A stretch of 64,000 nt of DNA, taken from contig NZ_LT732540.1 of the NCBI RefSeq assembly GCF_900155635.1, positions 1,544,003-1,608,002 on the forward strand. Direction: 5' to 3'. The DNA is from Olsenella urininfantis (GTDB taxonomy: Bacteria; Actinomycetota; Coriobacteriia; Coriobacteriales; Atopobiaceae). The translations under genes and the position numbers were made by a program. The stretch's first letter is position 1, and each line of letters opens with the position of its first letter. Positions 1 through 64,000 of the stretch are shown here, piece after piece. Below the pieces are notes generated by a model. It was given only the letters and a program-made list of their open reading frames with translations. It did not search any database and had not been told where the DNA came from.

Positions 1-1367
1 GCGCGGAAGTTCTCCTCTGCCTTCTCCTCGCCGAGGTTGGCCTTCATGTCCTCGTAGGCAACCATCAGCTGAGAGGGATCGTTCCATCCGCCCATCTGGT
101 CGACGCCAACCTCAACGGCCTTGGAGGCGCGCTTGGCGGAATCCCACTTGCTGCCGTCCTCGAGGCCCCAGCAGGTCCAGGGTCCCTTGGAGTCAACGTC
201 CATGAGGACAGCCCAGTCGGTGCAGGCAGAGCCCTTGAAGCCAAAGCGGTCGCGGAGCAGGTCCTGGACCTTGTACTTGGAGAATCCGGAGCCCACCAGC
301 TCGCCATACTGCTTGTTCTCGTCGTAGGCGATGGTGTAGGAGGTCATGATGGAGCCGGCCTGGCCGGTCTTGCCCTCAAGCTTGAAGGCACCGTCCACAA
401 ACGGAATCATGAGGGGCTCGAAGTTGTTGTTGGGATAGACGGCGAACTTGCCGCCGTCGGTGTGACCCTCGCGACCACCCTCGCCGGCGCCCTCTGCGGG
501 CCAGTGCTTGACCATGGCAACCAGCGAGCCGGTGCCCCAGCCCATGTCCTCGCCCTTCTCGTTGACCGTGGACTGCAGGCCGTCAATGAGGGAGCGGCAC
601 ATGTCGCGGGAGAGAGCGGGGTCCTCGCCGAAGGTGCCGTTGAAGCGCGCCCAGCGGGGGTCGGAGGCGATGTCGGTCTGGGGGCCGAGGAACATGGTCA
701 CGCCCATCTTGCGCATGTCGGAGGCAATGCCGGCGCCGGCCTCCTTGGCGACCTTAGGGTCAAAGGTGGCGGCCAGGGCGAGGTTGCCGGGCCAGTTGGC
801 GCAGTTCTTGCCGCTGCGAGGATCGGAGGAGAAGTTGATGGGAATCTTGTTGGAAGAGCCCTCGACGTAAGCCTGCATGTGGTTTGCCCACTGGGCCTGC
901 TTGAACGCGGGGTAGCCGGAGGCAGCGTTCAGCACGGCACGGACGTGGCCGTCCAGGAAGGCCTTCTGCTCGTCGTTGACGACGCCCTCGTCCTCGATCT
1001 TGTGCTGGTGCATGGAGAAGCACATGAGGCCGGCGATCTGCTCGATGGAGACCCTCTTGGCGAGGTCCTCTGCGCGCTCCTCGGCGGGGAGACGCCAGTC
1101 CTCGTAGGGGACGAGCTCGCCGGTGCCCTCGAAGTCCTTGAAGCCAAAGCCGTCGACCTCGATGATCTTCAGGCCAGACTCGGGAGAGTAGGAGAGCTTC
1201 GCACCGTCGGTGCCGTTGTCAACAATGGTGTAGCCAAAGTCGGTCGCGGTCTCGGTGAAGCCCTTGCCCTTGCGCTTCTTGGGGTCGCTGCTGCAGCCCG
1301 CAAGGCCAAGAAGCCCGGCGGTAATGGCAGAACCTGCGATAAAGCTCCTGCGAGAGAGGTTGCTCAT
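1..1367 (-). CDS. GH3 family glycosidase, Tat-exported lipoprotein (C-terminus beyond window)
   Basis: This is a secreted glycoside hydrolase family 3 enzyme, probably a beta-glucosidase-type exo-glycosidase; the substrate cannot be read from sequence. The N-terminus reads MSNLSRRSFIAG, a twin-arginine signal, followed by a lipobox LGLAGC, so the mature protein should be lipid-anchored outside the membrane. GH3 landmarks follow in order: a helical start (ERAEDLAKRVS), FNGTFGEDP, the KHWPAEG loop and CTDWAVLMDV, whose Asp fits the nucleophile position. The gene runs off the left edge, so any C-terminal domain is unseen. Start is ATG at 1367. It lies 66 bases downstream of a small lipoprotein gene in the same direction, a likely two-gene operon. 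A related fragment lies at 4220-4650. The family call is firm; specificity is unknown. Confidence 0.88.
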   Translation of the reverse strand, partial: MSNLSRRSFIAGSAITAGLLGLAGCSSDPKKRKGKGFTETATDFGYTIVDNGTDGAKLSYSPESGLKIIEVDGFGFKDFEGTGELVPYEDWRLPAEERAEDLAKRVSIEQIAGLMCFSMHQHKIEDEGVVNDEQKAFLDGHVRAVLNAASGYPAFKQAQWANHMQAYVEGSSNKIPINFSSDPRSGKNCANWPGNLALAATFDPKVAKEAGAGIASDMRKMGVTMFLGPQTDIASDPRWARFNGTFGEDPALSRDMCRSLIDGLQSTVNEKGEDMGWGTGSLVAMVKHWPAEGAGEGGREGHTDGGKFAVYPNNNFEPLMIPFVDGAFKLEGKTGQAGSIMTSYTIAYDENKQYGELVGSGFSKYKVQDLLRDRFGFKGSACTDWAVLMDVDSKGPWTCWGLEDGSKWDSAKRASKAVEVGVDQMGGWNDPSQLMVAYEDMKANLGEEKAEENFR

Positions 1368-1433
1368 GGTGGCTCCGTTCGTGAGAGGTTTTAGTGAGGT
1401 GTCGGTGCGAATGGCGTCCTTGGACGCGCGGTC

Positions 1434-1889
1434 CTAGCCGTAGAAGTCGAACTTGATGGTGTCGAAGTCGGCGATGCCGAAGTCGGACGCCTTGCCCTCA
1501 AGAGCAGCGGAACCGGACACCTTGAGCTTGATGTCGCCCTTGGAGAGGTGCAGGGTCAGCTCGTCCTCGGCGCCCTCCCAGGTGCCCTCGTCGGTGAGGA
1601 GGTCAGCGTGGGCCTCGAGAGGCTTGACGTTGCACTTACCGCCCTCCTCCAGGTTGACGTCGAGCATCTGCTCGTTGCCGCCGGCGGTGCCGTAGACGGT
1701 CTGGCCGGTGATCTCAACGGAACCCCTCCACTGGCCCACATAGAACTTCTCGGCGTCGAAGGCCTTGGAGTCTGACTTGGCGCTCTGCTGCTGGGCAGGC
1801 TGGACAGCCTGCTGCTGCCCACCGCAGCCGACGAGCGGCATGCCCAGGACCAGTGCCAGCGATGCGGCCATGACGATCCGTTTCTTCAT
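1434..1889 (-). CDS. small secreted lipoprotein, unknown function
   Basis: The protein has 151 residues. A lipoprotein signal peptide (MKKR, hydrophobic stretch, lipobox LVGC at about residues 19-22) is followed by a Gln/Ser-rich linker to about residue 45. The rest is a compact beta-rich domain of about 105 residues (FYVGQWRGSVEITG ... FDTIKFDFYG). I do not recognise the domain; the WRGSVEI start and the repeated charged/hydrophobic strands resemble small lipocalin-like or calycin-like barrels, but that is only an impression. It is the first gene of a probable operon with the Tat-GH3 lipoprotein and is transcribed away from the LytTR regulator at 2155. The 265-base divergent gap between them should hold both promoters. 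It could be an accessory carbohydrate-binding lipoprotein; this is inferred from context only. Confidence 0.75.
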   Translation of the reverse strand: MKKRIVMAASLALVLGMPLVGCGGQQQAVQPAQQQSAKSDSKAFDAEKFYVGQWRGSVEITGQTVYGTAGGNEQMLDVNLEEGGKCNVKPLEAHADLLTDEGTWEGAEDELTLHLSKGDIKLKVSGSAALEGKASDFGIADFDTIKFDFYG

Positions 1890-2154
1890 GACAAACCTCT
1901 TTTCCTTCTCGGGCCAACGAGAGGCCCGCTCCCCTTACCCGGCACCCCAAGACGAGAGGCGCCTCTTCTGCACCAAAAAAGTAAAGCGCGAGACGAAAGA
2001 GCTGCGGAATTTGTCCCGAAGGCGTGTTTTTTCGCCCCGTGGGGAACGTTCGGGGAGCACGCGGTGTGGGCGAGCGGTCGAATATGGCGGCGAGTGGTAG
2101 TCTCGTTGCACCAGGACGGTGCGTGAAACGCAGCAACACCCAGAGAGGAACGCC

Positions 2155-2865
2155 ATGCACCACGTGCTCATCGTAGACGACGAGCCCAGGGAGGCCGAGC
2201 GCCTGAGCGAGCTCATACGCCGCTATGGAACCGCCCGCCACGAGGAGTTCCAGGTCACCTGGATCAAGTCCGCCATGGACCTGCTCTCCGACAAGAGCCA
2301 CTATGACCTCTTCTTGCTCGACATAGACCTCCCCGGCATCGACGGCATGGAGGCGGCCCGTCTCCTGCGCACCTACGACGAGCAGACGCCCATCATCTTC
2401 GTCACCAACCTGGCGCGCTTCGCCGTGAAGGGCTACGAGGTCGACGCCCTGGGCTTCATCGTGAAGCCCGCCACCTACGGCAGCCTCTCCATGAACCTGG
2501 ACCGCGCCCTCAGGGCCATAGGCAACAACCTCGGACGCTCCGTGATGGTCTCCACCGAGGACGGCACGCGCGTGGTCAAGTTCAGCTCGATCGTCTACGC
2601 CGAGGTCAACGGGCACCGCCTGAGGTATCACCTTGACGGTGGCGAGATGCTGGAGACGCGCGGATCCCTGGGCCAGCTCAGGGAGGAACTTGCCAATGCC
2701 CCCATTGTGAGCGTCTCGAAGAGCTGCATCGCCAACATGGACAAGGTCGTGCTCATCAGGAACGACTCCCTGCAGATGTCCAGCGGGGAGCAGCTGCACA
2801 TCTCGCGCACCAGGAAGCGCGAGGTCACCGAGGCGGTCACCGACTACCTGGGCGGCAGGCGATGA
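2155..2865 (+). CDS. LytTR-family response regulator (copy 1)
   Basis: The protein has 236 residues. The N-terminal receiver domain carries the acidic pair DD at residues 8-9, the phospho-acceptor Asp56 in FLLDIDLPG, the Thr of IIFVTN and the Lys-Pro of GFIVKP, so it looks phosphorylatable. A LytTR DNA-binding domain fills about residues 135-236. The start at 2155 is chosen because AGAGAGGA lies five bases upstream; an upstream in-frame codon at 2119 has no such site. The stop overlaps the kinase start (ATGA, 2862), so the two are translationally coupled. The nearest relative in the window is the regulator at 8735. By family it should act on promoters nearby, such as the divergent lipoprotein-GH3 operon; no direct-repeat site was confirmed. 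Confidence 0.9.
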   Translation: MHHVLIVDDEPREAERLSELIRRYGTARHEEFQVTWIKSAMDLLSDKSHYDLFLLDIDLPGIDGMEAARLLRTYDEQTPIIFVTNLARFAVKGYEVDALGFIVKPATYGSLSMNLDRALRAIGNNLGRSVMVSTEDGTRVVKFSSIVYAEVNGHRLRYHLDGGEMLETRGSLGQLREELANAPIVSVSKSCIANMDKVVLIRNDSLQMSSGEQLHISRTRKREVTEAVTDYLGGRR

Positions 2866-4184
2866 GGGCGTTCTTCGACCACTGGTGGTCGCTCGAGATC
2901 GTCATCCAGCTCATGGTGCCCATCTACCTGCTTTCTCGGAGGCTCCCACGTCGGCCGGGCACCACGCCCAGGCTGCTCCTCTCGACTGCCGCGCTGGGCG
3001 CTGCCGCCGTGCTGCCCCTGGCGGCGGGAATCGTGCGCGGGCTCAACGCAGGCCAGACCTTCTCGGCGTTCAGCACCCTTCTGGCCGTGTTCGCCCTGGT
3101 GATCATGTTCTGCTACGAGGTCGGCCCGTGGGCCGCCCTCTCCTGCGCCACGGCGGGCTACACCCTGCAGAACATCTCCAGCGGTGTCTCCCTCCTGCTC
3201 CAGATGCTGATCACGGGGCGTGCCCTTGCGCCCCTGGGCGAGCCCCTTGCCACCCTGGTGAGCTTTGGCACGCCCCTCGTGGTGTACGCGGTAGGCTACC
3301 TGGCGTTCGTCCGTCGTATTGGCAGGAACGGGCTCTCCGCCGTGGAGAACAAGATGATGCTCCTCATGTTCGTGGTGGTCATCTTCGTCATCATCGGCCT
3401 GGACGTGGTCATCAAGGCGCTCACCCTGAGCGGCATTCCCTTCCGTTACCTCATCCTGCTCAGGCTTGCCCATGCAAGCATCTGCTGCTTCGTGCTCTTC
3501 GCCGAGTACCAGATCCTCTACGCAAAGCGCATGAGCGACGCGAAGGCCGAGACGGAGCACCTCCTGGCGGAGCGCGAGCGTCAATACCGCCTCTCGCGCG
3601 AGAACATCGAGGCCATCAACCTGAAGTGCCACGACATCCGCCACCAGATCCGCCATCTCGCCGACAGGAAGGAGGTCGTGGACGGGCAGGCGCTGGTTGA
3701 CATAGCACGTGAGGTCAAGGTGTATGACTCCGTGGTGGAGACGGGAAACGAGGCCCTGGACACCATCCTCACAGAGAAGAGCCTGGCCTGCTCGCAGGAC
3801 AACATCGTGCTCTCGTGCATTGCCGATGGCCAGGCGCTGAGCTTCATGGCGGCCTCGGACATCTACTCCCTCTTCGGAAACGCCCTGGACAACGCCATCA
3901 GGGCGGTGAGTCGCATGGAGGACCGGGAGCGCCGCAGCATCACGCTCACCGTGCGGCAAAGAGGACAGATGGTTGCGCTGAGCATAGAGAACTACAGCGA
4001 GGTCCTGCCCAGCTTCCGCGATGGCATGCCACTTGCCGACGAGGCGGGAGACGCCGACTTCGGCTTTGGCACGCGCGCCATGCGCTCCATCGTGGAGCGC
4101 TACGACGGGATCTTGCACATGGGGGCCTCTGATGGCATCTTCTACCTAAACGCCCTCCTGCCCATGCCGGAGGAAAAGAGCTAG
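2862..4184 (+). CDS. AgrC-like GHKL sensor histidine kinase (copy 1, motifs intact)
   Basis: This 440-residue membrane kinase partners the regulator at 2155. About six hydrophobic segments occupy residues 10-220, then a linker helix, the H-box with His257 in LKCHDIRHQ, the N-box LFGNALDNA (Asn340 and Asn344), a strand ending IENY, and a glycine-rich G-box GFGTR. All elements needed for ATP binding and autophosphorylation are visible. The layout (polytopic sensor without PAS/HAMP plus a HATPase of the GHKL type) matches AgrC/ComD-like HPK10 kinases, which usually sense peptides. No agrD- or agrB-like gene was seen beside it, and the GH3 neighbours raise a glycoside cue as an alternative. The kinases at 4651 (broken) and 9451 are paralogues. 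Confidence 0.88.
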   Translation: MRAFFDHWWSLEIVIQLMVPIYLLSRRLPRRPGTTPRLLLSTAALGAAAVLPLAAGIVRGLNAGQTFSAFSTLLAVFALVIMFCYEVGPWAALSCATAGYTLQNISSGVSLLLQMLITGRALAPLGEPLATLVSFGTPLVVYAVGYLAFVRRIGRNGLSAVENKMMLLMFVVVIFVIIGLDVVIKALTLSGIPFRYLILLRLAHASICCFVLFAEYQILYAKRMSDAKAETEHLLAERERQYRLSRENIEAINLKCHDIRHQIRHLADRKEVVDGQALVDIAREVKVYDSVVETGNEALDTILTEKSLACSQDNIVLSCIADGQALSFMAASDIYSLFGNALDNAIRAVSRMEDRERRSITLTVRQRGQMVALSIENYSEVLPSFRDGMPLADEAGDADFGFGTRAMRSIVERYDGILHMGASDGIFYLNALLPMPEEKS

Positions 4185-4198
4185 GGCGCGCAGACAAA

Positions 4199-4235
4199 GC
4201 CGCGTCGCAGGCACCTCTCAGACCTGCGACGCGGC
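4199..4235. terminator. 13-bp perfect hairpin after kinase copy 1
   Basis: Arms 4199-4211 and 4223-4235 are perfectly complementary around an 11-base loop. There is no U-tract on the plus side; on the minus side the arm is followed by a short T-rich stretch. It sits between the kinase stop and the GH3 fossil, and may end transcription of either. Confidence 0.45.
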
Positions 4236-4650
4236 ATGCGGAGTCGCGCAGGCGCGCGAGGGACTCGTCGCTTCCGTGCTCCTTCTCGTACAGGGCGTAG
4301 TCGTCCGTGCCAATCTGTGGCGCCCAGTCGCCGCCCACCTGGCCCACCGTGGCCTCGAGCAGCTTCTTGAGGCGCTCGGGCTCGCTGTACTGCTTCACGC
4401 CATGGGCGCGGTCGCCGAAGTCGGTGGCGCGAAGAATCTGCCAGTCCGTGGTGATCATGCCGTCCCAGCCGGCGTTGCGCAGGATGCCGATGTTGCGCTT
4501 GTTGTAGGCGCCACCCACGTTCTCACCGAGAGACTCGTCGTCCGTGCACGCGATGCCGTGGTTGGGCATCGCGGCAGCCATCTGTCCGGTCTTGGAGTCC
4601 AGGCGCAGGCCTCCGTCCAGGAATGGGATGAGGTGCGCCTCGAAGTTGTT
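4220..4650 (-). pseudogene. GH3 glycosidase fragment, truncated at both ends
   Basis: Read on the minus strand, this gives a GH3 segment starting abruptly at NNFEAHLIPFLDGG and continuing through KTGQ, the GWDGMITTDWQ nucleophile region and a helix SLARLRDSACRV. The first motif lines up with NNNFEPLMIPFVDG in the enzyme at 1-1367, so it comes from a relative of that gene, but it is not a recent copy because most other residues differ. The signal peptide, the N-terminal half of the catalytic domain and everything after the nucleophile region are missing. The break at 4650/4651 abuts the kinase fossil directly. No ribosome-binding site or plausible start precedes the fragment. It is very likely non-functional debris from a lost GH3 gene. 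Confidence 0.85.
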
Positions 4651-5290
4651 CCCATCATGCTCAGCATCATCTTGGACCTGGTGGTGAAGGACCTTGGCGT
4701 CCTGAGCATACCCGGACGCTATCAGGTGAGCCTGAGCATCATCAACCGGCGCGCGCACGATATGAGACGCCTGGTGAACACCCTGCGGTCAGAGGGGTGG
4801 GATGCCGTGGGGAACCTGGACGGCAAGCTTCTGTCCAGCGCCTCTCGAGAGCTGGACGTATACGATTCCGCCGTTGAGACGGGAAACACTGCCCTCGACA
4901 CCATCCTCACCGAGAAGCGCCTGCTGTGCGCCAGCCGTGGCATCGTGCTCTCGTGCATTGCCGACGGCCAGTCGCTGGGTTTCGTCCGCCCGGCCGACTT
5001 GTACACGCTGTTTGGGAATGCGCTGGACAACGCAATCAACGCCGTTGTCGGCCTGCACGACGACACACGCCTCAGCATCTCGTTGGTGGTGCGCCGTCAC
5101 GCCGACGTCGTGTCCATCCACATGGAGAACTACTGCGACCCCCCACTCAGCCACCCCAGAGACCGATGGCCTGGGGCTGGGTGCGATGCGCGTGATCGTC
5201 GAGAGCTACGGCGGCACGCTCTCTACCTCGACCAAAGAGGACGTCTCTCACCTGAACGTGCTGCTGTCCGTGCCAGAAGGGCGGCCCTAG
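4651..5290 (+). pseudogene. AgrC-like kinase remnant: truncated, internally deleted, frameshifted
   Basis: The remnant begins inside the last membrane segment (IMLSIILDLVVKDLGVLS, like LDVVIKALTLSG in kinase copy 1). It then jumps straight to RYQVSLSIINRRAHDMRR, the H-box region, so the stretch between them is deleted. The catalytic half is well preserved: VYDSAVETGN, ALDTILTEK, VLSCIADGQ, LFGNALDNA and MENY. A frameshift lies near 5140-5160 beside a run of six C. After it the next frame carries ETDGLGLGAMRVIVESYGG and LLSVPEGRP to a stop at 5290. No receiver-regulator remnant was found. The 5' break coincides exactly with the end of the GH3 fragment on the other strand. Confidence 0.88.
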
Positions 5291-5331
5291 GCCGGGCGGG
5301 CCAGGCGAAACGTCCCTTGTTGCCTGGCCCC

Positions 5332-5832
5332 CTACTCGGCCTTGCCCTCCGACGGGGCAATCCAGAACTTGAGCAACGGGAAGCTCACCACAACGGCAAG
5401 CAGCGTGTTGACCACGGACGCCACCGTTGCGGCAAGGCCACTCGCCATGCCCAGCGTATTGATGCAGAAGTCCTGCACGTAGCCAGGAAGCACCAGGTTC
5501 ACCACCACGATCAGAACCGCAAGCAAGGCATACTTTGGGCCGGACTGGGCCAAGGCGGCATCAGACTTGAAGACCAGCTTCATCTGGACGAAGAAGTTCA
5601 CGACCTGGGCCGCCACCTCGGCAACTAGGAAGGTGACGAACGCTCCGAGACCGCCTCCCGAGGACGGGTAGTTGAAGATCAGGAAGTGGAAGTCGGTGGT
5701 GAGACCGGCCAGCGCCGCCGTTCCCACCCAGGTGCAGGCGAAGCGCGTGATGGTGGAGATGTTGGACAGCAGGTTGAACAGGATGAACTGCCAGAGTCCC
5801 TCGTTCTTCTTCGTCCAGTCCTTGAAGCTCAT
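5332..5832 (-). CDS. GtrA-like small membrane protein
   Basis: The protein has 166 residues with four hydrophobic segments (about residues 14-45, 60-90, 100-120 and 130-155). The NFFVQMKLVFKS segment resembles the signature of GtrA-family proteins, which sit in the membrane and are often tied to lipid-linked sugar transfer or polysaccharide export. It follows the GH3 gene with a 34-base gap in the same direction, so both are probably one transcript. That pairing suggests a role linked to glycan handling. The family assignment rests on the hydrophobic pattern and this one motif. The start is ATG at 5832. Confidence 0.6.
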   Translation of the reverse strand: MSFKDWTKKNEGLWQFILFNLLSNISTITRFACTWVGTAALAGLTTDFHFLIFNYPSSGGGLGAFVTFLVAEVAAQVVNFFVQMKLVFKSDAALAQSGPKYALLAVLIVVVNLVLPGYVQDFCINTLGMASGLAATVASVVNTLLAVVVSFPLLKFWIAPSEGKAE

Positions 5833-5866
5833 GTGTGGTCCCTTCCTGTTCGCCTACGCCAAGGCG

Positions 5867-8326
5867 CTAGGCGACTTCCTTTTCCAGCTTGGAGGCCTGG
5901 ACCGCGTTGCGACCCAGGTTTGCCACGATTCCCACCAGCATGCGCAGCAGGCCAACGACCAAGAATCCCTTGGCCTCCATGACCAGGCCGTCCACTGCCT
6001 CCATCGAGAAGACCCCGCCCGCGTTCTTGGCAAGAGCCCTCAGGGGCATGTTCCAGATGAACAGCACGTTGAGGTTGGGCGTGCCCCTGCGCTCCCCGGA
6101 CTTGCGCATGCCGTTGAGGACGGCCCAGAGCAGCCAGAAGAGCGGGCTGCGTCCATGTATGAGGTCGCAGATGCACATGTTCCGGTCTATGGTGGCCCTC
6201 TCCTGCGGGACGGGCCGGCCAAGGAGCGCCTCGAACTCCGCGTCGGTGACCTCCTTGATCCTGCCCGACTCATAGGATCGCAGCTCAAGACCCTCATAGG
6301 GGTTCTCGGCGTCCGTGCCCGCAAGCTCGACCCGCCCCCTCAGGCGGATGTCCTCGCAGGATGCCCCCACGCGCAGCTCGTAGGCGCCTCCCTCAACCTC
6401 CCAGGAGCCGGTCCTCACGTTGAAGTAGCGGAAGGCCTTGTCGTCCAGGGCAATGGTGACGTCCTTGGTCTCGCCCGGCTCAAGAAAGACCTTGGCAAAC
6501 CCCTTGAGCTCCTGCTCGGGGCGGAAGACCTCCCTCTCGGGCTTCGACACGTAGAGCTGTACGACCTCCGCCCCGGCGCGCTGGCCCGTGTTGGTGACGC
6601 TCAGGGTCACGACGTCCGCGCCGGCCTTGAGCCCGGAGTACTCGAAGCTGGTGTACGAGAGCCCATACCCGAAGGGGAAGGCCACGCTCACCCCCGCGGT
6701 CTGGTAGTAGCGATAGCCCACGTAGGGCCCCTCGCGATATACGGCCATGTGACCCTGTGCGGGGAAGGTCTCGGCGGTTGGCGTGTCGGCAAGGCTCCTC
6801 GCCCAGCTCTCCGAGAGCTTGCCCGAGGGATTCACCTTGCCCATCACCACGTCCAAGGCCGCGCTGGCACCGGCCTGGCCGCCCAGGCAGAGATAGACCA
6901 GCGCCCGCGCCTCAGAGGCCCATCCGCACTCCATGGGAGCGCCACCCACGAGCAGCACCACGATGTTTGGGTTCACCGCCCCCAGCTGATGAAGGAGCTC
7001 TATCTGGTTCTGGTTGACGGACATGCCGGGACGATCCATGCCCTCGGACTCCGCCTGTTCGTCCAGCCCCATGCACAGGAGAACGACGTCCGCGCGTCTC
7101 GCGAGGTCAACGGCCGCTGCCGCCTTGGAGGGGCTGGGCGCCCCGTGGCGCTCGAAGCCCGGCTCAAAGCCCACGCAGTCCAGTCCAGCGGCCATGACGC
7201 AGTCGAGCAGGCTCTCGAGCTTGGTGGGGTTCACCATGGAGGAGCCCGCGCCCTGGTAGCGCGGCTCGTTTGCGAAGTCCCCGATCAGCGCGACCTTGGC
7301 TCCCACAGACAGGGGAAGAATGGGGCCAACCTGGTCCGTCGCCTCGTTCTTCAGCAGGACGATGGAGTTGGCTGCGACCTCGCGCGCCACCGCGTGGTGG
7401 GCCTCGACGTCGAAGCTGCTGCCGGCAGCCTGGGTTGCTGCGGTGGTCGGCAGGATGACCTGCAGCGCCTCACGGACGCGCGTGTCTACGTCACCCTCGG
7501 CGAGACGCCCGGACTGCACGGCCGTCATCAGCTCGCGCACGGGCGAGAGGCCAGGGTCGGGCATCTCGAAGTTGGAGCCGGCGCGCACGCCGTCCACGTG
7601 ATCGTTGGAGCCGCCCCAATCGGTGACCACGGCTCCGTCGAATCCCCAGTCCCTGCGCAGGATGTCCGTCAGGAGCTGGGGGCTCTCGTTGGCATAGGTG
7701 CCGTTCACGCGGTTGTAGGAGCTCATGATGCACTTGGGATCGCTCTCGCGGACCACGATCTCGAAGGCGGTGAGGTAGATCTCTCGCAGGGTGCGCTCGT
7801 CGAGCACGGAGTCCGATGCCTGGCGCCTCGTCTCCTGGCTATTCACTGCAAAGTGCTTGGGGCAAGCGGCGACACCAGTGGACTGGATGCCGCGCACATA
7901 TCCGGCGGCCATCTTCCCGGCAAGGTACGGGTCCTCGGAGAAGTACTCGAAGTCACGGCCGCAGAGAGGGCTGCGCTTGATGCAAAGGCCTGGCCCCAGG
8001 ACCACGTCCACCTTCTCTGCCAGGCACTCCTCGCCCAGGGCAAAGCCAAGGGCCTCTCCCATGCCGGGATCCCAGCTGTTGGCAACGGTTGCTGCCGTGG
8101 GGAAGCAGGTGGCCGGGAGACTCCCACCAATGCCCAGGTGGTTGGCACCCTCTCCCTGCAAGCGCAGGCCATGGGGGCCGTCCGAGAACTGCAGGGCGGG
8201 AATGCCGTGCCTGGGCATCGCGCGCGTCTTGAACGCGGTGCCCCCAGAGAGCAGCGCGCACTTCTGCTCGAGCGTCATCTGCGAGACGATGCTCTCTATC
8301 TTCTCGGAAAGGCTCTGCTGGGACAT
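5867..8326 (-). CDS. GH3 family beta-glucosidase-like enzyme, cytoplasmic
   Basis: The enzyme has 819 residues and no signal peptide, so it acts in the cytoplasm. The N-terminal GH3 barrel shows LLSGGTAFKT, FSDGPHGLR, CPKHFAVNSQETRR and GAVVTDWGGSNDH, where the Asp is the expected nucleophile. The C-terminal GH3 sandwich follows (SIVLLKNE, GDFANEPRYQGAGSS), then a fibronectin-III-like domain with PFGYGLSYTSFEYS and VVQLYVSKP. The last 110 or so residues form a tail with hydrophobic helices (SPLFWLLWAVL, FLVVGLLRMLVGIV). The start at 8326 is preceded by GAGAGGA at suitable spacing; an upstream in-frame codon at 8362 lacks one. It should hydrolyse beta-glucosides or related sugars; the exact substrate is not predictable. 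It heads an operon with the GtrA-like gene. Confidence 0.93.
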   Translation of the reverse strand: MSQQSLSEKIESIVSQMTLEQKCALLSGGTAFKTRAMPRHGIPALQFSDGPHGLRLQGEGANHLGIGGSLPATCFPTAATVANSWDPGMGEALGFALGEECLAEKVDVVLGPGLCIKRSPLCGRDFEYFSEDPYLAGKMAAGYVRGIQSTGVAACPKHFAVNSQETRRQASDSVLDERTLREIYLTAFEIVVRESDPKCIMSSYNRVNGTYANESPQLLTDILRRDWGFDGAVVTDWGGSNDHVDGVRAGSNFEMPDPGLSPVRELMTAVQSGRLAEGDVDTRVREALQVILPTTAATQAAGSSFDVEAHHAVAREVAANSIVLLKNEATDQVGPILPLSVGAKVALIGDFANEPRYQGAGSSMVNPTKLESLLDCVMAAGLDCVGFEPGFERHGAPSPSKAAAAVDLARRADVVLLCMGLDEQAESEGMDRPGMSVNQNQIELLHQLGAVNPNIVVLLVGGAPMECGWASEARALVYLCLGGQAGASAALDVVMGKVNPSGKLSESWARSLADTPTAETFPAQGHMAVYREGPYVGYRYYQTAGVSVAFPFGYGLSYTSFEYSGLKAGADVVTLSVTNTGQRAGAEVVQLYVSKPEREVFRPEQELKGFAKVFLEPGETKDVTIALDDKAFRYFNVRTGSWEVEGGAYELRVGASCEDIRLRGRVELAGTDAENPYEGLELRSYESGRIKEVTDAEFEALLGRPVPQERATIDRNMCICDLIHGRSPLFWLLWAVLNGMRKSGERRGTPNLNVLFIWNMPLRALAKNAGGVFSMEAVDGLVMEAKGFLVVGLLRMLVGIVANLGRNAVQASKLEKEVA

Positions 8327-8734
8327 CTTGCTTCCTCTCGGACGAGCGGCACGAGGCGGCACGTTACGTTGTCACAGAGCTTAGGGGCAACACCTGCCGC
8401 TCGCGGGCAATATGACGCAAGTTGCCGTTCTCCCGACACGAATGGCAGCACAGCCGTTCGGCGCGCGGCATGCGAGACTGCATAACATTCTGCGATGCCA
8501 ACACCCTTTGCGCCCATACCGTAGTTTCAGTACCGCATTTGGCCATCAGTCGCACCGAAAAACGGTACTGAAACTACGGTATGGGAGGCCTTTGATCAGA
8601 GCTTGCGTGTGGTATGCAAGGCATCGCATACATAACGATAGGTATTCGTATTGAACCAGGCTATCAGGAAACGTTGCTCATGGCGGCTCATTTGCTAAGG
8701 TTGGTGCACGGAGAGCGAGCGCAAGGGGCTGCGG
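8327..8734. other. 408-base divergent intergenic region
   Basis: This stretch separates the GH3 gene (minus) from the second LytTR regulator (plus) and should hold both promoters. No credible coding sequence was found in any frame. It contains the 23-bp inverted repeat at 8513-8585 and, at 8630-8660, an AT-richer stretch just upstream of the regulator. It is noticeably less GC-rich than the flanking genes. No convincing -35/-10 pair was assigned. Confidence 0.7.
8513..8585. repeat. perfect 23-bp inverted repeat, 27-base loop
   Basis: The left arm 8513-8535 (CCCATACCGTAG...) and the right arm 8563-8585 are exact reverse complements. The short word TACCG also occurs twice in direct orientation within the left arm. 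There is no U-tract after the right arm, so an intrinsic terminator is unlikely. Possible roles are an operator cruciform, an RNA stem in a leader, or a non-autonomous repeat element. Confidence 0.9.
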
Positions 8735-9451
8735 ATGCATCACATTCTGATAGTGGAGGACTCCGCGGACGAGGCGCGGGCCCTAGGAGAGCACCTCCGC
8801 CACTATGCCCACGACCATGGACTTGAATTCAAGGTGGAGCGCCTTAGCTCCGCGGCGGAGCTGCTTGAGGGAGGGCCGCGCGCGGACCTGGTCTTCATGG
8901 ACATCAACCTTCCCGGCACGAACGGCATGGAGGCCGCCCGCCTCATGCGCGCCCGCGGCTGGAAGACCCCCCTCGTCTTCGTCACCAACCTCGCGCAGTA
9001 CGCCATGCGGGGATACCAGGTAGATGCCCTGGGCTTTGTGGTGAAGTCATCCTCCTACGGCGACTTCTCCCTCTGCATGAACCGCGCGGTCAGAGCGCTC
9101 TCCCGGAACGAGCAGCACACCCTGAGCATCCCGACCCAGGACGGCCCGCGCATGCTTGCCATCTCGGAGCTCGTGAGCGCAAGCGCGCAGGGGCGCGACC
9201 TCGTCTTCCGGCTTTCCAGCGGCGAGACGCTCTCTGCCCACATGCCTCTGGCAGACCTGGAGAGACAGCTGAGTGCCAACGAGGCACCCGTGTTGCGCAT
9301 CTCCCCTTCCTGCCTGGCGAACATGTCACACATCCACCGCCTGTCCGGAAGCGATTTGCTCATGGACGACGGGAGCGTGCTGCGCATCAGCCACGGTCGC
9401 AAGGCCGCAGCGCTCTCCAGCATCGCCAGCTACCTAGGTGGTGGCGCCTGA
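8735..9451 (+). CDS. LytTR-family response regulator (copy 2)
   Basis: The protein has 238 residues, a paralogue of the regulator at 2155 along its whole length. The receiver domain keeps the acidic residues ED (8-9), the acceptor Asp56 in FMDINLPG and the Thr of LVFVTN. The usual Lys-Pro is changed: the segment reads GFVVKSSSYG, so Lys is kept and Pro replaced by Ser. The LytTR domain occupies about residues 135-238. AAGGGG seven bases upstream supports the start at 8735. The stop shares its last base with the kinase start at 9451. The altered Lys-Pro together with the degenerate partner kinase suggests signalling may no longer be classical phosphotransfer. Confidence 0.88.
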   Translation: MHHILIVEDSADEARALGEHLRHYAHDHGLEFKVERLSSAAELLEGGPRADLVFMDINLPGTNGMEAARLMRARGWKTPLVFVTNLAQYAMRGYQVDALGFVVKSSSYGDFSLCMNRAVRALSRNEQHTLSIPTQDGPRMLAISELVSASAQGRDLVFRLSSGETLSAHMPLADLERQLSANEAPVLRISPSCLANMSHIHRLSGSDLLMDDGSVLRISHGRKAAALSSIASYLGGGA

Positions 9452-10752
9452 TGTTGGAGCTCTTCTGCCAGGCGACCCTCACCCTTGTGCAGATCGCTCT
9501 TGCCATCGGGCTCTTCGCGCGCAAGCTGCCACCACGAGAGGACGTTGCCGCACGCGTTGCCTCGGCGCTTATCGCCATCCTCGCGTTGGCCATCCTCGGA
9601 AGCTGGTTGGGAAACGTGCTGTACCCAGAGCTCACGGGGCGCTATGAGCTGATAACGCAGTACCTGCTGTTCAGCGCCATCCTGTTTGCCTGCGTGTCTC
9701 TTGTGATGTGGCTGTTCCAGACCTCGCTCTGGACGGCGCTCTTCTGCTGCTCCGCGGGATATACCGTGCAGAACCTCGCCAGCGGCACCAGCGGCCTGGC
9801 CCTTCTGCTGCTCGAGCGCCTCGCGGGCGTGCGACCAACGCTGCCTGTCGTGGCCGTGGTGTCGCTGGCGGCGACCATCATCGTCTATGCGTCCTGCCAG
9901 CTGCTGCTGGTGCGCCATCTCGCCGAGCGCGGCCTTGCGCGCATAGAGGACAGGGCCATGCTCGCCATGATGCTGGTGGTGGTCTTCATGGTCATCGGCT
10001 TTGACGTCATCAACAAGACCCTACAGGCCACCGACCTACGCCTCCACCTGCTGGTCATGCTCAGGCTCATACATGCCGTCACCTGCGTGCTGGTACTCAA
10101 CATGGAGTACGAGCTGCTCTACAACCGGCAGCTGCAGATGGAGATGGCACTCTCGTCCAGGCTCATGAGCAGCCACGAGCGGCAGTGGCGCATGTCCAAG
10201 GCAAATGCGGACGCCATCAACTCCAAGCTGCACGACATGCGTCACCACATCTTCCGCCTGCTCTCGAAACCGGACGTCATCGTGGACCGCACGCTGCTCC
10301 AGGAGATATCCCATGAGCTGAGCGTCTACGACACGCACATGCGCACCGCAAACGACGCTCTCGACATCATCCTCAGCGAGAAGGGCCTGCTCTGCGAGCG
10401 CAATGGCATCGCCTTCTCCTGCATGGCCGACGGCACGACGCTCTCGCACGTGAGGGACGCCCAGCTCTTCCAGCTCTTTGGTGACCTGATGGACGAGGCG
10501 ATAGAGGAGTCCCTGCGCATACAGGGCAAGGAGCGCAAGGCAATAGTCCTCGACGTGCGCCAAAGGGCCGGGATGGCCGTGGTGCACCTGGAGCACTTCC
10601 TCAGCTCTCCGAGCGAGGCTGACCTCGCCGAGAGGAGCGAGCGCCTCTCGGGCGCACGCGGAGTGGTTGAGCTCCTGGGAGGGACCATGGACCTACGCCT
10701 TGTGGACGGCGCGCTGCAGGTCAACCTGCTGCTGCCCGCAGCAGAGGGCTAG
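9451..10752 (+). CDS. AgrC-like GHKL kinase homologue with degenerate ATP site (copy 2)
   Basis: The protein has 433 residues and matches kinase copy 1 in layout: about six membrane segments to residue 215, then an H-box with His261 in KLHDMRHHIFRL. The ATP-binding half is eroded. The N-box that reads LFGNALDNA in copy 1 reads LFGDLMDEA here (Asn to Asp345 and Asn to Glu349), IENY becomes LEHF, and the glycine-rich GFGTR loop is absent (RLSGARGVV). Such changes are expected to abolish or strongly weaken ATP binding. The reading frame is intact and coupled to the regulator, so the gene is probably selected for something other than ordinary kinase activity, such as sensing, scaffolding or phosphatase action. 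Its stop overlaps the convergent DedA stop by a few bases. Confidence 0.85.
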   Translation: MLELFCQATLTLVQIALAIGLFARKLPPREDVAARVASALIAILALAILGSWLGNVLYPELTGRYELITQYLLFSAILFACVSLVMWLFQTSLWTALFCCSAGYTVQNLASGTSGLALLLLERLAGVRPTLPVVAVVSLAATIIVYASCQLLLVRHLAERGLARIEDRAMLAMMLVVVFMVIGFDVINKTLQATDLRLHLLVMLRLIHAVTCVLVLNMEYELLYNRQLQMEMALSSRLMSSHERQWRMSKANADAINSKLHDMRHHIFRLLSKPDVIVDRTLLQEISHELSVYDTHMRTANDALDIILSEKGLLCERNGIAFSCMADGTTLSHVRDAQLFQLFGDLMDEAIEESLRIQGKERKAIVLDVRQRAGMAVVHLEHFLSSPSEADLAERSERLSGARGVVELLGGTMDLRLVDGALQVNLLLPAAEG

Positions 10753-11402
10753 TTGCCGCCGCCTCTCCCGCCCATGCGGCTCTTGAACAGCCCCACGATG
10801 GTGGGAACCAGAGAGACGACGATGATGCCCACGATAAGAAGCTCGAAGTGCTCCTGCACGAAGGGTATGCCGCCGAAGAAGTAGCCGAGCAGCGTGAACA
10901 GCGTAGACCAGGTTATGCCACCCAGGATGTTGTACAGCACGAAGCTGCGCCAGTGCATGCCGCCCATCCCCGCCAGAAACGGCACGAAGGTACGGATGAA
11001 GGGGAAGAAGCGCCCCAGGAAGATGGCCAGGTGCCCCCACTTGTCCAGAAAGGCCTGGGTCTTCTCCACGCGCTCCGGCGTCATGGCCTTGACCTTGCCA
11101 GACTCGATGATCTTGCCGCCGAAGAAGTGACCGATCATGAAGTTGCACTGGTCTCCCAGGATGGCCGCCACCCACACAACCCCCAGCAGCGCCATGACGT
11201 TGAAGCCGCCATCGTTGGCGAAGAAGCCCGAGGCGAAGAGCAGGGAGTCACCGGGAAGGAACGGGAAGAACACCACTCCCGTCTCGACGAACACGATGAG
11301 GAACACGAATCCGTACGCCGCGAGGGGCCCCATGGCGATCCAGGAGGCGATGGCCGCGCGCGGGTCGTGCAGCAGCCCGATGATGAAGTTTACGAAGCCC
11401 AT
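10749..11402 (-). CDS. DedA family membrane protein (SNARE-associated/VTT domain)
   Basis: The protein has 217 residues with five or six hydrophobic segments. The VTT/DedA signatures are visible: FVETGVVFFPFLPGDSLLF near residue 40, the FFGGKIIESGK linker, and FLGRFFPFIRTFVPFLAGMG around residue 130 with the conserved Arg residues. DedA proteins are inner-membrane transporters or scramblases linked to undecaprenyl phosphate or phospholipid recycling and to proton-motive-force homeostasis. The start at 11402 is preceded by GGGGAGAG. It converges on the kinase at 9451 with a four-base overlap of stop codons. The family call is firm; the lipid handled is not known. Confidence 0.92.
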   Translation of the reverse strand: MGFVNFIIGLLHDPRAAIASWIAMGPLAAYGFVFLIVFVETGVVFFPFLPGDSLLFASGFFANDGGFNVMALLGVVWVAAILGDQCNFMIGHFFGGKIIESGKVKAMTPERVEKTQAFLDKWGHLAIFLGRFFPFIRTFVPFLAGMGGMHWRSFVLYNILGGITWSTLFTLLGYFFGGIPFVQEHFELLIVGIIVVSLVPTIVGLFKSRMGGRGGGN

Positions 11403-11446
11403 GGCTCTCCCCATGCATAGCCGGCGCACGAGGCGCCCTCCCTCAC

Positions 11447-11486
11447 AAAAGCGCCTCCCGGGCGCGCGAAGCGGTCTGGGAGGCGC
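11447..11486 (-). terminator. intrinsic terminator of SRP RNA gene
   Basis: On the minus strand, arms GCGCCTCCC and GGGAGGCGC (11478-11486 and 11451-11459) flank an 18-base loop and are followed by TTTTGTG. It lies directly downstream of the SRP RNA and upstream of the DedA start. Confidence 0.8.
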
Positions 11487-11491
11487 AAGCC

Positions 11492-11598
<107 letters not shown>

Positions 11599-11659
11599 TG
11601 CGGGACATACTCTACCAAAGTTGCTGGCCACACACCAAAAAGCCATCGCGAGAGCAGCG

Positions 11660-11694
11660 GGCGCCGGACCGCCGCACGGGGACGGTCCGGCGCC
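11660..11694. terminator. 12-bp hairpin between SRP RNA and C69 gene
   Basis: Perfect arms 11660-11671 and 11683-11694 (GGCGCCGGACCG and complement) around an 11-base loop, followed on the plus side by TTTGG. It lies 31 bases beyond the C69 stop and probably ends that transcript, although the minus side lacks a clear U-tract. Confidence 0.55.
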
Positions 11695-11725
11695 TTTGGT
11701 CAGCCGTTGCTAGACGAGTCCCAGG

Positions 11726-13639
11726 CTATTCCTCGCTCTTGCCGGGAAGCTTGGAGCACACGAAGATGAGGCCGGCGAACAGGGCGTAGAACACGAAGAG
11801 CAGGATGTTGCCCATGCTGAGGCCAGCTGCCTCCTCCTTCTCCCCCACAACCTCGACTGCCCGCTGGTCTACGCCCACGGGCTCCTTGACGTCCCCCGCG
11901 GCCTTCTCGGCGTCAAACGCCTCGAGCGTGCTCGCGTACTCGAGGGGAGTGACCAGGGTGCCGTCTGCGGAGAGGTCGCTTGCCGCAAAGGCGGTGGTGG
12001 CATCTCCGGCAGAGACGTAGTCGCGCACCTCGCCCAGCAGGGTGCTCACCTTGTCATAGGCCTGCGAGGAGACAACCCTGTGGGCCTCGTTGGCAAGTGC
12101 GTTGCGCGCGGTGCCCGCAGCAGTCGCCTGCATCTTGGCATCCACCTGCTCATGCTGGGCGATGACCTCCTTCTGGAGGGCGTCGAGGTAGGCATGCACC
12201 CCATCGGCCACGCTCTCGCGATGGTTGTAGGCAAGTGTGTTGAGGTCCATGAGCGCGTAGTCGAGATAGCTCACGCCGGGGTCCTGGAGAGCAATCTCCT
12301 CGTTCGCCTTGGTCTTTGCGGGGTCATAGACCTTCTCGCCGGCCTCGTTCTTGCTGTATTCCATGATGTCGCCCGCGTGGGATGTGTCGAACTGGTCCTC
12401 CTTGGGGTAGACCCTCTCGTCCACCTCGGTGAGAAGTGCGGAGTAGCTGGGTACATAGAGCGTGAACTCGCTACGAGAGAGTCCCTCCCACTGGATGGTG
12501 GCGATGTCCGCGTCCAGGCCGCTGCGCACCTGGAAGAGGTGGCTCTCGGTGGTGCGGTTGTTGCCGATGGAGTAGAGGCCGGCGTTCTTGTTGGCGTCAA
12601 CCGAGCTGCCCTCGCCGCGCGCGCCAAGCGAGCGCAGGGCCATGAAGGTGTCCACCTTCTGGGACGGCTTCACGTAGAGGCTGGGGTTGGCGATGCTCAC
12701 CACCGCACCCTGCCCGTCCACCTGGTAGTCCGTGCCCTCCACCAGGCTCTCCCCGAAGAAGAGGTGACCCTGCACGTAGCGGGTGTTCTGCCCTACGCCC
12801 TGGTCCTCGGAGCTGCTGCCGTAGGATGCGGCAACGTCCATCTGGCCCGCGTCCTCCACATAGCTGCCCGCCTTCTTGGCGACCTCCACGATCTTCTCGG
12901 AGTGCAGGCAGACGGAGCTGTCCCCAAGGTCAACCGAGAACTTGAGGTCGTCCATGTTGGGGTTCACGGACGCCTGTCCCGCCGACATCTTGACGGCGAT
13001 CCACTGCGTTCCGGAGAGCTGGCTGAAGACCCAGGTCTCGTTGGCGTCGCCGATGAGGATCTGGTTGCAGTCCTGCGAGCCCTCCTCGTCGATCACCTTG
13101 CCGAGGAGCTCCACTCCCTCGCGTGCGGTAGTTGCCTGGGAGAGAACGAAGTCGTTGATGCTGTACTCGCCGATGCCCGTGTCAACCAGGAGGTCGGCCT
13201 CGGCCATCTTCTCGTTCATGCTGGTGGTGAGGGTTGCCGAGCAGCTCACGCCCTTCTCGTTCGTGCCCGCCTCGGAGTATGCCTTAGCGCTGGCGTCACC
13301 GTCCTCGGTCCAGTTGTCGGGCGTGTCGCGCACGTAGGTGTAGCGGAAGGTGGGACCGCTGATCCTGTAGGAGAAGCTTGCGGAAGGATCGGTGCCGTTC
13401 TCATAGCTCTGGATCAGCTTGCCACCCTCGAACGCAGGCTCGATGCCAAAGGCCTTGGGATAGCGGTTCGCGCAGTCCTCCGCGCGACCCCAGAAGGTGT
13501 CTCCGTTGGTGGTGAGCTCGGAGCCGACGTAGACCTGGGTGCACGCCAGCGCCACCCCAGGGGCGAAGGCCAGCGAGAGCGACAGCCCGGCTGTGAGGAC
13601 GGCCCTGCCAACCCTGGTGAGTCCAAACTGCTTCTTCAT
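11726..13639 (-). CDS. C69 family dipeptidase, secreted, membrane-anchored
   Basis: The protein has 637 residues. A signal peptide ends at PGVALA, directly before Cys in CTQVYVG. In C69 (PepD-like) Ntn-hydrolases that Cys becomes the N-terminal nucleophile after processing, so signal cleavage itself could create the active site. Family landmarks follow: TNGDTFWGRAEDCANRYPKAF, GTNEKGVSCSATLTT and ANETWVFSQLSG. A C-terminal helix MGNILLFVFYALFAGLIFVCS then KLPGKSEE would anchor the enzyme outside the cell. It should cleave dipeptides outside the membrane, feeding amino-acid uptake. The start at 13639 is chosen because GAGAAGGG lies seven bases upstream; the upstream ATG at 13645 overlaps that site. 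It is a single-gene unit. Confidence 0.9.
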   Translation of the reverse strand: MKKQFGLTRVGRAVLTAGLSLSLAFAPGVALACTQVYVGSELTTNGDTFWGRAEDCANRYPKAFGIEPAFEGGKLIQSYENGTDPSASFSYRISGPTFRYTYVRDTPDNWTEDGDASAKAYSEAGTNEKGVSCSATLTTSMNEKMAEADLLVDTGIGEYSINDFVLSQATTAREGVELLGKVIDEEGSQDCNQILIGDANETWVFSQLSGTQWIAVKMSAGQASVNPNMDDLKFSVDLGDSSVCLHSEKIVEVAKKAGSYVEDAGQMDVAASYGSSSEDQGVGQNTRYVQGHLFFGESLVEGTDYQVDGQGAVVSIANPSLYVKPSQKVDTFMALRSLGARGEGSSVDANKNAGLYSIGNNRTTESHLFQVRSGLDADIATIQWEGLSRSEFTLYVPSYSALLTEVDERVYPKEDQFDTSHAGDIMEYSKNEAGEKVYDPAKTKANEEIALQDPGVSYLDYALMDLNTLAYNHRESVADGVHAYLDALQKEVIAQHEQVDAKMQATAAGTARNALANEAHRVVSSQAYDKVSTLLGEVRDYVSAGDATTAFAASDLSADGTLVTPLEYASTLEAFDAEKAAGDVKEPVGVDQRAVEVVGEKEEAAGLSMGNILLFVFYALFAGLIFVCSKLPGKSEE

Positions 13640-13782
13640 GCACATACCCTTCTCGCGGATGTGGCCCGATAAAACCCAAGCCGCCAACAGAGCTGAAAAA
13701 CGAGTTCAGCCTATCGCAACGAGATGGAAATATATGCTGCTCTTATTGGATAAGGCGGCGAGCGGAGCGCAATTGCAGACAA

Positions 13783-13814
13783 GCGAGGGAGAGGGCGTTT
13801 ACCCCCTCCCTCGC
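13783..13814 (-). terminator. hairpin downstream of pgi
   Basis: Arms GCGAGGGAG (13783-13791) and CTCCCTCGC (13806-13814) lie just past the pgi stop; on the minus strand they are followed by a weak TTGTCT tract. Confidence 0.6.
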
Positions 13815-13837
13815 GGCACCCTCACAGGCGCGGGCGG

Positions 13838-15532
13838 CTAGCGGCGATGTGCGCGATAGTAGGCGATGAGGGACTTGGTGGATTCGTCCTGCCCCGCAAG
13901 GGCGGAGTCGTCGTGGAAGGCGGGAGTGATCTGCTTGGCCAGCTGCTTGCCCAGCTCAACACCCCACTGGTCATAGGAGTCCAGGCCCCAGACCGTGCCC
14001 TCGACGAAGGTGATGTGCTCGTAGAGAGCGATGAGCTCGCCCAGCGCGTGGGCGTTCAGCTCGTCTCCGAAGATCGAGGTGGTGGGTCGGTTCCCCTCGA
14101 AGCAGCGTGCGGGAACCATCCACTCCGGTGTGCCCTCGGCACGAACCTCCTCGGCGGTCTTGCCGAAGGCCAGGGCCTTGGTCTGTGCCAGAAAGTTGCC
14201 GAGGAAGAGCTCGTGAACGTCCTGCTCGCCGTCGCGCGTGGGGTTTGGCGTGTTGGCAAAGGCGATGAAGTCCGCCGGGATCAGACGGGTCCCCTGATGG
14301 ATGAGCTGATAGAAGGCGTGCTGCCCGTTGGTGCCCGCCTCGCCCCAGAACACCTCTCCCGTCTGGGAGGTGACGGGCGTGCCGTCCCAGCGCGTGCTCT
14401 TGCCGTTGGACTCCATGGTGAGCTGTTGCAGGTAGGCGGGGAAGCGGTGCAGGTACTGGTCGTAGGGAAGCACGGCATGGGTCCCGGCGCCATAGAAGTT
14501 CACGTACCACACGTTGAGCAGGCCCAGGAGGGCGACCACGTTCCGCTCAAGAGGCGTGTCGCAGAAGTAGCGGTCCAGGTCGTTGAAGCCCGCAAGGAAC
14601 TCCTGGAAGCGCCTGGGGCCAAGCGCGATGACCAGGGAGAGGCCCACCGCGGCGTCCACAGAATAACGTCCCCCCACCCAGCTCCAGAACCCAAAGGCGT
14701 TCTGAGGGTCGATGCCAAACCCTGCAACCAGGTCCAGGTTGGTGGAGACGGCGACGAAGTGGCGGCGGATCGCCTCGGCAACGGACTCATCTCCGCCATC
14801 GATGGCGCCCTGCCTGCGCAGGCCGCCCAAAAGCCAGCTCTTTGCGCTGCGCGCGTTGGTCATGGTCTCAAGGGTGGTGAAGGTCTTGGAGACGACCACC
14901 ACCAGCGTCGTCTCGGGGTCGAGGTCGCGGGTCTTCTCGGCAAGGTCGCTGGGGTCGATGTTGGAGACGTAGCGCACGGAGATGCCGGCGTCCGCATAGG
15001 GCCTGAGGGCCTCGTACACCATGACTGGCCCCAGGTCAGAGCCACCGATGCCAATGGAGAGCACCGTCTTGATGGACTTGCCGGAGGCACCCTTCCACTC
15101 CCCCGAGCGCACGCGCTCGGCGAAGGCGTACATGCGGCCCAGCACCTCGTGCACGTCCGTCACCACGTCCTGCCCGTCTACCATGAGCGTGCCGGCCTCG
15201 GCCGCAGGGCGACGCAGGGCGGTGTGGAGCACGGCCCGGTCCTCGGTCGTGTTGATGTGCTCGCCCGCAAACATGGCGTCGCGCCTCTCCTCGAGGCCCA
15301 CCTCCCTTGCGAGGTCCACCAGAAGCCCGAGCGTCTCGTCGGTCACCAGGTTCTTCGATAGGTCAAAGTGAAGGTCGGAGAGGTCGAACGAGAGCTTCCT
15401 GACGCGCTGGGGATCGTTGGCGAACGAACGCTTGAGGCTGAACCCCACGGACTGGAGCTTCTCGTGGTGCTCCTGCAGCGCCCGCCATGCGGTGGTCTTG
15501 GTGGCGTCAACGGGAGAGGGGATGCTTGCCAT
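13838..15532 (-). CDS. pgi: glucose-6-phosphate isomerase
   Basis: The protein has 564 residues, the usual length of the long bacterial form. It interconverts glucose-6-phosphate and fructose-6-phosphate in glycolysis and gluconeogenesis. PGI signatures are plain: [74 protein letters not shown], and the C-terminal signature [14 protein letters not shown] with the active-site Lys. The start at 15532 has AAGGAG six bases upstream. It is transcribed alone between a UDG-like gene and a C69 peptidase gene and ends at a hairpin. Confidence 0.97.
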
Positions 15533-15606
15533 GCCATGCTCCTTATTATTGGGTAGCAGAAAGCCATTCGCCTACATTTTAGCGCTACTCGCCGATAGGA
15601 CCTCCC

Positions 15607-16164
15607 CTAGAACGGCTCCCCCAGGGGCGGAAGCTGCTTGAGACGCGCCCACATGAGCTGCTTCTGGCGTGCATCCGCAAGGGAGGCGGCAAAGCCGCCC
15701 AGGTTCATCACGCGCATGCCCAGAAGCTGGACCACAAGCCCAGGCTCGAGCATGGCCTGGCGAAAGTCTTCCAGGGCCACGAGCTCCTGGGCCAGCGCCT
15801 CGCGCAGGCAGGCGGCGGCAGGCTCGTCGCAGGCGACGAGGGTGGCGGGGTCCAGGGCAAGGACCGCCTCGAGCAGAAGCGGGGCCGACAGGGGCTCTCC
15901 TGAGCGCGAGTCCAGGACGGAGAGGGCGCACCAGTCCTCCGGCGCATATCCGAGGGCCGCCAGGGAGGCCCTCAGGGCATCGCCGTCCTCTCCCGCCAGC
16001 AGCCTCCCCCCATCGCGCTCGGAGGCAGAGAGCTCCCCCTTGAGGAAGAGCACGCTAGAGAAGGCGTTGCCCCCCATGCTGACGCCTCGGCCGGCAAGCC
16101 CCGAAAGCTCCGCGCGGGCCTTCTCCACATACGCCATCCTGCGTTCCTCGCGCAACGACGCCAT
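15607..16164 (-). CDS. uracil-DNA-glycosylase-fold-like protein, probably divergent
   Basis: The protein has 185 residues and I do not recognise it with certainty. The central part resembles the family 4 uracil-DNA glycosylase fold: a strand SSVLFLKGELSASE where UDGs have GEAPG, GRLLAGEDGDALRASLAALGY like GRPFVGxxGxLLxxxL, a strand ending in LSVL, and LLLEAVLALDPATLVACDEPAAACL like the 'P.L..qi.ll.P.vvv.lG..A...l' stretch. The catalytic motif residues and the iron-sulfur cysteines of family 4 are not evident, so activity is doubtful. The start at 16164 has GGAGGGA upstream; longer frames would run into trxA. It diverges from trxA across about 127 bases that include a 12-bp palindrome. Confidence 0.5.
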   Translation of the reverse strand: MASLREERRMAYVEKARAELSGLAGRGVSMGGNAFSSVLFLKGELSASERDGGRLLAGEDGDALRASLAALGYAPEDWCALSVLDSRSGEPLSAPLLLEAVLALDPATLVACDEPAAACLREALAQELVALEDFRQAMLEPGLVVQLLGMRVMNLGGFAASLADARQKQLMWARLKQLPPLGEPF

Positions 16165-16193
16165 CAGTCCGCTCCCTCCAACTGAAACTCCAC

Positions 16194-16205
16194 GAATCAT
16201 GATTC
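16194..16205. promoter_or_regulatory. 12-bp palindrome in the trxA divergent promoter region
   Basis: GAATCATGATTC is a perfect palindrome. About 40 bases downstream a TATAAG box on the plus strand lies about 45 bases before the trxA start. It could be an operator for trxA or the divergent gene; no family is assigned. Confidence 0.4.
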
Positions 16206-16291
16206 TACCGCTGCATAAGGGTGGCCTTCTGGGTATAAGCCTTGCAGCGACAGACGCGCGCCACCGGGCGCGCTCGTTAAAGGAGAAGGCC

Positions 16292-16606
16292 ATGGCAAGC
16301 GCAATCACCACCGCTGACTTTGACAGCATCATCAGCTCTGACAAGCCCGTCCTCGTCGACTTCTGGGCATCTTGGTGCGGTCCCTGCCGCGCCCTGGGCC
16401 CCGTCGTCGAGCAGGTGGGCGAGGAGATGGCCGACAGGCTGAGCGTCTACAAGTGCAACGTCGACGACGAGAGCGAGCTCGCCCAGAGGTTCCAGATCGT
16501 CTCCATCCCCACCCTCATCCTCTTCAAGGGCGGCAAGGCGGTCCACACCATGGTGGGCAACATGCCCAAGGCAGACCTCGTCAAGGAGCTTGAGGCCAAC
16601 CTCTAG
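16292..16606 (+). CDS. trxA: thioredoxin
   Basis: This 104-residue single-domain protein has the classic active site WASWCGPCR at about residues 27-35 and the cis-Pro loop VSIPTLILFKGG near residue 72. It reduces disulfides of cytoplasmic proteins, accepting electrons from thioredoxin reductase; a related flavoprotein reductase is encoded at 52131-53780. AAAGGAGAAGG precedes the ATG at 16292. It is followed by a 126-base gap and then the PAP2 gene. The call is secure; whether it is the main thioredoxin of the cell cannot be judged from one window. Confidence 0.96.
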   Translation: MASAITTADFDSIISSDKPVLVDFWASWCGPCRALGPVVEQVGEEMADRLSVYKCNVDDESELAQRFQIVSIPTLILFKGGKAVHTMVGNMPKADLVKELEANL

Positions 16607-16732
16607 CCCCCCTCAAATCCATCTGCAATGCCCGCGCGTGCGATATGCTATGCGCAGGCAGCCAGGGCCGGGCGTGCCTGCGTCCGGCCCTGGCTTCTGC
16701 ATAAGGTCACCATCCGACGAGGGGAGACCCGT

Positions 16733-17434
16733 TTGAGCCAGCACCTACGGGAGGTCCGCCGCACCATGCTCGACCTCATGAGGGAGAACCTGCACGCCAT
16801 GGTGGCCGTGGTGGCCACCATCATGTTCGTGTGGCTGTTGGGGGAGGTGCTGGAAGGAGAGGCCGTCAAGCTTGACACCTGGGCCTACCAGCTGGTTGTG
16901 GTCTACATGCGCCGTGAGTGGCTCACGCCCGTCATGCAGTCCATATCAGAGCTCGCCCTCCCCGTGGTGCTCCTGGTCATGCTGCTTGCGGTTGAGGCCT
17001 TCGCACCTGGCCGCAGGCCGGGAATGTGCGCCGCCGTCAACCTTGCCCTGGTGTTCGCTCTCAACATAGCCCTGAAGGAGATAGTCCACCGCCCACGCCC
17101 CGAGGGCTTCCGCCTCATCACCGAGACGGGCTACAGCTTCCCATCCGGCCACTCCATGGTTGCCATGGCCTTCTACGGCCTTCTGGCCTGGATGGTCTGG
17201 CACTACGAGCGCGATCGCTTCGTGCGCGCCCTCTGCGTCTCAGGCTTCATGCTGGTGGTGGTGGCCGTGGGTCTCAGCCGCATCTACCTGGGGGTCCACT
17301 ATGCCACCGACGTGATGGCGGGCTTCTGCATCTCCCTCGCCTGGCTGGGCTTTTACACCAAGGTGGTCGCACCCCTCTTCATGCCAGACGGCAGGCACCC
17401 AAGCAGGCACGCCAGGGCGCAGTCTGCGAGCTAG
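16733..17434 (+). CDS. PAP2 family membrane phosphatase
   Basis: The protein has 233 residues with about five membrane segments. It carries the three-part PAP2 active site: KEIVHRPRP, PSGHSM and SRIYLGVHYATDV, with the catalytic His residues in the second and third motifs. Such enzymes remove phosphate from lipid phosphates such as undecaprenyl pyrophosphate or phosphatidylglycerol phosphate on the outer face of the membrane. A TTG start at 16733 is preferred because GAGGGGAG lies about six bases before it; an in-frame ATG at about 16766 is the alternative. The stop overlaps that of the convergent phosphoesterase gene by four bases. The lipid substrate is unknown. Confidence 0.88.
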   Translation: MSQHLREVRRTMLDLMRENLHAMVAVVATIMFVWLLGEVLEGEAVKLDTWAYQLVVVYMRREWLTPVMQSISELALPVVLLVMLLAVEAFAPGRRPGMCAAVNLALVFALNIALKEIVHRPRPEGFRLITETGYSFPSGHSMVAMAFYGLLAWMVWHYERDRFVRALCVSGFMLVVVAVGLSRIYLGVHYATDVMAGFCISLAWLGFYTKVVAPLFMPDGRHPSRHARAQSAS

Positions 17435-17886
17435 CCCTCGAGCATCACGATCTCTGCCGAGACGATCCGAGCGTCCTCCACGATGATCCTGCCCATGCTG
17501 GGGCCCAGGGCCCTGGGATAGGTGGGGCTGCCGGGGTTCATGATCAAGGTCCCCGTGCGCCGGTCCGTCTCGGTGAAGGGCCTGTGTGTGTGCCCGCAGA
17601 TGGCGATCTCGCACACCTCGAGGTCCAGTCGCTCACGGTAGTGGCAGACCTGCCAACGGAGCCGGTCCGCATAGAACCGGCAGTCCTTCCTGACGAAGGG
17701 CCCGTACTGGTCTGCATAGTCATTGTTTCCCAGGCACATCTTGAGCTCGGCCATGCCCGCAAGCGTCTGGTAGTCGGAGGTCGAGCACATGTCGCCGGCA
17801 TGCACTATCACGTCGGCGCCCTCAAGCTCCCTCAGCAGCTCCCGCGAAAGAAAGCCGTGCGTGTCAGAGACTATGTCGTAGCGCAT
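17431..17886 (-). CDS. YfcE/MJ0936-type metallophosphoesterase
   Basis: The protein has 151 residues. The calcineurin-like motifs are in order: SDTHG at residues 7-11, HAGDM near 29, GNND near 53, GHTHRP near 98 and NPGSPTYPR near 117. These bind two metals in small phosphodiesterases of the YfcE/Vps29 type, usually Mn-dependent with cyclic nucleotide or phosphodiester activity in vitro and unclear biological substrates. The start at 17886 has AGGAA just upstream, seven bases after the stop of the LytTR regulator, so the two are co-transcribed. A longer start at 17904 would overlap the regulator. Confidence 0.85.
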   Translation of the reverse strand: MRYDIVSDTHGFLSRELLRELEGADVIVHAGDMCSTSDYQTLAGMAELKMCLGNNDYADQYGPFVRKDCRFYADRLRWQVCHYRERLDLEVCEIAICGHTHRPFTETDRRTGTLIMNPGSPTYPRALGPSMGRIIVEDARIVSAEIVMLEG

Positions 17887-17893
17887 GCTGTTC

Positions 17894-18643
17894 CTAGAGT
17901 CCAAGAGCCCGCTTCAGGGCGACGACGCGGCGGCGGGAGACGGGGATCTTCTTCTCGTCCACGCCCTTGAGACCAAGCTGGAGGATGCCGCTGGAGATGA
18001 CCTCCACATCCTCCACGTGGTCAAGGTTCACGATGTAGCCACGGTGCACGCGGAAGAAGCCGTGCGGGCTGAGCTTCTGCTCAAGCTTTGCCAGCGAGAT
18101 GGTGGAGAGGTAGCGGTCGATGTCCGTGTAGATGCAGGAGTAGTCGTCCTTGGCCTCGATGTAGCGGATCTGGTCCACGGGAACCAGGACCTTGCGGCCA
18201 CCCTTCTCCACGGGGATGCGCTCCACGGAGGCGTGGCTGCTGGTGCTGGGGACTGGCTTTGACCTCTCCTCCACCTTGTCGAGGGCGCGCATGAGGCGGT
18301 CCGTCTCGACGGGCTTCATGAGGTAGTCCACGGCGTCCACGTTGAAGGCATCAAGCGCGTACTCGCTGTACGCGGTGACGAAGACGATCGCGGGAGGGTT
18401 CTTGAGGCCATGCAGGGCCTCGGCAAGCTCCATGCCCGAGGTCTTGGGCATGGAGATGTCCATGAAGAGGACGTCCGTCCCCTTGTGCCTGTCACCACCC
18501 TCCTTGCTCCTCACCAGCGCCTCAACCGCCTCGCGGGCATTGGACGCCTCCTCTATGGAGCCGATGCGACCCGTCTCCTCGAGGAGGAACCTCAGCTCGG
18601 AGCGCGCGGGGGCCTCGTCATCCACGATCAGAGCGTTCAGCAT
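17894..18643 (-). CDS. LytT-type response regulator (LytTR family)
   Basis: The protein has 249 residues. The receiver domain carries VDDE near residue 8, the acceptor Asp in LFMDISMPK near 63, Thr in VFVTAYS and Lys-Pro in DYLMKPVE. The LytTR domain covers about residues 140-249 with IRYIEAKDDYS and FFRVHRGYIVNLDHV, the usual strand-turn signatures. It differs clearly from the AgrA-like regulators at 2155 and 8735. Its partner is the LytS-type kinase 110 bases upstream. In other Gram-positives such pairs respond to membrane potential, pyruvate or cell-envelope state; the signal here is unknown. Confidence 0.92.
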   Translation of the reverse strand: MLNALIVDDEAPARSELRFLLEETGRIGSIEEASNAREAVEALVRSKEGGDRHKGTDVLFMDISMPKTSGMELAEALHGLKNPPAIVFVTAYSEYALDAFNVDAVDYLMKPVETDRLMRALDKVEERSKPVPSTSSHASVERIPVEKGGRKVLVPVDQIRYIEAKDDYSCIYTDIDRYLSTISLAKLEQKLSPHGFFRVHRGYIVNLDHVEDVEVISSGILQLGLKGVDEKKIPVSRRRVVALKRALGL

Positions 18644-18752
18644 GTGGGATCACCCAACTTCCTCCGCCTGAGGCGGCGGCTCGTATGTCCTGGCGCCACT
18701 CGCGCGGGGTGGCGAACCCGTCAAAGAGACTCCTTCTACGTATCACTTTATC

Positions 18753-20099
18753 TTACTCTTGGGGCATCTCCACTTTGGGCGCAGCTCCCACAAGGCGAAG
18801 CGTGACCGCGGTCCCCTCCCCCGCCTTGGACATGATCTCCACGCCAGACCCGGGCCCGTAGAAGCGCTCGATGCGCTCGGCAACGTTCTTGAGGGCAACT
18901 CCGGTGCCCTTTGCGCTGGGGGACGAGACCTGCGAGGAGCCCTCCAGCAGGCTGCGGGCCGCCTCCTTGCTCATGCCGACCCCATCGTCCGCCACGGCCA
19001 GCATGATGTCGTCCCCATCGGTCACAACCTGGACGTCCACATGCAGCGGGCCCTCGTCACGCATGGCATGGCGCACCGCGTTCTCCACTATGGGCTGCAC
19101 GATGAACCCCGGAACCATGACGCCCTCGCAGCCAGGCTCGACGTCCTCGGTCTCTATGATGCGGTCGTCCCCAAAGCGAGCCCGCTCGATCTTGAGGTAG
19201 CGCCTGGTCTGGGCAAGCTCCTCTCTCAGGGGGATGAGCGACTGGGAGCTCTCCAGGGTGCGCCGGTAGTACACAGAGAACTCGCGCAGCAGCTCGCGGG
19301 CGCGCACCGGGTCCGTGCGCGTGAGGGAGGCCATGGTGTTCAGGGCATTGAAGAGGAAGTGCGGGTTGATCTGCGCCTGAAGGGCCTTGACCTCGGCCCG
19401 TGCGGTGAGCTCTGCCTGACGGTCCAGCTCGTAGGCGGAGAGCTGCGTGGAGAGCAGCTCCGCGAACCCACGCGCGATGGTGAGCTGCGTGCGGTCAACC
19501 TGGCGACCGTGTCGGTAGCAGAGCTTGAGGGTGCCCACCACGCGATCGGAGAGCTTGAGGGGAACGATGATGCCAACCGGAAGGCGCCGTTGGCTCGGCT
19601 CGCCCCTGCCGGAGGCCTCCGTCTCCCCGAGCTCGCCCAGGCCGAGGTTCGAGAAGGTCTGCATGCGGCCAGAGGAGATCACCTCCTGAACGGGGCCGGA
19701 GTTGGGAGCGCCGCCCTGGTAGCCCATCACGTCCTCGCCCACATAGGCCAGGCAGCGCTGCGTGTCCGTCAGCGCCATGGCAGACGCCTTCGTCTCGGGG
19801 AGGAGCAGCTGGCAGATGGCGGCTGCGTTCTCGGGGGTGAGCCCGCCGGACATGTGGCTCAGCGTCGAGGAGGCGACCCTCAGGGTGCGCTCGGTTGCCT
19901 GGGAGCGCAGGTCGTCCGGCGCGAGCATCACAGACCCTGCCATGGCGATGTCGATCGCAAGGCCCGCCCCGGCGACCATGGCCGCGACGAGGTTGCTCTC
20001 GGCGATGCCCCACGAGAGCAGCGTCAGCAGGCACAGGGTGCCCGCCAGCAGGAGCGCCCTCACCAACAGGGCAAAGTGCGATGAGAGCCATCTACGCAT
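18753..20099 (-). CDS. LytS-type sensor histidine kinase with GAF-like domain
   Basis: The protein has 448 residues. Two membrane helices lie in residues 8-55, shorter than the 5TM-Lyt sensor of classical LytS. A GAF-like region covers about 85-230. The His_kinase domain signature follows: LQAQINPHFLFNALNTMASL, where the His is the phospho-acceptor. The HATPase part shows VPGFIVQPIVENAVRHA, ADDGVGM and GTGVALKNVAERI. The ATG at 20099 overlaps the stop of the glycosyltransferase gene, and AAGGAGAGGA lies upstream, so translation is coupled. It partners the regulator at 17894. The coupling to a GT2 gene suggests cell-envelope control. Confidence 0.92.
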   Translation of the reverse strand: MRRWLSSHFALLVRALLLAGTLCLLTLLSWGIAESNLVAAMVAGAGLAIDIAMAGSVMLAPDDLRSQATERTLRVASSTLSHMSGGLTPENAAAICQLLLPETKASAMALTDTQRCLAYVGEDVMGYQGGAPNSGPVQEVISSGRMQTFSNLGLGELGETEASGRGEPSQRRLPVGIIVPLKLSDRVVGTLKLCYRHGRQVDRTQLTIARGFAELLSTQLSAYELDRQAELTARAEVKALQAQINPHFLFNALNTMASLTRTDPVRARELLREFSVYYRRTLESSQSLIPLREELAQTRRYLKIERARFGDDRIIETEDVEPGCEGVMVPGFIVQPIVENAVRHAMRDEGPLHVDVQVVTDGDDIMLAVADDGVGMSKEAARSLLEGSSQVSSPSAKGTGVALKNVAERIERFYGPGSGVEIMSKAGEGTAVTLRLVGAAPKVEMPQE

Positions 20100-21327
20100 C
20101 CGCGCGTTCCTCTCCTTGGGCGACGGGTCGCGGCACGCCGGACGCAAGCAGCCTCCCGGCGACGAGCTTGTTCTCCCACAGGCACCCCATCACCTGGGGC
20201 CAGTACGTCTCGAAGGCAAAGTAGCTTGACGCCATGTCCCTCGCCCAGCGCCTTGCCCTGTGGCGGCCCCTGAGCAATATCTTGAGGTACGCCAGGCGCT
20301 CGGGACCAAAGATGGCGCGCAGGAGCGAGGTGAGGGCGATGCGCGAGCGAACTCCCTCGGAGACCCAACGGGCGGGATAGGGCATCAGGGACTCGGGGCG
20401 GACCTGCCTCAGGCCTATGGTCGCGTTGGCGACGGCCAGCTTTGCAAGCTCGTACTCCCAACGATACACGTCCTGCAGGAAGCGCGCCGCGCGCGAGGGG
20501 GACCTCGGTGGCAGGTGCAGCACTCTCCAGGCGTTGTCAAACCAAACGTCATAGCCCCTCATGCGCAGGTTGAGAAGGTAGTCGAAGTCCTCCCCGCGTG
20601 TGATGACCGGATCGAAGCCAACCTGCGTGAACGCCTCGGCGGCAACCACGAAGCAGCCCCCACAGACGTAGTTCGAGCGGGAGATGCGCGTGGAAGTGAG
20701 CGCTCGGTGCATCCACTCGTTGAATTCCACGCGCTTCGACCAATAGCGGTCCCTCAGGCGCGGGCGACCCACGTTCGCGTAGGGAGAGTTCTCTCGGTCA
20801 AGGTAGTAGCCGCTCTTGGCCACGATGGGAAGGCCCTGCCGGGTCTTGTTGCCCAGGGCGAACACCCCGTCTATGAGAAAGTCTTCATCAAGGGCCAGCT
20901 CGTCGTCATCCAGGAACACCACCACATCATGTCCCAGCGCGGCGGCAACCGCCAAGCCCATGTTGTGTATGGCACCATAGCCGCGCAGCGAGACCGGGTC
21001 GCCCTCCAGCCTGGGGGCGAGCCTCTCCACGACCTCCCCGACGAGGCACGCCTCCCTCGAGCCGACGACCAGAGGGCTCAGGGCCTGGTGCATGCGGCAG
21101 ATGCCGTCCACCCGTGCGCGCGCGGCCTCCTCGCATCCCGGGGGGGAGACCAGGAGGACCACCACGCGAAGGATGCCTCGCACCCTCTCCAACGAGTCCA
21201 GGCAGCGCGCAAGCTCGGGCACCGGCCTGGTCAGGGGGGTGGCATGGTCATAGCTCCCCACGCGACCCGTCCGAGCGGTCTCGCTGCGCTCCGTCCAGTA
21301 GGATGGGATGACGACTACGGGGTTCAC
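20092..21327 (-). CDS. GT2-type glycosyltransferase
   Basis: The protein has 411 residues with a GT-A fold. The N-terminus PVVVIPSYWTE fits the nucleotide-sugar-binding strand, VVVFLDDDELALDED gives the metal-binding DxD-like motif near residue 140, and TRGEDFDYLLNLRMRGYDVWF near 255 gives the acceptor-side ED motif. No long membrane helix is seen, so it is probably peripheral or cytoplasmic and builds a cell-surface glycan. Donor and acceptor are unknown. It starts three bases after the QueT gene and its stop overlaps the LytS-type kinase start, so the three are a tight operon. Confidence 0.82.
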   Translation of the reverse strand: MNPVVVIPSYWTERSETARTGRVGSYDHATPLTRPVPELARCLDSLERVRGILRVVVLLVSPPGCEEAARARVDGICRMHQALSPLVVGSREACLVGEVVERLAPRLEGDPVSLRGYGAIHNMGLAVAAALGHDVVVFLDDDELALDEDFLIDGVFALGNKTRQGLPIVAKSGYYLDRENSPYANVGRPRLRDRYWSKRVEFNEWMHRALTSTRISRSNYVCGGCFVVAAEAFTQVGFDPVITRGEDFDYLLNLRMRGYDVWFDNAWRVLHLPPRSPSRAARFLQDVYRWEYELAKLAVANATIGLRQVRPESLMPYPARWVSEGVRSRIALTSLLRAIFGPERLAYLKILLRGRHRARRWARDMASSYFAFETYWPQVMGCLWENKLVAGRLLASGVPRPVAQGEERADA

Positions 21328-21330
21328 TCC

Positions 21331-21957
21331 CTAGGCCCTCCCCGGCTCATGGTCCTCGCCGCCCTCGCCCGCAAGCATCTTCGGAAGGCCGCTGCGCTCA
21401 AGTGCGCCCAGGAGCGGAAGGCCGAGCGCGTAGAGCACCACCGCCTCGCCTATGCCAGTCGCAACCAGCCCAAACAGGTACATGAGCGGGTACATGCCGT
21501 CAAGGGAGACGTCCGTGAAGGGGATGGTGTAGAAGCCGAGCCCTTGCAGGAGCAGGGGGAGGTAGGCCGGCACTATGACCGCGTTGGCGACGACGGGCCC
21601 GAGCACGGCCAGGCGCGGCCTTGCGCGCAGGCGCCAGCTGATGGTGGCGCCCGTCAGCGTGGCGAGAGACCCAAAGACGACATCGAGCATGCCCAGCATG
21701 CCCGTGCCGGAAAGAGCTATGTTGGCGACGTTCGCTATGACGCATCCCAGCGCCAGGCCCGGGACGGCGTCCGAGCTGAGGATGGCGAGGACGCACAGGG
21801 CCTCGGAGATCCTGAGCTGCACAGGTCCCCAGGCAAGCCCCCCCAGGAACAGGAGGCACACGAGCGTCAGCGACGCATAGAGCGCCGCAACCGTGGCGAT
21901 GCGCGTGATGGAGCCGATGGAAAGCTGCTTCTTAGTTGAGTTGGCAGAAGCGAACAA
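21331..21957 (-). CDS. queT: QueT family transporter (queuosine precursor uptake)
   Basis: The protein has 208 residues with about five membrane segments. It resembles QueT S-components of ECF transporters: TRIATVAALYASLTLV, WGPVQLRISEALCVLAILS with the conserved RxSEAL, and GLALGCVIANV. QueT proteins import queuine or preQ1 precursors and normally rely on a shared ECF energising module, which is not in this window. The start is TTG at 21957 with AAGGAGG eight bases upstream. A box TAGAAT on the minus strand near 22027 may be its -10, leaving a 5' leader of about 60 bases. I looked for a preQ1 riboswitch there and could not match one. It is the first gene of an operon with the glycosyltransferase and kinase. 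Confidence 0.85.
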   Translation of the reverse strand: MFASANSTKKQLSIGSITRIATVAALYASLTLVCLLFLGGLAWGPVQLRISEALCVLAILSSDAVPGLALGCVIANVANIALSGTGMLGMLDVVFGSLATLTGATISWRLRARPRLAVLGPVVANAVIVPAYLPLLLQGLGFYTIPFTDVSLDGMYPLMYLFGLVATGIGEAVVLYALGLPLLGALERSGLPKMLAGEGGEDHEPGRA

Positions 21958-22083
21958 CGTGAAAACCTCCTTGCGTCTGGCGCCCCGCAGGACCCAGGAC
22001 TTGGCAAAAAACAGGGCTCAGGGTCATTCTAACCCGCGGCCCACCCGTTCGTGGGCCCAAGCAACCGCATGGCCCGAGAAGGA

Positions 22084-22112
22084 TTGACATTGGCAAAGGG
22101 GTAGACCATGCT
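22084..22112 (+). promoter_or_regulatory. candidate promoter of the YitT-family gene
   Basis: A consensus -35 TTGACA (22084-22089) is followed after 17 bases by CATGCT (22107-22112), a weak -10. Transcription would begin near 22119, which rules out an ATG at 22108 as the start and supports 22150. Confidence 0.5.
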
Positions 22113-22149
22113 CTTTGGGCCTGATGTCCAACGAGGGGGAGGCAAGGGG

Positions 22150-23067
22150 ATGCAAGGCCTCGAGGAGCAGCTCACGCCCGAAGAGATCGTGGAGGCGCAG
22201 GACATAGTACGCTTGAGGGAGCGCCCGCGCGGACTGCGCTTCTTTGGCCTTCTCAATGCCGGCCTCCTCATCACGGCCCTGGGCATCGTCGCATTCAAGA
22301 CCCCCAACCACTTCGCGCTTGGTGGCACCTCGGGGCTCTCCATCATCCTCTCCACGCTGTTCCCCAGCCTCCCCGTTGGCGCCTTCATGTGGTTCGTCAA
22401 CGGAATCCTGGTAACCCTGGGGCTCGTCTTCCTCGACAGGCGCACCATCGGCTGGACCATCTACGCGTCGTTCGCGCTTTCCGCCTTCGTCACCGTTCTC
22501 GAGATCCTGATCCCCCTGGCACGGCCCATGACCGGAGACACCCTCCTCGAGCTCGTCTTTGCCGTCTCGCTGCCCGCCGCGGGCAGCGCCATCGTCTTCA
22601 ACATCGGTGCCTCGACGGGCGGCACGGACATCCTGGCCATGATCTTGCGCCAGCGCAGCTCCCTGGAGATCGGCAAGGCGCTCATGGTCGTGGACGCACT
22701 CATCGTCTGCACAGCGGCGGCGATCTACGGTCCGCGCACGGGCCTCTACTGCGTGCTGGGCCTCGTTGCAAAGGCCTTCGTGGTGGATGGCGTGATCGAG
22801 GGTGTCAACACCCGCAAGGTCTGCACCGTGGTGTGCGAGCACCCTCAGGCGGTGCTCGAGTTCCTGGTGCACGAGCTGCACCGCACAGCGACCATCCGAG
22901 ACGAGCGCGGCGGGTTCTCAGGCAAGCCCGAGACCGTGCTGGTCACGGTGCTCACCAGGCGTGAGGCGGCGCGTCTGCGCCTCTTCCTCGGCACCCTCGA
23001 CAAGGACGCCTTCGTGACCATGGTCAACAGCTCGGAGATCTTGGGCAGGGGCTTTCGGGGGATATAG
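22150..23067 (+). CDS. YitT family membrane protein (DUF2179 C-terminal domain)
   Basis: The protein has 305 residues. After an acidic N-terminal helix of about 30 residues come five membrane segments (about 33-190), including GGTSGLSIILS and IGASTGGTDILAMIL, the glycine-rich signatures of YitT proteins. The C-terminal soluble part (about 215-300) matches DUF2179: VCTVVCEHPQAVLEFLVHEL, GGFSGKPETVLVTVLTRREA, and VTMVNSSEILGRGF. The function of the family is unknown, with suggested roles as small-molecule permeases. The ATG at 22150 is preferred, with GAGGGGGAGG about ten bases upstream. It is transcribed alone, convergent with the next gene. Confidence 0.88.
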   Translation: MQGLEEQLTPEEIVEAQDIVRLRERPRGLRFFGLLNAGLLITALGIVAFKTPNHFALGGTSGLSIILSTLFPSLPVGAFMWFVNGILVTLGLVFLDRRTIGWTIYASFALSAFVTVLEILIPLARPMTGDTLLELVFAVSLPAAGSAIVFNIGASTGGTDILAMILRQRSSLEIGKALMVVDALIVCTAAAIYGPRTGLYCVLGLVAKAFVVDGVIEGVNTRKVCTVVCEHPQAVLEFLVHELHRTATIRDERGGFSGKPETVLVTVLTRREAARLRLFLGTLDKDAFVTMVNSSEILGRGFRGI

Positions 23068-23075
23068 GCATCTCG

Positions 23076-23735
23076 TCAGTGCCGCGACGCCTTCTCCTGC
23101 AGCCTCTGATACGCCTTGAGGAAGCGCTCGCCCTCAGCGCCTCGGGCGTCTGCCGCGCACACCACTCCGTGCTCGTCCGAGACGAGAAACGCCTCCGAGA
23201 GCGGCAGCTCCGAGCCTGCGAGGCGCCGCTCCAGACCGGGACACCTCTCGATGGGGGTCCCCAGGGTCCGGGCAAGGTCCTCTATGAGGGAAGCGGAGCC
23301 GGAGGGGGCGCAGCCCTCCTCGATTCCCCAGAGCAGCCTTCCCTCGCTCACAACCCAGAGAGACTCCGGGGCGACTCCCGTCGAGTCCGCCTCCTGGCGC
23401 GCTACGCCGGCGCGCCCCATCAGGTCCGTGACCCTGCACCTGGCAAGCGACCTGTAGGGCCCCACGGTCATGGCAGCCCTTCCCTGGCCGTCGATGACCA
23501 GCATGAGCACGCCATCGGGATGCTGCGCAGACCCATCCCGCAGGGTCCACTCGACATGCTGCTTGGTCCAGGCGAGGAGCGGCGCCGCAAGGTGGCCGTC
23601 CATCACAAGCCTCCTGCTCAGGGCCCTTATGTGGCGGTTCTCCAGCATGAGGCTGCCACCAGCCAGCCTCCACCTGCAGACGAGGGCTGGGTCACCCAGG
23701 ACGAAGCTCTCTTCGCTCTGCGCGGGCACATCCAT
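23076..23735 (-). CDS. degenerate class-IV aminotransferase-like protein
   Basis: The protein has 219 residues. The C-terminal half resembles PLP class-IV aminotransferases: WVVSEGRLLWG, then SASLIEDLARTLGTPIE, then LPLSEAFLVSDEHGVV. These line up with the strand-helix order of branched-chain and D-amino-acid aminotransferases and aminodeoxychorismate lyase. No lysine sits where the PLP-binding residue is expected, and the usual Glu/Ser-Asn near the cofactor is missing, so it may be catalytically inactive. It is also shorter than typical members. The ATG at 23735 has GGAGGAG seven bases upstream. It lies 94 bases downstream of the APC permease gene in the same direction and may share its transcript. 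The fold call is tentative. Confidence 0.5.
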   Translation of the reverse strand: MDVPAQSEESFVLGDPALVCRWRLAGGSLMLENRHIRALSRRLVMDGHLAAPLLAWTKQHVEWTLRDGSAQHPDGVLMLVIDGQGRAAMTVGPYRSLARCRVTDLMGRAGVARQEADSTGVAPESLWVVSEGRLLWGIEEGCAPSGSASLIEDLARTLGTPIERCPGLERRLAGSELPLSEAFLVSDEHGVVCAADARGAEGERFLKAYQRLQEKASRH

Positions 23736-23829
23736 ATGGGTCTCCTCCGAACTTCGCAACGAAAGCACCATTCTAGTCGGCCGGCCGGCGTTGACGCACC
23801 GCGAGAGGGCGGGCGGGCGCGGGATATCC

Positions 23830-25257
23830 CTACTCGGCCTGACGGGCCTCCTGCTCCAGGCGCTCCGCAGCGATCTCTGGCGTGAGGCCACCAAACTCCT
23901 CCGTGCGGCCTCGAGCCGAGACCACACGGGTCAGCTCTCCGGCGGCCACGAATATCAGCACGCCCAGGAGCACCGGGATCTTGTTGGGCACGTCTGCCGC
24001 CGAGAGGGGCACGCAGGTGGCGACGATGGCCAGCACGAGCTCGATGGCGGGAACGGCGAGGGCCACCCTCATCGCCCTGCCGCTCAAGGGGAAGCTGAAC
24101 ACACGCCTGCGCCTGGGGTCAACCTCGCGGAGGCGCAGGAAGGCCGGGAAGATGGGGACATAGCTGATGAGCAGGCAGACCACGTTGGTCGAGAAGAGGA
24201 TCCAGAACACGCTCTTGGTGAACGACTCGATGGGGATGAGCTGAACGCACAGGACCAGGGACGCAACGACCCCATCCACGACGGCGGCGCCATTGGGCAT
24301 GCCCGTACGTGCGGACTCTCGCCCAAACACCGCGGGCATGTTGCCGTGCTTTGCCGCGTAGTCGGCAACGAAGTTAACGCCGAAGCTCCAGGAGGCCATG
24401 TTGGAGAACAGGGTGACCAGGAACACGAGGGCGATGATGGAGAAGAGAGGCGAGTCTCCCACCATGGTCCTCACGGCAACGATCATGCCGAAGTCGGGGT
24501 CTATCTGGTCAACGGGGATCGCCGCCCCGATGCCAAAGGACGCGAACAGGCAGATCGAGGCGATGGCGACGCCACCCACGACGATTGCCTTGGGGATGTC
24601 TCGCGCGGGGTCTCTCATGGAGCCTGCGAAGGTGCAGACCACCTCGAACCCCATGAAGTTGAAGAGGATGACCGAGAGGTTGGTGATGGCGCTGGCGTTG
24701 CCAAGGTCGGGCAGGAAGCTCATGGGATCCAGGCCGCTGGCAAAGCCATGGCTGCAGGCATGCCAAATGCCCAGGCATCCGACGGCCAGGGCGATGCCCA
24801 CCTTCAGCACGGCGCCGCCGTTGAGCATCCACTCGGAGTCAGAGATCTTCGAGAAGGACATGAGGACGACCACCCACACGAAGGAAAGCTCTATGAGCAG
24901 CCTCTCCGCGACGCCCATCTCCCAGCCAAACACCATGCCAAGGATGGTGGGGAACAGGGTCGCGCAGGAGGCGACCCAGAGGGGGTAGTTCACCCAGTAG
25001 TGCCACGCGACGCGCGATCCCCACCTGTCGCCGAAGGCGTCGCGCACCCAGTCATAGAGGCCGCCGTCCGAGTCATAGGTGGTGCCCAGCTCGGCAACCA
25101 CCATGCCGTAGGGCAAAAGGAAGGTGACGATGAGAAAGCACCACCAGAAGAACTGGGCGTTGCCTATTGCTGCCGCAGGCGCTGCGGCCTCGGCCACGAA
25201 CACCACGCAGATGACCGAGAGGATGACGCTTGTGAAGCTGAACTTCTTTGCTGGCAT
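23830..25257 (-). CDS. APC-superfamily amino acid permease
   Basis: The protein has 475 residues with about 12 hydrophobic segments. Features of amino-acid/polyamine antiporters are visible: an unwound first segment EAAAPAAAIGNAQFF, FLLPYGMVVAELGTTYDSDGGLYDWV (family signature of segment 2), NLSVILFNFMGFEVVCTFAGSM and DPARDIPKAIVVGG. It should move amino acids or polyamines across the membrane by symport or exchange. The carbamate kinase gene lies just upstream in the same direction but is separated by a strong terminator; the proximity hints at arginine, ornithine or agmatine exchange, which is inference only. AAAGGAGGT precedes the ATG at 25257. Confidence 0.88.
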   Translation of the reverse strand: MPAKKFSFTSVILSVICVVFVAEAAAPAAAIGNAQFFWWCFLIVTFLLPYGMVVAELGTTYDSDGGLYDWVRDAFGDRWGSRVAWHYWVNYPLWVASCATLFPTILGMVFGWEMGVAERLLIELSFVWVVVLMSFSKISDSEWMLNGGAVLKVGIALAVGCLGIWHACSHGFASGLDPMSFLPDLGNASAITNLSVILFNFMGFEVVCTFAGSMRDPARDIPKAIVVGGVAIASICLFASFGIGAAIPVDQIDPDFGMIVAVRTMVGDSPLFSIIALVFLVTLFSNMASWSFGVNFVADYAAKHGNMPAVFGRESARTGMPNGAAVVDGVVASLVLCVQLIPIESFTKSVFWILFSTNVVCLLISYVPIFPAFLRLREVDPRRRRVFSFPLSGRAMRVALAVPAIELVLAIVATCVPLSAADVPNKIPVLLGVLIFVAAGELTRVVSARGRTEEFGGLTPEIAAERLEQEARQAE

Positions 25258-25425
25258 CTCTCGACCTCCTTTGAGGGCTGGCGCGGGCCCTTGGGCGACA
25301 AGGGCATGCCAAGGGCCCTTCGGCTCTCTTGTGCCCTGACGTTCGGGCAAGAAGACTAGCAGATAACAACCTATGCGCCCCCGAGCCGGGGCCGCCCGAG
25401 CAATAATGCGCACAAATGCCAGGTG

Positions 25426-25462
25426 ACAAAAAGGCACCCGCCACGAGAACGTGGCGGGTGCC
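25426..25462 (-). terminator. strong intrinsic terminator of arcC
   Basis: Perfect 13-bp arms (25433-25445 and 25450-25462) enclose a four-base loop and are followed on the minus strand by TTTTTGTC. It lies 24 bases after the arcC stop. Confidence 0.92.
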
Positions 25463-25486
25463 TTTGACGTGCCTTGGGACCGGCGT

Positions 25487-26452
25487 CTACGCGGGGATGC
25501 GGGTGCCAGAGAGGCCAGCCATTGCCTCCGCGGCCCTCTCGAGGGAGCCGATGATGCAGACGCGGCCGGGGCGGCTCTCGGCGAACTTGATGCCAGCCTT
25601 GACCTTGGGCTCCATGGAACCCTTGCCAAACTGGCCCTCCTCGACGTACTGCCTTGCCTCGTCGACGGAGATGTCCTCGAGGTCCTTCTGGTCGGGCTTG
25701 CCGAAGTTGATCGCAACGTGATCGACGGCGGTCAGCAGGACGAGGACGTCGGCGTCGCAGTCCTCGCCGAGGAGCTCGCCGCCCATGTCCTTGTCGATGA
25801 CAGCAGCCTGGCCCTTGTAGGCGCCCTTGTCACTGTAGTCACGCACCACGGGGATGCCGCCGCCGCCGCAGGCGATGACAATGAAGCCGTTGTCGAGAAG
25901 GTTAAGGATGCTCTCGTACTCAACGATCTTCTTGGGCTCGGGAGAGGCGACGACACGACGGTAGCCGCGGCCGGAGTCCTCGACGAAGACCATGTCGGGG
26001 TGGGCGGCCTGCTCGGCATCCGCCTGCTCCTTGGTCAGGAACGCGCCGATGGGCTTGGTGGGGTTCTGGAAGGCGGGGTCATCGGGATCGACCTCGATCT
26101 GGGTCACGACGGAAGCGACGTGCCAGCGCTTGTAGGCCTTGTGCATGGAGGCACCGATGGCCTGCTGCAGGTGGTAGCCAATGTAGCCCTGGGACATGGC
26201 GCCGCACTCGGGGAGGTCCATGGCGGGAATCTTGGAGTCAGTCTGGTTGGCGAAGGTGAAGGCCTTCTGGATCATGCCGACCTGCGGACCGTTGCCGTGG
26301 GTGATGATGATCTCATTGCCCTGCTCGATGACCTTGAGCAGCGTGGGGGCAGCCTCGCGGACGCGACGGATCTGCTCCTCGGGGGTGTCGCCGAGGGCAT
26401 TGCCGCCCAGCGCGATGACAACGCGGTTGGGCTTACCGGTGGCCTTGGACAT
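25487..26452 (-). CDS. arcC: carbamate kinase
   Basis: The protein has 321 residues. It converts carbamoyl phosphate and ADP to ATP, ammonia and CO2, the energy-yielding last step of arginine deiminase or agmatine/allantoin breakdown. Signatures of the amino-acid-kinase fold are clear: VVIALGGNALGD at the N-terminus, IITHGNGPQVG near residue 50, VASPEPKKIVE, ACGGGGIPVV near 200, and VIDKDMGGELLG near 225. No arcA or arcB lies within this window. The ATG at 26452 has AAGGAGGA upstream. A clear promoter lies 69-98 bases upstream in an AT-rich stretch, and a strong terminator ends the unit, so arcC is probably monocistronic. Confidence 0.96.
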   Translation of the reverse strand: MSKATGKPNRVVIALGGNALGDTPEEQIRRVREAAPTLLKVIEQGNEIIITHGNGPQVGMIQKAFTFANQTDSKIPAMDLPECGAMSQGYIGYHLQQAIGASMHKAYKRWHVASVVTQIEVDPDDPAFQNPTKPIGAFLTKEQADAEQAAHPDMVFVEDSGRGYRRVVASPEPKKIVEYESILNLLDNGFIVIACGGGGIPVVRDYSDKGAYKGQAAVIDKDMGGELLGEDCDADVLVLLTAVDHVAINFGKPDQKDLEDISVDEARQYVEEGQFGKGSMEPKVKAGIKFAESRPGRVCIIGSLERAAEAMAGLSGTRIPA

Positions 26453-26739
26453 GTTGTCCTCCTTCTTGGTGGATTCCTCCGGGCGGGGTCCGCCCGCCTC
26501 TTGTTGAACGCAAGACCAAAACTATATTCCAAGCTGCGATATGTTGTCGAGATTATTGATACTTCTATAAACGGGCGTTTTTTTGTTTCTAAAGGTAACC
26601 GCTCTATTCTTCTGGACAATTGGAGCGTTTTATTCTTCTTTTGTTCCAATATTAGGCATCTTGCGCCCAGCTAATCCATTTTCATTTTTCTCCTCGCCCC
26701 AAGCATGCGACGCCACCGCCCGCGGAGTAGCATGGGCAC
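26453..26739. other. AT-rich divergent region between arcC and gluQRS
   Basis: The region is 287 bases and visibly lower in GC than its surroundings, especially 26520-26700. It holds the arcC promoter at 26521-26550. The stretch 26560-26690 is rich in T runs on the plus strand and would be a long upstream A/T element for arcC. No coding sequence or RNA was recognised. Confidence 0.6.
26521..26550 (-). promoter_or_regulatory. arcC promoter
   Basis: On the minus strand TCGACA (26545-26550) and TATAGT (26521-26526) are separated by 18 bases. Both are one mismatch or so from the sigma-70-type consensus, and A/T-rich sequence lies upstream. Confidence 0.6.
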
Positions 26740-27810
26740 ATGGAAACTCATGCCGGTGCGCAAGGCGCGCCACCACTCCACAACGGCAGGAGGGACGATG
26801 TCGTGGGCCGTTTTGCCCCCACGCCCTCGGGCCGCATGCACTTGGGCAACGCCTTCTCGGCCCTGATGGCCTGGGCGTCCGCCCGCTCCTGCGGCGGGAG
26901 GATGGTGCTGCGCATAGAGGACCTTGACCCGCGCGCCCAGAGCAGGAAGGACAGCGACCAACTCATGCTTGACCTGCTCTGGCTTGGCCTGGATTGGGAC
27001 GAGGGGCCGTTCTACCAGAGCGAGCGGCGCGACGTCTACGACGCGGCGGTCGACAGGCTTTGCGACAAGGGCCTCCTCTACCCCTGCTTCTGCAGCAGAA
27101 GCGAGCTCCATGCCGCATGCGCGCCCCACGCCTCCGACGGCAGCTACGTCTACGCAGGCACCTGCCGCGACCTCTCCCGAGAGGAGGTCGCGGCCAAGAG
27201 TCGCGCGCGCAAGCCCGCCCTGAGGCTTCGCGTTCCCAGGCCGCAAGACGAGGGCGACCTCGTTCGCTTCGAGGACCTCGGCTATGGCTGGCGGCAGGAG
27301 TCGCTCTCGGGCGAGTGCGGTGACTTTCTCGTGCGACGCAGCGACGGCGTCATCGCCTATCAGCTCGCCGTCGTGGTGGACGATGCCCTCATGGGCGTTA
27401 CCCAGGTGGTCAGGGGCCGAGACCTTCTTGGGTCTGTTGGGCGTCAGCGCTATCTGGCTCGGTTGCTTGGCTTCGAGCCTCCTTGCTGCGGGCATGTTCC
27501 CCTGCTTGTTGCCGCTGACGGAAGAAGGCTCTCGAAGAGGGACAATGACCTTGACCTTGGGGCCTTGCGCGAGCGTGGGGTCAGACCCGAGCAGGTCGTG
27601 GGCTTGCTCGCCAGCAAGCTCGGCCTGGCGGCCGAGGGCGAAGAGATCTCTGCCCAGGAGCTTGCGGCGCGCTTCGGCTGGGATGCGGTCAGGGCCCATC
27701 GGGCCGACATAGTCGTCGGGGACGGGCCCTGCCCCTGGAGGAGCTGCCCTGATGTGCGCAACAGCCCCCGAGCATCACGCCCCGACCATGAGACCAATAA
27801 TTTGAGTTAG
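26740..27810 (+). CDS. gluQRS: glutamyl-Q tRNA(Asp) synthetase
   Basis: The protein has 356 residues. It activates glutamate and attaches it to queuosine in the wobble base of tRNA(Asp). The class-I synthetase catalytic core is present without an anticodon-binding domain, which separates it from GltX. FAPTPSGRMHLGNAF carries the HIGH-like motif, IEDLDPRA the substrate loop, CFCSRSELHAAC plus a later Tyr/Cys the zinc site, and RRLSKRDND the KMSKS-like motif. The last 60 or so residues (EEISAQELAARFGWD, then a basic tail) are less typical. A GGAG lies 12 bases before the ATG at 26740, a rather long spacing. Its product depends on queuosine, which fits the QueT transporter in the same window. 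Confidence 0.93.
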   Translation: METHAGAQGAPPLHNGRRDDVVGRFAPTPSGRMHLGNAFSALMAWASARSCGGRMVLRIEDLDPRAQSRKDSDQLMLDLLWLGLDWDEGPFYQSERRDVYDAAVDRLCDKGLLYPCFCSRSELHAACAPHASDGSYVYAGTCRDLSREEVAAKSRARKPALRLRVPRPQDEGDLVRFEDLGYGWRQESLSGECGDFLVRRSDGVIAYQLAVVVDDALMGVTQVVRGRDLLGSVGRQRYLARLLGFEPPCCGHVPLLVAADGRRLSKRDNDLDLGALRERGVRPEQVVGLLASKLGLAAEGEEISAQELAARFGWDAVRAHRADIVVGDGPCPWRSCPDVRNSPRASRPDHETNNLS

Positions 27811-27812
27811 TG

Positions 27813-27841
27813 TTGTGAGCACTCTGTTTGTGGGGTATCAT
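27813..27841 (+). promoter_or_regulatory. tRNA-Ser promoter
   Basis: TTGTGA (27813-27818) and TATCAT (27836-27841) with a 17-base spacer, 17 bases before the tRNA. Confidence 0.65.
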
Positions 27842-27858
27842 GCTCTAGCACGATATAC

Positions 27859-27949
27859 GGAGAGCTGACCGAGAGGCCGAAGGTGCTCGCCTGCTAAGCG
27901 AGTATAGTCCCAAAGACTATCTGGGGTTCGAATCCCCAGCTCTCCGCCA
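27859..27949 (+). tRNA. tRNA-Ser (anticodon GCU)
   Basis: Acceptor arms GGAGAGC and GCTCTCC pair, the anticodon stem CTCGC/GCGAG encloses loop CTGCTAA (anticodon GCT), and a long variable arm marks a class II tRNA. CCA is encoded. It reads AGC/AGU serine codons. It has its own promoter and terminator. Confidence 0.97.
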
Positions 27950-27960
27950 TTTGCGATTCA

Positions 27961-28002
27961 AGCGGGCCAGCCGAAGACGATGCGGCTGGCCCGCTTTCTT
28001 TG
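27961..28002 (+). terminator. terminator after tRNA-Ser
   Basis: Perfect 13-bp arms 27961-27973 and 27983-27995 with a nine-base loop, followed by TTTCTTT. Confidence 0.92.
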
Positions 28003-28080
28003 CCCTCTCTCTTCATGCAGATCTTTTTGGCTTTTTAACTGGGAAAACTATCTTTTGCTAAGAAATCCTCCTTTTTTTGC

Positions 28081-28109
28081 TTGACTTAGGCTGGTGGGGA
28101 TGGCATTCT
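28081..28109 (+). promoter_or_regulatory. tRNA-Arg promoter
   Basis: TTGACT (28081-28086) and CATTCT (28104-28109) with a 17-base spacer, twelve bases before the tRNA. Confidence 0.65.
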
Positions 28110-28121
28110 AATTCCTGCAAC

Positions 28122-28198
28122 GCGGCGTTACCTCAGCTGGATAGAGGGTCTGACTACGAATCAGAACGTCACAGGTTCGAATCCTGTACGCCGCACCA
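28122..28198 (+). tRNA. tRNA-Arg (anticodon ACG)
   Basis: Acceptor arms GCGGCGT/ACGCCGC, anticodon loop CTACGAA (ACG), T-loop GTTCGAATC and encoded CCA. With A34 edited to inosine it reads CGU, CGC and CGA. These are exactly the Arg codons used in the leader peptide upstream of argG at 50141-50242. Confidence 0.97.
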
Positions 28199-28207
28199 TT
28201 GCAAACC

Positions 28208-28235
28208 AAGAGCCCCGCAAGGGGCTCTTTTTCTT
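28208..28235 (+). terminator. terminator after tRNA-Arg (possibly bidirectional)
   Basis: Arms AAGAGCCCC (28208-28216) and GGGGCTCTT (28221-28229) around GCAA, followed by TTTCTT. On the minus strand it follows the stop of the orphan gene at 28248 and may also end that transcript. Confidence 0.9.
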
Positions 28236-28247
28236 AATCTCGACACA

Positions 28248-28637
28248 TCAGGCCGCACAGGTGTCCCGGCTGAGTCCCTCGGGGCGCCAGCAGATGCCTT
28301 CGCGCGAAGAGGCGCAGAACGCGTAGCCAATGCCTCCTGCATCGAGCATGTCCTGGAAATCTACCAGGCGCCAACCGTCCTTCTCCATGAGGGCGGCAAG
28401 CATCATGGGAAGATCTTCCTCACGCGCCGAATCCATGCCCAAGGAGCGCAAGAGGTGCCCGACCGCCACCGCGCGCAGCGTCAGGCGCTGGCGGTACTCC
28501 TGGGCCCCAAAGGCAAGCAGCGCCGCGGGGCCAAGGCAGCGCTCCTCAATCCACACTCCCCCACCAGGCTCCTCCGCCATAAAGCACCTACGTCCGTCCC
28601 CCTCGCAACCCTCCTGCCACAGAAGCACCTCGTCCAT
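28248..28637 (-). CDS. small orphan protein with an SOS-type promoter
   Basis: The protein has 129 residues, with no signal peptide or membrane helix. I do not recognise the family. Visible features are a Gly/acidic N-terminus with scattered Cys (residues about 11, 19 and 34), a central helix-rich part (GPAALLAFGAQEYRQRLTLRAVAVGHLLRSLG), a helix rich in Met/Leu (LPMMLAALMEKDGW) and a C-terminal part with three more Cys. AAGGAGGTCA precedes the ATG at 28637, a strong ribosome site. Its promoter carries a perfect LexA/DinR-type palindrome in the spacer (28679-28690), so expression should rise on DNA damage. By regulation alone it may be a damage-response accessory or cell-cycle inhibitor; no function is shown by sequence. 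Confidence 0.8.
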   Translation of the reverse strand: MDEVLLWQEGCEGDGRRCFMAEEPGGGVWIEERCLGPAALLAFGAQEYRQRLTLRAVAVGHLLRSLGMDSAREEDLPMMLAALMEKDGWRLVDFQDMLDAGGIGYAFCASSREGICWRPEGLSRDTCAA

Positions 28638-28672
28638 GGATGACCTCCTTCTCCCCTTGCGGCTCTGCCGTA

Positions 28673-28701
28673 ATAATAGAACATATGTTCTGTATTTGCA
28701 A
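28673..28701 (-). promoter_or_regulatory. promoter with embedded LexA/DinR-type operator
   Basis: On the minus strand -35 TTGCAA (28696-28701) and -10 TATTAT (28673-28678) flank a 17-base spacer. The spacer contains GAACATATGTTC (28679-28690), a perfect match to the Gram-positive SOS box core GAAC-N4-GTTC, with a 14-base palindrome overall. Repressor bound there would block polymerase directly. Confidence 0.82.
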
Positions 28702-28704
28702 GAC

Positions 28705-28739
28705 AAAAAGGGCCGGCTCCCGTTTCCGGGGCGCCGGCC
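28705..28739 (-). terminator. terminator of serS
   Basis: Arms GGCCGGC (28711-28717) and GCCGGCC (28733-28739), with further inner G-C pairing, precede TTTTTGTC on the minus strand. The U-tract abuts the -35 of the SOS-type promoter. Confidence 0.9.
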
Positions 28740-28761
28740 ATCAAAGGGGGTGCGGGAAGGA

Positions 28762-30048
28762 TTAGTCCTCGGGCTCGATGCGCTCCATGCCGCGCATGTA
28801 GGGGCGCAGGGCCTCGGGCACCGTAATTGACCCGTCCTCGTTCTGGTAGTTCTCCATGATGGCGGCCATGGCGCGGCCAACCGCCAGGCCAGAGCCGTTG
28901 AGGGTGTGCACCAGACGCGTGCCCTTGAACTCCTTGGGGTCCCTGTAGCGGATGTTGGCGCGGCGCGCCTGGAAGTCCCAGCAGTTGGAGCAGGACGAGA
29001 TCTCCTTGTACGCGCCATAGCTGGGCAGCCACACCTCGATGTCGTAGCACTTGGTCGCCGAGAAGCCGATGTCTCCGGTGCAGAGCGTCACGACCCTGTA
29101 GGGAAGGCCCAGGAGCCTCAGGCACTCCTCCGCCTCGGCAACCATGGACTCGAGCTGGTTCATGGAGTCCTCGGGCTTGGCGAACTTGACCATCTCCACC
29201 TTGTCGAACTCGTGCACGCGGATGATGCCGCGGGTGTCGCGGCCGGCGGAGCCCGCCTCCTCGCGGAAGCACGGGGTGAAGGCCGTGTAGAGCAGGGGGA
29301 GCTTGTCGACGTCCAGGATCTCGTCGCGATGGATGTTCGTGAGCATCACCTCGGCTGTTGGGATGAGGTACATGCCGCCGCTCACATGGAAGAGGTCCTC
29401 GTCGAACTTAGGGAGCTGACCCGTGCCGAAGAGGGAGTCGTGGTTGGTTATGACGGGGGGCCACCACTCCTTGAAGCCCGCCATGACGTGCTGGTCGATG
29501 AAGAAGTTGATGAGGGCGCGCTCCATCAGGGCGCCAGCGCCGCCAAGCAGGTAGAAGCGTGTCCCCGCCAGCTTCACGCCCCGGTCGAAGTCGATCATTC
29601 CTGTGGAGGGGCCAAGGTCCCAGTGCGCCTTCGGCTCGAAGTCGAAGGCCCGCGGCTCGCCCCACTTGCGTTGCTCGGGGTTGTCGGAATCGTCCTTGCC
29701 ATAGGGGACGGACTCGTGGGGGATGTTGGGGATGGCGGCAACCAGGTCAAACAGCTCGCCCTCAACGGCCGCGCGCCTCTCCTCGAGCTCGGAGATGCGG
29801 CCCTTGTTGGCTGCGACCTCCGCCTTCGCCGCCTCTGCCTCCTCGCGCCTGCCCTCGCGCATGAGAAGGCCGACCTGCTTCGAGATGGCGTTGCGCTCGG
29901 CCTGGAGGCGCTCCACCTCAGAGATGGTCGCCCTGCGGCTCTCGTCCAGCTCGAAGAATCGGTCGCGGTCCCAGTGCGCGTTCTGCCGCGAGGCGCAGGC
30001 GCTGTCGACCGCGTCAGGGTTCTCTCTCACAAACTTGATGTCGAGCAT
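28762..30048 (-). CDS. serS: seryl-tRNA synthetase
   Basis: The protein has 428 residues. It charges tRNA-Ser (and initial serylation of tRNA-Sec where present). A long N-terminal coiled-coil arm (about residues 30-105, [19 protein letters not shown]) binds the tRNA long variable arm. The class II catalytic motifs follow: [29 protein letters not shown] (motif 2; here split in mind between residues 260 and 290) and [19 protein letters not shown] (motif 3, near 390). GAGGGGA precedes the ATG at 30048. It is transcribed alone, ends at a strong terminator, and diverges from a small membrane protein gene across a region with a 14-base palindrome. Confidence 0.97.
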
Positions 30049-30122
30049 TGCAATTCCCCTCGAATAGGATTTACTCCGTCAAGCGCGCGGCCAAGGTGGC
30101 TGCGTGGGCCGCCTGCGTTGCT

Positions 30123-30136
30123 CAAGTATATACTTG
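30123..30136. promoter_or_regulatory. 14-bp palindrome over divergent -10 boxes
   Basis: CAAGTATATACTTG is a perfect palindrome and contains TATACT on each strand, usable as a -10 in both directions, toward serS and toward the small protein at 30230. No good -35 was found for either. It may be an operator. Confidence 0.45.
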
Positions 30137-30229
30137 TGCGGACGCGCGGCCCTTTGCCACGCATCTTCGACAGAGCGAGGCGCCAACCCAAAGATGTGCC
30201 GGCGCCACACAAGACAGGGGGAGCGGCTG

Positions 30230-30445
30230 ATGGTTGGCGATGTTTTCGGATGGCTCTTTGGCACGCGTCCCGGTGTCCTGGCGCTCGTCCTAGGCGGCAT
30301 AGTGCTCTTCCTGATCATCTCCTTTGTCCTTGAGCGCCGCACGCGCGCGCAGTACAAGAACCATGAGAGGGGCGAGGGCGACTGGAGCCTCTTTGACGAT
30401 GACGACGAGAGCGGCTGGAGCGACTTCGACGAGGACAACAAGTAG
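30230..30445 (+). CDS. small single-span membrane protein with acidic tail
   Basis: The protein has 71 residues. A hydrophobic helix spans about residues 14-34 (PGVLALVLGGIVLFLIISFV), preceded by a short outside segment and followed by a basic stretch (LERRTRAQYK), so the C-terminus is probably cytoplasmic. The tail is very acidic (DWSLFDDDDESGWSDFDED) with Trp/Phe at regular positions. I do not know the family or function. AGGGGGAG lies six bases before the ATG at 30230. It is monocistronic, ending at a strong terminator. Confidence 0.75.
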   Translation: MVGDVFGWLFGTRPGVLALVLGGIVLFLIISFVLERRTRAQYKNHERGEGDWSLFDDDDESGWSDFDEDNK

Positions 30446-30471
30446 CCCACCCTTCCTAGCCGACAAAGCAG

Positions 30472-30504
30472 AAAGGGCCCCCGGCATGATGCCAGGGGCC
30501 CTTT
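30472..30504 (+). terminator. terminator after the small membrane protein gene
   Basis: AAAGGGCCCC and GGGGCCCTTTT pair around an inner GGCAT/ATGCC hairpin. T and A tracts on both sides make it suitable also for tRNA-Leu on the minus strand. Confidence 0.9.
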
Positions 30505-30512
30505 TGAGTTCA

Positions 30513-30599
30513 TGGTGCGGGCGAAAGGACTTGAACCTTCATGAGATTGCTCTCATACGGACCTGAACCGTACGCGTCTGCCAATTCCGCCACGCCCGC
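30513..30599 (-). tRNA. tRNA-Leu (anticodon CAG)
   Basis: Acceptor arms GCGGGCG/CGCCCGC, anticodon stem TACGG/CCGTA with loop TTCAGGT (CAG), long variable arm and encoded CCA. It reads CUG, a very frequent Leu codon in these genes. Confidence 0.96.
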
Positions 30600-30766
30600 G
30601 TGCAGGATGGCATCTTACTACTATTCCACCCTTCTGCGCAATGGAAAGTTTTGCAGCGGGGCGGGTAAATGTGAACGCATCATAAACATGGCCAAAGCAC
30701 GCTAGAATAGCAGCAGAAACAGGCACGAGCTCACGCAAGACGCAGCTGAAACGAACAGGACGAGCC

Positions 30767-32554
30767 GTGATTGACAGCATGCCCCCGTCGGCGCTGCCGA
30801 CAAGCCCCTCATATGCACAGACCTCGCACCAGGCGCTCCTGCTGGGTCGCTACCGCATCATGGAGTCCTGTGGGACGGGCGGCTTTGGTGACGTGCTCAC
30901 CTGCTGGGACACGCGCCTGCAGCGCAGGGTCGCCATCAAACGCATGCCACTGGTGGCGCAGGCGGGTCACGCGGGCATGGCGTCAGCCCTCGACGAGGCG
31001 CTCAAGGAGGCTCGAACCTCCAGCATGCTGGCGCATCCCAACATCGTCACCGTGTTCGACTTCGAGGTTGACCATAGCTATGCCTACCTGGTGATGGAGT
31101 ACGTCGACGGGCTCACTCTCTCGGAACTCCTCGCTCGGGTGGAAGGCGGGACCCTGACGGGAGACGAATGCTCCTACCTGGTCGGATCCGTTGCCAGGGC
31201 CCTTGAGTACGCGCACGAGAACGGCGTCCTGCACCTGGACATCAAGCCCACCAACATCATGCTCGACCGCTCCGGCAGGGTGAAGCTCTGCGACTTTGGC
31301 ATGGCCACCCTGGCATCCGCCACGGGATACGGCGGCGCGCGAGGAGGAACCGTTGGGTACATGCCCCCCGAGCAGATCGTGGGGGAGCTCGTGGACGAGC
31401 GCAGTGACATATTCTCGCTCGCCGTGGTCACCTGGCAGGCCCTGACGGGAGAGAACCCCTTTGCCGCCGACGGCGCCGAGGAATCGCTCAGGAAGATCGA
31501 GCGCGGCCCCAAGCGCAGCATATCCAAACTCAGCCCCTGTGCGACGGGCATGGCCGAGAACGTCATCATGCAGTCCATCCAGCCCAGCCAGGCATCACGT
31601 CTCCCCAGCGTGGCGGACTTCTCCAATGAGCTGTGCTTCGCCCTGGGGGATGCCGACGAGGGAGCCGCCTCCCTTCGGGCGCTCATGGGGCAAACCCTGG
31701 ACGGGGAGGCACAGGACGGCGAGCTGAGCATGAGGGAGCGCCTGCCGCTCGCCTATAGGTACCCCTGGCTCCTGGGCGCTCTCAGAAGGGCCTCGAGCGC
31801 GGTGGTGGCGACATGGGCGTCGTACCCCGCCATGAGCGAGCTCCTGCAGGGACGGCCGCGCATCCTGCTGGCGGGCCTCTCTGCGGTGGCAGCCCTTACC
31901 GCCGCATGGACCCCCCTGGGTCCGGTGCTTGCCATGTGCTGCCTGGTGGTGGCGCTGTTCTCTGGCCCCGAGGGGGCTGCGACCATCATGCTCCCCGGCT
32001 CCCTGCTGCTCCTGTTCGCCTGGTGGTGGGCGCGCCTTGGCAGGAGGGACCGCCTGTCGAGCCTCTCGACCCTCGCGGGCGCCTGCGTCATGCAGCCCTT
32101 CGCCGCCCCCGCGCTGTCCTCTCTTGGACTGCCCCCCCTTCGCGCTGCCGCCACCAGCGCCTGGGCGTGGGTTGTGGCGACCCTGTTCCCGCTCTGCTCC
32201 CAGTACGAGTTCAACGCGAACGCCATCGTGCCGGAGCTGCCCCGGGGCCTCCTCTCCCCCGACCCCCTCGCCTCGCTCGCGGCCTGCTTCCTCGCGGCGT
32301 TCACATCCTCTGCAATTGCCCGCTGGCGCCCCAGCGTTGGTGGCTGCATAGCAGGTCAGGTACTTTGCGCGGCCATCCTCGTCGCCTCCAGGATCCTTGC
32401 CGTCCAGCTGGGCATTAGCGACAGTTTGGTAGGCGACAGCTGGGCCTCCATGACCGTTGCGCTACTCTTAGGTATGCTTGCGGGCATTGTGACCGTCCTT
32501 AGAGGACCCCTGCCCGCAGACGAGGAGGCTGAAGAGTACGATGAATTTGCTTAA
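30767..32554 (+). CDS. membrane Ser/Thr protein kinase, non-RD type
   Basis: The protein has 595 residues. The N-terminal kinase domain (about 25-290) shows a Gly-rich loop GTGGFGDV, the ATP-binding VAIK, an alpha-C Glu region DEALKEART, the catalytic loop VLHLDIKPTNIML, CDFG and a PPEQ activation segment. The catalytic loop has Leu where most kinases have Arg (HLD instead of HRD), a non-RD kinase, so it may not need activation-loop phosphorylation. The C-terminal half (about 340-580) has around seven hydrophobic segments and no PASTA domain. The start is GTG at 30767 with AGGA upstream. The stop lies 14 bases inside the FhaA gene. It heads the operon that ends with the PASTA kinase. Confidence 0.88.
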   Translation: MIDSMPPSALPTSPSYAQTSHQALLLGRYRIMESCGTGGFGDVLTCWDTRLQRRVAIKRMPLVAQAGHAGMASALDEALKEARTSSMLAHPNIVTVFDFEVDHSYAYLVMEYVDGLTLSELLARVEGGTLTGDECSYLVGSVARALEYAHENGVLHLDIKPTNIMLDRSGRVKLCDFGMATLASATGYGGARGGTVGYMPPEQIVGELVDERSDIFSLAVVTWQALTGENPFAADGAEESLRKIERGPKRSISKLSPCATGMAENVIMQSIQPSQASRLPSVADFSNELCFALGDADEGAASLRALMGQTLDGEAQDGELSMRERLPLAYRYPWLLGALRRASSAVVATWASYPAMSELLQGRPRILLAGLSAVAALTAAWTPLGPVLAMCCLVVALFSGPEGAATIMLPGSLLLLFAWWWARLGRRDRLSSLSTLAGACVMQPFAAPALSSLGLPPLRAAATSAWAWVVATLFPLCSQYEFNANAIVPELPRGLLSPDPLASLAACFLAAFTSSAIARWRPSVGGCIAGQVLCAAILVASRILAVQLGISDSLVGDSWASMTVALLLGMLAGIVTVLRGPLPADEEAEEYDEFA

Positions 32555-33644
32555 GACGTTCGAGGGTCGCATCGCTGACGCCTTTGGTGCCGCGCCACAG
32601 GGCTTTGCCGCGCCGTTCTCCTTCAAGAAGCTCGCCAAGCGCGCCACCCGCGAGATGGAAAACGAGACCTTCGAGGTGGACGGCGTGGATACCGCGCCAG
32701 CGCTCTACACCATCCTCGTGTCGGCGGCGGACGATTCCGTCATGCGACCCCTTTACGGCCAGCTCACGAAAGAGATCGTCTCCTTCGTCGAGGCGCAGGC
32801 GCAGTCCAAGGGATATGTGTTCACGGGCAAGCCGCTCACGCGCTTCATGGTAGACCCCGCGCTCAAGGGCGGTCGCTTCGCCGTCTTTGCCGAGAACGTC
32901 GATGCCCTGACCCTGGGGCGCCTGCGCGAGGAGGAGGAGGCCTTCCTCACGGGATCCGCGGGGCTGGGCGGTGCCGCATCCCAGCTGCGCGCTGGCGCGG
33001 GCCGCACCCCCTCTCCCAGGCAGGCCGACCCCGTTCCCGTCACAACCCTGCGGCCCGTCGAGGAGCCCTCAAGGCCCTTTGGCCCCGATGCGCAGGAGTT
33101 TGCGCCATTGGTAGGCCCCGCTCCCCTTGACGCATCCGCCGGCCTCAGCGTGCTTCCCGAGAGCATCGTGGACGACGCCCTCCAGGCGGCACCTCTCGTA
33201 GAGTCAATGGACCCCCTGGTCCCCCTGGCTCCGCCAGAGCCCGCTGCGGCAGCCCATGGGTCATCTCCCGAGACGCCCCTCACCCAGCGCAGGAACGTCC
33301 CCCTCGTCAACCACCAGAACCATGCCATGGGCCGCGGCCAATCTGCCGACGAGCCCAGCTGCCTGCTCATAGATCACCAGACCGGCAAGACCTACACCGC
33401 CCATGCCCCCGCAACTGTCATGGGGCGCGAGCGCATGGCGGGAAGCATAGTCTTGCGTGACCCCAACGTCTCGAGACGCCATGCCAAGATCAGCTATGAC
33501 GGGCGCGTCTGGCATATCAGCGACCTTGGCTCGACCAACGGAACCCTGGTCAACAACGTGGACGTTGACTCCGTTGCCCTGCGCAGCGGCGACATGATAA
33601 CCGTGGGGCTCACGAACCTTGAGTTCCGGGAGAGCGAGTCATGA
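32541..33644 (+). CDS. fhaA: FhaA-like protein: DUF3662 plus FHA domain
   Basis: The protein has 367 residues. The N-terminal DUF3662 domain (about 1-130: MNLLKTFEGRIADAFGAA, FKKLAKRATREMENETFEV, YGQLTKEIVSFVEAQA) is followed by a long Pro/Ala-rich linker (about 140-260). The C-terminal FHA domain (about 275-367) reads TVMGRERMAGSIVLRDPNVSRRHAKI and DLGSTNGTLVNN, with the Arg, Ser and Asn needed for phospho-Thr binding. In mycobacteria FhaA binds the phosphorylated MviN-like flippase domain and FhaB/PknB partners in peptidoglycan synthesis. It overlaps the kinase gene by 14 bases and the FhaB gene by four. Confidence 0.92.
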   Translation: MNLLKTFEGRIADAFGAAPQGFAAPFSFKKLAKRATREMENETFEVDGVDTAPALYTILVSAADDSVMRPLYGQLTKEIVSFVEAQAQSKGYVFTGKPLTRFMVDPALKGGRFAVFAENVDALTLGRLREEEEAFLTGSAGLGGAASQLRAGAGRTPSPRQADPVPVTTLRPVEEPSRPFGPDAQEFAPLVGPAPLDASAGLSVLPESIVDDALQAAPLVESMDPLVPLAPPEPAAAAHGSSPETPLTQRRNVPLVNHQNHAMGRGQSADEPSCLLIDHQTGKTYTAHAPATVMGRERMAGSIVLRDPNVSRRHAKISYDGRVWHISDLGSTNGTLVNNVDVDSVALRSGDMITVGLTNLEFRESES

Positions 33645-34054
33645 TCGATCTCATCCTGTTTGCAGGGAGAGTCGTCCTCATAGTCCTCCTCTACGTCTTT
33701 CTCTTCTCCGTTACCAAGACCGGCATCGGCCTGGTGCGCGGGCAACGCAAGGACGGCGCCATCTGGTCCGTTGACGTCGAGAAGGGCGCACGTTCCCTGC
33801 GCGGCCTCCATGTGGACATGCTGGGGCCCGTGGTCATTGGCCGCTCGCCCTCCTCGGACATCGTCATAGACGAGCCCTTCGTCTCGGCCACGCATGCGCG
33901 CTTCACGCTCCAGGGCCCGGCCCTGGTGCTCGAGGACCTCAACTCCACGAACGGGACCTTGGTGAACGGGCATCCCATCTCGCAGCCCGTCACGCTGCGC
34001 GACGGAGACGAGGTGCAGGTAGGTGACGCCATCATGCGCGTGAGTCGCCGATGA
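33641..34054 (+). CDS. fhaB: FhaB-like protein: one membrane helix plus FHA domain
   Basis: The protein has 137 residues. A membrane helix at about residues 4-27 (ILFAGRVVLIVLLYVFLFS) anchors a C-terminal FHA domain with VVIGRSPSSDIVIDEPFVSATHARF and LEDLNSTNGTLVNG. The phospho-Thr-binding Arg, Ser and Asn are present. It matches FhaB/FipA, which in mycobacteria links Ser/Thr kinase signalling to the divisome. ATGA overlaps couple it to both neighbours. Confidence 0.92.
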   Translation: MIDLILFAGRVVLIVLLYVFLFSVTKTGIGLVRGQRKDGAIWSVDVEKGARSLRGLHVDMLGPVVIGRSPSSDIVIDEPFVSATHARFTLQGPALVLEDLNSTNGTLVNGHPISQPVTLRDGDEVQVGDAIMRVSRR

Positions 34055-35337
34055 GCGCGCCGGCGGAACATGCCGAGGGGCTCGGAAGCGAGCTGGGCGA
34101 GGAGCTCCGGGCAGAACCCGTGAACAGCCCGGGCCATGACACCATACCCGTAGACGCCCGCTCGGGGGCGGAGTCCAAGAGCGGGTCTTCGTTTGCCCTC
34201 GCCTGGGGATCGCGCAGCGACGTGGGCCTGGTGCGCACCCACAACGAGGACTCCTTCCTGGTGCAGCCTCCCGCGTTTGCCGTCTGCGACGGCATGGGCG
34301 GGCATGCTGCGGGGGAGGTGGCCAGCTCCATTGCCGCCGCGACCATCGGCGAGAGCGTGCCCGTGCATGCCGACGACGTCCTTTTGGGCGTTGCCGTGGA
34401 GGCTGCCAACGCCGCCGTCATCGAGGGCGCGGCCGCCGGCAAGGGCAAGGCGGGGATGGGCTGCACCGCGTCCTGCGTGCTCATCGAGGAGAGCAAGATG
34501 GCCATCGCCCACGTAGGCGACTCGCGCATCTACCTCCTGCACCGCGGCACGCTGGTAAGGCTCACGCACGACCACTCCTACGTCGAGGAGCTCGTGGACG
34601 CAGGGGAGATAACTGCGGACGAGGCCCGCGTGCACCCCTCGCGCTCCATCATCACGCGGGCGCTTGGGTCTGACCCCGACATGTATGCCGACCACTTCAC
34701 CCTGGATGTGAGCGACGGGGACCGCATCATCATCTGCTCCGACGGCCTCTCCTCGATGGTGGAGGACTCCGAGATGGAGGCCATCTCCTGCTCGTCCGCC
34801 TCCCCTCAGGCCGCCGCCGACAACCTCGTCGCCGCCGCGCTGGCCGGCGGGGGGAGTGACAACGTCACCGTGGTCGTGGTGGACATTCTCGACGACGGGA
34901 CCCTGGCGCGCCACCGCAAGGCATGGCATGGGCGGATCATGCGAGGCTCCTTCGCCACCCTCATAGCGCTTGCCCTCCTTGTCCTGGGAACCTTCGCCTT
35001 CATCAAGGGCTCCTGGTACCTTGCTGACAACAATGGGACCGTAGGCATCTACCAGGGGGTTGACGGCCAGATCCTGGGATTCCCCCTTTCTCGCCTGGTT
35101 GAGACCACCTCCGTAAGGCTCACAGACCTCCCCAACGCCGTGCAGCAGAGCCTGGTGCGGGGAATGCGCATGAGCGGGGAGGACGAGGCCCATCGCACGG
35201 TGGAGAGCTACCGCGACCAGATCGATGCCAACAAGAGCGCCGCCGCCGTCACCGCCGACCGCACCGCCACGGGCACGGACGTCTCGCCCGAGAAGCCCGC
35301 CGCGCCCGAGGCCAAGGCAGAGGGAGCAGGTGAGTAG
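34051..35337 (+). CDS. pstP: PP2C-type protein phosphatase (PstP-like)
   Basis: The protein has 428 residues. After about 45 low-complexity residues comes a PP2C/PPM catalytic domain (about 50-290): [65 protein letters not shown] and [15 protein letters not shown], which provide all metal-binding Asp residues. One membrane helix follows at about 310-332 ([18 protein letters not shown]), then an outside segment of about 95 residues with an acidic/Ala-rich end. It should dephosphorylate targets of the kinases at each end of the operon. It overlaps the FhaB gene by four bases and the RodA-PBP gene by eight. Confidence 0.95.
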
Positions 35338-38197
35338 CGTGTCCGGATCGAAGCTCAACACGCGTAGGAACACGGAGTTTGGCCTTCTGCTGCTCGCTGC
35401 CGTTCCTGTGGTGCTCCTCTACGCCATGTACGTGATAAACACCCAGGCCGCCATCACGCTGAGTCTTTCCTCATTGGGGGTCCCCCTGGGCCTCTTCGCC
35501 GCGTTCACCGCCGCCCACCTCGCCGTGAGAAGGCTCGCCCCGGGGGCAGACCCCGCTCTGCTCCCCCTGGTGTTCCTCCTCTCTGGCGTGGGAATCACCT
35601 TCGTGACCAGGCTTGCCCCCTCCCTGGCGGGCGGGCAGGTGGTGTGGCTCTTCGTCTCGGTCGCGGCCATGATCGCCACCCTGGTCGCGGTTCCCCGCAT
35701 CGAGAGTCTTGCCGAGTACAAGTTCACGATGGGCATCGCCGGCATCGCCCTGCTGCTGCTCCCCATGCTCATTGGCAGCGAGCGTGGCGGGTCGAAGCTC
35801 TGGCTGGTGCTGGGACCCTTCTCCTTCCAGCCCGGAGAGATAGCGAAGGTGCTGGTCATCCTCTTCCTTTCGGCCTACCTCGCCGAGAACCGCGAACTGC
35901 TTTCGGCGTCCATGCGCCGCGTGGGTCCGCTGTCCCTGCCGCGCCCGCGCATGCTTGCGCCGCTCATGGTCATGTGGGGAGTCTCCCTTCTGGTGGTCGT
36001 CTTCGAGAGAGACCTGGGCAGCGCGCTGCTCTTCTTCTCCTTCTTCGTGGTGATGCTCTACGTCTGCACGGGGCGCGTCAGCTATGTGCTCATCTCCCTC
36101 GCGCTGCTGGCCGTGGGAGGGGTGGTTTGCTACCTGCTCTTCAGTCACGTTCAGACGCGCGTCCAGATCTGGCTTGACCCCTTCGAGGACCCCTCGAACA
36201 AGGGGCTGCAGATCGTCCAGTCCCTCTACTCGCTGGCCGATGGTGGCCTGGTGGGCGCGGGCATCGGCAAGGGTCTGCCCACCCTCATCCCCGTCGTCGA
36301 GTCGGACTTCATCTTCTCTGCCATCGGAGAGGAGATGGGGCTCCTGGGGGGGACTGCCGTTCTGGCCTGTTACCTGCTTCTGGCGGTGCGCGGCCTCACC
36401 ACCGCGGCGCGTGCGAAGTCAGACATGGCGGCATTCAGTGCCGTAGGCCTCACGTCCGCCATCCTGGTCCAGGCCTTCGTCATCGTGGGAGGCGTCACGC
36501 GCCTGCTGCCTTTGACGGGCGTGACGCTGCCCTTCATGAGTCAGGGGGGAAGCTCGCTCCTGGCAAGTTTCATCACCCTGGGGTTGCTGCTGCGCACGGG
36601 CGACGAGGGGACGGGACATGACGCCCAGATCGAGATGACCTCTCCCTCTCGGGCCGGCGTCTCCGCAAGCGCAGGGGACGTGGTGCACGGCTCGCACGCA
36701 CGCGGGCATTTCGGTATGCTCACGCCCGAGTCCGGCGTCCTGGGGCGCGTTGCCCTGGGAAAGCGGCTCACCCTCCTCATCACGGCCTTCTCGCTCATGA
36801 TCGGCGCGCTGGTGGCCAACCTCACCTACATCCAGGCGATTCGCGCTGGCTACTACCAAGGCCTTCCCATCAACAACCACACCATCGCCAGGACCTCGCG
36901 CGTCCAGCGCGGGGCGATCATCAGCTCTGACGGGGTGACCCTGGCTGAGTCCGTGCTGCAGAAGGACGGCAGCTACGCGCGCAACCACCCCCAGGGCGGC
37001 CTGGCCGCCCTGACCGTCGGCTATATCTCCCCGCAGTATGGCGCCGCCGGCATAGAGTCCACGCACAACGAAGTCCTCTCGGGAAGGTCTGACCACTCCA
37101 GCTGGAGCTCGGCCCTCTACTCCATGGCCGGCATCGGAAACGCGGGGTCCTCCGTGGTCCTCACCATCAACTCGCAGATGCAGCGCGCCGCGGAGCAGGC
37201 CCTCGAGGGCAAGGTCGGCGCGATAGTGGTGCTGAACCCAACCACGGGGGCGGTTCTCGCCAAGGCGTCCTCCCCGAGCTACAGCTACGACACCCTCTCG
37301 GACGTCATGACCCAGGACTCTGGTGCCGGAGAGCTCATAGACCGCTCTACCCAGGCGCTCTACACGCCAGGCTCCACGTTCAAGGTCCTGTCGTTGGCAG
37401 CGGCCCTCGACACGGGGGTAGCCTCGCTTGACTCAAGCTACGAGGCTCCTTCCTCCCTGGACATCGGCGGGGCGAGCGTCACCAACCTGGACGACGAGTC
37501 CTGGAGCAGCCTAACCCTGCAGGAGGCGCTCGCCTACTCCGCCAACACCGTGTTCGGCCAGCTGGGACATCAGCTTGGCCCCGTCGCCCTGGTGAACTAC
37601 GCCAGGGCATTCGGCTACGGGAGCAACATCGGCCAGGACTTCTCCACGTCGATGTCTCTGATGCCCGACCCCAGCGAGATGACCGACTGGGAGACCGCCT
37701 GGTCTGCCATTGGGCAGCCCGTGGGCTCGCACGCAAGCCCTGCGGGCCCCCAGGCCACCGTCATGCAAAATGCCGTGATGGCGGCCGCCATCGCAAACGA
37801 CGGCATTGTCATGAACCCCTACCTGGTTGCCCGCATCCTCAACCCCGAGGGTGCCACCAGCTCCACGACGCAGCCCAAGTCGCTGGGCCAGGCCGTGTCC
37901 GTCCAGACCGCCGGCGAGGTCAAGAAGGCGATGCTCTCCGTCGTGGAGGAGGGGACGGGCGGTGCCGCGCGCGTCAGCGGCGTGAGAGTCGCGGGGAAGA
38001 CCGGGACCGCCGAGGTTGGCCCCAACGTCTCCGACTCTCTCTTCGTGGGCTTTGCCCCCTTCGACCAACCAACCCTTGCCATCTCGGTGTGCATAGAGGG
38101 GTCCGAGGGACAGAGCGTGAGCGGGCAGGCGTCCATTGTCGCAGGCACGGTGCTCGCGGCCTGCCTCAACGTTCAGGCGCTGGGGGCAAGCTCATAG
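35330..38197 (+). CDS. RodA/FtsW-type glycosyltransferase fused to a class B penicillin-binding protein
   Basis: The protein has 955 residues. Residues about 20-425 form a SEDS polymerase with around ten membrane segments, including [25 protein letters not shown], the catalytic-region [13 protein letters not shown], and [14 protein letters not shown] near the end. After a 60-residue linker a membrane anchor ([19 protein letters not shown]) starts a PBP2/PbpA-like part. Its transpeptidase motifs are GSTFK (SxxK), YSANT (SxN) and GKTGTAE (KTG). Normally RodA and PbpA are separate neighbouring genes; here both activities of peptidoglycan synthesis are on one chain. The start is GTG at 35330 (AGGGAG just upstream) overlapping the phosphatase stop, or GTG at 35339. 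Frame is open throughout, so the fusion is real in this sequence. Confidence 0.93.
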
Positions 38198-38202
38198 GAC
38201 GA

Positions 38203-38220
38203 ACCCAAGCTCGCTTGGGT
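38203..38220 (+). terminator. short hairpin before the PASTA kinase gene
   Basis: ACCCAAGC and GCTTGGGT form an 18-base palindromic stem followed by GTGATTTT. It lies six bases after the fusion-gene stop and could partly reduce readthrough into pknB. Confidence 0.4.
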
Positions 38221-38273
38221 GTGATTTTGCTAGCACGCGCGGCCCCAGGGGCCGCCACAAGATGGGAGAGACG

Positions 38274-40202
38274 ATGTCAGACAGGGTTCTTGGTGGTCGC
38301 TACACGGTACAGGACAAGATCGGTACCGGAGGCATGGCCGTCGTCTACCGTGGTCTCGACGAGGTTCTCGGCAGAACGGTGGCCATCAAGACCATGCTGC
38401 CCCAATATGCCGCAGACTCCTCCTTTGCCGCCCGCTTCAAGCAGGAGGCCCAGGCGGCTGCGGCCCTGCAAAGCCCCTACATCGTCTCTGTCTATGACTG
38501 GGGCAAGGATGGTGACACCTACTACATAGTCATGGAGTACCTGCGCGGCACCGACCTCAAGAGCGGCATCCGCAGGCACGGAGCGCTCGACTGCAAGAAG
38601 GTGGCGCAGATCGGGTCGCAAATCGCCCAGGCGCTCTCCGTCGCCCACCGCCACGACATCATTCATCGCGACGTCAAGCCGCAGAACATCATGGTGCAGC
38701 CCGACGGCAACATAAAGGTGATGGACTTCGGAATCGCCCGTGCCAAGAACAGCCACCTCACCACGGACAACTCCGTCCTGGGAACCGCTCACTACGTCTC
38801 CCCCGAGCAGACGCAGGGCCGTCCCCTTGGCCCCACCACCGACATCTACTCGCTTGGCGTGGTGATGTACGAGGCGGCCACCGGAAAGGTCCCCTTTGAC
38901 GGGGACGACGCCATCTCCGTAGCGCTCAAGCAGGTCAACGAGCAGCCCAAGCCTCCCAGCCAGACGAACCCCGCCGTGGACGCCGCGCTTGAGGGAATCA
39001 TTCTCAAGTGCATGCAGAAGAACCCCGCAGACCGCTTCCAGACCGCGGACGAGCTCTACCATGTGCTGCGCGACTACCTCTCGGGCCGCATCCAGGCCGT
39101 GAGCAACGCCACCGCCATGCTCTCCCCCGTTGCGGGCATGGGGCTTGGCGCCACGGCAACCAACCCGCTCCCTGCCTCCAGCGCAACGGCAAACATGCCG
39201 CGCGTCGAGACCACGGGACGCACCAAGCCCCAGACGGCCACCGAGAAGGCGCGTCTGGATGCCGCGGAGCGCGAGAGGAGGCATCGCCGGCGGCTGGTTG
39301 TGGGCTCCCTTTTCGGAGCGTTGGCTCTCGTTGCCCTCATCGTTGGCCTCTTCTCCTTACTGACCCGCGGCAGCCAGACGCAGAGCGTCCCCAACCTCAT
39401 CAACCTGACTCAGGAGCAGGCGCTCGACGAAATCGGCAAATCCGGCTTCCAGAGGGGCACCGTAAAGGAGGAGTACTCCTCGACCGTCCCCAAGGGTCTC
39501 GTGACCGACCAGGACCCTGACGCAGGCCTCATGAAGGATCCCAGCACCCAGATAAATATCTCCGTCTCCAAGGGGCCTGAGCCGGCTGCGACGGTGCGGG
39601 TTCCAGACCTCACCAACAAGACCCCCTCGGAGGCAGAGGCGGCCCTTGCCGCCGCAGGGCTGGTGGGCCAGGCCGGCGACTCCGTCTTCGACCACGACAT
39701 CGAGGTTGGCAAGGTGGCCAAGCAGAACCCTGCGGCTGGTGTCTCGGCCAAGGCGGGGGACACCATCACCTACCAGCTCTCCAAGGGTGCGGAGAGCACG
39801 GAGGTTCCCGACGTGAGGGGCCTCGCCCAAGACGATGCGACCAACACGCTGCAGGAGGCTGGCTTCAACGTGGAGGTCACACCCACCGCAAGCGAGACCG
39901 TGGCGAAGGGCCTGGTCATCAGCCAGTCGCCAACGGGCACGGCCGAGAAGGGCTCCACCATCACCATCAGCGTGTCCAGCGGCAGCGCCACTCCCGACAT
40001 CCCCAATGTCATTGGGGAGAGCGAGGGCGTCGCGAAGGAGTCTCTGACGGGCGCGGGCTACAACGTGAATATCAGCTATGCGCAAAGCGCCAGCGTGGCG
40101 AAGGGCCTGGTCATCAGCCAGTCGCCAACGGGCCCGGCCAAGCGTGGGACGACCGTCTCCATAGTGGTATCGCTGGGCGGGTCCGTGGACGGCGCCTCGT
40201 AG
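38274..40202 (+). CDS. pknB: PASTA-domain Ser/Thr protein kinase
   Basis: The protein has 642 residues. The cytoplasmic kinase domain (about 5-270) has a Gly-rich loop IGTGGMAVVY, VAIKTML, the catalytic loop IIHRDVKPQNIM (canonical HRD, unlike the kinase at 30767), MDFGIAR and GTAHYVSPEQ. A juxtamembrane linker runs to about 340, then one membrane helix (LFGALALVALIVGLFSLL). Outside, four PASTA repeats follow (about 370-640), each starting with a V/IPNLI-, VPDLT-, VPDVR- or IPNVI-type strand. PASTA domains bind lipid II or muropeptides, so the kinase reports wall state. GGGAGAG precedes the ATG at 38274. It is the last gene of the operon, ending at a strong terminator. Confidence 0.96.
   Translation: MSDRVLGGRYTVQDKIGTGGMAVVYRGLDEVLGRTVAIKTMLPQYAADSSFAARFKQEAQAAAALQSPYIVSVYDWGKDGDTYYIVMEYLRGTDLKSGIRRHGALDCKKVAQIGSQIAQALSVAHRHDIIHRDVKPQNIMVQPDGNIKVMDFGIARAKNSHLTTDNSVLGTAHYVSPEQTQGRPLGPTTDIYSLGVVMYEAATGKVPFDGDDAISVALKQVNEQPKPPSQTNPAVDAALEGIILKCMQKNPADRFQTADELYHVLRDYLSGRIQAVSNATAMLSPVAGMGLGATATNPLPASSATANMPRVETTGRTKPQTATEKARLDAAERERRHRRRLVVGSLFGALALVALIVGLFSLLTRGSQTQSVPNLINLTQEQALDEIGKSGFQRGTVKEEYSSTVPKGLVTDQDPDAGLMKDPSTQINISVSKGPEPAATVRVPDLTNKTPSEAEAALAAAGLVGQAGDSVFDHDIEVGKVAKQNPAAGVSAKAGDTITYQLSKGAESTEVPDVRGLAQDDATNTLQEAGFNVEVTPTASETVAKGLVISQSPTGTAEKGSTITISVSSGSATPDIPNVIGESEGVAKESLTGAGYNVNISYAQSASVAKGLVISQSPTGPAKRGTTVSIVVSLGGSVDGAS
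39899..40133 (+). repeat. 40-bp perfect direct repeat inside the PASTA region
   Basis: Positions 39899-39938 and 40094-40133 are identical over 40 bases and lie 195 bases (65 codons) apart, in frame. They code for the same segment, VAKGLVISQSPTG, in PASTA repeats 3 and 4. The rest of the two repeats differs in sequence. Confidence 0.92.
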
Positions 40203-40277
40203 CGCAAGGCATCCCAAGCGCGTAGTTCGAGGGGCAGGACGCACGCTCGCCCACCCCGAACGATCAGCGCCAAAAGA

Positions 40278-40316
40278 AGCAGGCCAGGGACCTAAGTCCC
40301 TGGCCTGCTTTTTCTT
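40278..40316 (+). terminator. strong terminator of the kinase operon (bidirectional)
   Basis: Perfect 14-bp arms (40278-40291, 40296-40309) around CTAA are followed by TTTTCTTC. On the minus strand TCTTTTGG follows, so it also serves tRNA-Arg(CCU). Confidence 0.93.
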
Positions 40317-40318
40317 CG

Positions 40319-40394
40319 TGGTGACCCCGGGCGGATTCGAACCGTCGACACCAGGTTTAGGAAACCTGTGCTCTATCCCCTGAGCTACGGGGCC
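40319..40394 (-). tRNA. tRNA-Arg (anticodon CCU)
   Basis: Acceptor arms GGCCCCG/CGGGGTC with one G-T pair, anticodon stem CAGGT/ACCTG with loop TTCCTAA (CCT), T-loop GGTTCGAATC and encoded CCA. It reads AGG, a common Arg codon here. Confidence 0.96.
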
Positions 40395-40469
40395 GTGCGT
40401 AAGCATTCTAGCATCACGGGCGCTCCTGCGCCCGTGACATTTGGCAAGCCACCTAAACCAGTGCCCCTC

Positions 40470-41159
40470 CTACTTGCCCTGCCTCTTGGCGCGACGAGAC
40501 TCCTTGGCCTTGGCGCGCGCCTCCTGCTCGCGGGCAAGCTGCTCGGCATCGGCCTTGAGCACTTGGTGGACCTTCTTGTCGGTCATGCCCGCCACGACCC
40601 TCTCGGCCTCCTTGCGCATGGGACGAATCACACGCCAGTCGTACACGAAGGCGGAGATGATGAGCGCATACGCCAGGACGATGGTTGCGGCGACCGCCAT
40701 GCCGGCGGGCGTGTCAAACCTGGTGGTGGACTCCGGGTGCAGGAAGGTGATGCCCCACGAGAAGAGCGTGACGCCCAGGCCAGCAATCATCAGGCCCCAG
40801 AAGATGCGCTGCTTGCGTCGATATGCCTCGTTGCCCTGGATAATCACGCGGGAGGCGGCCGCTCGGCGGTCCTCTCGGTCGCGCCTCTCCTGGCGGCTCG
40901 CCTTGCGCTCTGCCTTGGTCATCTCGCCCTCGGACTTGCCGGCGGCGACCTGACCCGAGCCGCCGCGCACCACGCGCACCCCGGAGGCTGCCTCGCGCGC
41001 CGGGCGGGCACGCGTGACCGAGCGCCTGGAGAAGCCCCCGCGCTCAGTCGTGGGCTGCTCGGGCGCGGGTCGAGTCCCTTCCGACTTGCCGCGAGAAGGG
41101 ATGCTTCCCGCTTCCTGTGCCTCCCTCTTGGCGGCCTCGATGGTCTCACGCAGTGACAT
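40470..41159 (-). CDS. membrane protein with basic coiled-coil ends, unknown function
   Basis: The protein has 229 residues. The first 95 are rich in Arg, Ala and Glu with low complexity (GKSEGEMTKAERKASRQERRDRE). Two membrane helices follow (about 117-137, IFWGLMIAGLGVTLFSWGITF, and 150-170, MAVAATIVLAYALIISAFVY). A C-terminal helix of about 55 residues is rich in Lys, Glu and Ala (ADAEQLAREQEARAKAKESRRAKRQ). Both ends are probably cytoplasmic. I do not recognise it. Its start overlaps the end of purC by 14 bases, with AAGGAG inside purC, so it is co-translated with purC; a purine role does not follow from that. Confidence 0.75.
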   Translation of the reverse strand: MSLRETIEAAKREAQEAGSIPSRGKSEGTRPAPEQPTTERGGFSRRSVTRARPAREAASGVRVVRGGSGQVAAGKSEGEMTKAERKASRQERRDREDRRAAASRVIIQGNEAYRRKQRIFWGLMIAGLGVTLFSWGITFLHPESTTRFDTPAGMAVAATIVLAYALIISAFVYDWRVIRPMRKEAERVVAGMTDKKVHQVLKADAEQLAREQEARAKAKESRRAKRQGK

Positions 41160-42042
41160 GGGACTCCTTCATGGGCTTGAAATCGTTTCCTGTAATGATC
41201 TGGAACGCCTCCCGATAGCGGGCGGACGTTCCCTCGATGACCTCCTGGGGCAGGCGCGGGGCGTCGCCCGTCATGTCCCAGTTCGACTTGAGCCAGTCTC
41301 TCACATACTGCTTGTCGTAGCTGGGTTGAACCTTGCCCTCCTCGTAGCAGTCTGCGGGCCAGAAGCGGCTGGAGTCTGGCGTCAGCACCTCGTCGATGAG
41401 GGTGAGCTGACCATCGATGATGCCAAACTCGAACTTGGTGTCGGCGATGATGATCCCGCGGGTCGCCGCATAGGCTGCCGCGGCGGTATAGATCTTCAGG
41501 GAGGCCTCGCGGAGCTGCTCGGCCATGTCCTCGCCCACGATCTGGGCGCAGCGCTCGAACGAGATGTTCTCGTCGTGGTCGCCAAGCTCTGCCTTGGTCG
41601 AGGGCGTGAAGATGGGCTCGGGTATCTTGGAGGCCTCCACCAGGCCCTCGGGCAGCCTGATGCCGCACACGGTGCCGTCGTGCTCGTAGGTCTTCTTCCC
41701 CGAGCCCGTGAGGTAGCCGCGCACTATACACTCGACGGGAAGGGTCTGCGCCTTCCTCACCAGCATGGAGCGGCCCTCGAGGTACTCGCCATAGCGACGG
41801 TACTCCTCGGGGTACTCGCTCACGTCCATGGTGATGAGGTGGTTGGGCATGAGGTCGGAGAACTTATCGAACCAGAAGGCGGAGATGCGGGTCAGTATCT
41901 CACCCTTGAAGGGGATCTCGTCAGGGAGGATGAAGTCGAAAGCGCTGATGCGGTCGCTCGCAACCATGAGCAGGCTGTCGCCGCAGTCGTAGATGTCACG
42001 AACCTTCCCGTGTGAGTCCGGGCGAAGCTCCATTGAAGCCAT
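41146..42042 (-). CDS. purC: SAICAR synthetase
   Basis: The protein has 298 residues. It joins CAIR and aspartate to form SAICAR, step 7/8 of purine synthesis. Signatures: GKVRDIYDCGDSLLMVASDRISAFDFILPDEIPFKG at the N-terminus, VECIVRGYLTGSGKKTY near residue 105, IIIADTKFEFGIIDGQLTLIDEVLTPDSSRFW near 200 and SYDKQYVRDWL near 240. GAGGGGAGAG precedes the ATG at 42042. The other purine gene of the window, purB, lies 3.8 kb upstream on the same strand with a two-component system and lipoprotein gene between. Confidence 0.97.
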   Translation of the reverse strand: MASMELRPDSHGKVRDIYDCGDSLLMVASDRISAFDFILPDEIPFKGEILTRISAFWFDKFSDLMPNHLITMDVSEYPEEYRRYGEYLEGRSMLVRKAQTLPVECIVRGYLTGSGKKTYEHDGTVCGIRLPEGLVEASKIPEPIFTPSTKAELGDHDENISFERCAQIVGEDMAEQLREASLKIYTAAAAYAATRGIIIADTKFEFGIIDGQLTLIDEVLTPDSSRFWPADCYEEGKVQPSYDKQYVRDWLKSNWDMTGDAPRLPQEVIEGTSARYREAFQIITGNDFKPMKESHVTA

Positions 42043-42168
42043 GTCTCTCCCCTCGCTGAATGCCCTGCGCCATCGACGCAGCACTGTGATTGTAATGTAA
42101 GTGATGACCGCGCAGGGTGCTTCTCCCACGCCGTCACACCAACGTAACGGCAGGCTCCCCAGGCAGCG

Positions 42169-43734
42169 CTACTGCTCCTGAAGGGCCTGCACCAGCCCCT
42201 TCTTCCCATGGTCCAGGGGAAGGTGGAGCGTGAAGGTGGTGCCCTTGCCGAGCTCCGACTCCACCGAGATGGCACCGTTGTGCTTGTCGATGATCTCCTT
42301 GGTGAGGGAGAGGCCCACGCCCAGGCCGCCAGAGACGCGCTCTCGGCTGGCGTCCGACCGCCAGAAGCGCGAGAAGACGCGTGGGATGTCCTCCTTGGCG
42401 ATGCCGATGCCCGTGTCGCGCACGCCGATCAGGGCCTCGCCCTTGCCCTTGTTGCGCTCGACGACAACCACCACCCAACCGCCGTCGGGGGTGTAGCGCA
42501 TCGCGTTGGACATGAGGTTGGTGAGGGCCTCGCGCACGAGGTCGGGATCCACATCGGCGTAGAGCTCGTGGTCTGCGGTCTTGTCATCGAAGCGCAGGCG
42601 CAGGCCCTTCTCGATGAAGAGCTGCTCCTGCATGGAGACCAGGCTCTTTGCCAGGTAGACGAGGTCGGTCCGCTCGGTCTTGAGGGCGGTGGTGCCGTTC
42701 TCGATGCGCGAGAGGTGCAGCATGGCGTCAACCAGGCGCGAGAGGTGCCTCACCTCGGCTGCAACTATCTCGAAGTGCTCGTCGTCCGCCGGGAGCACCT
42801 CGTCCTGCATCGCCTCGACGGTGGCGAGCATGGCCATGAGGGGCGTGCGGAGCTCGTGCGCGACATCGCTGGTGAGGCGGTGCTCGAACTTGATGTCGCG
42901 CTCCAGCTCCGTGGCCATGCTGTCGAAGGTCTCTCCCAGGCGGCCTATCTCGTCGTCTCCCTTGAGGCCGGTGCGGGCAGTGAGGTCACCGTTTCTGATC
43001 TGCGCCGCAGTGGAGGTTATCTTCATGATGGGGCGCGTGAGCGCGCGAGAGGCAAAGTAGCTCAGGAAACAGGCGATGACCACGGCGGCGCCGGCGGCGC
43101 CCACTATGGCGCCATAGGAGTTGGTCCGGAAGGCTGCGTCGCTCTTGGTGATGAGGGCCTCCGACCCAAAGGCCCAAAGACGAACGGACCCCACGCTTGC
43201 CCCGTCAGCCGTCACGATGCTTGCCGAGACCACGGAGTCGGCGCGCTCGGGCATGCGCCGGACGAGCGCCTCGGAGGACCCAGGCACCTCCGCCAGGAAG
43301 CCGTCGTGATGGAGGGTGGAGCTGGTGTCGTCGTAGAGCACCTCTCCGTTGACGTCCATGACCTGCACACCGATGTCACGGGAGACGTCGGACGCATAGC
43401 TGGCGTAGCTCAGAACCTCGTCGGTCCACCCGCCCGCCTCGCTGTACTTCACGGCAAGGTTGTCTGCGGCCTGCTGGGCCAGCCTCTGCATGTTCTGCCG
43501 CGTGTAGCTCTGGAACTGACCCTCCCAGGTGAGCGCCAGCACCGCCGAGAGCACCAGGGCGGTCATGATGGCGGTCAGGGAGAAGTAGAGCGCCATGCGG
43601 CCAGAGAAGGTCTTGCCCGCACGCGGGGGCCTGGCCTGGCGCGCCATGGTGTTGAAGCTTGCCTTGGGCGAGTCAGACGACTGCTCGAGAGGCTCGTCGT
43701 AGGGCTCGCTTGCGTCTTCGGGAAGGAGTGGCAC
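42169..43734 (-). CDS. HAMP-containing sensor histidine kinase
   Basis: The protein has 521 residues. An N-terminal cytoplasmic segment of about 45 residues leads to a membrane helix (about 48-70), an outside sensor domain of about 130 residues, a second helix (SYGAIVGAAGAAVVIACFLSYFA), a HAMP domain and the HisKA domain with LTSDVAHELRTPLMAMLATVE (the first His is the acceptor). The HATPase domain reads LTNLMSNAMRYTP, VRDTGIGI, FWRSD and GGLGVGLSLTKEII. The whole is the BaeS/PhoR-like type. The start is GTG at 43734, six bases after the OmpR-type regulator's stop; the ribosome site is weak. The signal is unknown. Confidence 0.92.
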   Translation of the reverse strand: MPLLPEDASEPYDEPLEQSSDSPKASFNTMARQARPPRAGKTFSGRMALYFSLTAIMTALVLSAVLALTWEGQFQSYTRQNMQRLAQQAADNLAVKYSEAGGWTDEVLSYASYASDVSRDIGVQVMDVNGEVLYDDTSSTLHHDGFLAEVPGSSEALVRRMPERADSVVSASIVTADGASVGSVRLWAFGSEALITKSDAAFRTNSYGAIVGAAGAAVVIACFLSYFASRALTRPIMKITSTAAQIRNGDLTARTGLKGDDEIGRLGETFDSMATELERDIKFEHRLTSDVAHELRTPLMAMLATVEAMQDEVLPADDEHFEIVAAEVRHLSRLVDAMLHLSRIENGTTALKTERTDLVYLAKSLVSMQEQLFIEKGLRLRFDDKTADHELYADVDPDLVREALTNLMSNAMRYTPDGGWVVVVVERNKGKGEALIGVRDTGIGIAKEDIPRVFSRFWRSDASRERVSGGLGVGLSLTKEIIDKHNGAISVESELGKGTTFTLHLPLDHGKKGLVQALQEQ

Positions 43735-43739
43735 CGCCG

Positions 43740-44483
43740 CTACTTCTTGTCAGGCTCGGAGACGGCCTTGCCGCCCTCGCCGGGCTTCTGGGCAGACTCG
43801 AAGCGATACCCGACGCCATGGACGGTATAGAGCCAGCGGGGGTTGCGTGGGTCGTCCCCCAGCTTGGCGCGGAGGTTCTTCACATGGGAGTCGATGGTGC
43901 GCTCGTAGCCCTCGAAGTCATAGCCCAAGACCTTCTCGACGAGCTCCATGCGCGTGTAGACGCGGCCCGGATAGCGCGCGAGGGTGGTGAGGAGCTTGAA
44001 CTCGGAGGCCGTGAGGTCGACCTCGGAGCCCTCCACAAGCACCTTGTGTCCGGAGATGTCGATGACGAGGTCACCGAAGTCAAGCACCTCGAGCTGGGGC
44101 TCGACCTCGGTGTGGGCACGCCTCAGCAGCGCCCTCACACGGGCGACAAGCTCGCGCGGGGAGAAGGGCTTGATGAGGTAGTCGTCCGCGCCCAGCTCGA
44201 GGCCGATGATGCGGTCCTCCACCTCGCCCTTTGCGGTGAGCATGATGATGGGCACGCTGGAGGTCTCTCGCACGGCGCGGCAGACGCGCTCGCCCGAGAG
44301 CTTGGGGAGCATGAGGTCCAGGATGATGAGGTCAAAGCTGTGCTTCTCGAACTCCTCCAGGGCACTCTGGCCATCTCCCACGCCACGGATGATGTAACCC
44401 TCGCGCTCGAGGTATGCGGCAACGGCGTCGCGGATGGTCTTCTCGTCCTCAACCAGGAGAATCTTCTTCTCGTCTGAAGCCAT
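43740..44483 (-). CDS. OmpR/PhoB-family response regulator
   Basis: The protein has 247 residues. The receiver domain carries VEDEKT near residue 11, acceptor Asp in LIILDLMLPKLSG near 54, Thr in IIMLTAKG and Lys-Pro in DYLIKPFSPRELVARV. The winged-helix DNA-binding domain (about 140-235) ends in the typical VDSHVKNLR-like segment: GYERTIDSHVKNLRAKLGDD and TVHGVGYRFE. AAAGGGA precedes the ATG at 44483. It forms an operon with the kinase downstream. The PhoP/MtrA-like layout suggests cell-envelope or phosphate control; no target site was identified. Confidence 0.94.
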   Translation of the reverse strand: MASDEKKILLVEDEKTIRDAVAAYLEREGYIIRGVGDGQSALEEFEKHSFDLIILDLMLPKLSGERVCRAVRETSSVPIIMLTAKGEVEDRIIGLELGADDYLIKPFSPRELVARVRALLRRAHTEVEPQLEVLDFGDLVIDISGHKVLVEGSEVDLTASEFKLLTTLARYPGRVYTRMELVEKVLGYDFEGYERTIDSHVKNLRAKLGDDPRNPRWLYTVHGVGYRFESAQKPGEGGKAVSEPDKK

Positions 44484-44581
44484 GGCATACTCCCTTTGAC
44501 ATGCTGCGCCTGGGCGCGCGCTCAAGAATTCACTGATAGCTTGGACTAGTCTAGCGCAGAGTGCCCGACGGCGCATGCGGG

Positions 44582-45817
44582 CTAGAGGTCGAAGCTCCTT
44601 ACGGCGACGGAGCTGGGGTAACCGGTATCCTGCGCCTTGACCGTGGAGAAGGTCACGAAGCTCGAGCACTCTCCCACGCGGGCGGGAAACTCGCCATAGT
44701 CAATGCAGCGGTTGGCCGACGCCAGGATGGAGTAGGTCTTGTCCGCCGTGTTCACGGCGAAGTACGAGGAGCTGGCACGCACCAGGTAGAAGCCCTCCCT
44801 ACCGGCAACCGCGGCGGCAGGCTCGCGCGAGAGAACCGTGAAGGGACCCTCGCCGGCGCCAATGTAGGTGCCCATCTGGCCCAGCAGGCCGCCCGACGAG
44901 TAGTTTGCCTCGACGGAGAAGGCGAACTTGTCCGCGATGCGCACGGCGTTCATGGGGCGCACGCCCTGGGGGAGCACCAGGCGATCGACCTGGGTCTCAA
45001 GGTCGTCAGAAAGGGAGTACGCGGTGATGCCGTAGTAGGTCCCCTGGCTGGCGTTCACGCGCGGCGCAAGCGTTACGGTGTCGCCCGACACGGCCGGCTC
45101 GGTGGCAAACCTCCCTGGCGACTCCACCACGGCCCTCGCGTTGGCGTCTCCCACCTTCCAGAGGTAGCAATAGGACTTCTCGATGGTCTTGCCTCCCGAG
45201 AGCGCCGGCGCGACCTGCCAGAGTACCCTGCTCCCGCTTACGGCGAACAGGGGCGGATCCCATTGGTCGTCAGCCTCCCAGAGCGTTGAGGGAGCCCCCA
45301 CCAGCTGCCCGTTCGCGAAACGGGCAGCATAGAGGGACCAGGCGTGCGTGAGCAGGTTGAGCTCGACCCACGCGTAGGCGGAGTCGGAGCAGCGGACGTC
45401 GTACACGGCAACGTTGGTCGCCTCCCTCGAGACGGGGGCCGAGACCACCTCAACCAGGGCACCGTCAGAGGTGGACAGCGCCGAGCCCTTCACCATGGGG
45501 CTCGCGGAGGAGCCAGCCGTGGTCACGGGAATCCAGGTGCCCTCAGCCGGATGCAGCACGTTTCCCAGGGCGATGTCCCATTCGGCAGACTGGCCAACGG
45601 GCAGCGCCACGTAGGCGTAGCGCCCCTCGCCCGTCTGGGGGTCAAGGACATAGTCCGCAGACGCGTCGTCCACAACGGTGGGGGCTGTCACCTGGTCGTT
45701 CTCGGGATGGGTGCAACCTGCGAGCACCGAGACGGCCGCCAGCGCCGCACCCGTGGCCGCGCCGGCGCGCAGGAAGCCCCTGCGAGAGATGCTCTGTCCG
45801 AATGGGGTGAGGGCCAC
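44582..45817 (-). CDS. Tat-exported lipoprotein, possible beta-propeller
   Basis: The protein has 411 residues. The N-terminus carries a twin-arginine motif SISRRGFLRAG followed by a hydrophobic stretch and lipobox LAGC, so it is exported folded and lipid-anchored. The mature part (about 40-411) is beta-rich, with repeating blocks such as GRYAYVALPVG, VAVYDVRCSDSAYAWVEL, VLWQVAPAL, DTVTLAPRVN and FYLVRASSSYFAVNT that suggest propeller blades. I do not recognise the family. The GTG start at 45817 has AGGAGAAG upstream, eight bases after the purB stop, so it is co-transcribed with purB. The function is unknown. Confidence 0.78.
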   Translation of the reverse strand: MALTPFGQSISRRGFLRAGAATGAALAAVSVLAGCTHPENDQVTAPTVVDDASADYVLDPQTGEGRYAYVALPVGQSAEWDIALGNVLHPAEGTWIPVTTAGSSASPMVKGSALSTSDGALVEVVSAPVSREATNVAVYDVRCSDSAYAWVELNLLTHAWSLYAARFANGQLVGAPSTLWEADDQWDPPLFAVSGSRVLWQVAPALSGGKTIEKSYCYLWKVGDANARAVVESPGRFATEPAVSGDTVTLAPRVNASQGTYYGITAYSLSDDLETQVDRLVLPQGVRPMNAVRIADKFAFSVEANYSSGGLLGQMGTYIGAGEGPFTVLSREPAAAVAGREGFYLVRASSSYFAVNTADKTYSILASANRCIDYGEFPARVGECSSFVTFSTVKAQDTGYPSSVAVRSFDL

Positions 45818-45825
45818 GTCTTCTC

Positions 45826-47172
45826 CTAATCGAAGCTCAGGCGCTCGAGGCGCGCGAAGACGGCGTCGACGCGCGTGAGGAAGCTGCGGGGGTCGAAGAT
45901 GGCATCGAGCTGCGCGGGCGCAAGCGTGCACGCGGGGTCCGCCTCGAGCTTCTCACGGAAGCTCGACCCCACCTGGCACTGCTGCACCTCTCGCCAGGTC
46001 TGCATGGCGCAGGACTGGACTATGGCATAGGCGTCCTCGCGCGCGATGCCGGTATCCACCAGGGCGAGAAGCACCTTCGAGGAGTAGATCAGACCGCGGG
46101 TCTTGTTGAGGTTTGCCATCATCTGCTCGCGATAGAGCACCAGGCCGTCCACGATGCGGGTGAGGCAGTGGAACATGTGGTCCAGCGCGATGAAGCTGTC
46201 GGCCTGTGCCACACGCTCGGCAGAGCTGTGGCTGATGTCACGCTCGTGCCAGAGGGCCACGTTGTCGAAGGCAACCTGAGCGTTGGCCTTCACGATGCGG
46301 GAGAGGCCGCAGACCTTCTCGACGGTGATGGGGTTGCGCTTGTGGGGCATGGCGCTGGACCCCTTCTGGCCCTTGCGGAACGGCTCCTCTGCCTCAAGGG
46401 TGTCGGTCTTCTGGAGGTTGCGAATCTCCGTGGCGATGCGCTCACAGGTCGCCGCCACAGTTGCCATGACGCCCGCGAGATAGGCGTGGTGGTCACGACT
46501 GATGACCTGCGTTGAGAGCGGGTCGTGCGCGAGGCCCAGGTGCTCGCAGACGTACTCCTCGACGCGCGGGTCAATGGAGGAGTAGGTTCCCACGGCGCCC
46601 GAGATGGCGCCAAACGCCACGTTGGCGCGGGCGTCGACGAGGCGGTCCAGGTCTCGCTTGAGCTCCCAGGCCCATGAGCCGAACTTCATGCCGAAGGTCA
46701 TGGGCTCGGCGTGGATGCCATGCGTGCGCCCCACGCAGAGGGTGTCCCTCTCCTCGAGGGCGCGCCTCTGGCAGACCCTGCCCAGGGCGCGACAGTCCTC
46801 GATGAGGATGTCCGTTGCCTGTACGAGCTGGTAGCAAAGGGCCGTGTCCCCCAGGTCGGAGCTGGTCATTCCATAGTGCACCCAGCGGCTGGGCTTGGCA
46901 TCCCCCTCGGGCACGTCCCTGTCTATGTAGGAAGCCATGTTGGTGAGGAAGGCGATGACGTCATGGTTGGTCACGGCCTCGATCCGGTCTACCTCCTCGC
47001 GGTCGAACGCGGCGTGGTCGCGGATCCACTTAGCCTCCTGGGGGGTGATCCCGCTCTCTCCCAGCTCGGCGTGGGCCTCGCAGACAAGGACCTCGATCTC
47101 CTGCCAGATGCGATACTTGTTCTCGAGCGAGAAGATGTGACCCATCTCAGGACGGGTGTAGCGATCGATCAT
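45826..47172 (-). CDS. purB: adenylosuccinate lyase
   Basis: The protein has 448 residues. It cleaves SAICAR and adenylosuccinate, releasing fumarate, in purine synthesis. The lyase family motifs are in place: SRWVHYGMTSSDLGDTA near residue 95, GRTHGIHAEPMTFGMKF near 145, and the signature loop GSSAMPHKRNPI near 270, whose Ser is catalytic. GGGAGGTCAC precedes the ATG at 47172. A box TAGAAT about 40 bases further up on the minus strand may be the -10. It is the first gene of an operon with the Tat lipoprotein. Confidence 0.97.
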   Translation of the reverse strand: MIDRYTRPEMGHIFSLENKYRIWQEIEVLVCEAHAELGESGITPQEAKWIRDHAAFDREEVDRIEAVTNHDVIAFLTNMASYIDRDVPEGDAKPSRWVHYGMTSSDLGDTALCYQLVQATDILIEDCRALGRVCQRRALEERDTLCVGRTHGIHAEPMTFGMKFGSWAWELKRDLDRLVDARANVAFGAISGAVGTYSSIDPRVEEYVCEHLGLAHDPLSTQVISRDHHAYLAGVMATVAATCERIATEIRNLQKTDTLEAEEPFRKGQKGSSAMPHKRNPITVEKVCGLSRIVKANAQVAFDNVALWHERDISHSSAERVAQADSFIALDHMFHCLTRIVDGLVLYREQMMANLNKTRGLIYSSKVLLALVDTGIAREDAYAIVQSCAMQTWREVQQCQVGSSFREKLEADPACTLAPAQLDAIFDPRSFLTRVDAVFARLERLSFD

Positions 47173-47287
47173 GTGACCTCCCGGGGCGGCGGCGCTGTCT
47201 GTGCTTCCCAAATTCTAGCGCAGGGAGGATACGTGAGTCCGGAGGGACGGCCCGTGGCAACCCCGCCACAGGGACCCCTCCCCTGCC

Positions 47288-48685
47288 CTAAGGCCTGCCC
47301 GGGGGAACGGCGTCTCTCGCCAAGACCTGCCGTGCCTCCTGCAGCTGCAGCTTCACCGACGAGAGCGCGGTTCCCCCGTAGGTGGTGCGTGCGTTCGCAA
47401 CGCCCACGGGGTCAAGCCCCTTTGTCACGTCCTGCTCGAAGAGCGGCGAGAAGCCACGGAACTCCTCGAGGCTGAGCTCGCCGAGTTCCACGCCCTTGCG
47501 CTCGCAGTACAGCACGAGCTCGCCCACCACCTCGTGGGCGCGCCTGAAGGGCAGTCCCTTCTTGACCAGGTAGTCTGCCACGTCCGTGGCGGCCCCGAAG
47601 CCTTTCCGCGCCTGCTCGAGCATCCTCTGGGGGTGCGTCTTCCAGGTCCTGACCATGCCCTCCACGCAGGACATGCAACCCAGCAGGGTGTCTGCCGCGT
47701 CGAAGGCCCCCTCCTTGCACTCCTGAAGGTCCTTGTTGTATGCCAGGGGAAGTCCCTTCATGGTGACCAGCAGCCCCACGAGAGACCCCACGACGCGACC
47801 CGTCTTGCCGCGTGTGAGCTCGGCGAAGTCAGGGTTCTTCTTCTGGGGCATGATCGAGGAGCCCGTGGAGAAGCCGTCCGAGAGGGTGACGAAGCCGAAC
47901 TCGCCGCTCGACCAGAGGATGATCTCCTCACAGAGACGCGAGAGGTGCATCATCGATACGCTGCATGCGTACTCGAGGTCCAGGAGGTAGTCTCTGTCGC
48001 TGACCGCGTCGAGCGAGTTGGGCATGGTCGAGGAGAAGCCCAGAAGCTCGCTGGTGAGGCCGCGGTCCAGCGGGTAGCTGGTGCCGGCAAGCGCCGCCGC
48101 GCCGAGGGGGTTTGCGTCCGCCGCCTCGAAGGCGCGGGCAAGTCGGGAATGGTCTCGTGCCAGCATCCAGAAGTACGCGAGCAGATGGTGCGAGAAGAGC
48201 ACGGGCTGGGCGTGCTGGAGGTGCGTGTATCCCGGAAGCACCGCTCCAAGGTCCTTACGGGCCGCCTCGAGCAGCGTCTCGCGCAGCCTGCAGTTGCCCT
48301 CCATGAGCCGCGAGAGGAGTTCCTTGGCATATAGCCTCAGGTCGCAGGCGACCTGATCGTTTCGGGAGCGCCCCGTGTGGAGGCGCCCGCCAGCTTCTCC
48401 AATCTCCCTCGTGAGCTCCGACTCGATGGCCATGTGGATGTCCTCGTCGGCCTCGTCCCAGACGAACTGCCCAGAGTCGATCTTGTCCTCGATGTCCTTG
48501 AGGCCCTGGCAGATGGCTCTGCCGTCCTCGTCGCGGATAATCTTCTGCTGCGCGAGCATCTTGGCATGAGCGATGGAGCCCGCTATGTCCTGCCTGTACA
48601 TGCGCCTGTCAATGCCCAGGGAGGCCCCGAAGTCCTGTGCCGACTCGTCCACGCCTTCCTCGAAGCGTCCCGACCAAAGAGCCAT
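47288..48685 (-). CDS. argH: argininosuccinate lyase
   Basis: The protein has 465 residues. It cleaves argininosuccinate to arginine and fumarate, the last step of arginine synthesis. Signatures: ALWSGRFEEG at the N-terminus, HTGRSRNDQVACDLRLY near residue 105, PGYTHLQHAQPVLFSHH near 155 and the loop STGSSIMPQKKNPDFAELTRGK near 275 with the catalytic Ser. It lies 30 bases after argG and should share its leader-controlled transcript. No terminator stands out between its stop and purB; only a GC-rich stretch near 47230-47280 could fold. Confidence 0.97.
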   Translation of the reverse strand: MALWSGRFEEGVDESAQDFGASLGIDRRMYRQDIAGSIAHAKMLAQQKIIRDEDGRAICQGLKDIEDKIDSGQFVWDEADEDIHMAIESELTREIGEAGGRLHTGRSRNDQVACDLRLYAKELLSRLMEGNCRLRETLLEAARKDLGAVLPGYTHLQHAQPVLFSHHLLAYFWMLARDHSRLARAFEAADANPLGAAALAGTSYPLDRGLTSELLGFSSTMPNSLDAVSDRDYLLDLEYACSVSMMHLSRLCEEIILWSSGEFGFVTLSDGFSTGSSIMPQKKNPDFAELTRGKTGRVVGSLVGLLVTMKGLPLAYNKDLQECKEGAFDAADTLLGCMSCVEGMVRTWKTHPQRMLEQARKGFGAATDVADYLVKKGLPFRRAHEVVGELVLYCERKGVELGELSLEEFRGFSPLFEQDVTKGLDPVGVANARTTYGGTALSSVKLQLQEARQVLARDAVPPGRP

Positions 48686-48715
48686 GTGATGCGTCCTCTC
48701 GTCCCCAAGGCCCAG

Positions 48716-49993
48716 CTATGCGCTGGGCGTCCTTTTCTGATCTTCGGCGGCGAACGTGCGCAGCCCCCCCATGCCGGAGGCAGGGCCCTGCCTTGCCGAC
48801 CAGATGGCGCTCGGAAGGCTGTGAATCCCAATGAATCCCGAGGCAAGGCTGCGGTCGAAGCTGTCATCGTCACCGTAGGTGGCAAGGGACGGATCGTAGA
48901 GCGAGTAGGGGCTCCTGCGACCGCACACGCTCAGGACACCCTTGTAGAGCCGAGCCCTGACCTCGCCCGTGACGTGGCGCTGGGTGTATGCGCAGAAGGC
49001 ATCGAGGGACCCCTTGAGCTGCGAGTACCACTTCCCCTCATAGACCGCCGTTGCCCACCGCTGGTCAACCTGGTGCTTGCACCGCAGGGTGGACCCATCC
49101 AGGCAGAGCGTCTCAAGCTCCTGGTGCATGCCGATCAGCGCCAGGGCGGCGGGGCACTCGTAGCACTCGTGGCTCTTGATGCCCACCACGCGGTCCTCGA
49201 TCATGCTCAGCCGGCCAAATCCATGCCTGCCACAGACCCGGTTGAGCTCAACAATCAGCTCGAGCAGGCGCATCTTTTGACCATTCAGCGAGACGGGCCT
49301 TCCTCCCTCGAAGCCCACGGTGATCTCCTCGGGCTCATCGGGAGCCAGCATGGGGTCCCTCGTCATGGTCCAGATGTCTGCGGGAGGTTCAGCCCACGGG
49401 TCCTCCAGGTCCCCGCATTCTATGGCGCGACCCCAAAGGTTGTCGTCTATGGAGTAGGGCTTCTCCACGGTGGCGGGAACGGGCACCCCATGCGTCTTCG
49501 CCCACTCCATCTCCTGCTCTCGGGTAAGGAGGTTCCACTCGCGCGCCGGGGCGAGCACCACGATGCCCGGGTCAAGGGCGCGAATGCTCGTCTCGAAGCG
49601 AACCTGGTCGTTGCCCTTGCCCGTACAGCCGTGGGCTATGTACGCGGCGCCCGTCTCGTGCGCGAGCTCCACCAGATGCCTTGCGATCAGGGGCCTGGAG
49701 AGTGCCGAGAGGAGGGGGTATCTGTTCTCGTAGAGCGCGTTTGACGCGATCGCCTGGGCAAGCACGGTCTCTGCGTACTCCTCGCGCATGTCCAGCGCAC
49801 AGGAGCGGACCGCCCCCATGTCATGGGCCTTGCGCTCGATCCAGCCAAGATCCTCTGCGTCTTGGCCGACGTTTCCGCAGATGGCAATTACGTCAAGGTC
49901 CTTTTCCAGCTGCAGCCACTTGACCATGACGGAGGTGTCCAGGCCGCCCGAGTACGCCAGAACTACTTTTTCCTTTGTGCCTTGCTGAGACAT
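48716..49993 (-). CDS. argG: argininosuccinate synthase
   Basis: The protein has 425 residues. It joins citrulline and aspartate using ATP. The N-terminal PP-loop reads VLAYSGGLDTSVMVKWL, followed by YIAHGCTGKGNDQVRFE near residue 115 and RPVSLNG near 250, all typical. The C-terminal helix is longer than in the shortest family members. The ATG at 49993 is chosen; a TTG at 50005 is possible, and neither has a strong ribosome site. Upstream lie a hairpin terminator (50084-50112) and an Arg-rich leader peptide (50141-50242), so expression is probably set by attenuation. argH follows after 30 bases. Confidence 0.96.
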   Translation of the reverse strand: MSQQGTKEKVVLAYSGGLDTSVMVKWLQLEKDLDVIAICGNVGQDAEDLGWIERKAHDMGAVRSCALDMREEYAETVLAQAIASNALYENRYPLLSALSRPLIARHLVELAHETGAAYIAHGCTGKGNDQVRFETSIRALDPGIVVLAPAREWNLLTREQEMEWAKTHGVPVPATVEKPYSIDDNLWGRAIECGDLEDPWAEPPADIWTMTRDPMLAPDEPEEITVGFEGGRPVSLNGQKMRLLELIVELNRVCGRHGFGRLSMIEDRVVGIKSHECYECPAALALIGMHQELETLCLDGSTLRCKHQVDQRWATAVYEGKWYSQLKGSLDAFCAYTQRHVTGEVRARLYKGVLSVCGRRSPYSLYDPSLATYGDDDSFDRSLASGFIGIHSLPSAIWSARQGPASGMGGLRTFAAEDQKRTPSA

Positions 49994-50083
49994 GAGAGCC
50001 ACCAATCTTCTGTTCCGCCGTGAGCTTGCGTGTGCGGGACATGCCCGCCGGAGGCTAGGCTGCGAGCGCGGGGCGCCAAAAGG

Positions 50084-50112
50084 AAGGGCACCCGACAGTG
50101 CCGGGTGCCCTT
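50084..50112 (-). terminator. attenuator-type terminator in the argG leader
   Basis: On the minus strand, arms AAGGGCACCCG and CGGGTGCCCTT (50102-50112 and 50084-50094) enclose a seven-base loop and are followed by CCTTTTGG. It lies 28 bases after the leader-peptide stop and 90 bases before argG. Confidence 0.82.
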
Positions 50113-50140
50113 CGGTCCGATATGTGGTTGGAGGCCGAGC

Positions 50141-50242
50141 CTAGGCTCCAAGGACCGGTGACAGCGCGCACTGGCGTCGCAGCGTGATTCGTCGATCCTG
50201 GCGTCGGAGGGAGATGCCGAGCTTGAGGTTGCGGTTGTGCAT
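50141..50242 (-). CDS. arginine-rich leader peptide of argGH (33 aa)
   Basis: A short reading frame of 33 codons lies in the transcript leader of argG. Seven codons are Arg: position 4 and three adjacent pairs at 13-14, 17-18 and 22-23, spelled CGA CGC, CGA CGA and CGA CGC (CGC at position 4). GGAGGG lies seven bases before the ATG at 50242, an excellent ribosome site. All seven codons are read by one tRNA, tRNA-Arg(ACG), encoded at 28122. A terminator hairpin follows at 50084-50112. The layout fits ribosome-stalling attenuation: low charged tRNA-Arg would stall translation at the Arg pairs and could prevent terminator formation. The peptide is not expected to have another function. The antiterminator pairing was not worked out. 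Confidence 0.8.
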   Translation of the reverse strand: MHNRNLKLGISLRRQDRRITLRRQCALSPVLGA

Positions 50243-50307
50243 CTTTCATTCCCTCCGTTCTTAGAAGAAGGCTTGATTCTCTCGCCCGTCACATTTGTTA
50301 GTGGGTC

Positions 50308-50336
50308 ACTCTAGGTCGAATGCGTGCCCGTTGCCA
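50308..50336 (-). promoter_or_regulatory. candidate argG leader promoter
   Basis: On the minus strand TGGCAA (50331-50336) and TAGAGT (50308-50313) with a 17-base spacer. Transcription would start near 50301, about 60 bases before the leader-peptide ATG. Confidence 0.45.
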
Positions 50337-50563
50337 GCCAATGAGGCTGCGCGTATCAGACTGGTAACAAAGGCCACGGGGCGGACAGGGAAACCCTGAC
50401 GGCGCAGACGCCAAGAGCGGCTCCAAGGGCCCTCATGAAAAATTTCCTGAGGGCCTCTCCTGCAAAAGCCCAGTTGGATTATGGAGATGCCACAGGAAAA
50501 TATTCTCTGTGGGTTCCTTGACCCGCGCGCGAGGGGGTGAGGCCAGGGCGGTGGGCGGGGCAC
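50337..50563. other. non-coding gap with two imperfect hairpins
   Basis: No credible gene is seen. Two possible stems occur: GGCCCTCA/TGAGGGCC around 50428-50457, and CCACAG/CTGTGG around 50489-50513. Reading frames that cross into the tRNA-Lys gene are spurious. Confidence 0.6.
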
Positions 50564-50598
50564 GAAAAAGGCCATCGCCCAAAAATGGGCGATGGCCT
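50564..50598 (-). terminator. terminator of tRNA-Lys
   Basis: Perfect 13-bp arms (50569-50581, 50586-50598) with a short A-rich loop, followed on the minus strand by TTTTTCG. Confidence 0.92.
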
Positions 50599-50607
50599 GC
50601 CGTTTCA

Positions 50608-50683
50608 TGGTGGGTCGTATGGGGGTCGAACCCATGACCTTGGGATTAAAAGTCCCCTGCTCTACCAACTGAGCTAACGACCC
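50608..50683 (-). tRNA. tRNA-Lys (anticodon UUU)
   Basis: Acceptor arms GGGTCGT/ACGACCC, D-arm GCTCAGTTGGTAGAGC, anticodon loop CTTTTAA (TTT), T-arm ATGGGTTCGACCCCCAT and encoded CCA. It reads AAA and AAG. Confidence 0.97.
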
Positions 50684-50717
50684 GGCGAGCGCAATTCTAC
50701 CACGTCAGGACCTGTGC

Positions 50718-52001
50718 CTACCGCAGCTCCCAGGCCCACTGCCCGTTCTCGAAGACGGGGGTCTCCTTGCCGTCGGCAGACAATCCCATGATGGAGAGGT
50801 CGTCTGCTCCGATCATGAAGTCAACGTGCGTAGCGGACTGGTTTACCCCGTGGGCGAAAAGGGCGTCCTTATCCATGTCCAGGCCTCCCTCGAGGCACTC
50901 GGGGAACCCCATGCCAAGGGCGAGGTGGCAGCTGGCGTTCTCGTCGTAGAGCGTGTCGAAGAAGAGCACCCCGCTCTGGCGGATGGGCGTGTTCTTGGAG
51001 ATGAGCGCGCACTCCCCCAGGCGCCTGGCGTTCTCGTCAGTCTCGAGGATGTGGGTGAGGACGTCCTTGCCCACGGCCGCGTCATACTCCACCACACGGC
51101 CCTCCTCGAAGCGCAGCCAGAAGTCGTCAACGATCTGGCCGGCGTGCACGAGCGGCATGGCCGAGTGTACGATACCCGTGGCCCGACGGCAGTCTGGCGT
51201 GGTGAAGACCTCCTCTGTGGGAATGTTGGGAAAGAAGGCCGTTCCGGACACCGTCCTGGCCGCGCCTCCCTCCCATATGTGTCCCTTGTTGAGGCCGACG
51301 AGGAGGTTGGTGCCGTTGGAGGAGCGGTAGCGCAGGCTGTCGAAGGCATCCTCGTTGAGCTGGCGCTTGTTCTTCTCGAAGGTGGCGTTGTGGGTCTCCC
51401 ACGCGGCCTGGGGGTCCTCCCCGCTTGCGCGTGCCACCTGCAGGATCAGCTCCCAGAGACGATAGACGGCCTCGTCTGCCGAGCTGTCTGGGAACACCTT
51501 GCCCGCCCAGGCGCGCACGGGAACCCCCGCGATGCACCAGACGTTGCGGCCAAAGTCCATGCCGTTACGGAAGGAGCCACACTCGACGTTGCGCGCACGG
51601 GACGCCGCGGCAGGCTTGGCGGGGTCGATGCCATCAAGGGCGGATGGGTCCCTCCCCTCCAGGAAGAGGAAGCTCGCCCCCTTCTCCGCAAGCGAGTTCA
51701 GCTGCTCGACCTTCCAGCTGGGGGTGTGCTTGAAGTACTCGAGACCCACGTTCTCGTACTCCATGCGCGTCATGGCGTCGTCCGCCCAGATCACGGTCAC
51801 GTGACCGGCACCACAGGCATAGGCCTCCCTCACCACACGGCGGGCAAAGTCCGCGCACTCCACGGGAGACTGGACCACCAGCTCCTGCCCTTTCTCGATG
51901 ACCGCGCCTTTCCTAACCAGAAGCTCGGCATAGCCATCGATCTGGCTGGACAGGCCCTCTATGGCCCGCTGCCACTCGGCCGCAGTTGTAACAGACCCCA
52001 T
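50718..52001 (-). CDS. M29 family aminopeptidase
   Basis: The protein has 427 residues, typical of thermophilic-type M29 aminopeptidases such as AmpS. The family landmarks are visible: an N-terminal domain with YAELLVRKGAVIEKGQELVVQ, the region RYRSSNGTNLLVGL near 225, and the metal-site segments NIPTEEVFTTPDCRRATG, a dityrosine-like FFDTLYDENASCHLALGMGFPE and HVDFMIG near the C-terminus, where Glu, His and Asp bind two metals. It should remove N-terminal residues from peptides in the cytoplasm, metal dependent. The frame opens with ATG at 52001. It is transcribed alone, between tRNA-Lys and the reductase gene. Confidence 0.93.
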   Translation of the reverse strand: MGSVTTAAEWQRAIEGLSSQIDGYAELLVRKGAVIEKGQELVVQSPVECADFARRVVREAYACGAGHVTVIWADDAMTRMEYENVGLEYFKHTPSWKVEQLNSLAEKGASFLFLEGRDPSALDGIDPAKPAAASRARNVECGSFRNGMDFGRNVWCIAGVPVRAWAGKVFPDSSADEAVYRLWELILQVARASGEDPQAAWETHNATFEKNKRQLNEDAFDSLRYRSSNGTNLLVGLNKGHIWEGGAARTVSGTAFFPNIPTEEVFTTPDCRRATGIVHSAMPLVHAGQIVDDFWLRFEEGRVVEYDAAVGKDVLTHILETDENARRLGECALISKNTPIRQSGVLFFDTLYDENASCHLALGMGFPECLEGGLDMDKDALFAHGVNQSATHVDFMIGADDLSIMGLSADGKETPVFENGQWAWELR

Positions 52002-52069
52002 GGTTCCCCCTCAAGAGACTTTTCTGGTCGCAATAGCTAGATGACCATAGCAGGTTTGCCCGCAAACGG

Positions 52070-52113
52070 GTGCGCGCCCCGCACGCCGCAAGAGATGCGG
52101 TGCCGGGGCGCAC
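52070..52113. terminator. long GC-rich hairpin before the M29 gene
   Basis: GTGCGCG...CCCCGCAC on the left pairs with GTGCCGGGGCGCAC on the right with small bulges. TTTTTCTTT lies on the plus side. It follows the reductase stop on the minus strand and may end that operon despite lacking a minus-strand U-tract. Confidence 0.5.
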
Positions 52114-52130
52114 ACTTTTTCTTTGCTTCC

Positions 52131-53780
52131 CTACTTGATGAGGTCAAGCACCTCAGAGAGGCCCTTGCGGCCAAAGCTGACCCTCTCCCTGCCGCTGCCG
52201 TCGTCGACCACCAGGCAGGGCACGCTCATGACGTCGTACTTCTCCCTTAGCTGAGGGAAGTGGTTGATGTCGTAGACCTGTGCGGAAACCCGAGGGTTAT
52301 CCGCCGCTATGCGCTGTGCGGCAAGAACCACCTCGGGACACATGGTGCACGAGAGGCCCACAAGCACCTTGAGGGACACGGGGGCGTCCAAGGATGCGAT
52401 GGCCCTTCGGTCCTCCTCGTCTATGGGCTGTCCCGGGCCTGCGGCATTGTAGATTCCCAGGACGAACGAGGTGAACTCGTGACCGCCGGGAACGCCATGA
52501 AAGCCCATACCAAGGGGAGTCCCATCCATGCGCATCAGCTCCACAAAAGGCAGCTCAGATGCCTCGTCGACGCTCGCGTCCGCACGCTCCACAAGGAGCT
52601 TGTCGCTGTGCGACGCAAGCTCCTCCATATACGCGGAAAGCTCCTGCGATACGGGCCTCTCATCCAGGTGCAGGCGCAGCACGAGGTTGCTCTCGAGGCG
52701 AGAGAACACGGTCTGCAGCTGCGCCACCGTCGCGTCATCGAAGAGCGCCGAGGAGGACGTCCCCTTGGGCTCTGGCTGTGCCACGGGGGTCTTGGGAAGG
52801 CGCGTCACGGGAGCTTGGGGCACAAGCCCCGTGCGCTCCTGGGCTGCCTTCACATAGCGCTCGACGTCCGTCGCGGCCGCGGCCGCCTCGCCCACCGCCG
52901 TCGCAACCTGGCGCAGGCGCTTGACGCACACGTCGCCGGCGGCGAAGAGGCCTTCTGCGGAGGACATGTGGTTCTCGTCCGTGATGATGTAGCCCTGCGG
53001 GCTCAGCTCTGCCACCCCCTGGGCGAGGGCGGTGGCAGGCACGTAACCTGCCTGGACGAAGACGCCGAAGGTCTCTCCCTCCTCCGCGACGTGCCAGCTC
53101 TCTTCTCCCGTCCTGTTGTTGCGCCAGCTGATCTTGCGCAGGGCGGAGTCTCCCTCCACGGACGTGACCTCGCTGTTATAGAGAACCTCGATCTTCTCGT
53201 GAGACTTGGCCCCCTCTGACGCCGCGGGGGCGCAGCTGAAGTCGGCCTCGCGCACAAGGATGGTCACCTTGCGGGCGTACTTCGTGAGGAACACGGACTC
53301 CTCCGCTGCGGCGAAGCCCCCGCCGATGACGAAGACGTCCTTGCCCGTGAAGAACTCTCCGTCGCAGGTCGCGCAGTACGCAACGCCATGCCCCTTGAAC
53401 TCGTCCTCGCCCACAAAGCCCACGCGGCGCGGGGAGGCGCCGGTTGCAAGCAGTATCGCATGGCATGAAAGCGTGCCCTTGGAGCTCTTTACCTGCTTGA
53501 CTTCGCCCGACACGTCAAGGGATTCGACGGTCGCGAGCATGAACTCCGCCCCAAACGCCTCTGCCTGCCGGCGCATCGTCTCGGTAATCTCGGCTCCGCT
53601 GGCGCTGAGGACGCCAGGGTAGTTCACGACCTCGTTGGTGATGGTAATCTGACCGCCAAAGCGGTCCTTCTCCACGACGAGAACCCTGTAACGCGCACGG
53701 GCGAGATACAGGGCGGCGGTGAGCCCCGCTGGCCCACCGCCGACGATGACCGCGTCGTAGAGGTTGTCAGCCTCTGCCAT
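52131..53780 (-). CDS. AhpF-like flavoprotein disulfide reductase with C-terminal thioredoxin-fold domain
   Basis: The protein has 549 residues. Residues about 5-310 form a thioredoxin-reductase domain: FAD-binding VGGGPAGLTAALYLARA, redox centre CATC in AYCATCDGEFF, NAD(P)H-binding VIGGGFAAAEESVFL and GLFAAGDV. A linker (about 320-360) leads to a C-terminal domain of about 190 residues with GLSCTMCPE, a CxxC of the AhpF N-terminal-domain type. In E. coli AhpF the order is reversed (CxxC domain first). It should pass electrons from NAD(P)H to the peroxiredoxin encoded nine bases upstream. The start is ATG at 53780. Confidence 0.92.
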   Translation of the reverse strand: MAEADNLYDAVIVGGGPAGLTAALYLARARYRVLVVEKDRFGGQITITNEVVNYPGVLSASGAEITETMRRQAEAFGAEFMLATVESLDVSGEVKQVKSSKGTLSCHAILLATGASPRRVGFVGEDEFKGHGVAYCATCDGEFFTGKDVFVIGGGFAAAEESVFLTKYARKVTILVREADFSCAPAASEGAKSHEKIEVLYNSEVTSVEGDSALRKISWRNNRTGEESWHVAEEGETFGVFVQAGYVPATALAQGVAELSPQGYIITDENHMSSAEGLFAAGDVCVKRLRQVATAVGEAAAAATDVERYVKAAQERTGLVPQAPVTRLPKTPVAQPEPKGTSSSALFDDATVAQLQTVFSRLESNLVLRLHLDERPVSQELSAYMEELASHSDKLLVERADASVDEASELPFVELMRMDGTPLGMGFHGVPGGHEFTSFVLGIYNAAGPGQPIDEEDRRAIASLDAPVSLKVLVGLSCTMCPEVVLAAQRIAADNPRVSAQVYDINHFPQLREKYDVMSVPCLVVDDGSGRERVSFGRKGLSEVLDLIK

Positions 53781-53789
53781 GGACGCTCC

Positions 53790-54353
53790 TTAGAGCTGCC
53801 CGACGAGGTCGAGGCTAGGCTTGAGCGTCTCCGCGCCGGGCTGCCACTTTGCCGGGCAGACCTGGTCGCCATGCTCGGCCACGAACTGAGCGGCCTTGGT
53901 CAGGCGCAGGAGCTCCTCCGCGTTGCGCCCGATGCCGCCAGCGGTCACCTCATACACCTGGATCTTCCCGGAGGGATCAACAACGAAGGCGCCGCGCTCG
54001 GCCATGCCATCGGCCTCGATGAGGACCTCGAAGTCCTTCGCCAGGGCCTGGGTGGGGTCGGCGAGCATGGGGTAGGTCACCTTGGAGATGCGCTCGGAGC
54101 TGTCGTGCCAGGCCTTGTGCACGAAGTGGGTGTCGCAGGAGACGGAATAGACCTCGCAGCCGATGCCCTGGAACTGCTCGTAGAGCCCCGCAAGCTCCTC
54201 GAGCTCGGTGGGGCATACGAAGGTGAAGTCAGCGGGGTAGAAGAAGAACAGGCCCCACTTGCCAAGGACGTCGGACTTGGTGATGGTCTTGAACTCACCA
54301 TTCTGGTAGGACTGAACGCTGAAGTCAGAAATCTCCTTGCCAATCAAAGACAT
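53790..54353 (-). CDS. ahpC: alkyl hydroperoxide reductase subunit C (2-Cys peroxiredoxin)
   Basis: The protein has 187 residues. It reduces hydrogen peroxide and organic peroxides. The peroxidatic Cys sits in FTFVCPTEL near residue 46, the resolving Cys in DQVCPAKW near 165, and an Arg of the active site in the usual place. It is a typical 2-Cys Prx. AAAGGAAG precedes the ATG at 54353. Its promoter region faces that of the Fur-family gene, with an AT-rich palindrome between them. The reductase gene follows after nine bases. Confidence 0.97.
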   Translation of the reverse strand: MSLIGKEISDFSVQSYQNGEFKTITKSDVLGKWGLFFFYPADFTFVCPTELEELAGLYEQFQGIGCEVYSVSCDTHFVHKAWHDSSERISKVTYPMLADPTQALAKDFEVLIEADGMAERGAFVVDPSGKIQVYEVTAGGIGRNAEELLRLTKAAQFVAEHGDQVCPAKWQPGAETLKPSLDLVGQL

Positions 54354-54404
54354 GTTGTCTTCCTTTCTCGTTTGTCTGGGGAAGCTCTCTTCCCTTTAGG
54401 AGCT

Positions 54405-54428
54405 ATTATTAGTAATAATTATTGATAA
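54405..54428. promoter_or_regulatory. Fur/PerR-type operator between ahpC and the regulator
   Basis: ATTATTAGTAATAAT (54405-54419) is a perfect 7-1-7 palindrome; it overlaps a second imperfect one (TTAGTAATAA/TTATTGATAA, 54409-54428). Overlapping AT-rich 7-1-7 sites are typical of Fur-family repressors. It would cover the ahpC promoter and the regulator's own. Confidence 0.72.
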
Positions 54429-54435
54429 GTCAAGC

Positions 54436-54906
54436 ATGAGGGGGCGTGGGATCGACGAATCGTTTGGGCATCACAAGGATTACCATTCGTGCGGAGAGGA
54501 GACGACCATAGTTAAGAGACGCAACACACGCCAGCGGCAGCTTGTGCTCGATGCCGTCTGTGCCACCCGCTCACACCCCACCGCAGAGGACGTGTATCTC
54601 GCGGTGCATGCCACTGACGAAAGAATCAGTCGTGCAACGGTGTATCGCAACCTGCACCTACTTGCAGAAGAGGGGGAGATCCTCTCCGTCAGGCTGCCGG
54701 GATGCGAGCGCTTCGACGTGCGCACCGACTGTCACGCCCATCTCGTCTGCCCCAGGTGTGGGGCCGTCAGGGACGTGCCCGTTCCGAGCGCGCTCGTGCG
54801 CGCGGCCCAGGAGAGAATCTGCGCGGAGACCGGATATAACGTTACTTCTAGTTACATGGTCTATGAGGGAGTCTGTCCCTCCTGCCAGGAAGCCGTGGAA
54901 GACTGA
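54436..54906 (+). CDS. Fur-family regulator, probably PerR-like
   Basis: The annotated frame has 156 residues. The conserved part begins KRRNTRQRQLVLDAVCATRSHPTAEDVYLAVH, followed by the recognition helix RISRATVYRNLHLLAEEGEIL, a metal region (CERFDVRTDCHAHLVCPRCG) and a second CPSC. The two CxxC pairs bind structural Zn. Position next to ahpC and a Per-like operator favours PerR. The start is uncertain: the ATG at 54436 lacks a ribosome site and adds about 24 non-conserved residues; GAGAGGAG lies six bases before an ATA codon at 54508, where the conserved N-terminus begins. No ATG, GTG or TTG occurs in frame near it. Either a leaderless transcript or a rare start codon may apply. Confidence 0.85.
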   Translation: MRGRGIDESFGHHKDYHSCGEETTIVKRRNTRQRQLVLDAVCATRSHPTAEDVYLAVHATDERISRATVYRNLHLLAEEGEILSVRLPGCERFDVRTDCHAHLVCPRCGAVRDVPVPSALVRAAQERICAETGYNVTSSYMVYEGVCPSCQEAVED

Positions 54907-55035
54907 TCACCCTTCCACTATGTGCGGCAACACCACTATTGCCAGCACCGTCAACGCAACCAAGACGAGCTTCCAGCCCAGGGAGCGGGCGTAGGGGCTC
55001 GGCCCCTTGATCGGCATGCACGTGACCTTCACCAT
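54907..55035 (-). CDS. small single-span membrane protein (42 aa)
   Basis: A 42-residue frame not shared with the neighbouring gene. A basic N-terminus (MVKVTCMPIKG, then PYARSLGWK) leads to one strong hydrophobic helix (LVLVALTVLAIVVLPHIV) near the C-terminus. GAGGAGGAA lies immediately before the ATG at 55035, slightly too close, so the GTG at the second codon may be the start. It converges with the Fur-family gene, ending one base after it. The function is unknown. The shape resembles many small stress or regulatory membrane proteins. Confidence 0.5.
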   Translation of the reverse strand: MVKVTCMPIKGPSPYARSLGWKLVLVALTVLAIVVLPHIVEG

Positions 55036-55092
55036 TTCCTCCTCTATCAACTGTGCATAACTTACTTTGGGACGAAGGTAGCACTTTCAGAC

Positions 55093-55120
55093 AAATAAGT
55101 TAGTATTGGTTTACTTATTT
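55093..55120. repeat. 28-base AT-rich inverted repeat
   Basis: AAATAAGT (55093-55100) and ACTTATTT (55113-55120) face each other across 12 bases, in the gap upstream of the small membrane protein. It is an operator-like palindrome near its likely promoter; no family was assigned. Confidence 0.5.
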
Positions 55121-55170
55121 AGGCAAGTGGTGCCGTTTTCAGGACGAAATGCACATCTGTCGCGCGGGCC

Positions 55171-55202
55171 AAAAAAAGCGCCGGCCCCTAAAGACCGGCG
55201 CT
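55171..55202 (-). terminator. terminator of tRNA-Gly
   Basis: AGCGCCGG (55177-55184) and CCGGCGCT (55195-55202) arms followed on the minus strand by a run of seven T. Confidence 0.93.
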
Positions 55203-55211
55203 TGCTCTCGA

Positions 55212-55286
55212 TGGAGCGGGTGACGGGACTCGAACCCGCGAATGCGAGCTTGGGAAGCTCGTGCCTTACCACTTGGCGACACCCGC
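55212..55286 (-). tRNA. tRNA-Gly (anticodon CCC)
   Basis: Acceptor arms GCGGGTG/CACCCGC, anticodon stem CGAGC/GCTCG with loop TTCCCAA (CCC), T-arm GCGGGTTCGAGTCCCGT and encoded CCA. It reads GGG. Confidence 0.96.
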
Positions 55287-55314
55287 AACTGACAGAGGAT
55301 TCTATCACAGCTTG

Positions 55315-58230
55315 CTACGAGCGGCGAATGACCTCCGCAACGATTTCGGCGACATCTACCACCTGGGCAGGGTTGACGTTCTCGGGCTCGTCCGCCTCGG
55401 AGCGGGAGAGCGCAAAGGACCCGTCGGAGGAAAGTCCCGCGATGGTGGCAGCACGCATGGCGGACTGCATGGCAGGGGTCGCGTCCGTCTCGTCCCAGTT
55501 GTAGCGAGAACGGCCGAGCTCGACATGCAGGTCCTGCGCAACACTACCCATAAGACGCACCATCCTGCGATCGGCCCGGCGCGTGTTGCTTGACCCCTCG
55601 CTCGTGAGAACCGTAAGGTCTCCCGCACCGACGCAGTTGAGGTTTATGACGAAGGCACCGCGGATGGCCTTCCTGAAGTCCGACAGGAAGGCGCGGATGC
55701 CCGCGTGGTCCATGGTGGAGGCGCCCGTCGCAACGAACCAGATGTCATGCGCCAGAAGCTCGTCGTCGCTCATGCTCAGTATGGCGTCTCGCAGCTCCTC
55801 GGCATCCTGGGCGCCCATATCGCCCTCGACCGGCTCGCCATCCACGAGGCGAAGATCGAATCGGCTCGTCGCGCCGCCCTTCCAGCCGTCCTTGCGAGCG
55901 CCGCTTTCCGGCTCGTCAGCAAAGTTATCCCAGCTGCCGATCTCGCGGCCGTCCTTCTTCGCGTCGAAGTCGTCTCCTACGCCCAGCCACTCGCCCAGGG
56001 TGTCAGCCTCCTCCTCGTGCCTGCGACCGAAGAGGCCGAAGCCCCTCTTGCCGGCACGGGCGGTCTGATCGGGCCTGTAGGTCGGCGCCGGCGAAGCATC
56101 CGCTCCCACAAAGCCAATGGGCTCCTGGGTTCCGCGGGTGGCCCCGTGGTCCTCGTCCTGGGCAACTTCCTCAACGGCCCCCTCCGCCGCGCGAGGAGTG
56201 GGGGCGGTGCTGTCGGGGTCGAGGGCGAAGGGATCCCTCGAAACCGTGGAGGGGTCCGGAAGGTCGAAGAGCACCGCGCGGCGGGCCACGCTTGACGCAC
56301 GGGGGCGGAACTCAGAGGTTCCCCAGCTCGGGTCGTCAACGGGCGTGGGCACGGGCTTCTGCTCGGCAGGGCGGGAGACGCTGCCGTCCTCCGAAAGGTT
56401 GTCCAGCCCACTGGTGTCCTTGTCAGGGGGCTCGAACTCGATGGAATCCCCCTCGTCCAGGAAGGACAGGGCCGGGACCGCCATGGTGGCCTGGGAGTCG
56501 CTCAGGTCGTCCGTCTTTCCAAGGACATTCTCGGACTCGGCACCAAGCGCCTCGTGCCCCACTTCCTCAGGAGGCTCCGCCTCTTGGCCGGGTCCCTCGG
56601 CAAGGTCGCTCTCGGCCGAGGAGACCTCGTTGCCAGCGTCCTCGAGCTCAAGTCCCCCCACCGGCTCCCGCTCGGGGGCGCTCGGCTGAGCCAGGCGCTC
56701 CCTCCAGCCGGCAAAGGCCCTCTTCAGGCGATCGAAGACGCTATCCGAGGCCAGCGCCTCTTCGTCAGCGATCTGCTCGAACTTGGCGTCTGCCGTTTCC
56801 TGGGCAGGCGCGGCCGGCTCCTCGAACGTGTGCGAACGCTGGAAGAAGGAGGGTACGTATCCACTGCGCTGGTCCTCCTCGTCCGCCCCGGGCTCAAGGC
56901 CGGAGAGGTCGGGGGCAACGTAGAAGTCGTCAGCCGAGAACGCGGGCATCTCGGGGACCTCCGGAAGAGACGAGAGGTCAAGCTCGGGGCGGGCGGGAAG
57001 GTCGTAGACGATGTCACAGCCGTCGGGAAGGATTCCCAGAGACTCCACGAACTCCGCACCGCGACGGACGTGGCGACCATCGGTTTCCACGCGGGCGGTC
57101 ACGGAGGGCAGGACGCTGGGCACGGGCTCGTTGGGCTCGAAGGTGGGCCCGTCTTCCTCCTCGGGCTCCATGCCAGACGCCGACCCATCAAGGGGGTTCG
57201 CGCCAGGAGCCTCGTCACCCGGCCTATGGGAGAGGGCTTCCCTCACACCGCTCACGCCTCCGCGAAGCCTGGAGGCAAGCCCCGAGAAGGTCTCGCTCGC
57301 CCTGTGTCCCAGCTCGCCCAGGCCAGCAGGAATCTCCTTGGGGGCGTCAGGCCCGGAGGGCTCTCCCTCGCCGTCCTCGAGCTGCGAGGCCTCCTCCGCG
57401 ACAGGCTCCTTCGCCTCGAGAGGCTCCTCGTCAGCGGCCTCGCTGGCTGAGAGGACCTCCTCCGCGGGAGCAGGGCGCGCGGCGGCCCAGCGCTTCGCCT
57501 GGTCGTCCGCGGGACGGACCTTGTCCATGACGCCAAGCATGGCCGCCACGGAGGCCTTGTTGTCGTTGGCGCCCGTGGTGCAGGGAGCAAAGCGACCATA
57601 GACGCCATCTACCCCCAGCATGAGCAGGGGCAGGGCGGCGAGGATGCCGACGACCCAGAGGGCGTGGCGGGCGGCGGGAGGGATGGGCCCAACGGCCTGG
57701 AGCAGGGCGCACAGTGCGACGGCAGACACGCACCAGAAGCTTGCCCTCTTCATGATGGTCACGTACTGCGCAACCGGGGTGCGGGCAAGCAGGCTCTCGT
57801 TGGGGGTGTCATAGTGCGCAACAATGACTATGGGGCGGTTCCCCTTTACGACAAGCGGACCGCAGGCACGATGCACCCCAACCACGTTCTGGCTCTTTGA
57901 CCTGGGGCCAATGCCCTGAAGGATGTCCTTTCCGCCAAAGCGCAGGGCGAGCAGGGTCACGCTTGCCAGGGCGAGCAGCAGGCCAACGACACCGACGGCG
58001 GTGCCCAAGATGCCGCTCAGCATCATGCCCAGGAAGAGCGTGACGTAAAGCGCGTCATGCGCGATAGTCCCCGCAGCGGGCGCGTCAAACTCCTGGATGG
58101 TGGTATCGAGGCCATGGTCAGCCATGAGGGACTGCAGGAGCTGTGCCGCATCAAGCTCCTCCTGGCTGTTTGCGGGCGCAATCTCGATCTGGTTGTTCAG
58201 ATAGTCAAGGTAGTCACGCGTAGGTGCCAT
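55315..58230 (-). CDS. membrane protein with split M28-like domain, long acidic insert and lost catalytic residues
   Basis: The protein has 971 residues. Residues about 1-60 are soluble, then two membrane helices (60-98), an M28-like part with VIVAHYDTPNE (His139 and Asp141 as the first metal ligands), two more helices (165-210) and GANDNKAS (Asp223). From about 240 to 820 comes a low-complexity acidic, Pro/Ser/Glu-rich insert. The fold resumes at DIWFVATGASTMDHAGIRAFL, where M28 enzymes have a Glu-Glu pair, here Ser-Thr. The next ligand Asp is Asn (INLNCVG) and the final His is missing (ETDATPAM for SDHxPF). It probably does not hydrolyse peptides. AAAGGA eight bases before 58230 sets the start. 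It stands alone, beside a tRNA and the WYL pair. The M28 link is inference from motifs. Confidence 0.75.
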   Translation of the reverse strand: MAPTRDYLDYLNNQIEIAPANSQEELDAAQLLQSLMADHGLDTTIQEFDAPAAGTIAHDALYVTLFLGMMLSGILGTAVGVVGLLLALASVTLLALRFGGKDILQGIGPRSKSQNVVGVHRACGPLVVKGNRPIVIVAHYDTPNESLLARTPVAQYVTIMKRASFWCVSAVALCALLQAVGPIPPAARHALWVVGILAALPLLMLGVDGVYGRFAPCTTGANDNKASVAAMLGVMDKVRPADDQAKRWAAARPAPAEEVLSASEAADEEPLEAKEPVAEEASQLEDGEGEPSGPDAPKEIPAGLGELGHRASETFSGLASRLRGGVSGVREALSHRPGDEAPGANPLDGSASGMEPEEEDGPTFEPNEPVPSVLPSVTARVETDGRHVRRGAEFVESLGILPDGCDIVYDLPARPELDLSSLPEVPEMPAFSADDFYVAPDLSGLEPGADEEDQRSGYVPSFFQRSHTFEEPAAPAQETADAKFEQIADEEALASDSVFDRLKRAFAGWRERLAQPSAPEREPVGGLELEDAGNEVSSAESDLAEGPGQEAEPPEEVGHEALGAESENVLGKTDDLSDSQATMAVPALSFLDEGDSIEFEPPDKDTSGLDNLSEDGSVSRPAEQKPVPTPVDDPSWGTSEFRPRASSVARRAVLFDLPDPSTVSRDPFALDPDSTAPTPRAAEGAVEEVAQDEDHGATRGTQEPIGFVGADASPAPTYRPDQTARAGKRGFGLFGRRHEEEADTLGEWLGVGDDFDAKKDGREIGSWDNFADEPESGARKDGWKGGATSRFDLRLVDGEPVEGDMGAQDAEELRDAILSMSDDELLAHDIWFVATGASTMDHAGIRAFLSDFRKAIRGAFVINLNCVGAGDLTVLTSEGSSNTRRADRRMVRLMGSVAQDLHVELGRSRYNWDETDATPAMQSAMRAATIAGLSSDGSFALSRSEADEPENVNPAQVVDVAEIVAEVIRRS

Positions 58231-58389
58231 GCTATACATCCTTTGCCCGAGGCAATGAGAGTCGTCCAGCGTTTCATCGTCTGAGTATACGTCTTATCAT
58301 GCATATTTGTCCGAAGGCGGCGCGGCCAATAGGCTGATTGGTCTGTCCCGCCTTCAATTACTGACGCCAGGGACCCGAAGGGGGCAGGG

Positions 58390-59370
58390 GTGGACGCAAG
58401 CCAGGACGAGGCGCTTCCCCGCATAAGCTCGGATGACGAGAGGGCCGTAAGGCTCGCCAGCCTGGTGCTCGCCCTCTCGAGGGCGAGCAGGCCCCTCTCG
58501 TCTGCGGAGCTGCACTGGCGCTATTACCCCGGCCTTTCCGACGAGGGCTTTGCCAGAAGCTTCCTGAGGGACCGCGAGGCCCTTGCCCTCATGGGGGCGG
58601 ACGTGCAGGACAGGTGCGCCGGCAGCGGCTCTGAGGGCCATTGGTCCCTCAGGGAGGGTGAGGGCAAGGCGGCGCGGCTGAGTCGGTCCGAGGAGCTGCT
58701 CGTCATCAGCCTCTGCAGCCCGCTCGTTGGGAAGGCGGACTTCCCCTACCGAAACGAGCTTCGTGTCGCCCTGGCAAAGATCGACCGCCGCTTTGACACC
58801 CCTCCCCTAGCCGCCCAGGCGCCGGTCGTTGACGACGACGGGATGCTCGACGGCCTTCTGGGCTGCATGGCACGCGGCCACGCCGTGGAAGCCACCTACA
58901 CGAACGCCGCCGGCGAGGGGAGAAGGCGCTGCATCGCCCCTTGGGGCTGCTTCGGCCTGCGCGACCACATCTACTTTGTGGGGCCGGAGCTGGTCGAGGG
59001 CTCCAGCGAGGGAGAGGCGCGGGTGTGGAGGCTCGATCGCTTCTCCAGCGCGCGCGAGACAAGGCTCTCAGTCGCTCCTCCCGAGGGCTTCCGGGTCGAG
59101 AACTACCTGCGCCTGCCCTTCCAGATGGGACAAGACTCCCTGAGCTGCCTCTTCCTCGTTCCGCAGGGCATCGACAGGGGTCTTCACGCCCTCCTCGAGA
59201 GGCATGGGTCCCTCGAAGAGAACCAGGGACGAGTCTTGTGGCGCACCACGGCCAGCAACGTCTTTGACGCAGCGTCCTGGGGCATCTCCCAAGGGCTTGC
59301 CTGCCTCGAGCCCACCGAGCTGAGAGACGCCTGCAGGCAGATACTGGAAGGCTCTTGCCATGGGCGCTAG
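58390..59370 (+). CDS. WYL-domain transcriptional regulator (PafB-like)
   Basis: The protein has 326 residues. An N-terminal winged-helix part (about 18-75: RAVRLASLVLALSRASRPLSSAELHWRY) is followed by a WYL domain (about 140-230) with AVEATYTNAAGEGRRRCIAPWGCFGLRDHIYFVG and VWRLDRFSSARE, and a C-terminal WCX-like part. PafB/PafC proteins in actinobacteria activate LexA-independent DNA-damage genes. The start is GTG at 58390 with a G-rich site upstream. Its last codons overlap the next WYL gene by 11 bases. It diverges from the large membrane protein across about 160 bases. Confidence 0.85.
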   Translation: MDASQDEALPRISSDDERAVRLASLVLALSRASRPLSSAELHWRYYPGLSDEGFARSFLRDREALALMGADVQDRCAGSGSEGHWSLREGEGKAARLSRSEELLVISLCSPLVGKADFPYRNELRVALAKIDRRFDTPPLAAQAPVVDDDGMLDGLLGCMARGHAVEATYTNAAGEGRRRCIAPWGCFGLRDHIYFVGPELVEGSSEGEARVWRLDRFSSARETRLSVAPPEGFRVENYLRLPFQMGQDSLSCLFLVPQGIDRGLHALLERHGSLEENQGRVLWRTTASNVFDAASWGISQGLACLEPTELRDACRQILEGSCHGR

Positions 59371-60289
59371 GAAGCGAGGGAGGCGGGGAAGCGCGCAAAC
59401 CGCGAGGGAGCTGGTGACGCTTCTGGGGGTGCTGGGAAGCAAGGGGGCTCGCCTCAGCGCGCGAAGCATAGCGGCACGCCTTGGCTGCAGCTGGCAGCAC
59501 GCCCGAAAGCTCCTCTTCCTCCTTCTTCAACTGAGGGACGCGCAGGACTTGCCCCTGCCTCTCTCAAGCCAGGACGGCTCGCTCGACGAGCTGGAGCTCG
59601 CCTGGCACGAGGGAGGGGAGGAAAGCCCCATTGCCCTCAGCCCCTCTGAGCTGGCGGCGGTCCTCTCCGCACTGGCGCGGGCGGGTCTGGGACCTGAAAG
59701 CGGGTTCGCCCAGAGGGTCAATGCCGCACTGGGCCCCGAGGGGAAGGTTTCCCCTCCGAGGCCCACGGGGCCGGATGTGGCCGGAAACGTCGCGAGGGTG
59801 GCGGCTGCGCTTATGTCGGGACAGGGTCTGAGCTTCATGTATTCCCCTGGGGGCGGTGAGGGCCCGCAGCTCAGGCACGTGTCGCCGCAGGGGCTGCGCG
59901 AGGAGGGCTCGCTTTGGTACCTTGACTCCTTTGACCAGAACCGCGGGGCAGAGAGAACCTTCCGGCTCGACCGCATGAGCCGGCTCGCGCTGTTCGAGAA
60001 GGGCGACATCGCGGCTGGGAGCATGGCGGACACAAACGGCCGCGGCGTCCGCCTGCGCTTTGACTCACCGCGGTGGCTTGATGTGTTCCACTGGCCCGGC
60101 CTGCTCATCGAGGACGAAAGGGACGGCCAGCTCATCTGCAGCATTCCTTACTACGGTGGCACCTGGCTTGCACGGCAGGTCTGTGCCTGCGCAGGGCAGG
60201 TGCGCACGGAGGACGGGGAGTTGTCAGAGGGGGTACGGCAGTGCGCGAGGGAGATGCTCGAGCTCCTCGACGAGCGTCACGCCTCGTGA
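59360..60289 (+). CDS. WYL-domain transcriptional regulator (PafC-like)
   Basis: The protein has 309 residues. An N-terminal winged-helix part (SAQTARELVTLLGVLGSKGARLSARSIAARLGCSWQHARKLLFLL, residues about 11-57) is followed by a diverged WYL domain (about 145-225: LSFMYSPGGGEGPQLRHVSPQGLREEGSLWYLDSFDQNRGAERTFRLDRMSR) and a C-terminal part. It pairs with the preceding WYL gene, as PafB and PafC do. The 11-base overlap indicates coupled translation. The stop converges with the DinG gene by about 13 bases. Target promoters cannot be named from sequence. Confidence 0.85.
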   Translation: MGARKRGRRGSAQTARELVTLLGVLGSKGARLSARSIAARLGCSWQHARKLLFLLLQLRDAQDLPLPLSSQDGSLDELELAWHEGGEESPIALSPSELAAVLSALARAGLGPESGFAQRVNAALGPEGKVSPPRPTGPDVAGNVARVAAALMSGQGLSFMYSPGGGEGPQLRHVSPQGLREEGSLWYLDSFDQNRGAERTFRLDRMSRLALFEKGDIAAGSMADTNGRGVRLRFDSPRWLDVFHWPGLLIEDERDGQLICSIPYYGGTWLARQVCACAGQVRTEDGELSEGVRQCAREMLELLDERHAS

Positions 60290-63237
60290 CCCCGGCGCCA
60301 GATCTCAAGGTAGCGGCCCACATTCTCGGACTCGAGAAGGCTTGCCTGGGGGTTGGGCAGCGACTTCAGGAACTGGCGCCCGTATCTCTTGCTCACCAGG
60401 CGGGAGTCTGCGAGCACCAGCACGCCGCTGTCGCTTGAGCTCCTGATGAGCCTTCCTGCGGCCTGCTTCAGCGAGATGACGGCGTCGGGAAGGGAGTAGC
60501 GCCACCAGGCGCGCTCCTCCCTGAGCTCGCGCTCGCGGGCTATGGGGTCATGAGGCGAGGCGAAGGGCAGCTTGCAGACCACGACGCATCGAAGGGTCTC
60601 CCCCGTCGCATCGAAGCCCTCCCAGAACGACCTCAGGGCAAAGAGGGATGCCGACTTCTTTGACATGAAGCGTTCCCTGAGCCTCTTTGGAGACGACCCC
60701 CGCTCCTGGCAGACGAGCTCGATTCCCAGGGAGGCGAGCTGCGGGGCGAGCGCCTCGCAGCAGAGCTCCATGTCTCGCCGGTTGGTGAAGAGCGTGAGGA
60801 CGGAGCCGCCCATGCAGCGATGGACGTCCAGGAGCAGGGTCTTGAGGGCCTCCAGATAGCGTGGGTCCTGCGGCTCGGGCATGTCCTTCGCGACCACAAC
60901 CGACATGTTGCGCAGGTAGTCGAAGCTGGATTGCAGCTGCAGGTCCCTGTGCTGGCCTGGAGGGAGGCGGTCTAGGCCTACGGCGTGGTCGAAGCGCTCG
61001 AAGCTCTCCCCCACCGCCATCGTCGCCGAGGTGAAGATGACGCTCTCCATCTCTGGCAGCCACTTTTTGCAGAGGTCGTGCCCGATGTCGAGCTTCTCTG
61101 CCACGAGCTTTTCCTGGGGCATGTCACGTCTTCGACGCGACAGCTGGGCGGAGTAGACGTAGGTCTCGTCGCTTCCGTCCATGATCAGCCTTAGGTTGCC
61201 CAAAAGTTCCGAGAGGAACTGGGCCGACTCCGCCAGGTCCGTCACCTGCCTGGGAATCGCCTGGCCAAGCTCCACAATAGCCGCCTTGACGTCCTTTTCC
61301 GCCTCCTCGAGCCTGAGAAGCGCCGGCGATGCCACGTGTTCGAGCGACTCCCAGGGCGAGCTTCCGCGAGTCTTGGGGTCAATCCACAGGGTCAGGCTTT
61401 CGTAACCGTCGGCCTGCCGCGAAAGCGATGAGAGCTCGTGCAGGGCATCAAAGACGTCGGACATTGACGTGGCCGCTCGGGAGCAGGAGGCGCTTGCCTT
61501 GGTCAGGAGGCGCACAACCAGGCCGCTCGCCTCGTCTCCCCCAGCGGCACAGAGGGCGTCATGCAGGGCCCCCGTCTTGGTTCCGCCAAGCCTCTCGAAG
61601 GCCTCCCTCGTCAGGGAGCCAGAGACCTCTCGAGCCCACTGCTGGCGCGCCTCCGCCTCGAAGGCGTGCGCCTCGTCGACGACCCAGTGGCGCACGGGCG
61701 GGAGAATCTTCCCGTCCATGTCGATGTTCCTCAGGAGAAGGGAGTGGTTGGTCACCACCACGTCGCTGCACGCGGCGCGGCGGCGGGCCCCGTGGACAGG
61801 GCACTCGCTAGGAAAGTACGGGCACCTGCCCCTGAGGCACTCCGCAGGCGTCGTGGTCAGCATGGATCGAGGCACGTTGCGCCAGCGTACGCCAAGCGTG
61901 TCGGGCTCGGCGGCAAGCGACTGCGACGCGAGGGCATACGATACGGCCAGCGCGCCGAGCATGTCCGTCGCGACGGTGTGCCGAGATCTACCCGCCCCCT
62001 CGACCTGAGAGACCGGGAGGGGCTGGGAGGCAAAGCGATCGAGCCTGTGGGGACAGAGGTAGTGGTCGTAGCCTTTGAGGCTGGTGAAGCTGACCCCACC
62101 GGGAATCGCGCGGTCAAGGGCGGGGAGCTCGTGAGAGATCAGCTGGTCCGTCAGGGCGTTTGTCTTTGTCGCCACACCAACCGTGATCTTGTTCTGTCGG
62201 GCTAAGAGCAGTTCGGGAAGGAGGTAGGCCACCGACTTCCCCACTCCCGTGCCCGCCTCGATGGCCCTGTGGGTCGAGTCCTCGAGCGCCTGGCGCACCT
62301 CGAGGGCCATCTGCAGCTGCTCTGGGCGGCTCTCGAAGCGCTCGTACATGGCCCCCACCACGCCCTCCGGACCAAAGGCCCGCACGAGCTCCTCGGGACC
62401 TGGCGCCGTCGCCGGCGACGGCCGTGAGGCAGCGTCCTCCCGAGGGGTGTTGACCACGGCGCCGCTCAGGCCATGGCGGACGAGCTTGAGCGAGAAGGGG
62501 CCAGAGGGACGCGTCTGCGCCAGGTGGGAGAAGATGGGGCGATAGACCCATTCGATGTCCTCGTGCATGCGAGCGAGCATGGCAAGGAGGCCGTCAGGAA
62601 GGTCGCAAAGGCCCAGCAGGATGATGCGCCACATGCCAGCGAGGGCGTCCACGTCGTCTGTGGCGCGGTGGGTGACGGAATCGCAGCCGAAGGCATGCGC
62701 CATGTCCGCGAGGCGATGGGAAGAGAGCAGCGGAAGGGCTATGCGCGAGAGGGCGAGCGTGTCAATCCAGTTGTCGCTCACGTCCCTTCCACCAGGGACC
62801 ATTTCCACAAAGGTGCGGTCGAAGATCGCGTTATGGGCGAGGACCGGAGATCCCCCCACGAAGTCAGCGAGGGCGCACACCGCCTCCTCTGCTGCCGGGG
62901 CGTCCGCCACGTCCAGGTTGCTGATGTGCGTGAGGGCGCTTATCTCGGCAGGAATGGGGCGACAGGGATGGACGAAGGTCTGAAAGCGCTCCACAACCTC
63001 TCGCCCGCTCAGGCGGGCGGCAGCGATCTCTATGAGCTCGCAGTCCCTGAACGAGAGCCCCGTGGTCTCGGTGTCGATGACCACCATGTCCTCCTCGAGC
63101 AGGTCAAAGGAGCTGCTCTCGGCACGCTCGGGAAGGCTGAGGTAGCGGGCGCGCAGGTCCTGGCTGACATGTGCCGGAAGAAGCGCGTCTATGTACTCTT
63201 CGAGCTGCGCGAGGCGCTCTGGGGTCAGTGGGCTCAC
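60277..63237 (-). CDS. dinG: DinG-family helicase with N-terminal 3'-5' exonuclease domain
   Basis: The protein has 986 residues. An N-terminal DEDDh exonuclease (about 45-215) has VVIDTETTGLSF, FVGGSPVLAHNAIFDRTFVE and HRATDDVDALAGMW. The XPD/DinG helicase core follows: Walker A EAGTGVGKSVAYLLPEL near residue 335, a four-Cys Fe-S cluster region (CLRGRCPYFPSECPVHGARRRAAC) near 460, the DEAH box WVVDEAHAFE near 510 and VKLPFASP/GRLIRS near the end. This is the B. subtilis YpvA/DinG type. It unwinds branched DNA/RNA such as R-loops and forks; the exonuclease may trim ends. The start is GTG at 63237, overlapping the ddl stop (GTGA). Proximity to the WYL pair fits DNA repair. Confidence 0.94.
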   Translation of the reverse strand: MSPLTPERLAQLEEYIDALLPAHVSQDLRARYLSLPERAESSSFDLLEEDMVVIDTETTGLSFRDCELIEIAAARLSGREVVERFQTFVHPCRPIPAEISALTHISNLDVADAPAAEEAVCALADFVGGSPVLAHNAIFDRTFVEMVPGGRDVSDNWIDTLALSRIALPLLSSHRLADMAHAFGCDSVTHRATDDVDALAGMWRIILLGLCDLPDGLLAMLARMHEDIEWVYRPIFSHLAQTRPSGPFSLKLVRHGLSGAVVNTPREDAASRPSPATAPGPEELVRAFGPEGVVGAMYERFESRPEQLQMALEVRQALEDSTHRAIEAGTGVGKSVAYLLPELLLARQNKITVGVATKTNALTDQLISHELPALDRAIPGGVSFTSLKGYDHYLCPHRLDRFASQPLPVSQVEGAGRSRHTVATDMLGALAVSYALASQSLAAEPDTLGVRWRNVPRSMLTTTPAECLRGRCPYFPSECPVHGARRRAACSDVVVTNHSLLLRNIDMDGKILPPVRHWVVDEAHAFEAEARQQWAREVSGSLTREAFERLGGTKTGALHDALCAAGGDEASGLVVRLLTKASASCSRAATSMSDVFDALHELSSLSRQADGYESLTLWIDPKTRGSSPWESLEHVASPALLRLEEAEKDVKAAIVELGQAIPRQVTDLAESAQFLSELLGNLRLIMDGSDETYVYSAQLSRRRRDMPQEKLVAEKLDIGHDLCKKWLPEMESVIFTSATMAVGESFERFDHAVGLDRLPPGQHRDLQLQSSFDYLRNMSVVVAKDMPEPQDPRYLEALKTLLLDVHRCMGGSVLTLFTNRRDMELCCEALAPQLASLGIELVCQERGSSPKRLRERFMSKKSASLFALRSFWEGFDATGETLRCVVVCKLPFASPHDPIARERELREERAWWRYSLPDAVISLKQAAGRLIRSSSDSGVLVLADSRLVSKRYGRQFLKSLPNPQASLLESENVGRYLEIWRRGHEA

Positions 63238-64000
63238 CTGCGCGCTTCACGCCCCTCGAGAGCAAGCTCCACAAGGCGGCGGCAGAGCTCGGGAAACTCT
63301 ATGCCCGCCCTGCGGGCCGAGTCGGGCAGCAGGCTCGTGCTCGTCATGCCGGGGATGGTGTTGGTCTCCAGTATCACGGGGGTCCCGTCCTCGCAGACGA
63401 TAAAGTCGCTGCGGGAGGCGCCCCTGCAGCCCAGGGCCTTGTGCGCCCTCACCGCCAGCTCCTGTGCCCTGGCATACACCTCGGGCGCAAGGCGCGCCGG
63501 GATGATGTGATGCAGCTCGGATGGCTCGTACTTGACCTTGAGGTCATAGAACTCGGAGTTGAAGCTGATCTCAACCACGGGAAGCGCGACAGGGGCGTCG
63601 TTTCCCAGCACGGGAACCGTTATCTCAGTACCGCTGACGCAGCTCTCCACCAGTACGCGATCTCCTGCGGAACCTGCCAGGCGCAGGGCCTCGTCCAGCG
63701 CCCCCCTGTCGCTCACGCGCGTGACACCAAAGCTTGAGCCGTTTGCCGCAGGCTTGACGAAGAGGGGGAGCCCCAGGCGCTCTACGAGCTCGTCGGCCTC
63801 CTCGTCGCTCAGTGGCTTCCCCGGAGCCAGGTCAACGCCGGCGGGAACGGGTATTCCCGCCTCGCGATACAGGACCTTCGCAACCTCCTTCTCGGTTCCC
63901 ACGGCAGACGCGAGAACGTTCGAGAAGGTGTAAGGCAGATGAAGAACCTCGAGCAGTCCCTGGATGCAGCCATCCTCGCCGTAGCGCCCGTGCATCGCGA
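63234..64000 (-). CDS. ddl: D-alanine--D-alanine ligase (N-terminus beyond window)
   Basis: The visible 255 or so residues form the ATP-grasp part of Ddl, which makes D-Ala-D-Ala for peptidoglycan. Motifs: HGRYGEDGCIQGLLEVL, LPLFVKPAANGSSFGVTRV, EISFNSEFYDLKVKY (the omega loop, near residue 145) and ETNTIPGMTSTSLLP near the end, with the metal-binding Glu/Asn. The omega-loop Tyr/Phe region suggests an ordinary D-Ala ligase rather than a D-Lac or D-Ser variant, although this was not modelled. The gene continues past the right edge. Its stop overlaps the DinG start by three bases. Confidence 0.94.
   Translation of the reverse strand, partial: AMHGRYGEDGCIQGLLEVLHLPYTFSNVLASAVGTEKEVAKVLYREAGIPVPAGVDLAPGKPLSDEEADELVERLGLPLFVKPAANGSSFGVTRVSDRGALDEALRLAGSAGDRVLVESCVSGTEITVPVLGNDAPVALPVVEISFNSEFYDLKVKYEPSELHHIIPARLAPEVYARAQELAVRAHKALGCRGASRSDFIVCEDGTPVILETNTIPGMTSTSLLPDSARRAGIEFPELCRRLVELALEGREARR

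Follow-up and report, generated by a model that had tools for sequence, protein, structure and literature searches.

The argGH locus of Olsenella urininfantis raises the question of whether translation of a short, arginine-rich leader peptide controls transcription of the genes that follow it. In the stretch of DNA analysed here (64,000 nt, hereafter the window), argG, encoding argininosuccinate synthase (48716..49993, minus strand; PF00764, PF20979), has argH, encoding argininosuccinate lyase (47288..48685, minus strand; PF00206, PF14698), on its 3′ side and a short open reading frame (ORF) upstream. The trp, his, leu and ilv operons are controlled by leader-peptide attenuators; control of bacterial arginine synthesis is usually ascribed to repression by ArgR. 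We propose that the leader of argGH serves as a ribosome-mediated transcription attenuator, with the charging state of tRNA-Arg(ACG) as its signal, a reading to which we assign a probability of roughly 0.87. It is based on sequence and comparison, namely the ORF and its frame, its choice of codons, the terminator, and two competing, co-evolving pairings; from these we infer that the leader is transcribed, that ribosomes stall within it, and that the RNA switches in response to arginine.

The leader ORF, located from the sequence and the ORF list, runs on the minus strand from an ATG at 50242 to 50141 and comprises 33 codons (translation, MHNRNLKLGISLRRQDRRITLRRQCALSPVLGA), in agreement with the frame called by an earlier, sequence-only reading of this DNA. 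That reading placed a Shine-Dalgarno motif, GGAGGG, seven bases upstream; the motif is present (50256-50251, minus strand), and the measured spacing to the leader ATG is 8 nt. Like us, it counted seven Arg codons, of which six form three adjacent pairs; four of the seven are CGA and three CGC. It had further remarked that CGA appeared uncommon nearby, and six named neighbouring genes, which served as the codon background, do use CGA for only 7 of 160 Arg codons; against this background, at least four CGA among seven Arg codons would be expected by chance with P of about 1e-4. Two of the pairs fall within a sensor core, CGA CGC CAG GAT CGA CGA (RRQDRR; 50189..50206, minus strand), that is shared with relatives. 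Thus, as in attenuators of the trp/his type, a short ORF that is predicted to be translated is rich in codons for the product amino acid (7 of 33). The possibility of a chance ORF is ruled out by conservation in relatives.

Between the ORF and argG lies the intrinsic terminator that the sequence-only reading had described, a stem with a T-rich tail (50075..50113, minus strand) that is identified by hairpin energy and also listed by a terminator scan. The stem, 50113-50083, has 14 pairs (-27.3 kcal/mol), is followed by CTTTTGGCG, and ends 89 nt before the argG start at 49993. The same arrangement, again typical of trp/his-type attenuators, is weak or was not found in some relatives; no hairpin with a T-run was obtained for 5 of 75 distinct leaders (L090, L093, L114, L121 and L151), and for some further leaders the terminator search chose another hairpin. 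Upstream, a strict scan found no promoter in the window, and a looser scan gave a possible promoter at 50308..50337 (minus strand) with 8 of 12 consensus matches on the looser score, consisting of CTGGCA (50337-50332) and TAGAGT (50313-50308) separated by 18 nt. Across leaders, the looser score of upstream sequences averaged 7.5 of 12, compared with 6.5 for shuffled sequences; scores between the terminator and argG were set aside because the sequences there are shorter. Of 68 distinct leaders, 33 (many of them close kin) have a -10-like hexamer whose 3′ end falls 55-70 nt upstream of the ATG, which gives indirect support to a transcript start upstream of the terminator, a point raised in the sequence-only reading. 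The expected reader of the leader CGA and CGC codons, tRNA-Arg(ACG), was found by ARAGORN at 28122..28198 (plus strand), consistent with the earlier statement that a tRNA for these codons is encoded in the window, and we take it to decode CGU, CGC and CGA. The window also encodes a second tRNA-Arg, with anticodon CCT.

By ArgG, the nearest named relative is Parafannyhessea umbonata (66%), and closer genomes reach up to 76%. Within the Parafannyhessea family, ArgG was identified in 120 of the 140 genomes, and the argG upstream region is readable in 116 (the 120 less L195 and L196, in which the ArgG motif was not found, and G110 and G048, in which the argG start is missing). An in-frame RRQxRR core (RRH in two) following an SD-preceded start occurs in 69 of these 116 regions and, as described below, in nine genomes of a second family, so that the Arg-rich frame, which the sequence-only reading had suggested looking for in relatives, proves to be conserved. 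At the nucleotide level the core reads CGA-CG[CT]-CAG (CAT in two)-NNN-CGA-CG[AT]. Searched for strictly and in any frame, it is found in 71 of 125 argG upstreams, a number that takes in the window and one genome counted twice (L001 = L119), and in every one of the 71 it shares the frame of a start that follows an SD; relaxing the core brings in four further argG upstreams, none of them in frame. Six further genomes have a shortened leader in which xRRI is kept and the first Arg pair is damaged. We also observed that these shortened leaders (L144, L148, L149, L151, L158 and L161) retain CAG-NNN-CGA-CGA-ATC. Divergent ORFs containing Arg codons are found at L094, L143, L175 and L179, and a covariance model of the leader lists L094 at E 7.5e-7 and L175 at E 0.69, with L143 and L179 unlisted. 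Several subclades of the family have an absent or degraded leader, and in one leaderless clade argR is located immediately upstream of argG.

The wider spread of the leader was examined by pattern and then by covariance model across 396 genomes from the class, 87 of which gave model hits at E <= 0.01. With the cutoff lowered to E <= 1.6e-5, 71 hits remain, one per genome and every one before argG: 62 are in the Parafannyhessea family, where adjacency to argG was judged from coordinates compared by eye, and nine are in a second family, where the sequences were read and each precedes argG. The second family, with 138 genomes searched by pattern, includes Candidatus Aveggerthella (G003). Among the weak hits (23 rows, E 5.6e-5 to 0.01), L242-L245 and L248-L250 were read, and there is no Arg leader among these. 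A more distant locus, titled Coriobacteriaceae bacterium (L005, 2552-2685; E 1.3e-5), has a divergent leader upstream of argG that ends in RRR and a stop. In a 65-row tree built from ArgG, with the divergent L237 and L238 scored as leaderless and L094 as bearing a leader, the leader label requires 4 changes, compared with 19.2 when labels are shuffled, and the simplest reading would be one gain followed by several losses. The window clusters with nine leader-bearing rows (100/99) and has a long end branch.

When the start was chosen by SD strength alone, a stop-free ORF in frame with the core was obtained in 70 of 70 scored leaders (72 distinct leaders less L001 and L090, which have no qualifying SD), across ten different start-to-core distances ranging from 10 to 22 codons; the nominal P for this conservation of frame is 4e-34, a value that ignores kinship. 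Both Arg pairs open with CGA in every one of the 71 leaders; this is followed by CGC or CGT in pair one and by CGA or CGT in pair two. Altogether, CGA accounts for 224 of 416 Arg codons in the leaders versus 3 of 461 in argG, the latter counted from the available argG sequence, often the 5′ part alone. A study using a Salmonella his-leader assay reports that Arg pairs containing CGA stall ribosomes (PMC4046918).

How might stalling at these codons be communicated to the terminator? Pairing energies define three regions, all on the minus strand. Region 1 (CCAGGATCG; 50193..50201) lies within the Arg codons and forms the 5′ side of a protector helix. Region 2 (50148..50173) can pair with region 1, through 50157-50148, or with region 3, through 50173-50152. 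Region 3 (50096..50118), the antiterminator partner of region 2, is made up of GGACCG, located just upstream of the terminator, and the terminator 5′ arm and loop. Among leaders, region 2 begins about 26 nt past the start of the core and is complementary to GGACC-like bases together with the terminator 5′ arm and loop. A search for an alternative fold in competition with the terminator, proposed in the sequence-only reading, was thus successful, and the competing pairing co-evolves with the terminator. When cognate partners were compared with swapped ones, the antiterminator gave z of -10.1 with 52 representatives and -7.9 with 33 (0 of 20,000 permutations in each case), and the protector helix gave -6.2 and -5.3 (0 of 20,000 permutations). 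The 52 or 33 leaders are those left of 73 after removal of near-duplicates, with L001 and L114 outside the 73, and the terminator expressions used to locate the pairing block were fitted by eye.

For column-wise tests, two alignments, A1 with 29 leaders and A2 with 26, were made, and A1 was scored. In A1 the antiterminator has 78.5% paired cells, compared with 76.0 for shuffled controls and 30-47% when the helix is slid, and 28 cells are changed on both sides, compared with 17.2 for shuffles, of which 1 in 500 was as high; its covariation is moderate: on two of five measures, 51 and 58 of the 500 shuffled sets did as well. The protector helix has 82.8% paired cells versus 78.1 shuffled, and its column-wise covariation is weaker, with 351, 52 and 351 of 500 shuffles on three of five measures and a higher covariation score when the helix is slid by one column. 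In folding calculations with 45 of 75 distinct leaders, the mean number of expected pairs made to the terminator 5′ arm was 4.95 with region 1 free and 10.0 with region 1 hidden; there was a gain of more than one expected pair in 31 of 45 leaders and a fall in 0 of 45. For the window itself, the protector helix is strong (-14.1 kcal/mol, rank 7 of 52), the antiterminator is comparable to shuffled sequences (z -0.4, rank 27 of 52), and the fold is unchanged by hiding region 1 (9.3 vs 9.2 pairs). An antiterminator that excludes the terminator, as in trp/his-type systems, is seen as a co-evolving pairing across the set, whereas the window alone gives the z of -0.4 just cited, and is not the best example.

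Together, the conserved Arg frame and the competing, co-evolving fold support attenuation as the sequence-only reading had envisaged it, with stalling as the inferred step. According to our model, a ribosome supplied with ample arginine would pass the paired Arg codons and reach the stop at or near region 2, allowing the terminator to form and transcription to end before argG. If charged tRNA-Arg(ACG) were scarce, the ribosome would stall at the CGA-CGN pairs and keep region 1 off region 2; free region 2 could then pair with the terminator 5′ arm and loop, and RNA polymerase would read into argGH. Without translation, region 1 would pair with region 2 and termination would be the default. The leader resembles those of the trp, his, leu and ilv operons in having an SD-preceded short ORF, clustered regulatory codons, a terminator, an antiterminator and biosynthetic genes downstream, and it differs in using Arg codons, with the poorly read CGA always first in the pair.

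A different account would place the signal in the nascent peptide (RRQxRRI/T), which could act as an arrest peptide that senses free arginine or another ligand inside the ribosome tunnel, with tRNA charging being secondary. Retention of Gln, as 69 of 71 leaders have CAG, and the other 2 CAT, directly after the first Arg pair and Gln is kept in the six shortened leaders as well, would be expected on this account, as would the frequent occurrence of Ile or Thr after the second pair. We nevertheless consider it quite unlikely. The peptide varies freely 5′ and 3′ of the core, with the stop 21-63 nt past the core start, and twelve different codons occupy the position that separates Gln from the second pair; CGA is fixed at two places, for which a peptide sensor would have no need, and a stall at high arginine would mistime the induction of a biosynthetic operon. 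Yet more improbable, in our view, is that what has been conserved is an RNA element, such as a riboswitch, a T-box or a protein-binding site, within which the ORF is incidental. Such an element could account for the nearly fixed nucleotides of the core and for the segment past the Arg codons, which is conserved even out of frame or beyond the stop, but not readily for a frame that survives changes in length in 70 of 70 leaders, or for a codon between the pairs that co-varies with its pairing partner. Moreover, no Rfam family was matched at threshold and a low-threshold scan gave weak matches only; for T-boxes in particular, the window has no Rfam match at the gathering threshold, and there is no T-box among six weak leader matches at E <= 5.

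The third alternative, and the one we regard as least probable, is that ArgR acting at the promoter controls argGH, the leader being without regulatory function. Of the 140 Parafannyhessea-family genomes, 116 do encode the ArgR DNA-binding domain, and the subclades with a missing or degraded leader would be in keeping with such control. However, 18 of the 24 genomes without this domain carry the leader, 14 in full and 4 in shortened form (the identity of four of the 24 is deduced from the genome list). The ArgR C-terminal domain was found in 0 of the 20 of these genomes that were searched, compared with 6 of 6 control genomes, and for one of the genomes without it, G116, apparent loss of ArgR through poor assembly is unlikely, since its leader sits on a 2.18 Mb contig. 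Scans with an E. coli ARG-box consensus revealed no excess upstream of leader-bearing argG (mean z 0.17, n = 69), which is weak evidence, since there is no excess before leaderless argG either (mean z -0.05, n = 19).

Several described systems share features with the attenuator proposed here. Orf34 of Salmonella speF (PMC6386406) is similar in being a short upstream ORF whose response to arginine depends on Arg codons in succession, but its target is ornithine decarboxylase, it acts by way of Rho, mRNA decay and access to the ribosome site, it has no intrinsic terminator, and is conserved as PF10940; the 33-residue peptide of the window matches no Pfam family at E <= 0.001, and hence not PF10940 (speFL/DUF2618). 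In rbfL of Staphylococcus aureus, rare leader Arg codons pause ribosomes under arginine limitation; in contrast to the argGH leader, this eight-residue peptide blocks a ribosome binding site, exerting translational control over a biofilm regulator, with repression when arginine is scarce (PMC13009471). Within the same phylum, the Corynebacterium ilvB leader is reported as a conserved upstream ORF that regulates an amino acid operon, and differs in concerning branched-chain amino acids (PMC10272879). Actinobacterial examples of leader-peptide attenuators are described in PMC1262725, a 2005 survey that reports no conserved RNA structures upstream of arginine operons and in which the names Collinsella, Atopobium and Coriobacter do not occur.

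A search of article texts in one open-access library gave no bacterial arginine attenuator of this type among the matches listed, in accord with the earlier remark that arginine attenuation is rarely described in bacteria, and the searched main text of a premature-terminator survey and of RNA-motif surveys contains no such case. The type of mechanism is known; as far as we have found, its use for arginine, its fixed CGA sensor and its presence without detectable ArgR are new. If the leader is a conserved Arg-codon attenuator, arginine would join the amino acids under attenuation control. It would also open the question of how a poorly read codon tunes a sensor of tRNA charging, and would provide a tractable switch for actinobacteria in which few regulators are known, among them lineages where no ArgR was found. 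A broader interpretation, speculative and on the whole rather doubtful, is that these leaders constitute an unreported class of attenuator built on the worst-read pairing, that of an inosine-34 tRNA-Arg with CGA; such a leader would report the charging of a single tRNA, and perhaps its A-to-I modification, would be the sole arginine-specific control of argGH where ArgR is lacking, and would have counterparts in CGA-CGA-CGA leaders arising before argJ.

With regard to other arginine genes, ArgJ is present in 103 of 140 Parafannyhessea-family genomes, and inspection by eye of the argC upstreams of 7 genomes revealed no similar Arg leaders. Of 55 argJ upstreams, 34 are readable, and three (L253/G130, L258/G001 and L298/G135) contain a small ORF with CGA-CGA-CGA that is preceded by an SD of the GGAG type; no intrinsic terminator is obvious by eye near the ORFs of L253 and L258. 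These ORFs are possibly second arginine leaders, although at 3 of 34 readable loci an Arg leader before argJ is not a conserved feature.

The surroundings of the argGH leader in the window have features of their own. On the minus strand, a terminator-like hairpin (50569-50598) lies directly 3′ of a tRNA-Lys gene and sets the tRNA apart from the leader, and two inverted repeats with A/T loops were noted by eye between the two, at about 50430-50520. Farther upstream, the same strand encodes a thioredoxin-reductase-like protein that carries a thioredoxin domain at its C terminus (52131-53780, by Pfam), whose gene is adjoined by an ORF that appears by eye to encode a peroxiredoxin-like protein (53790-54353).
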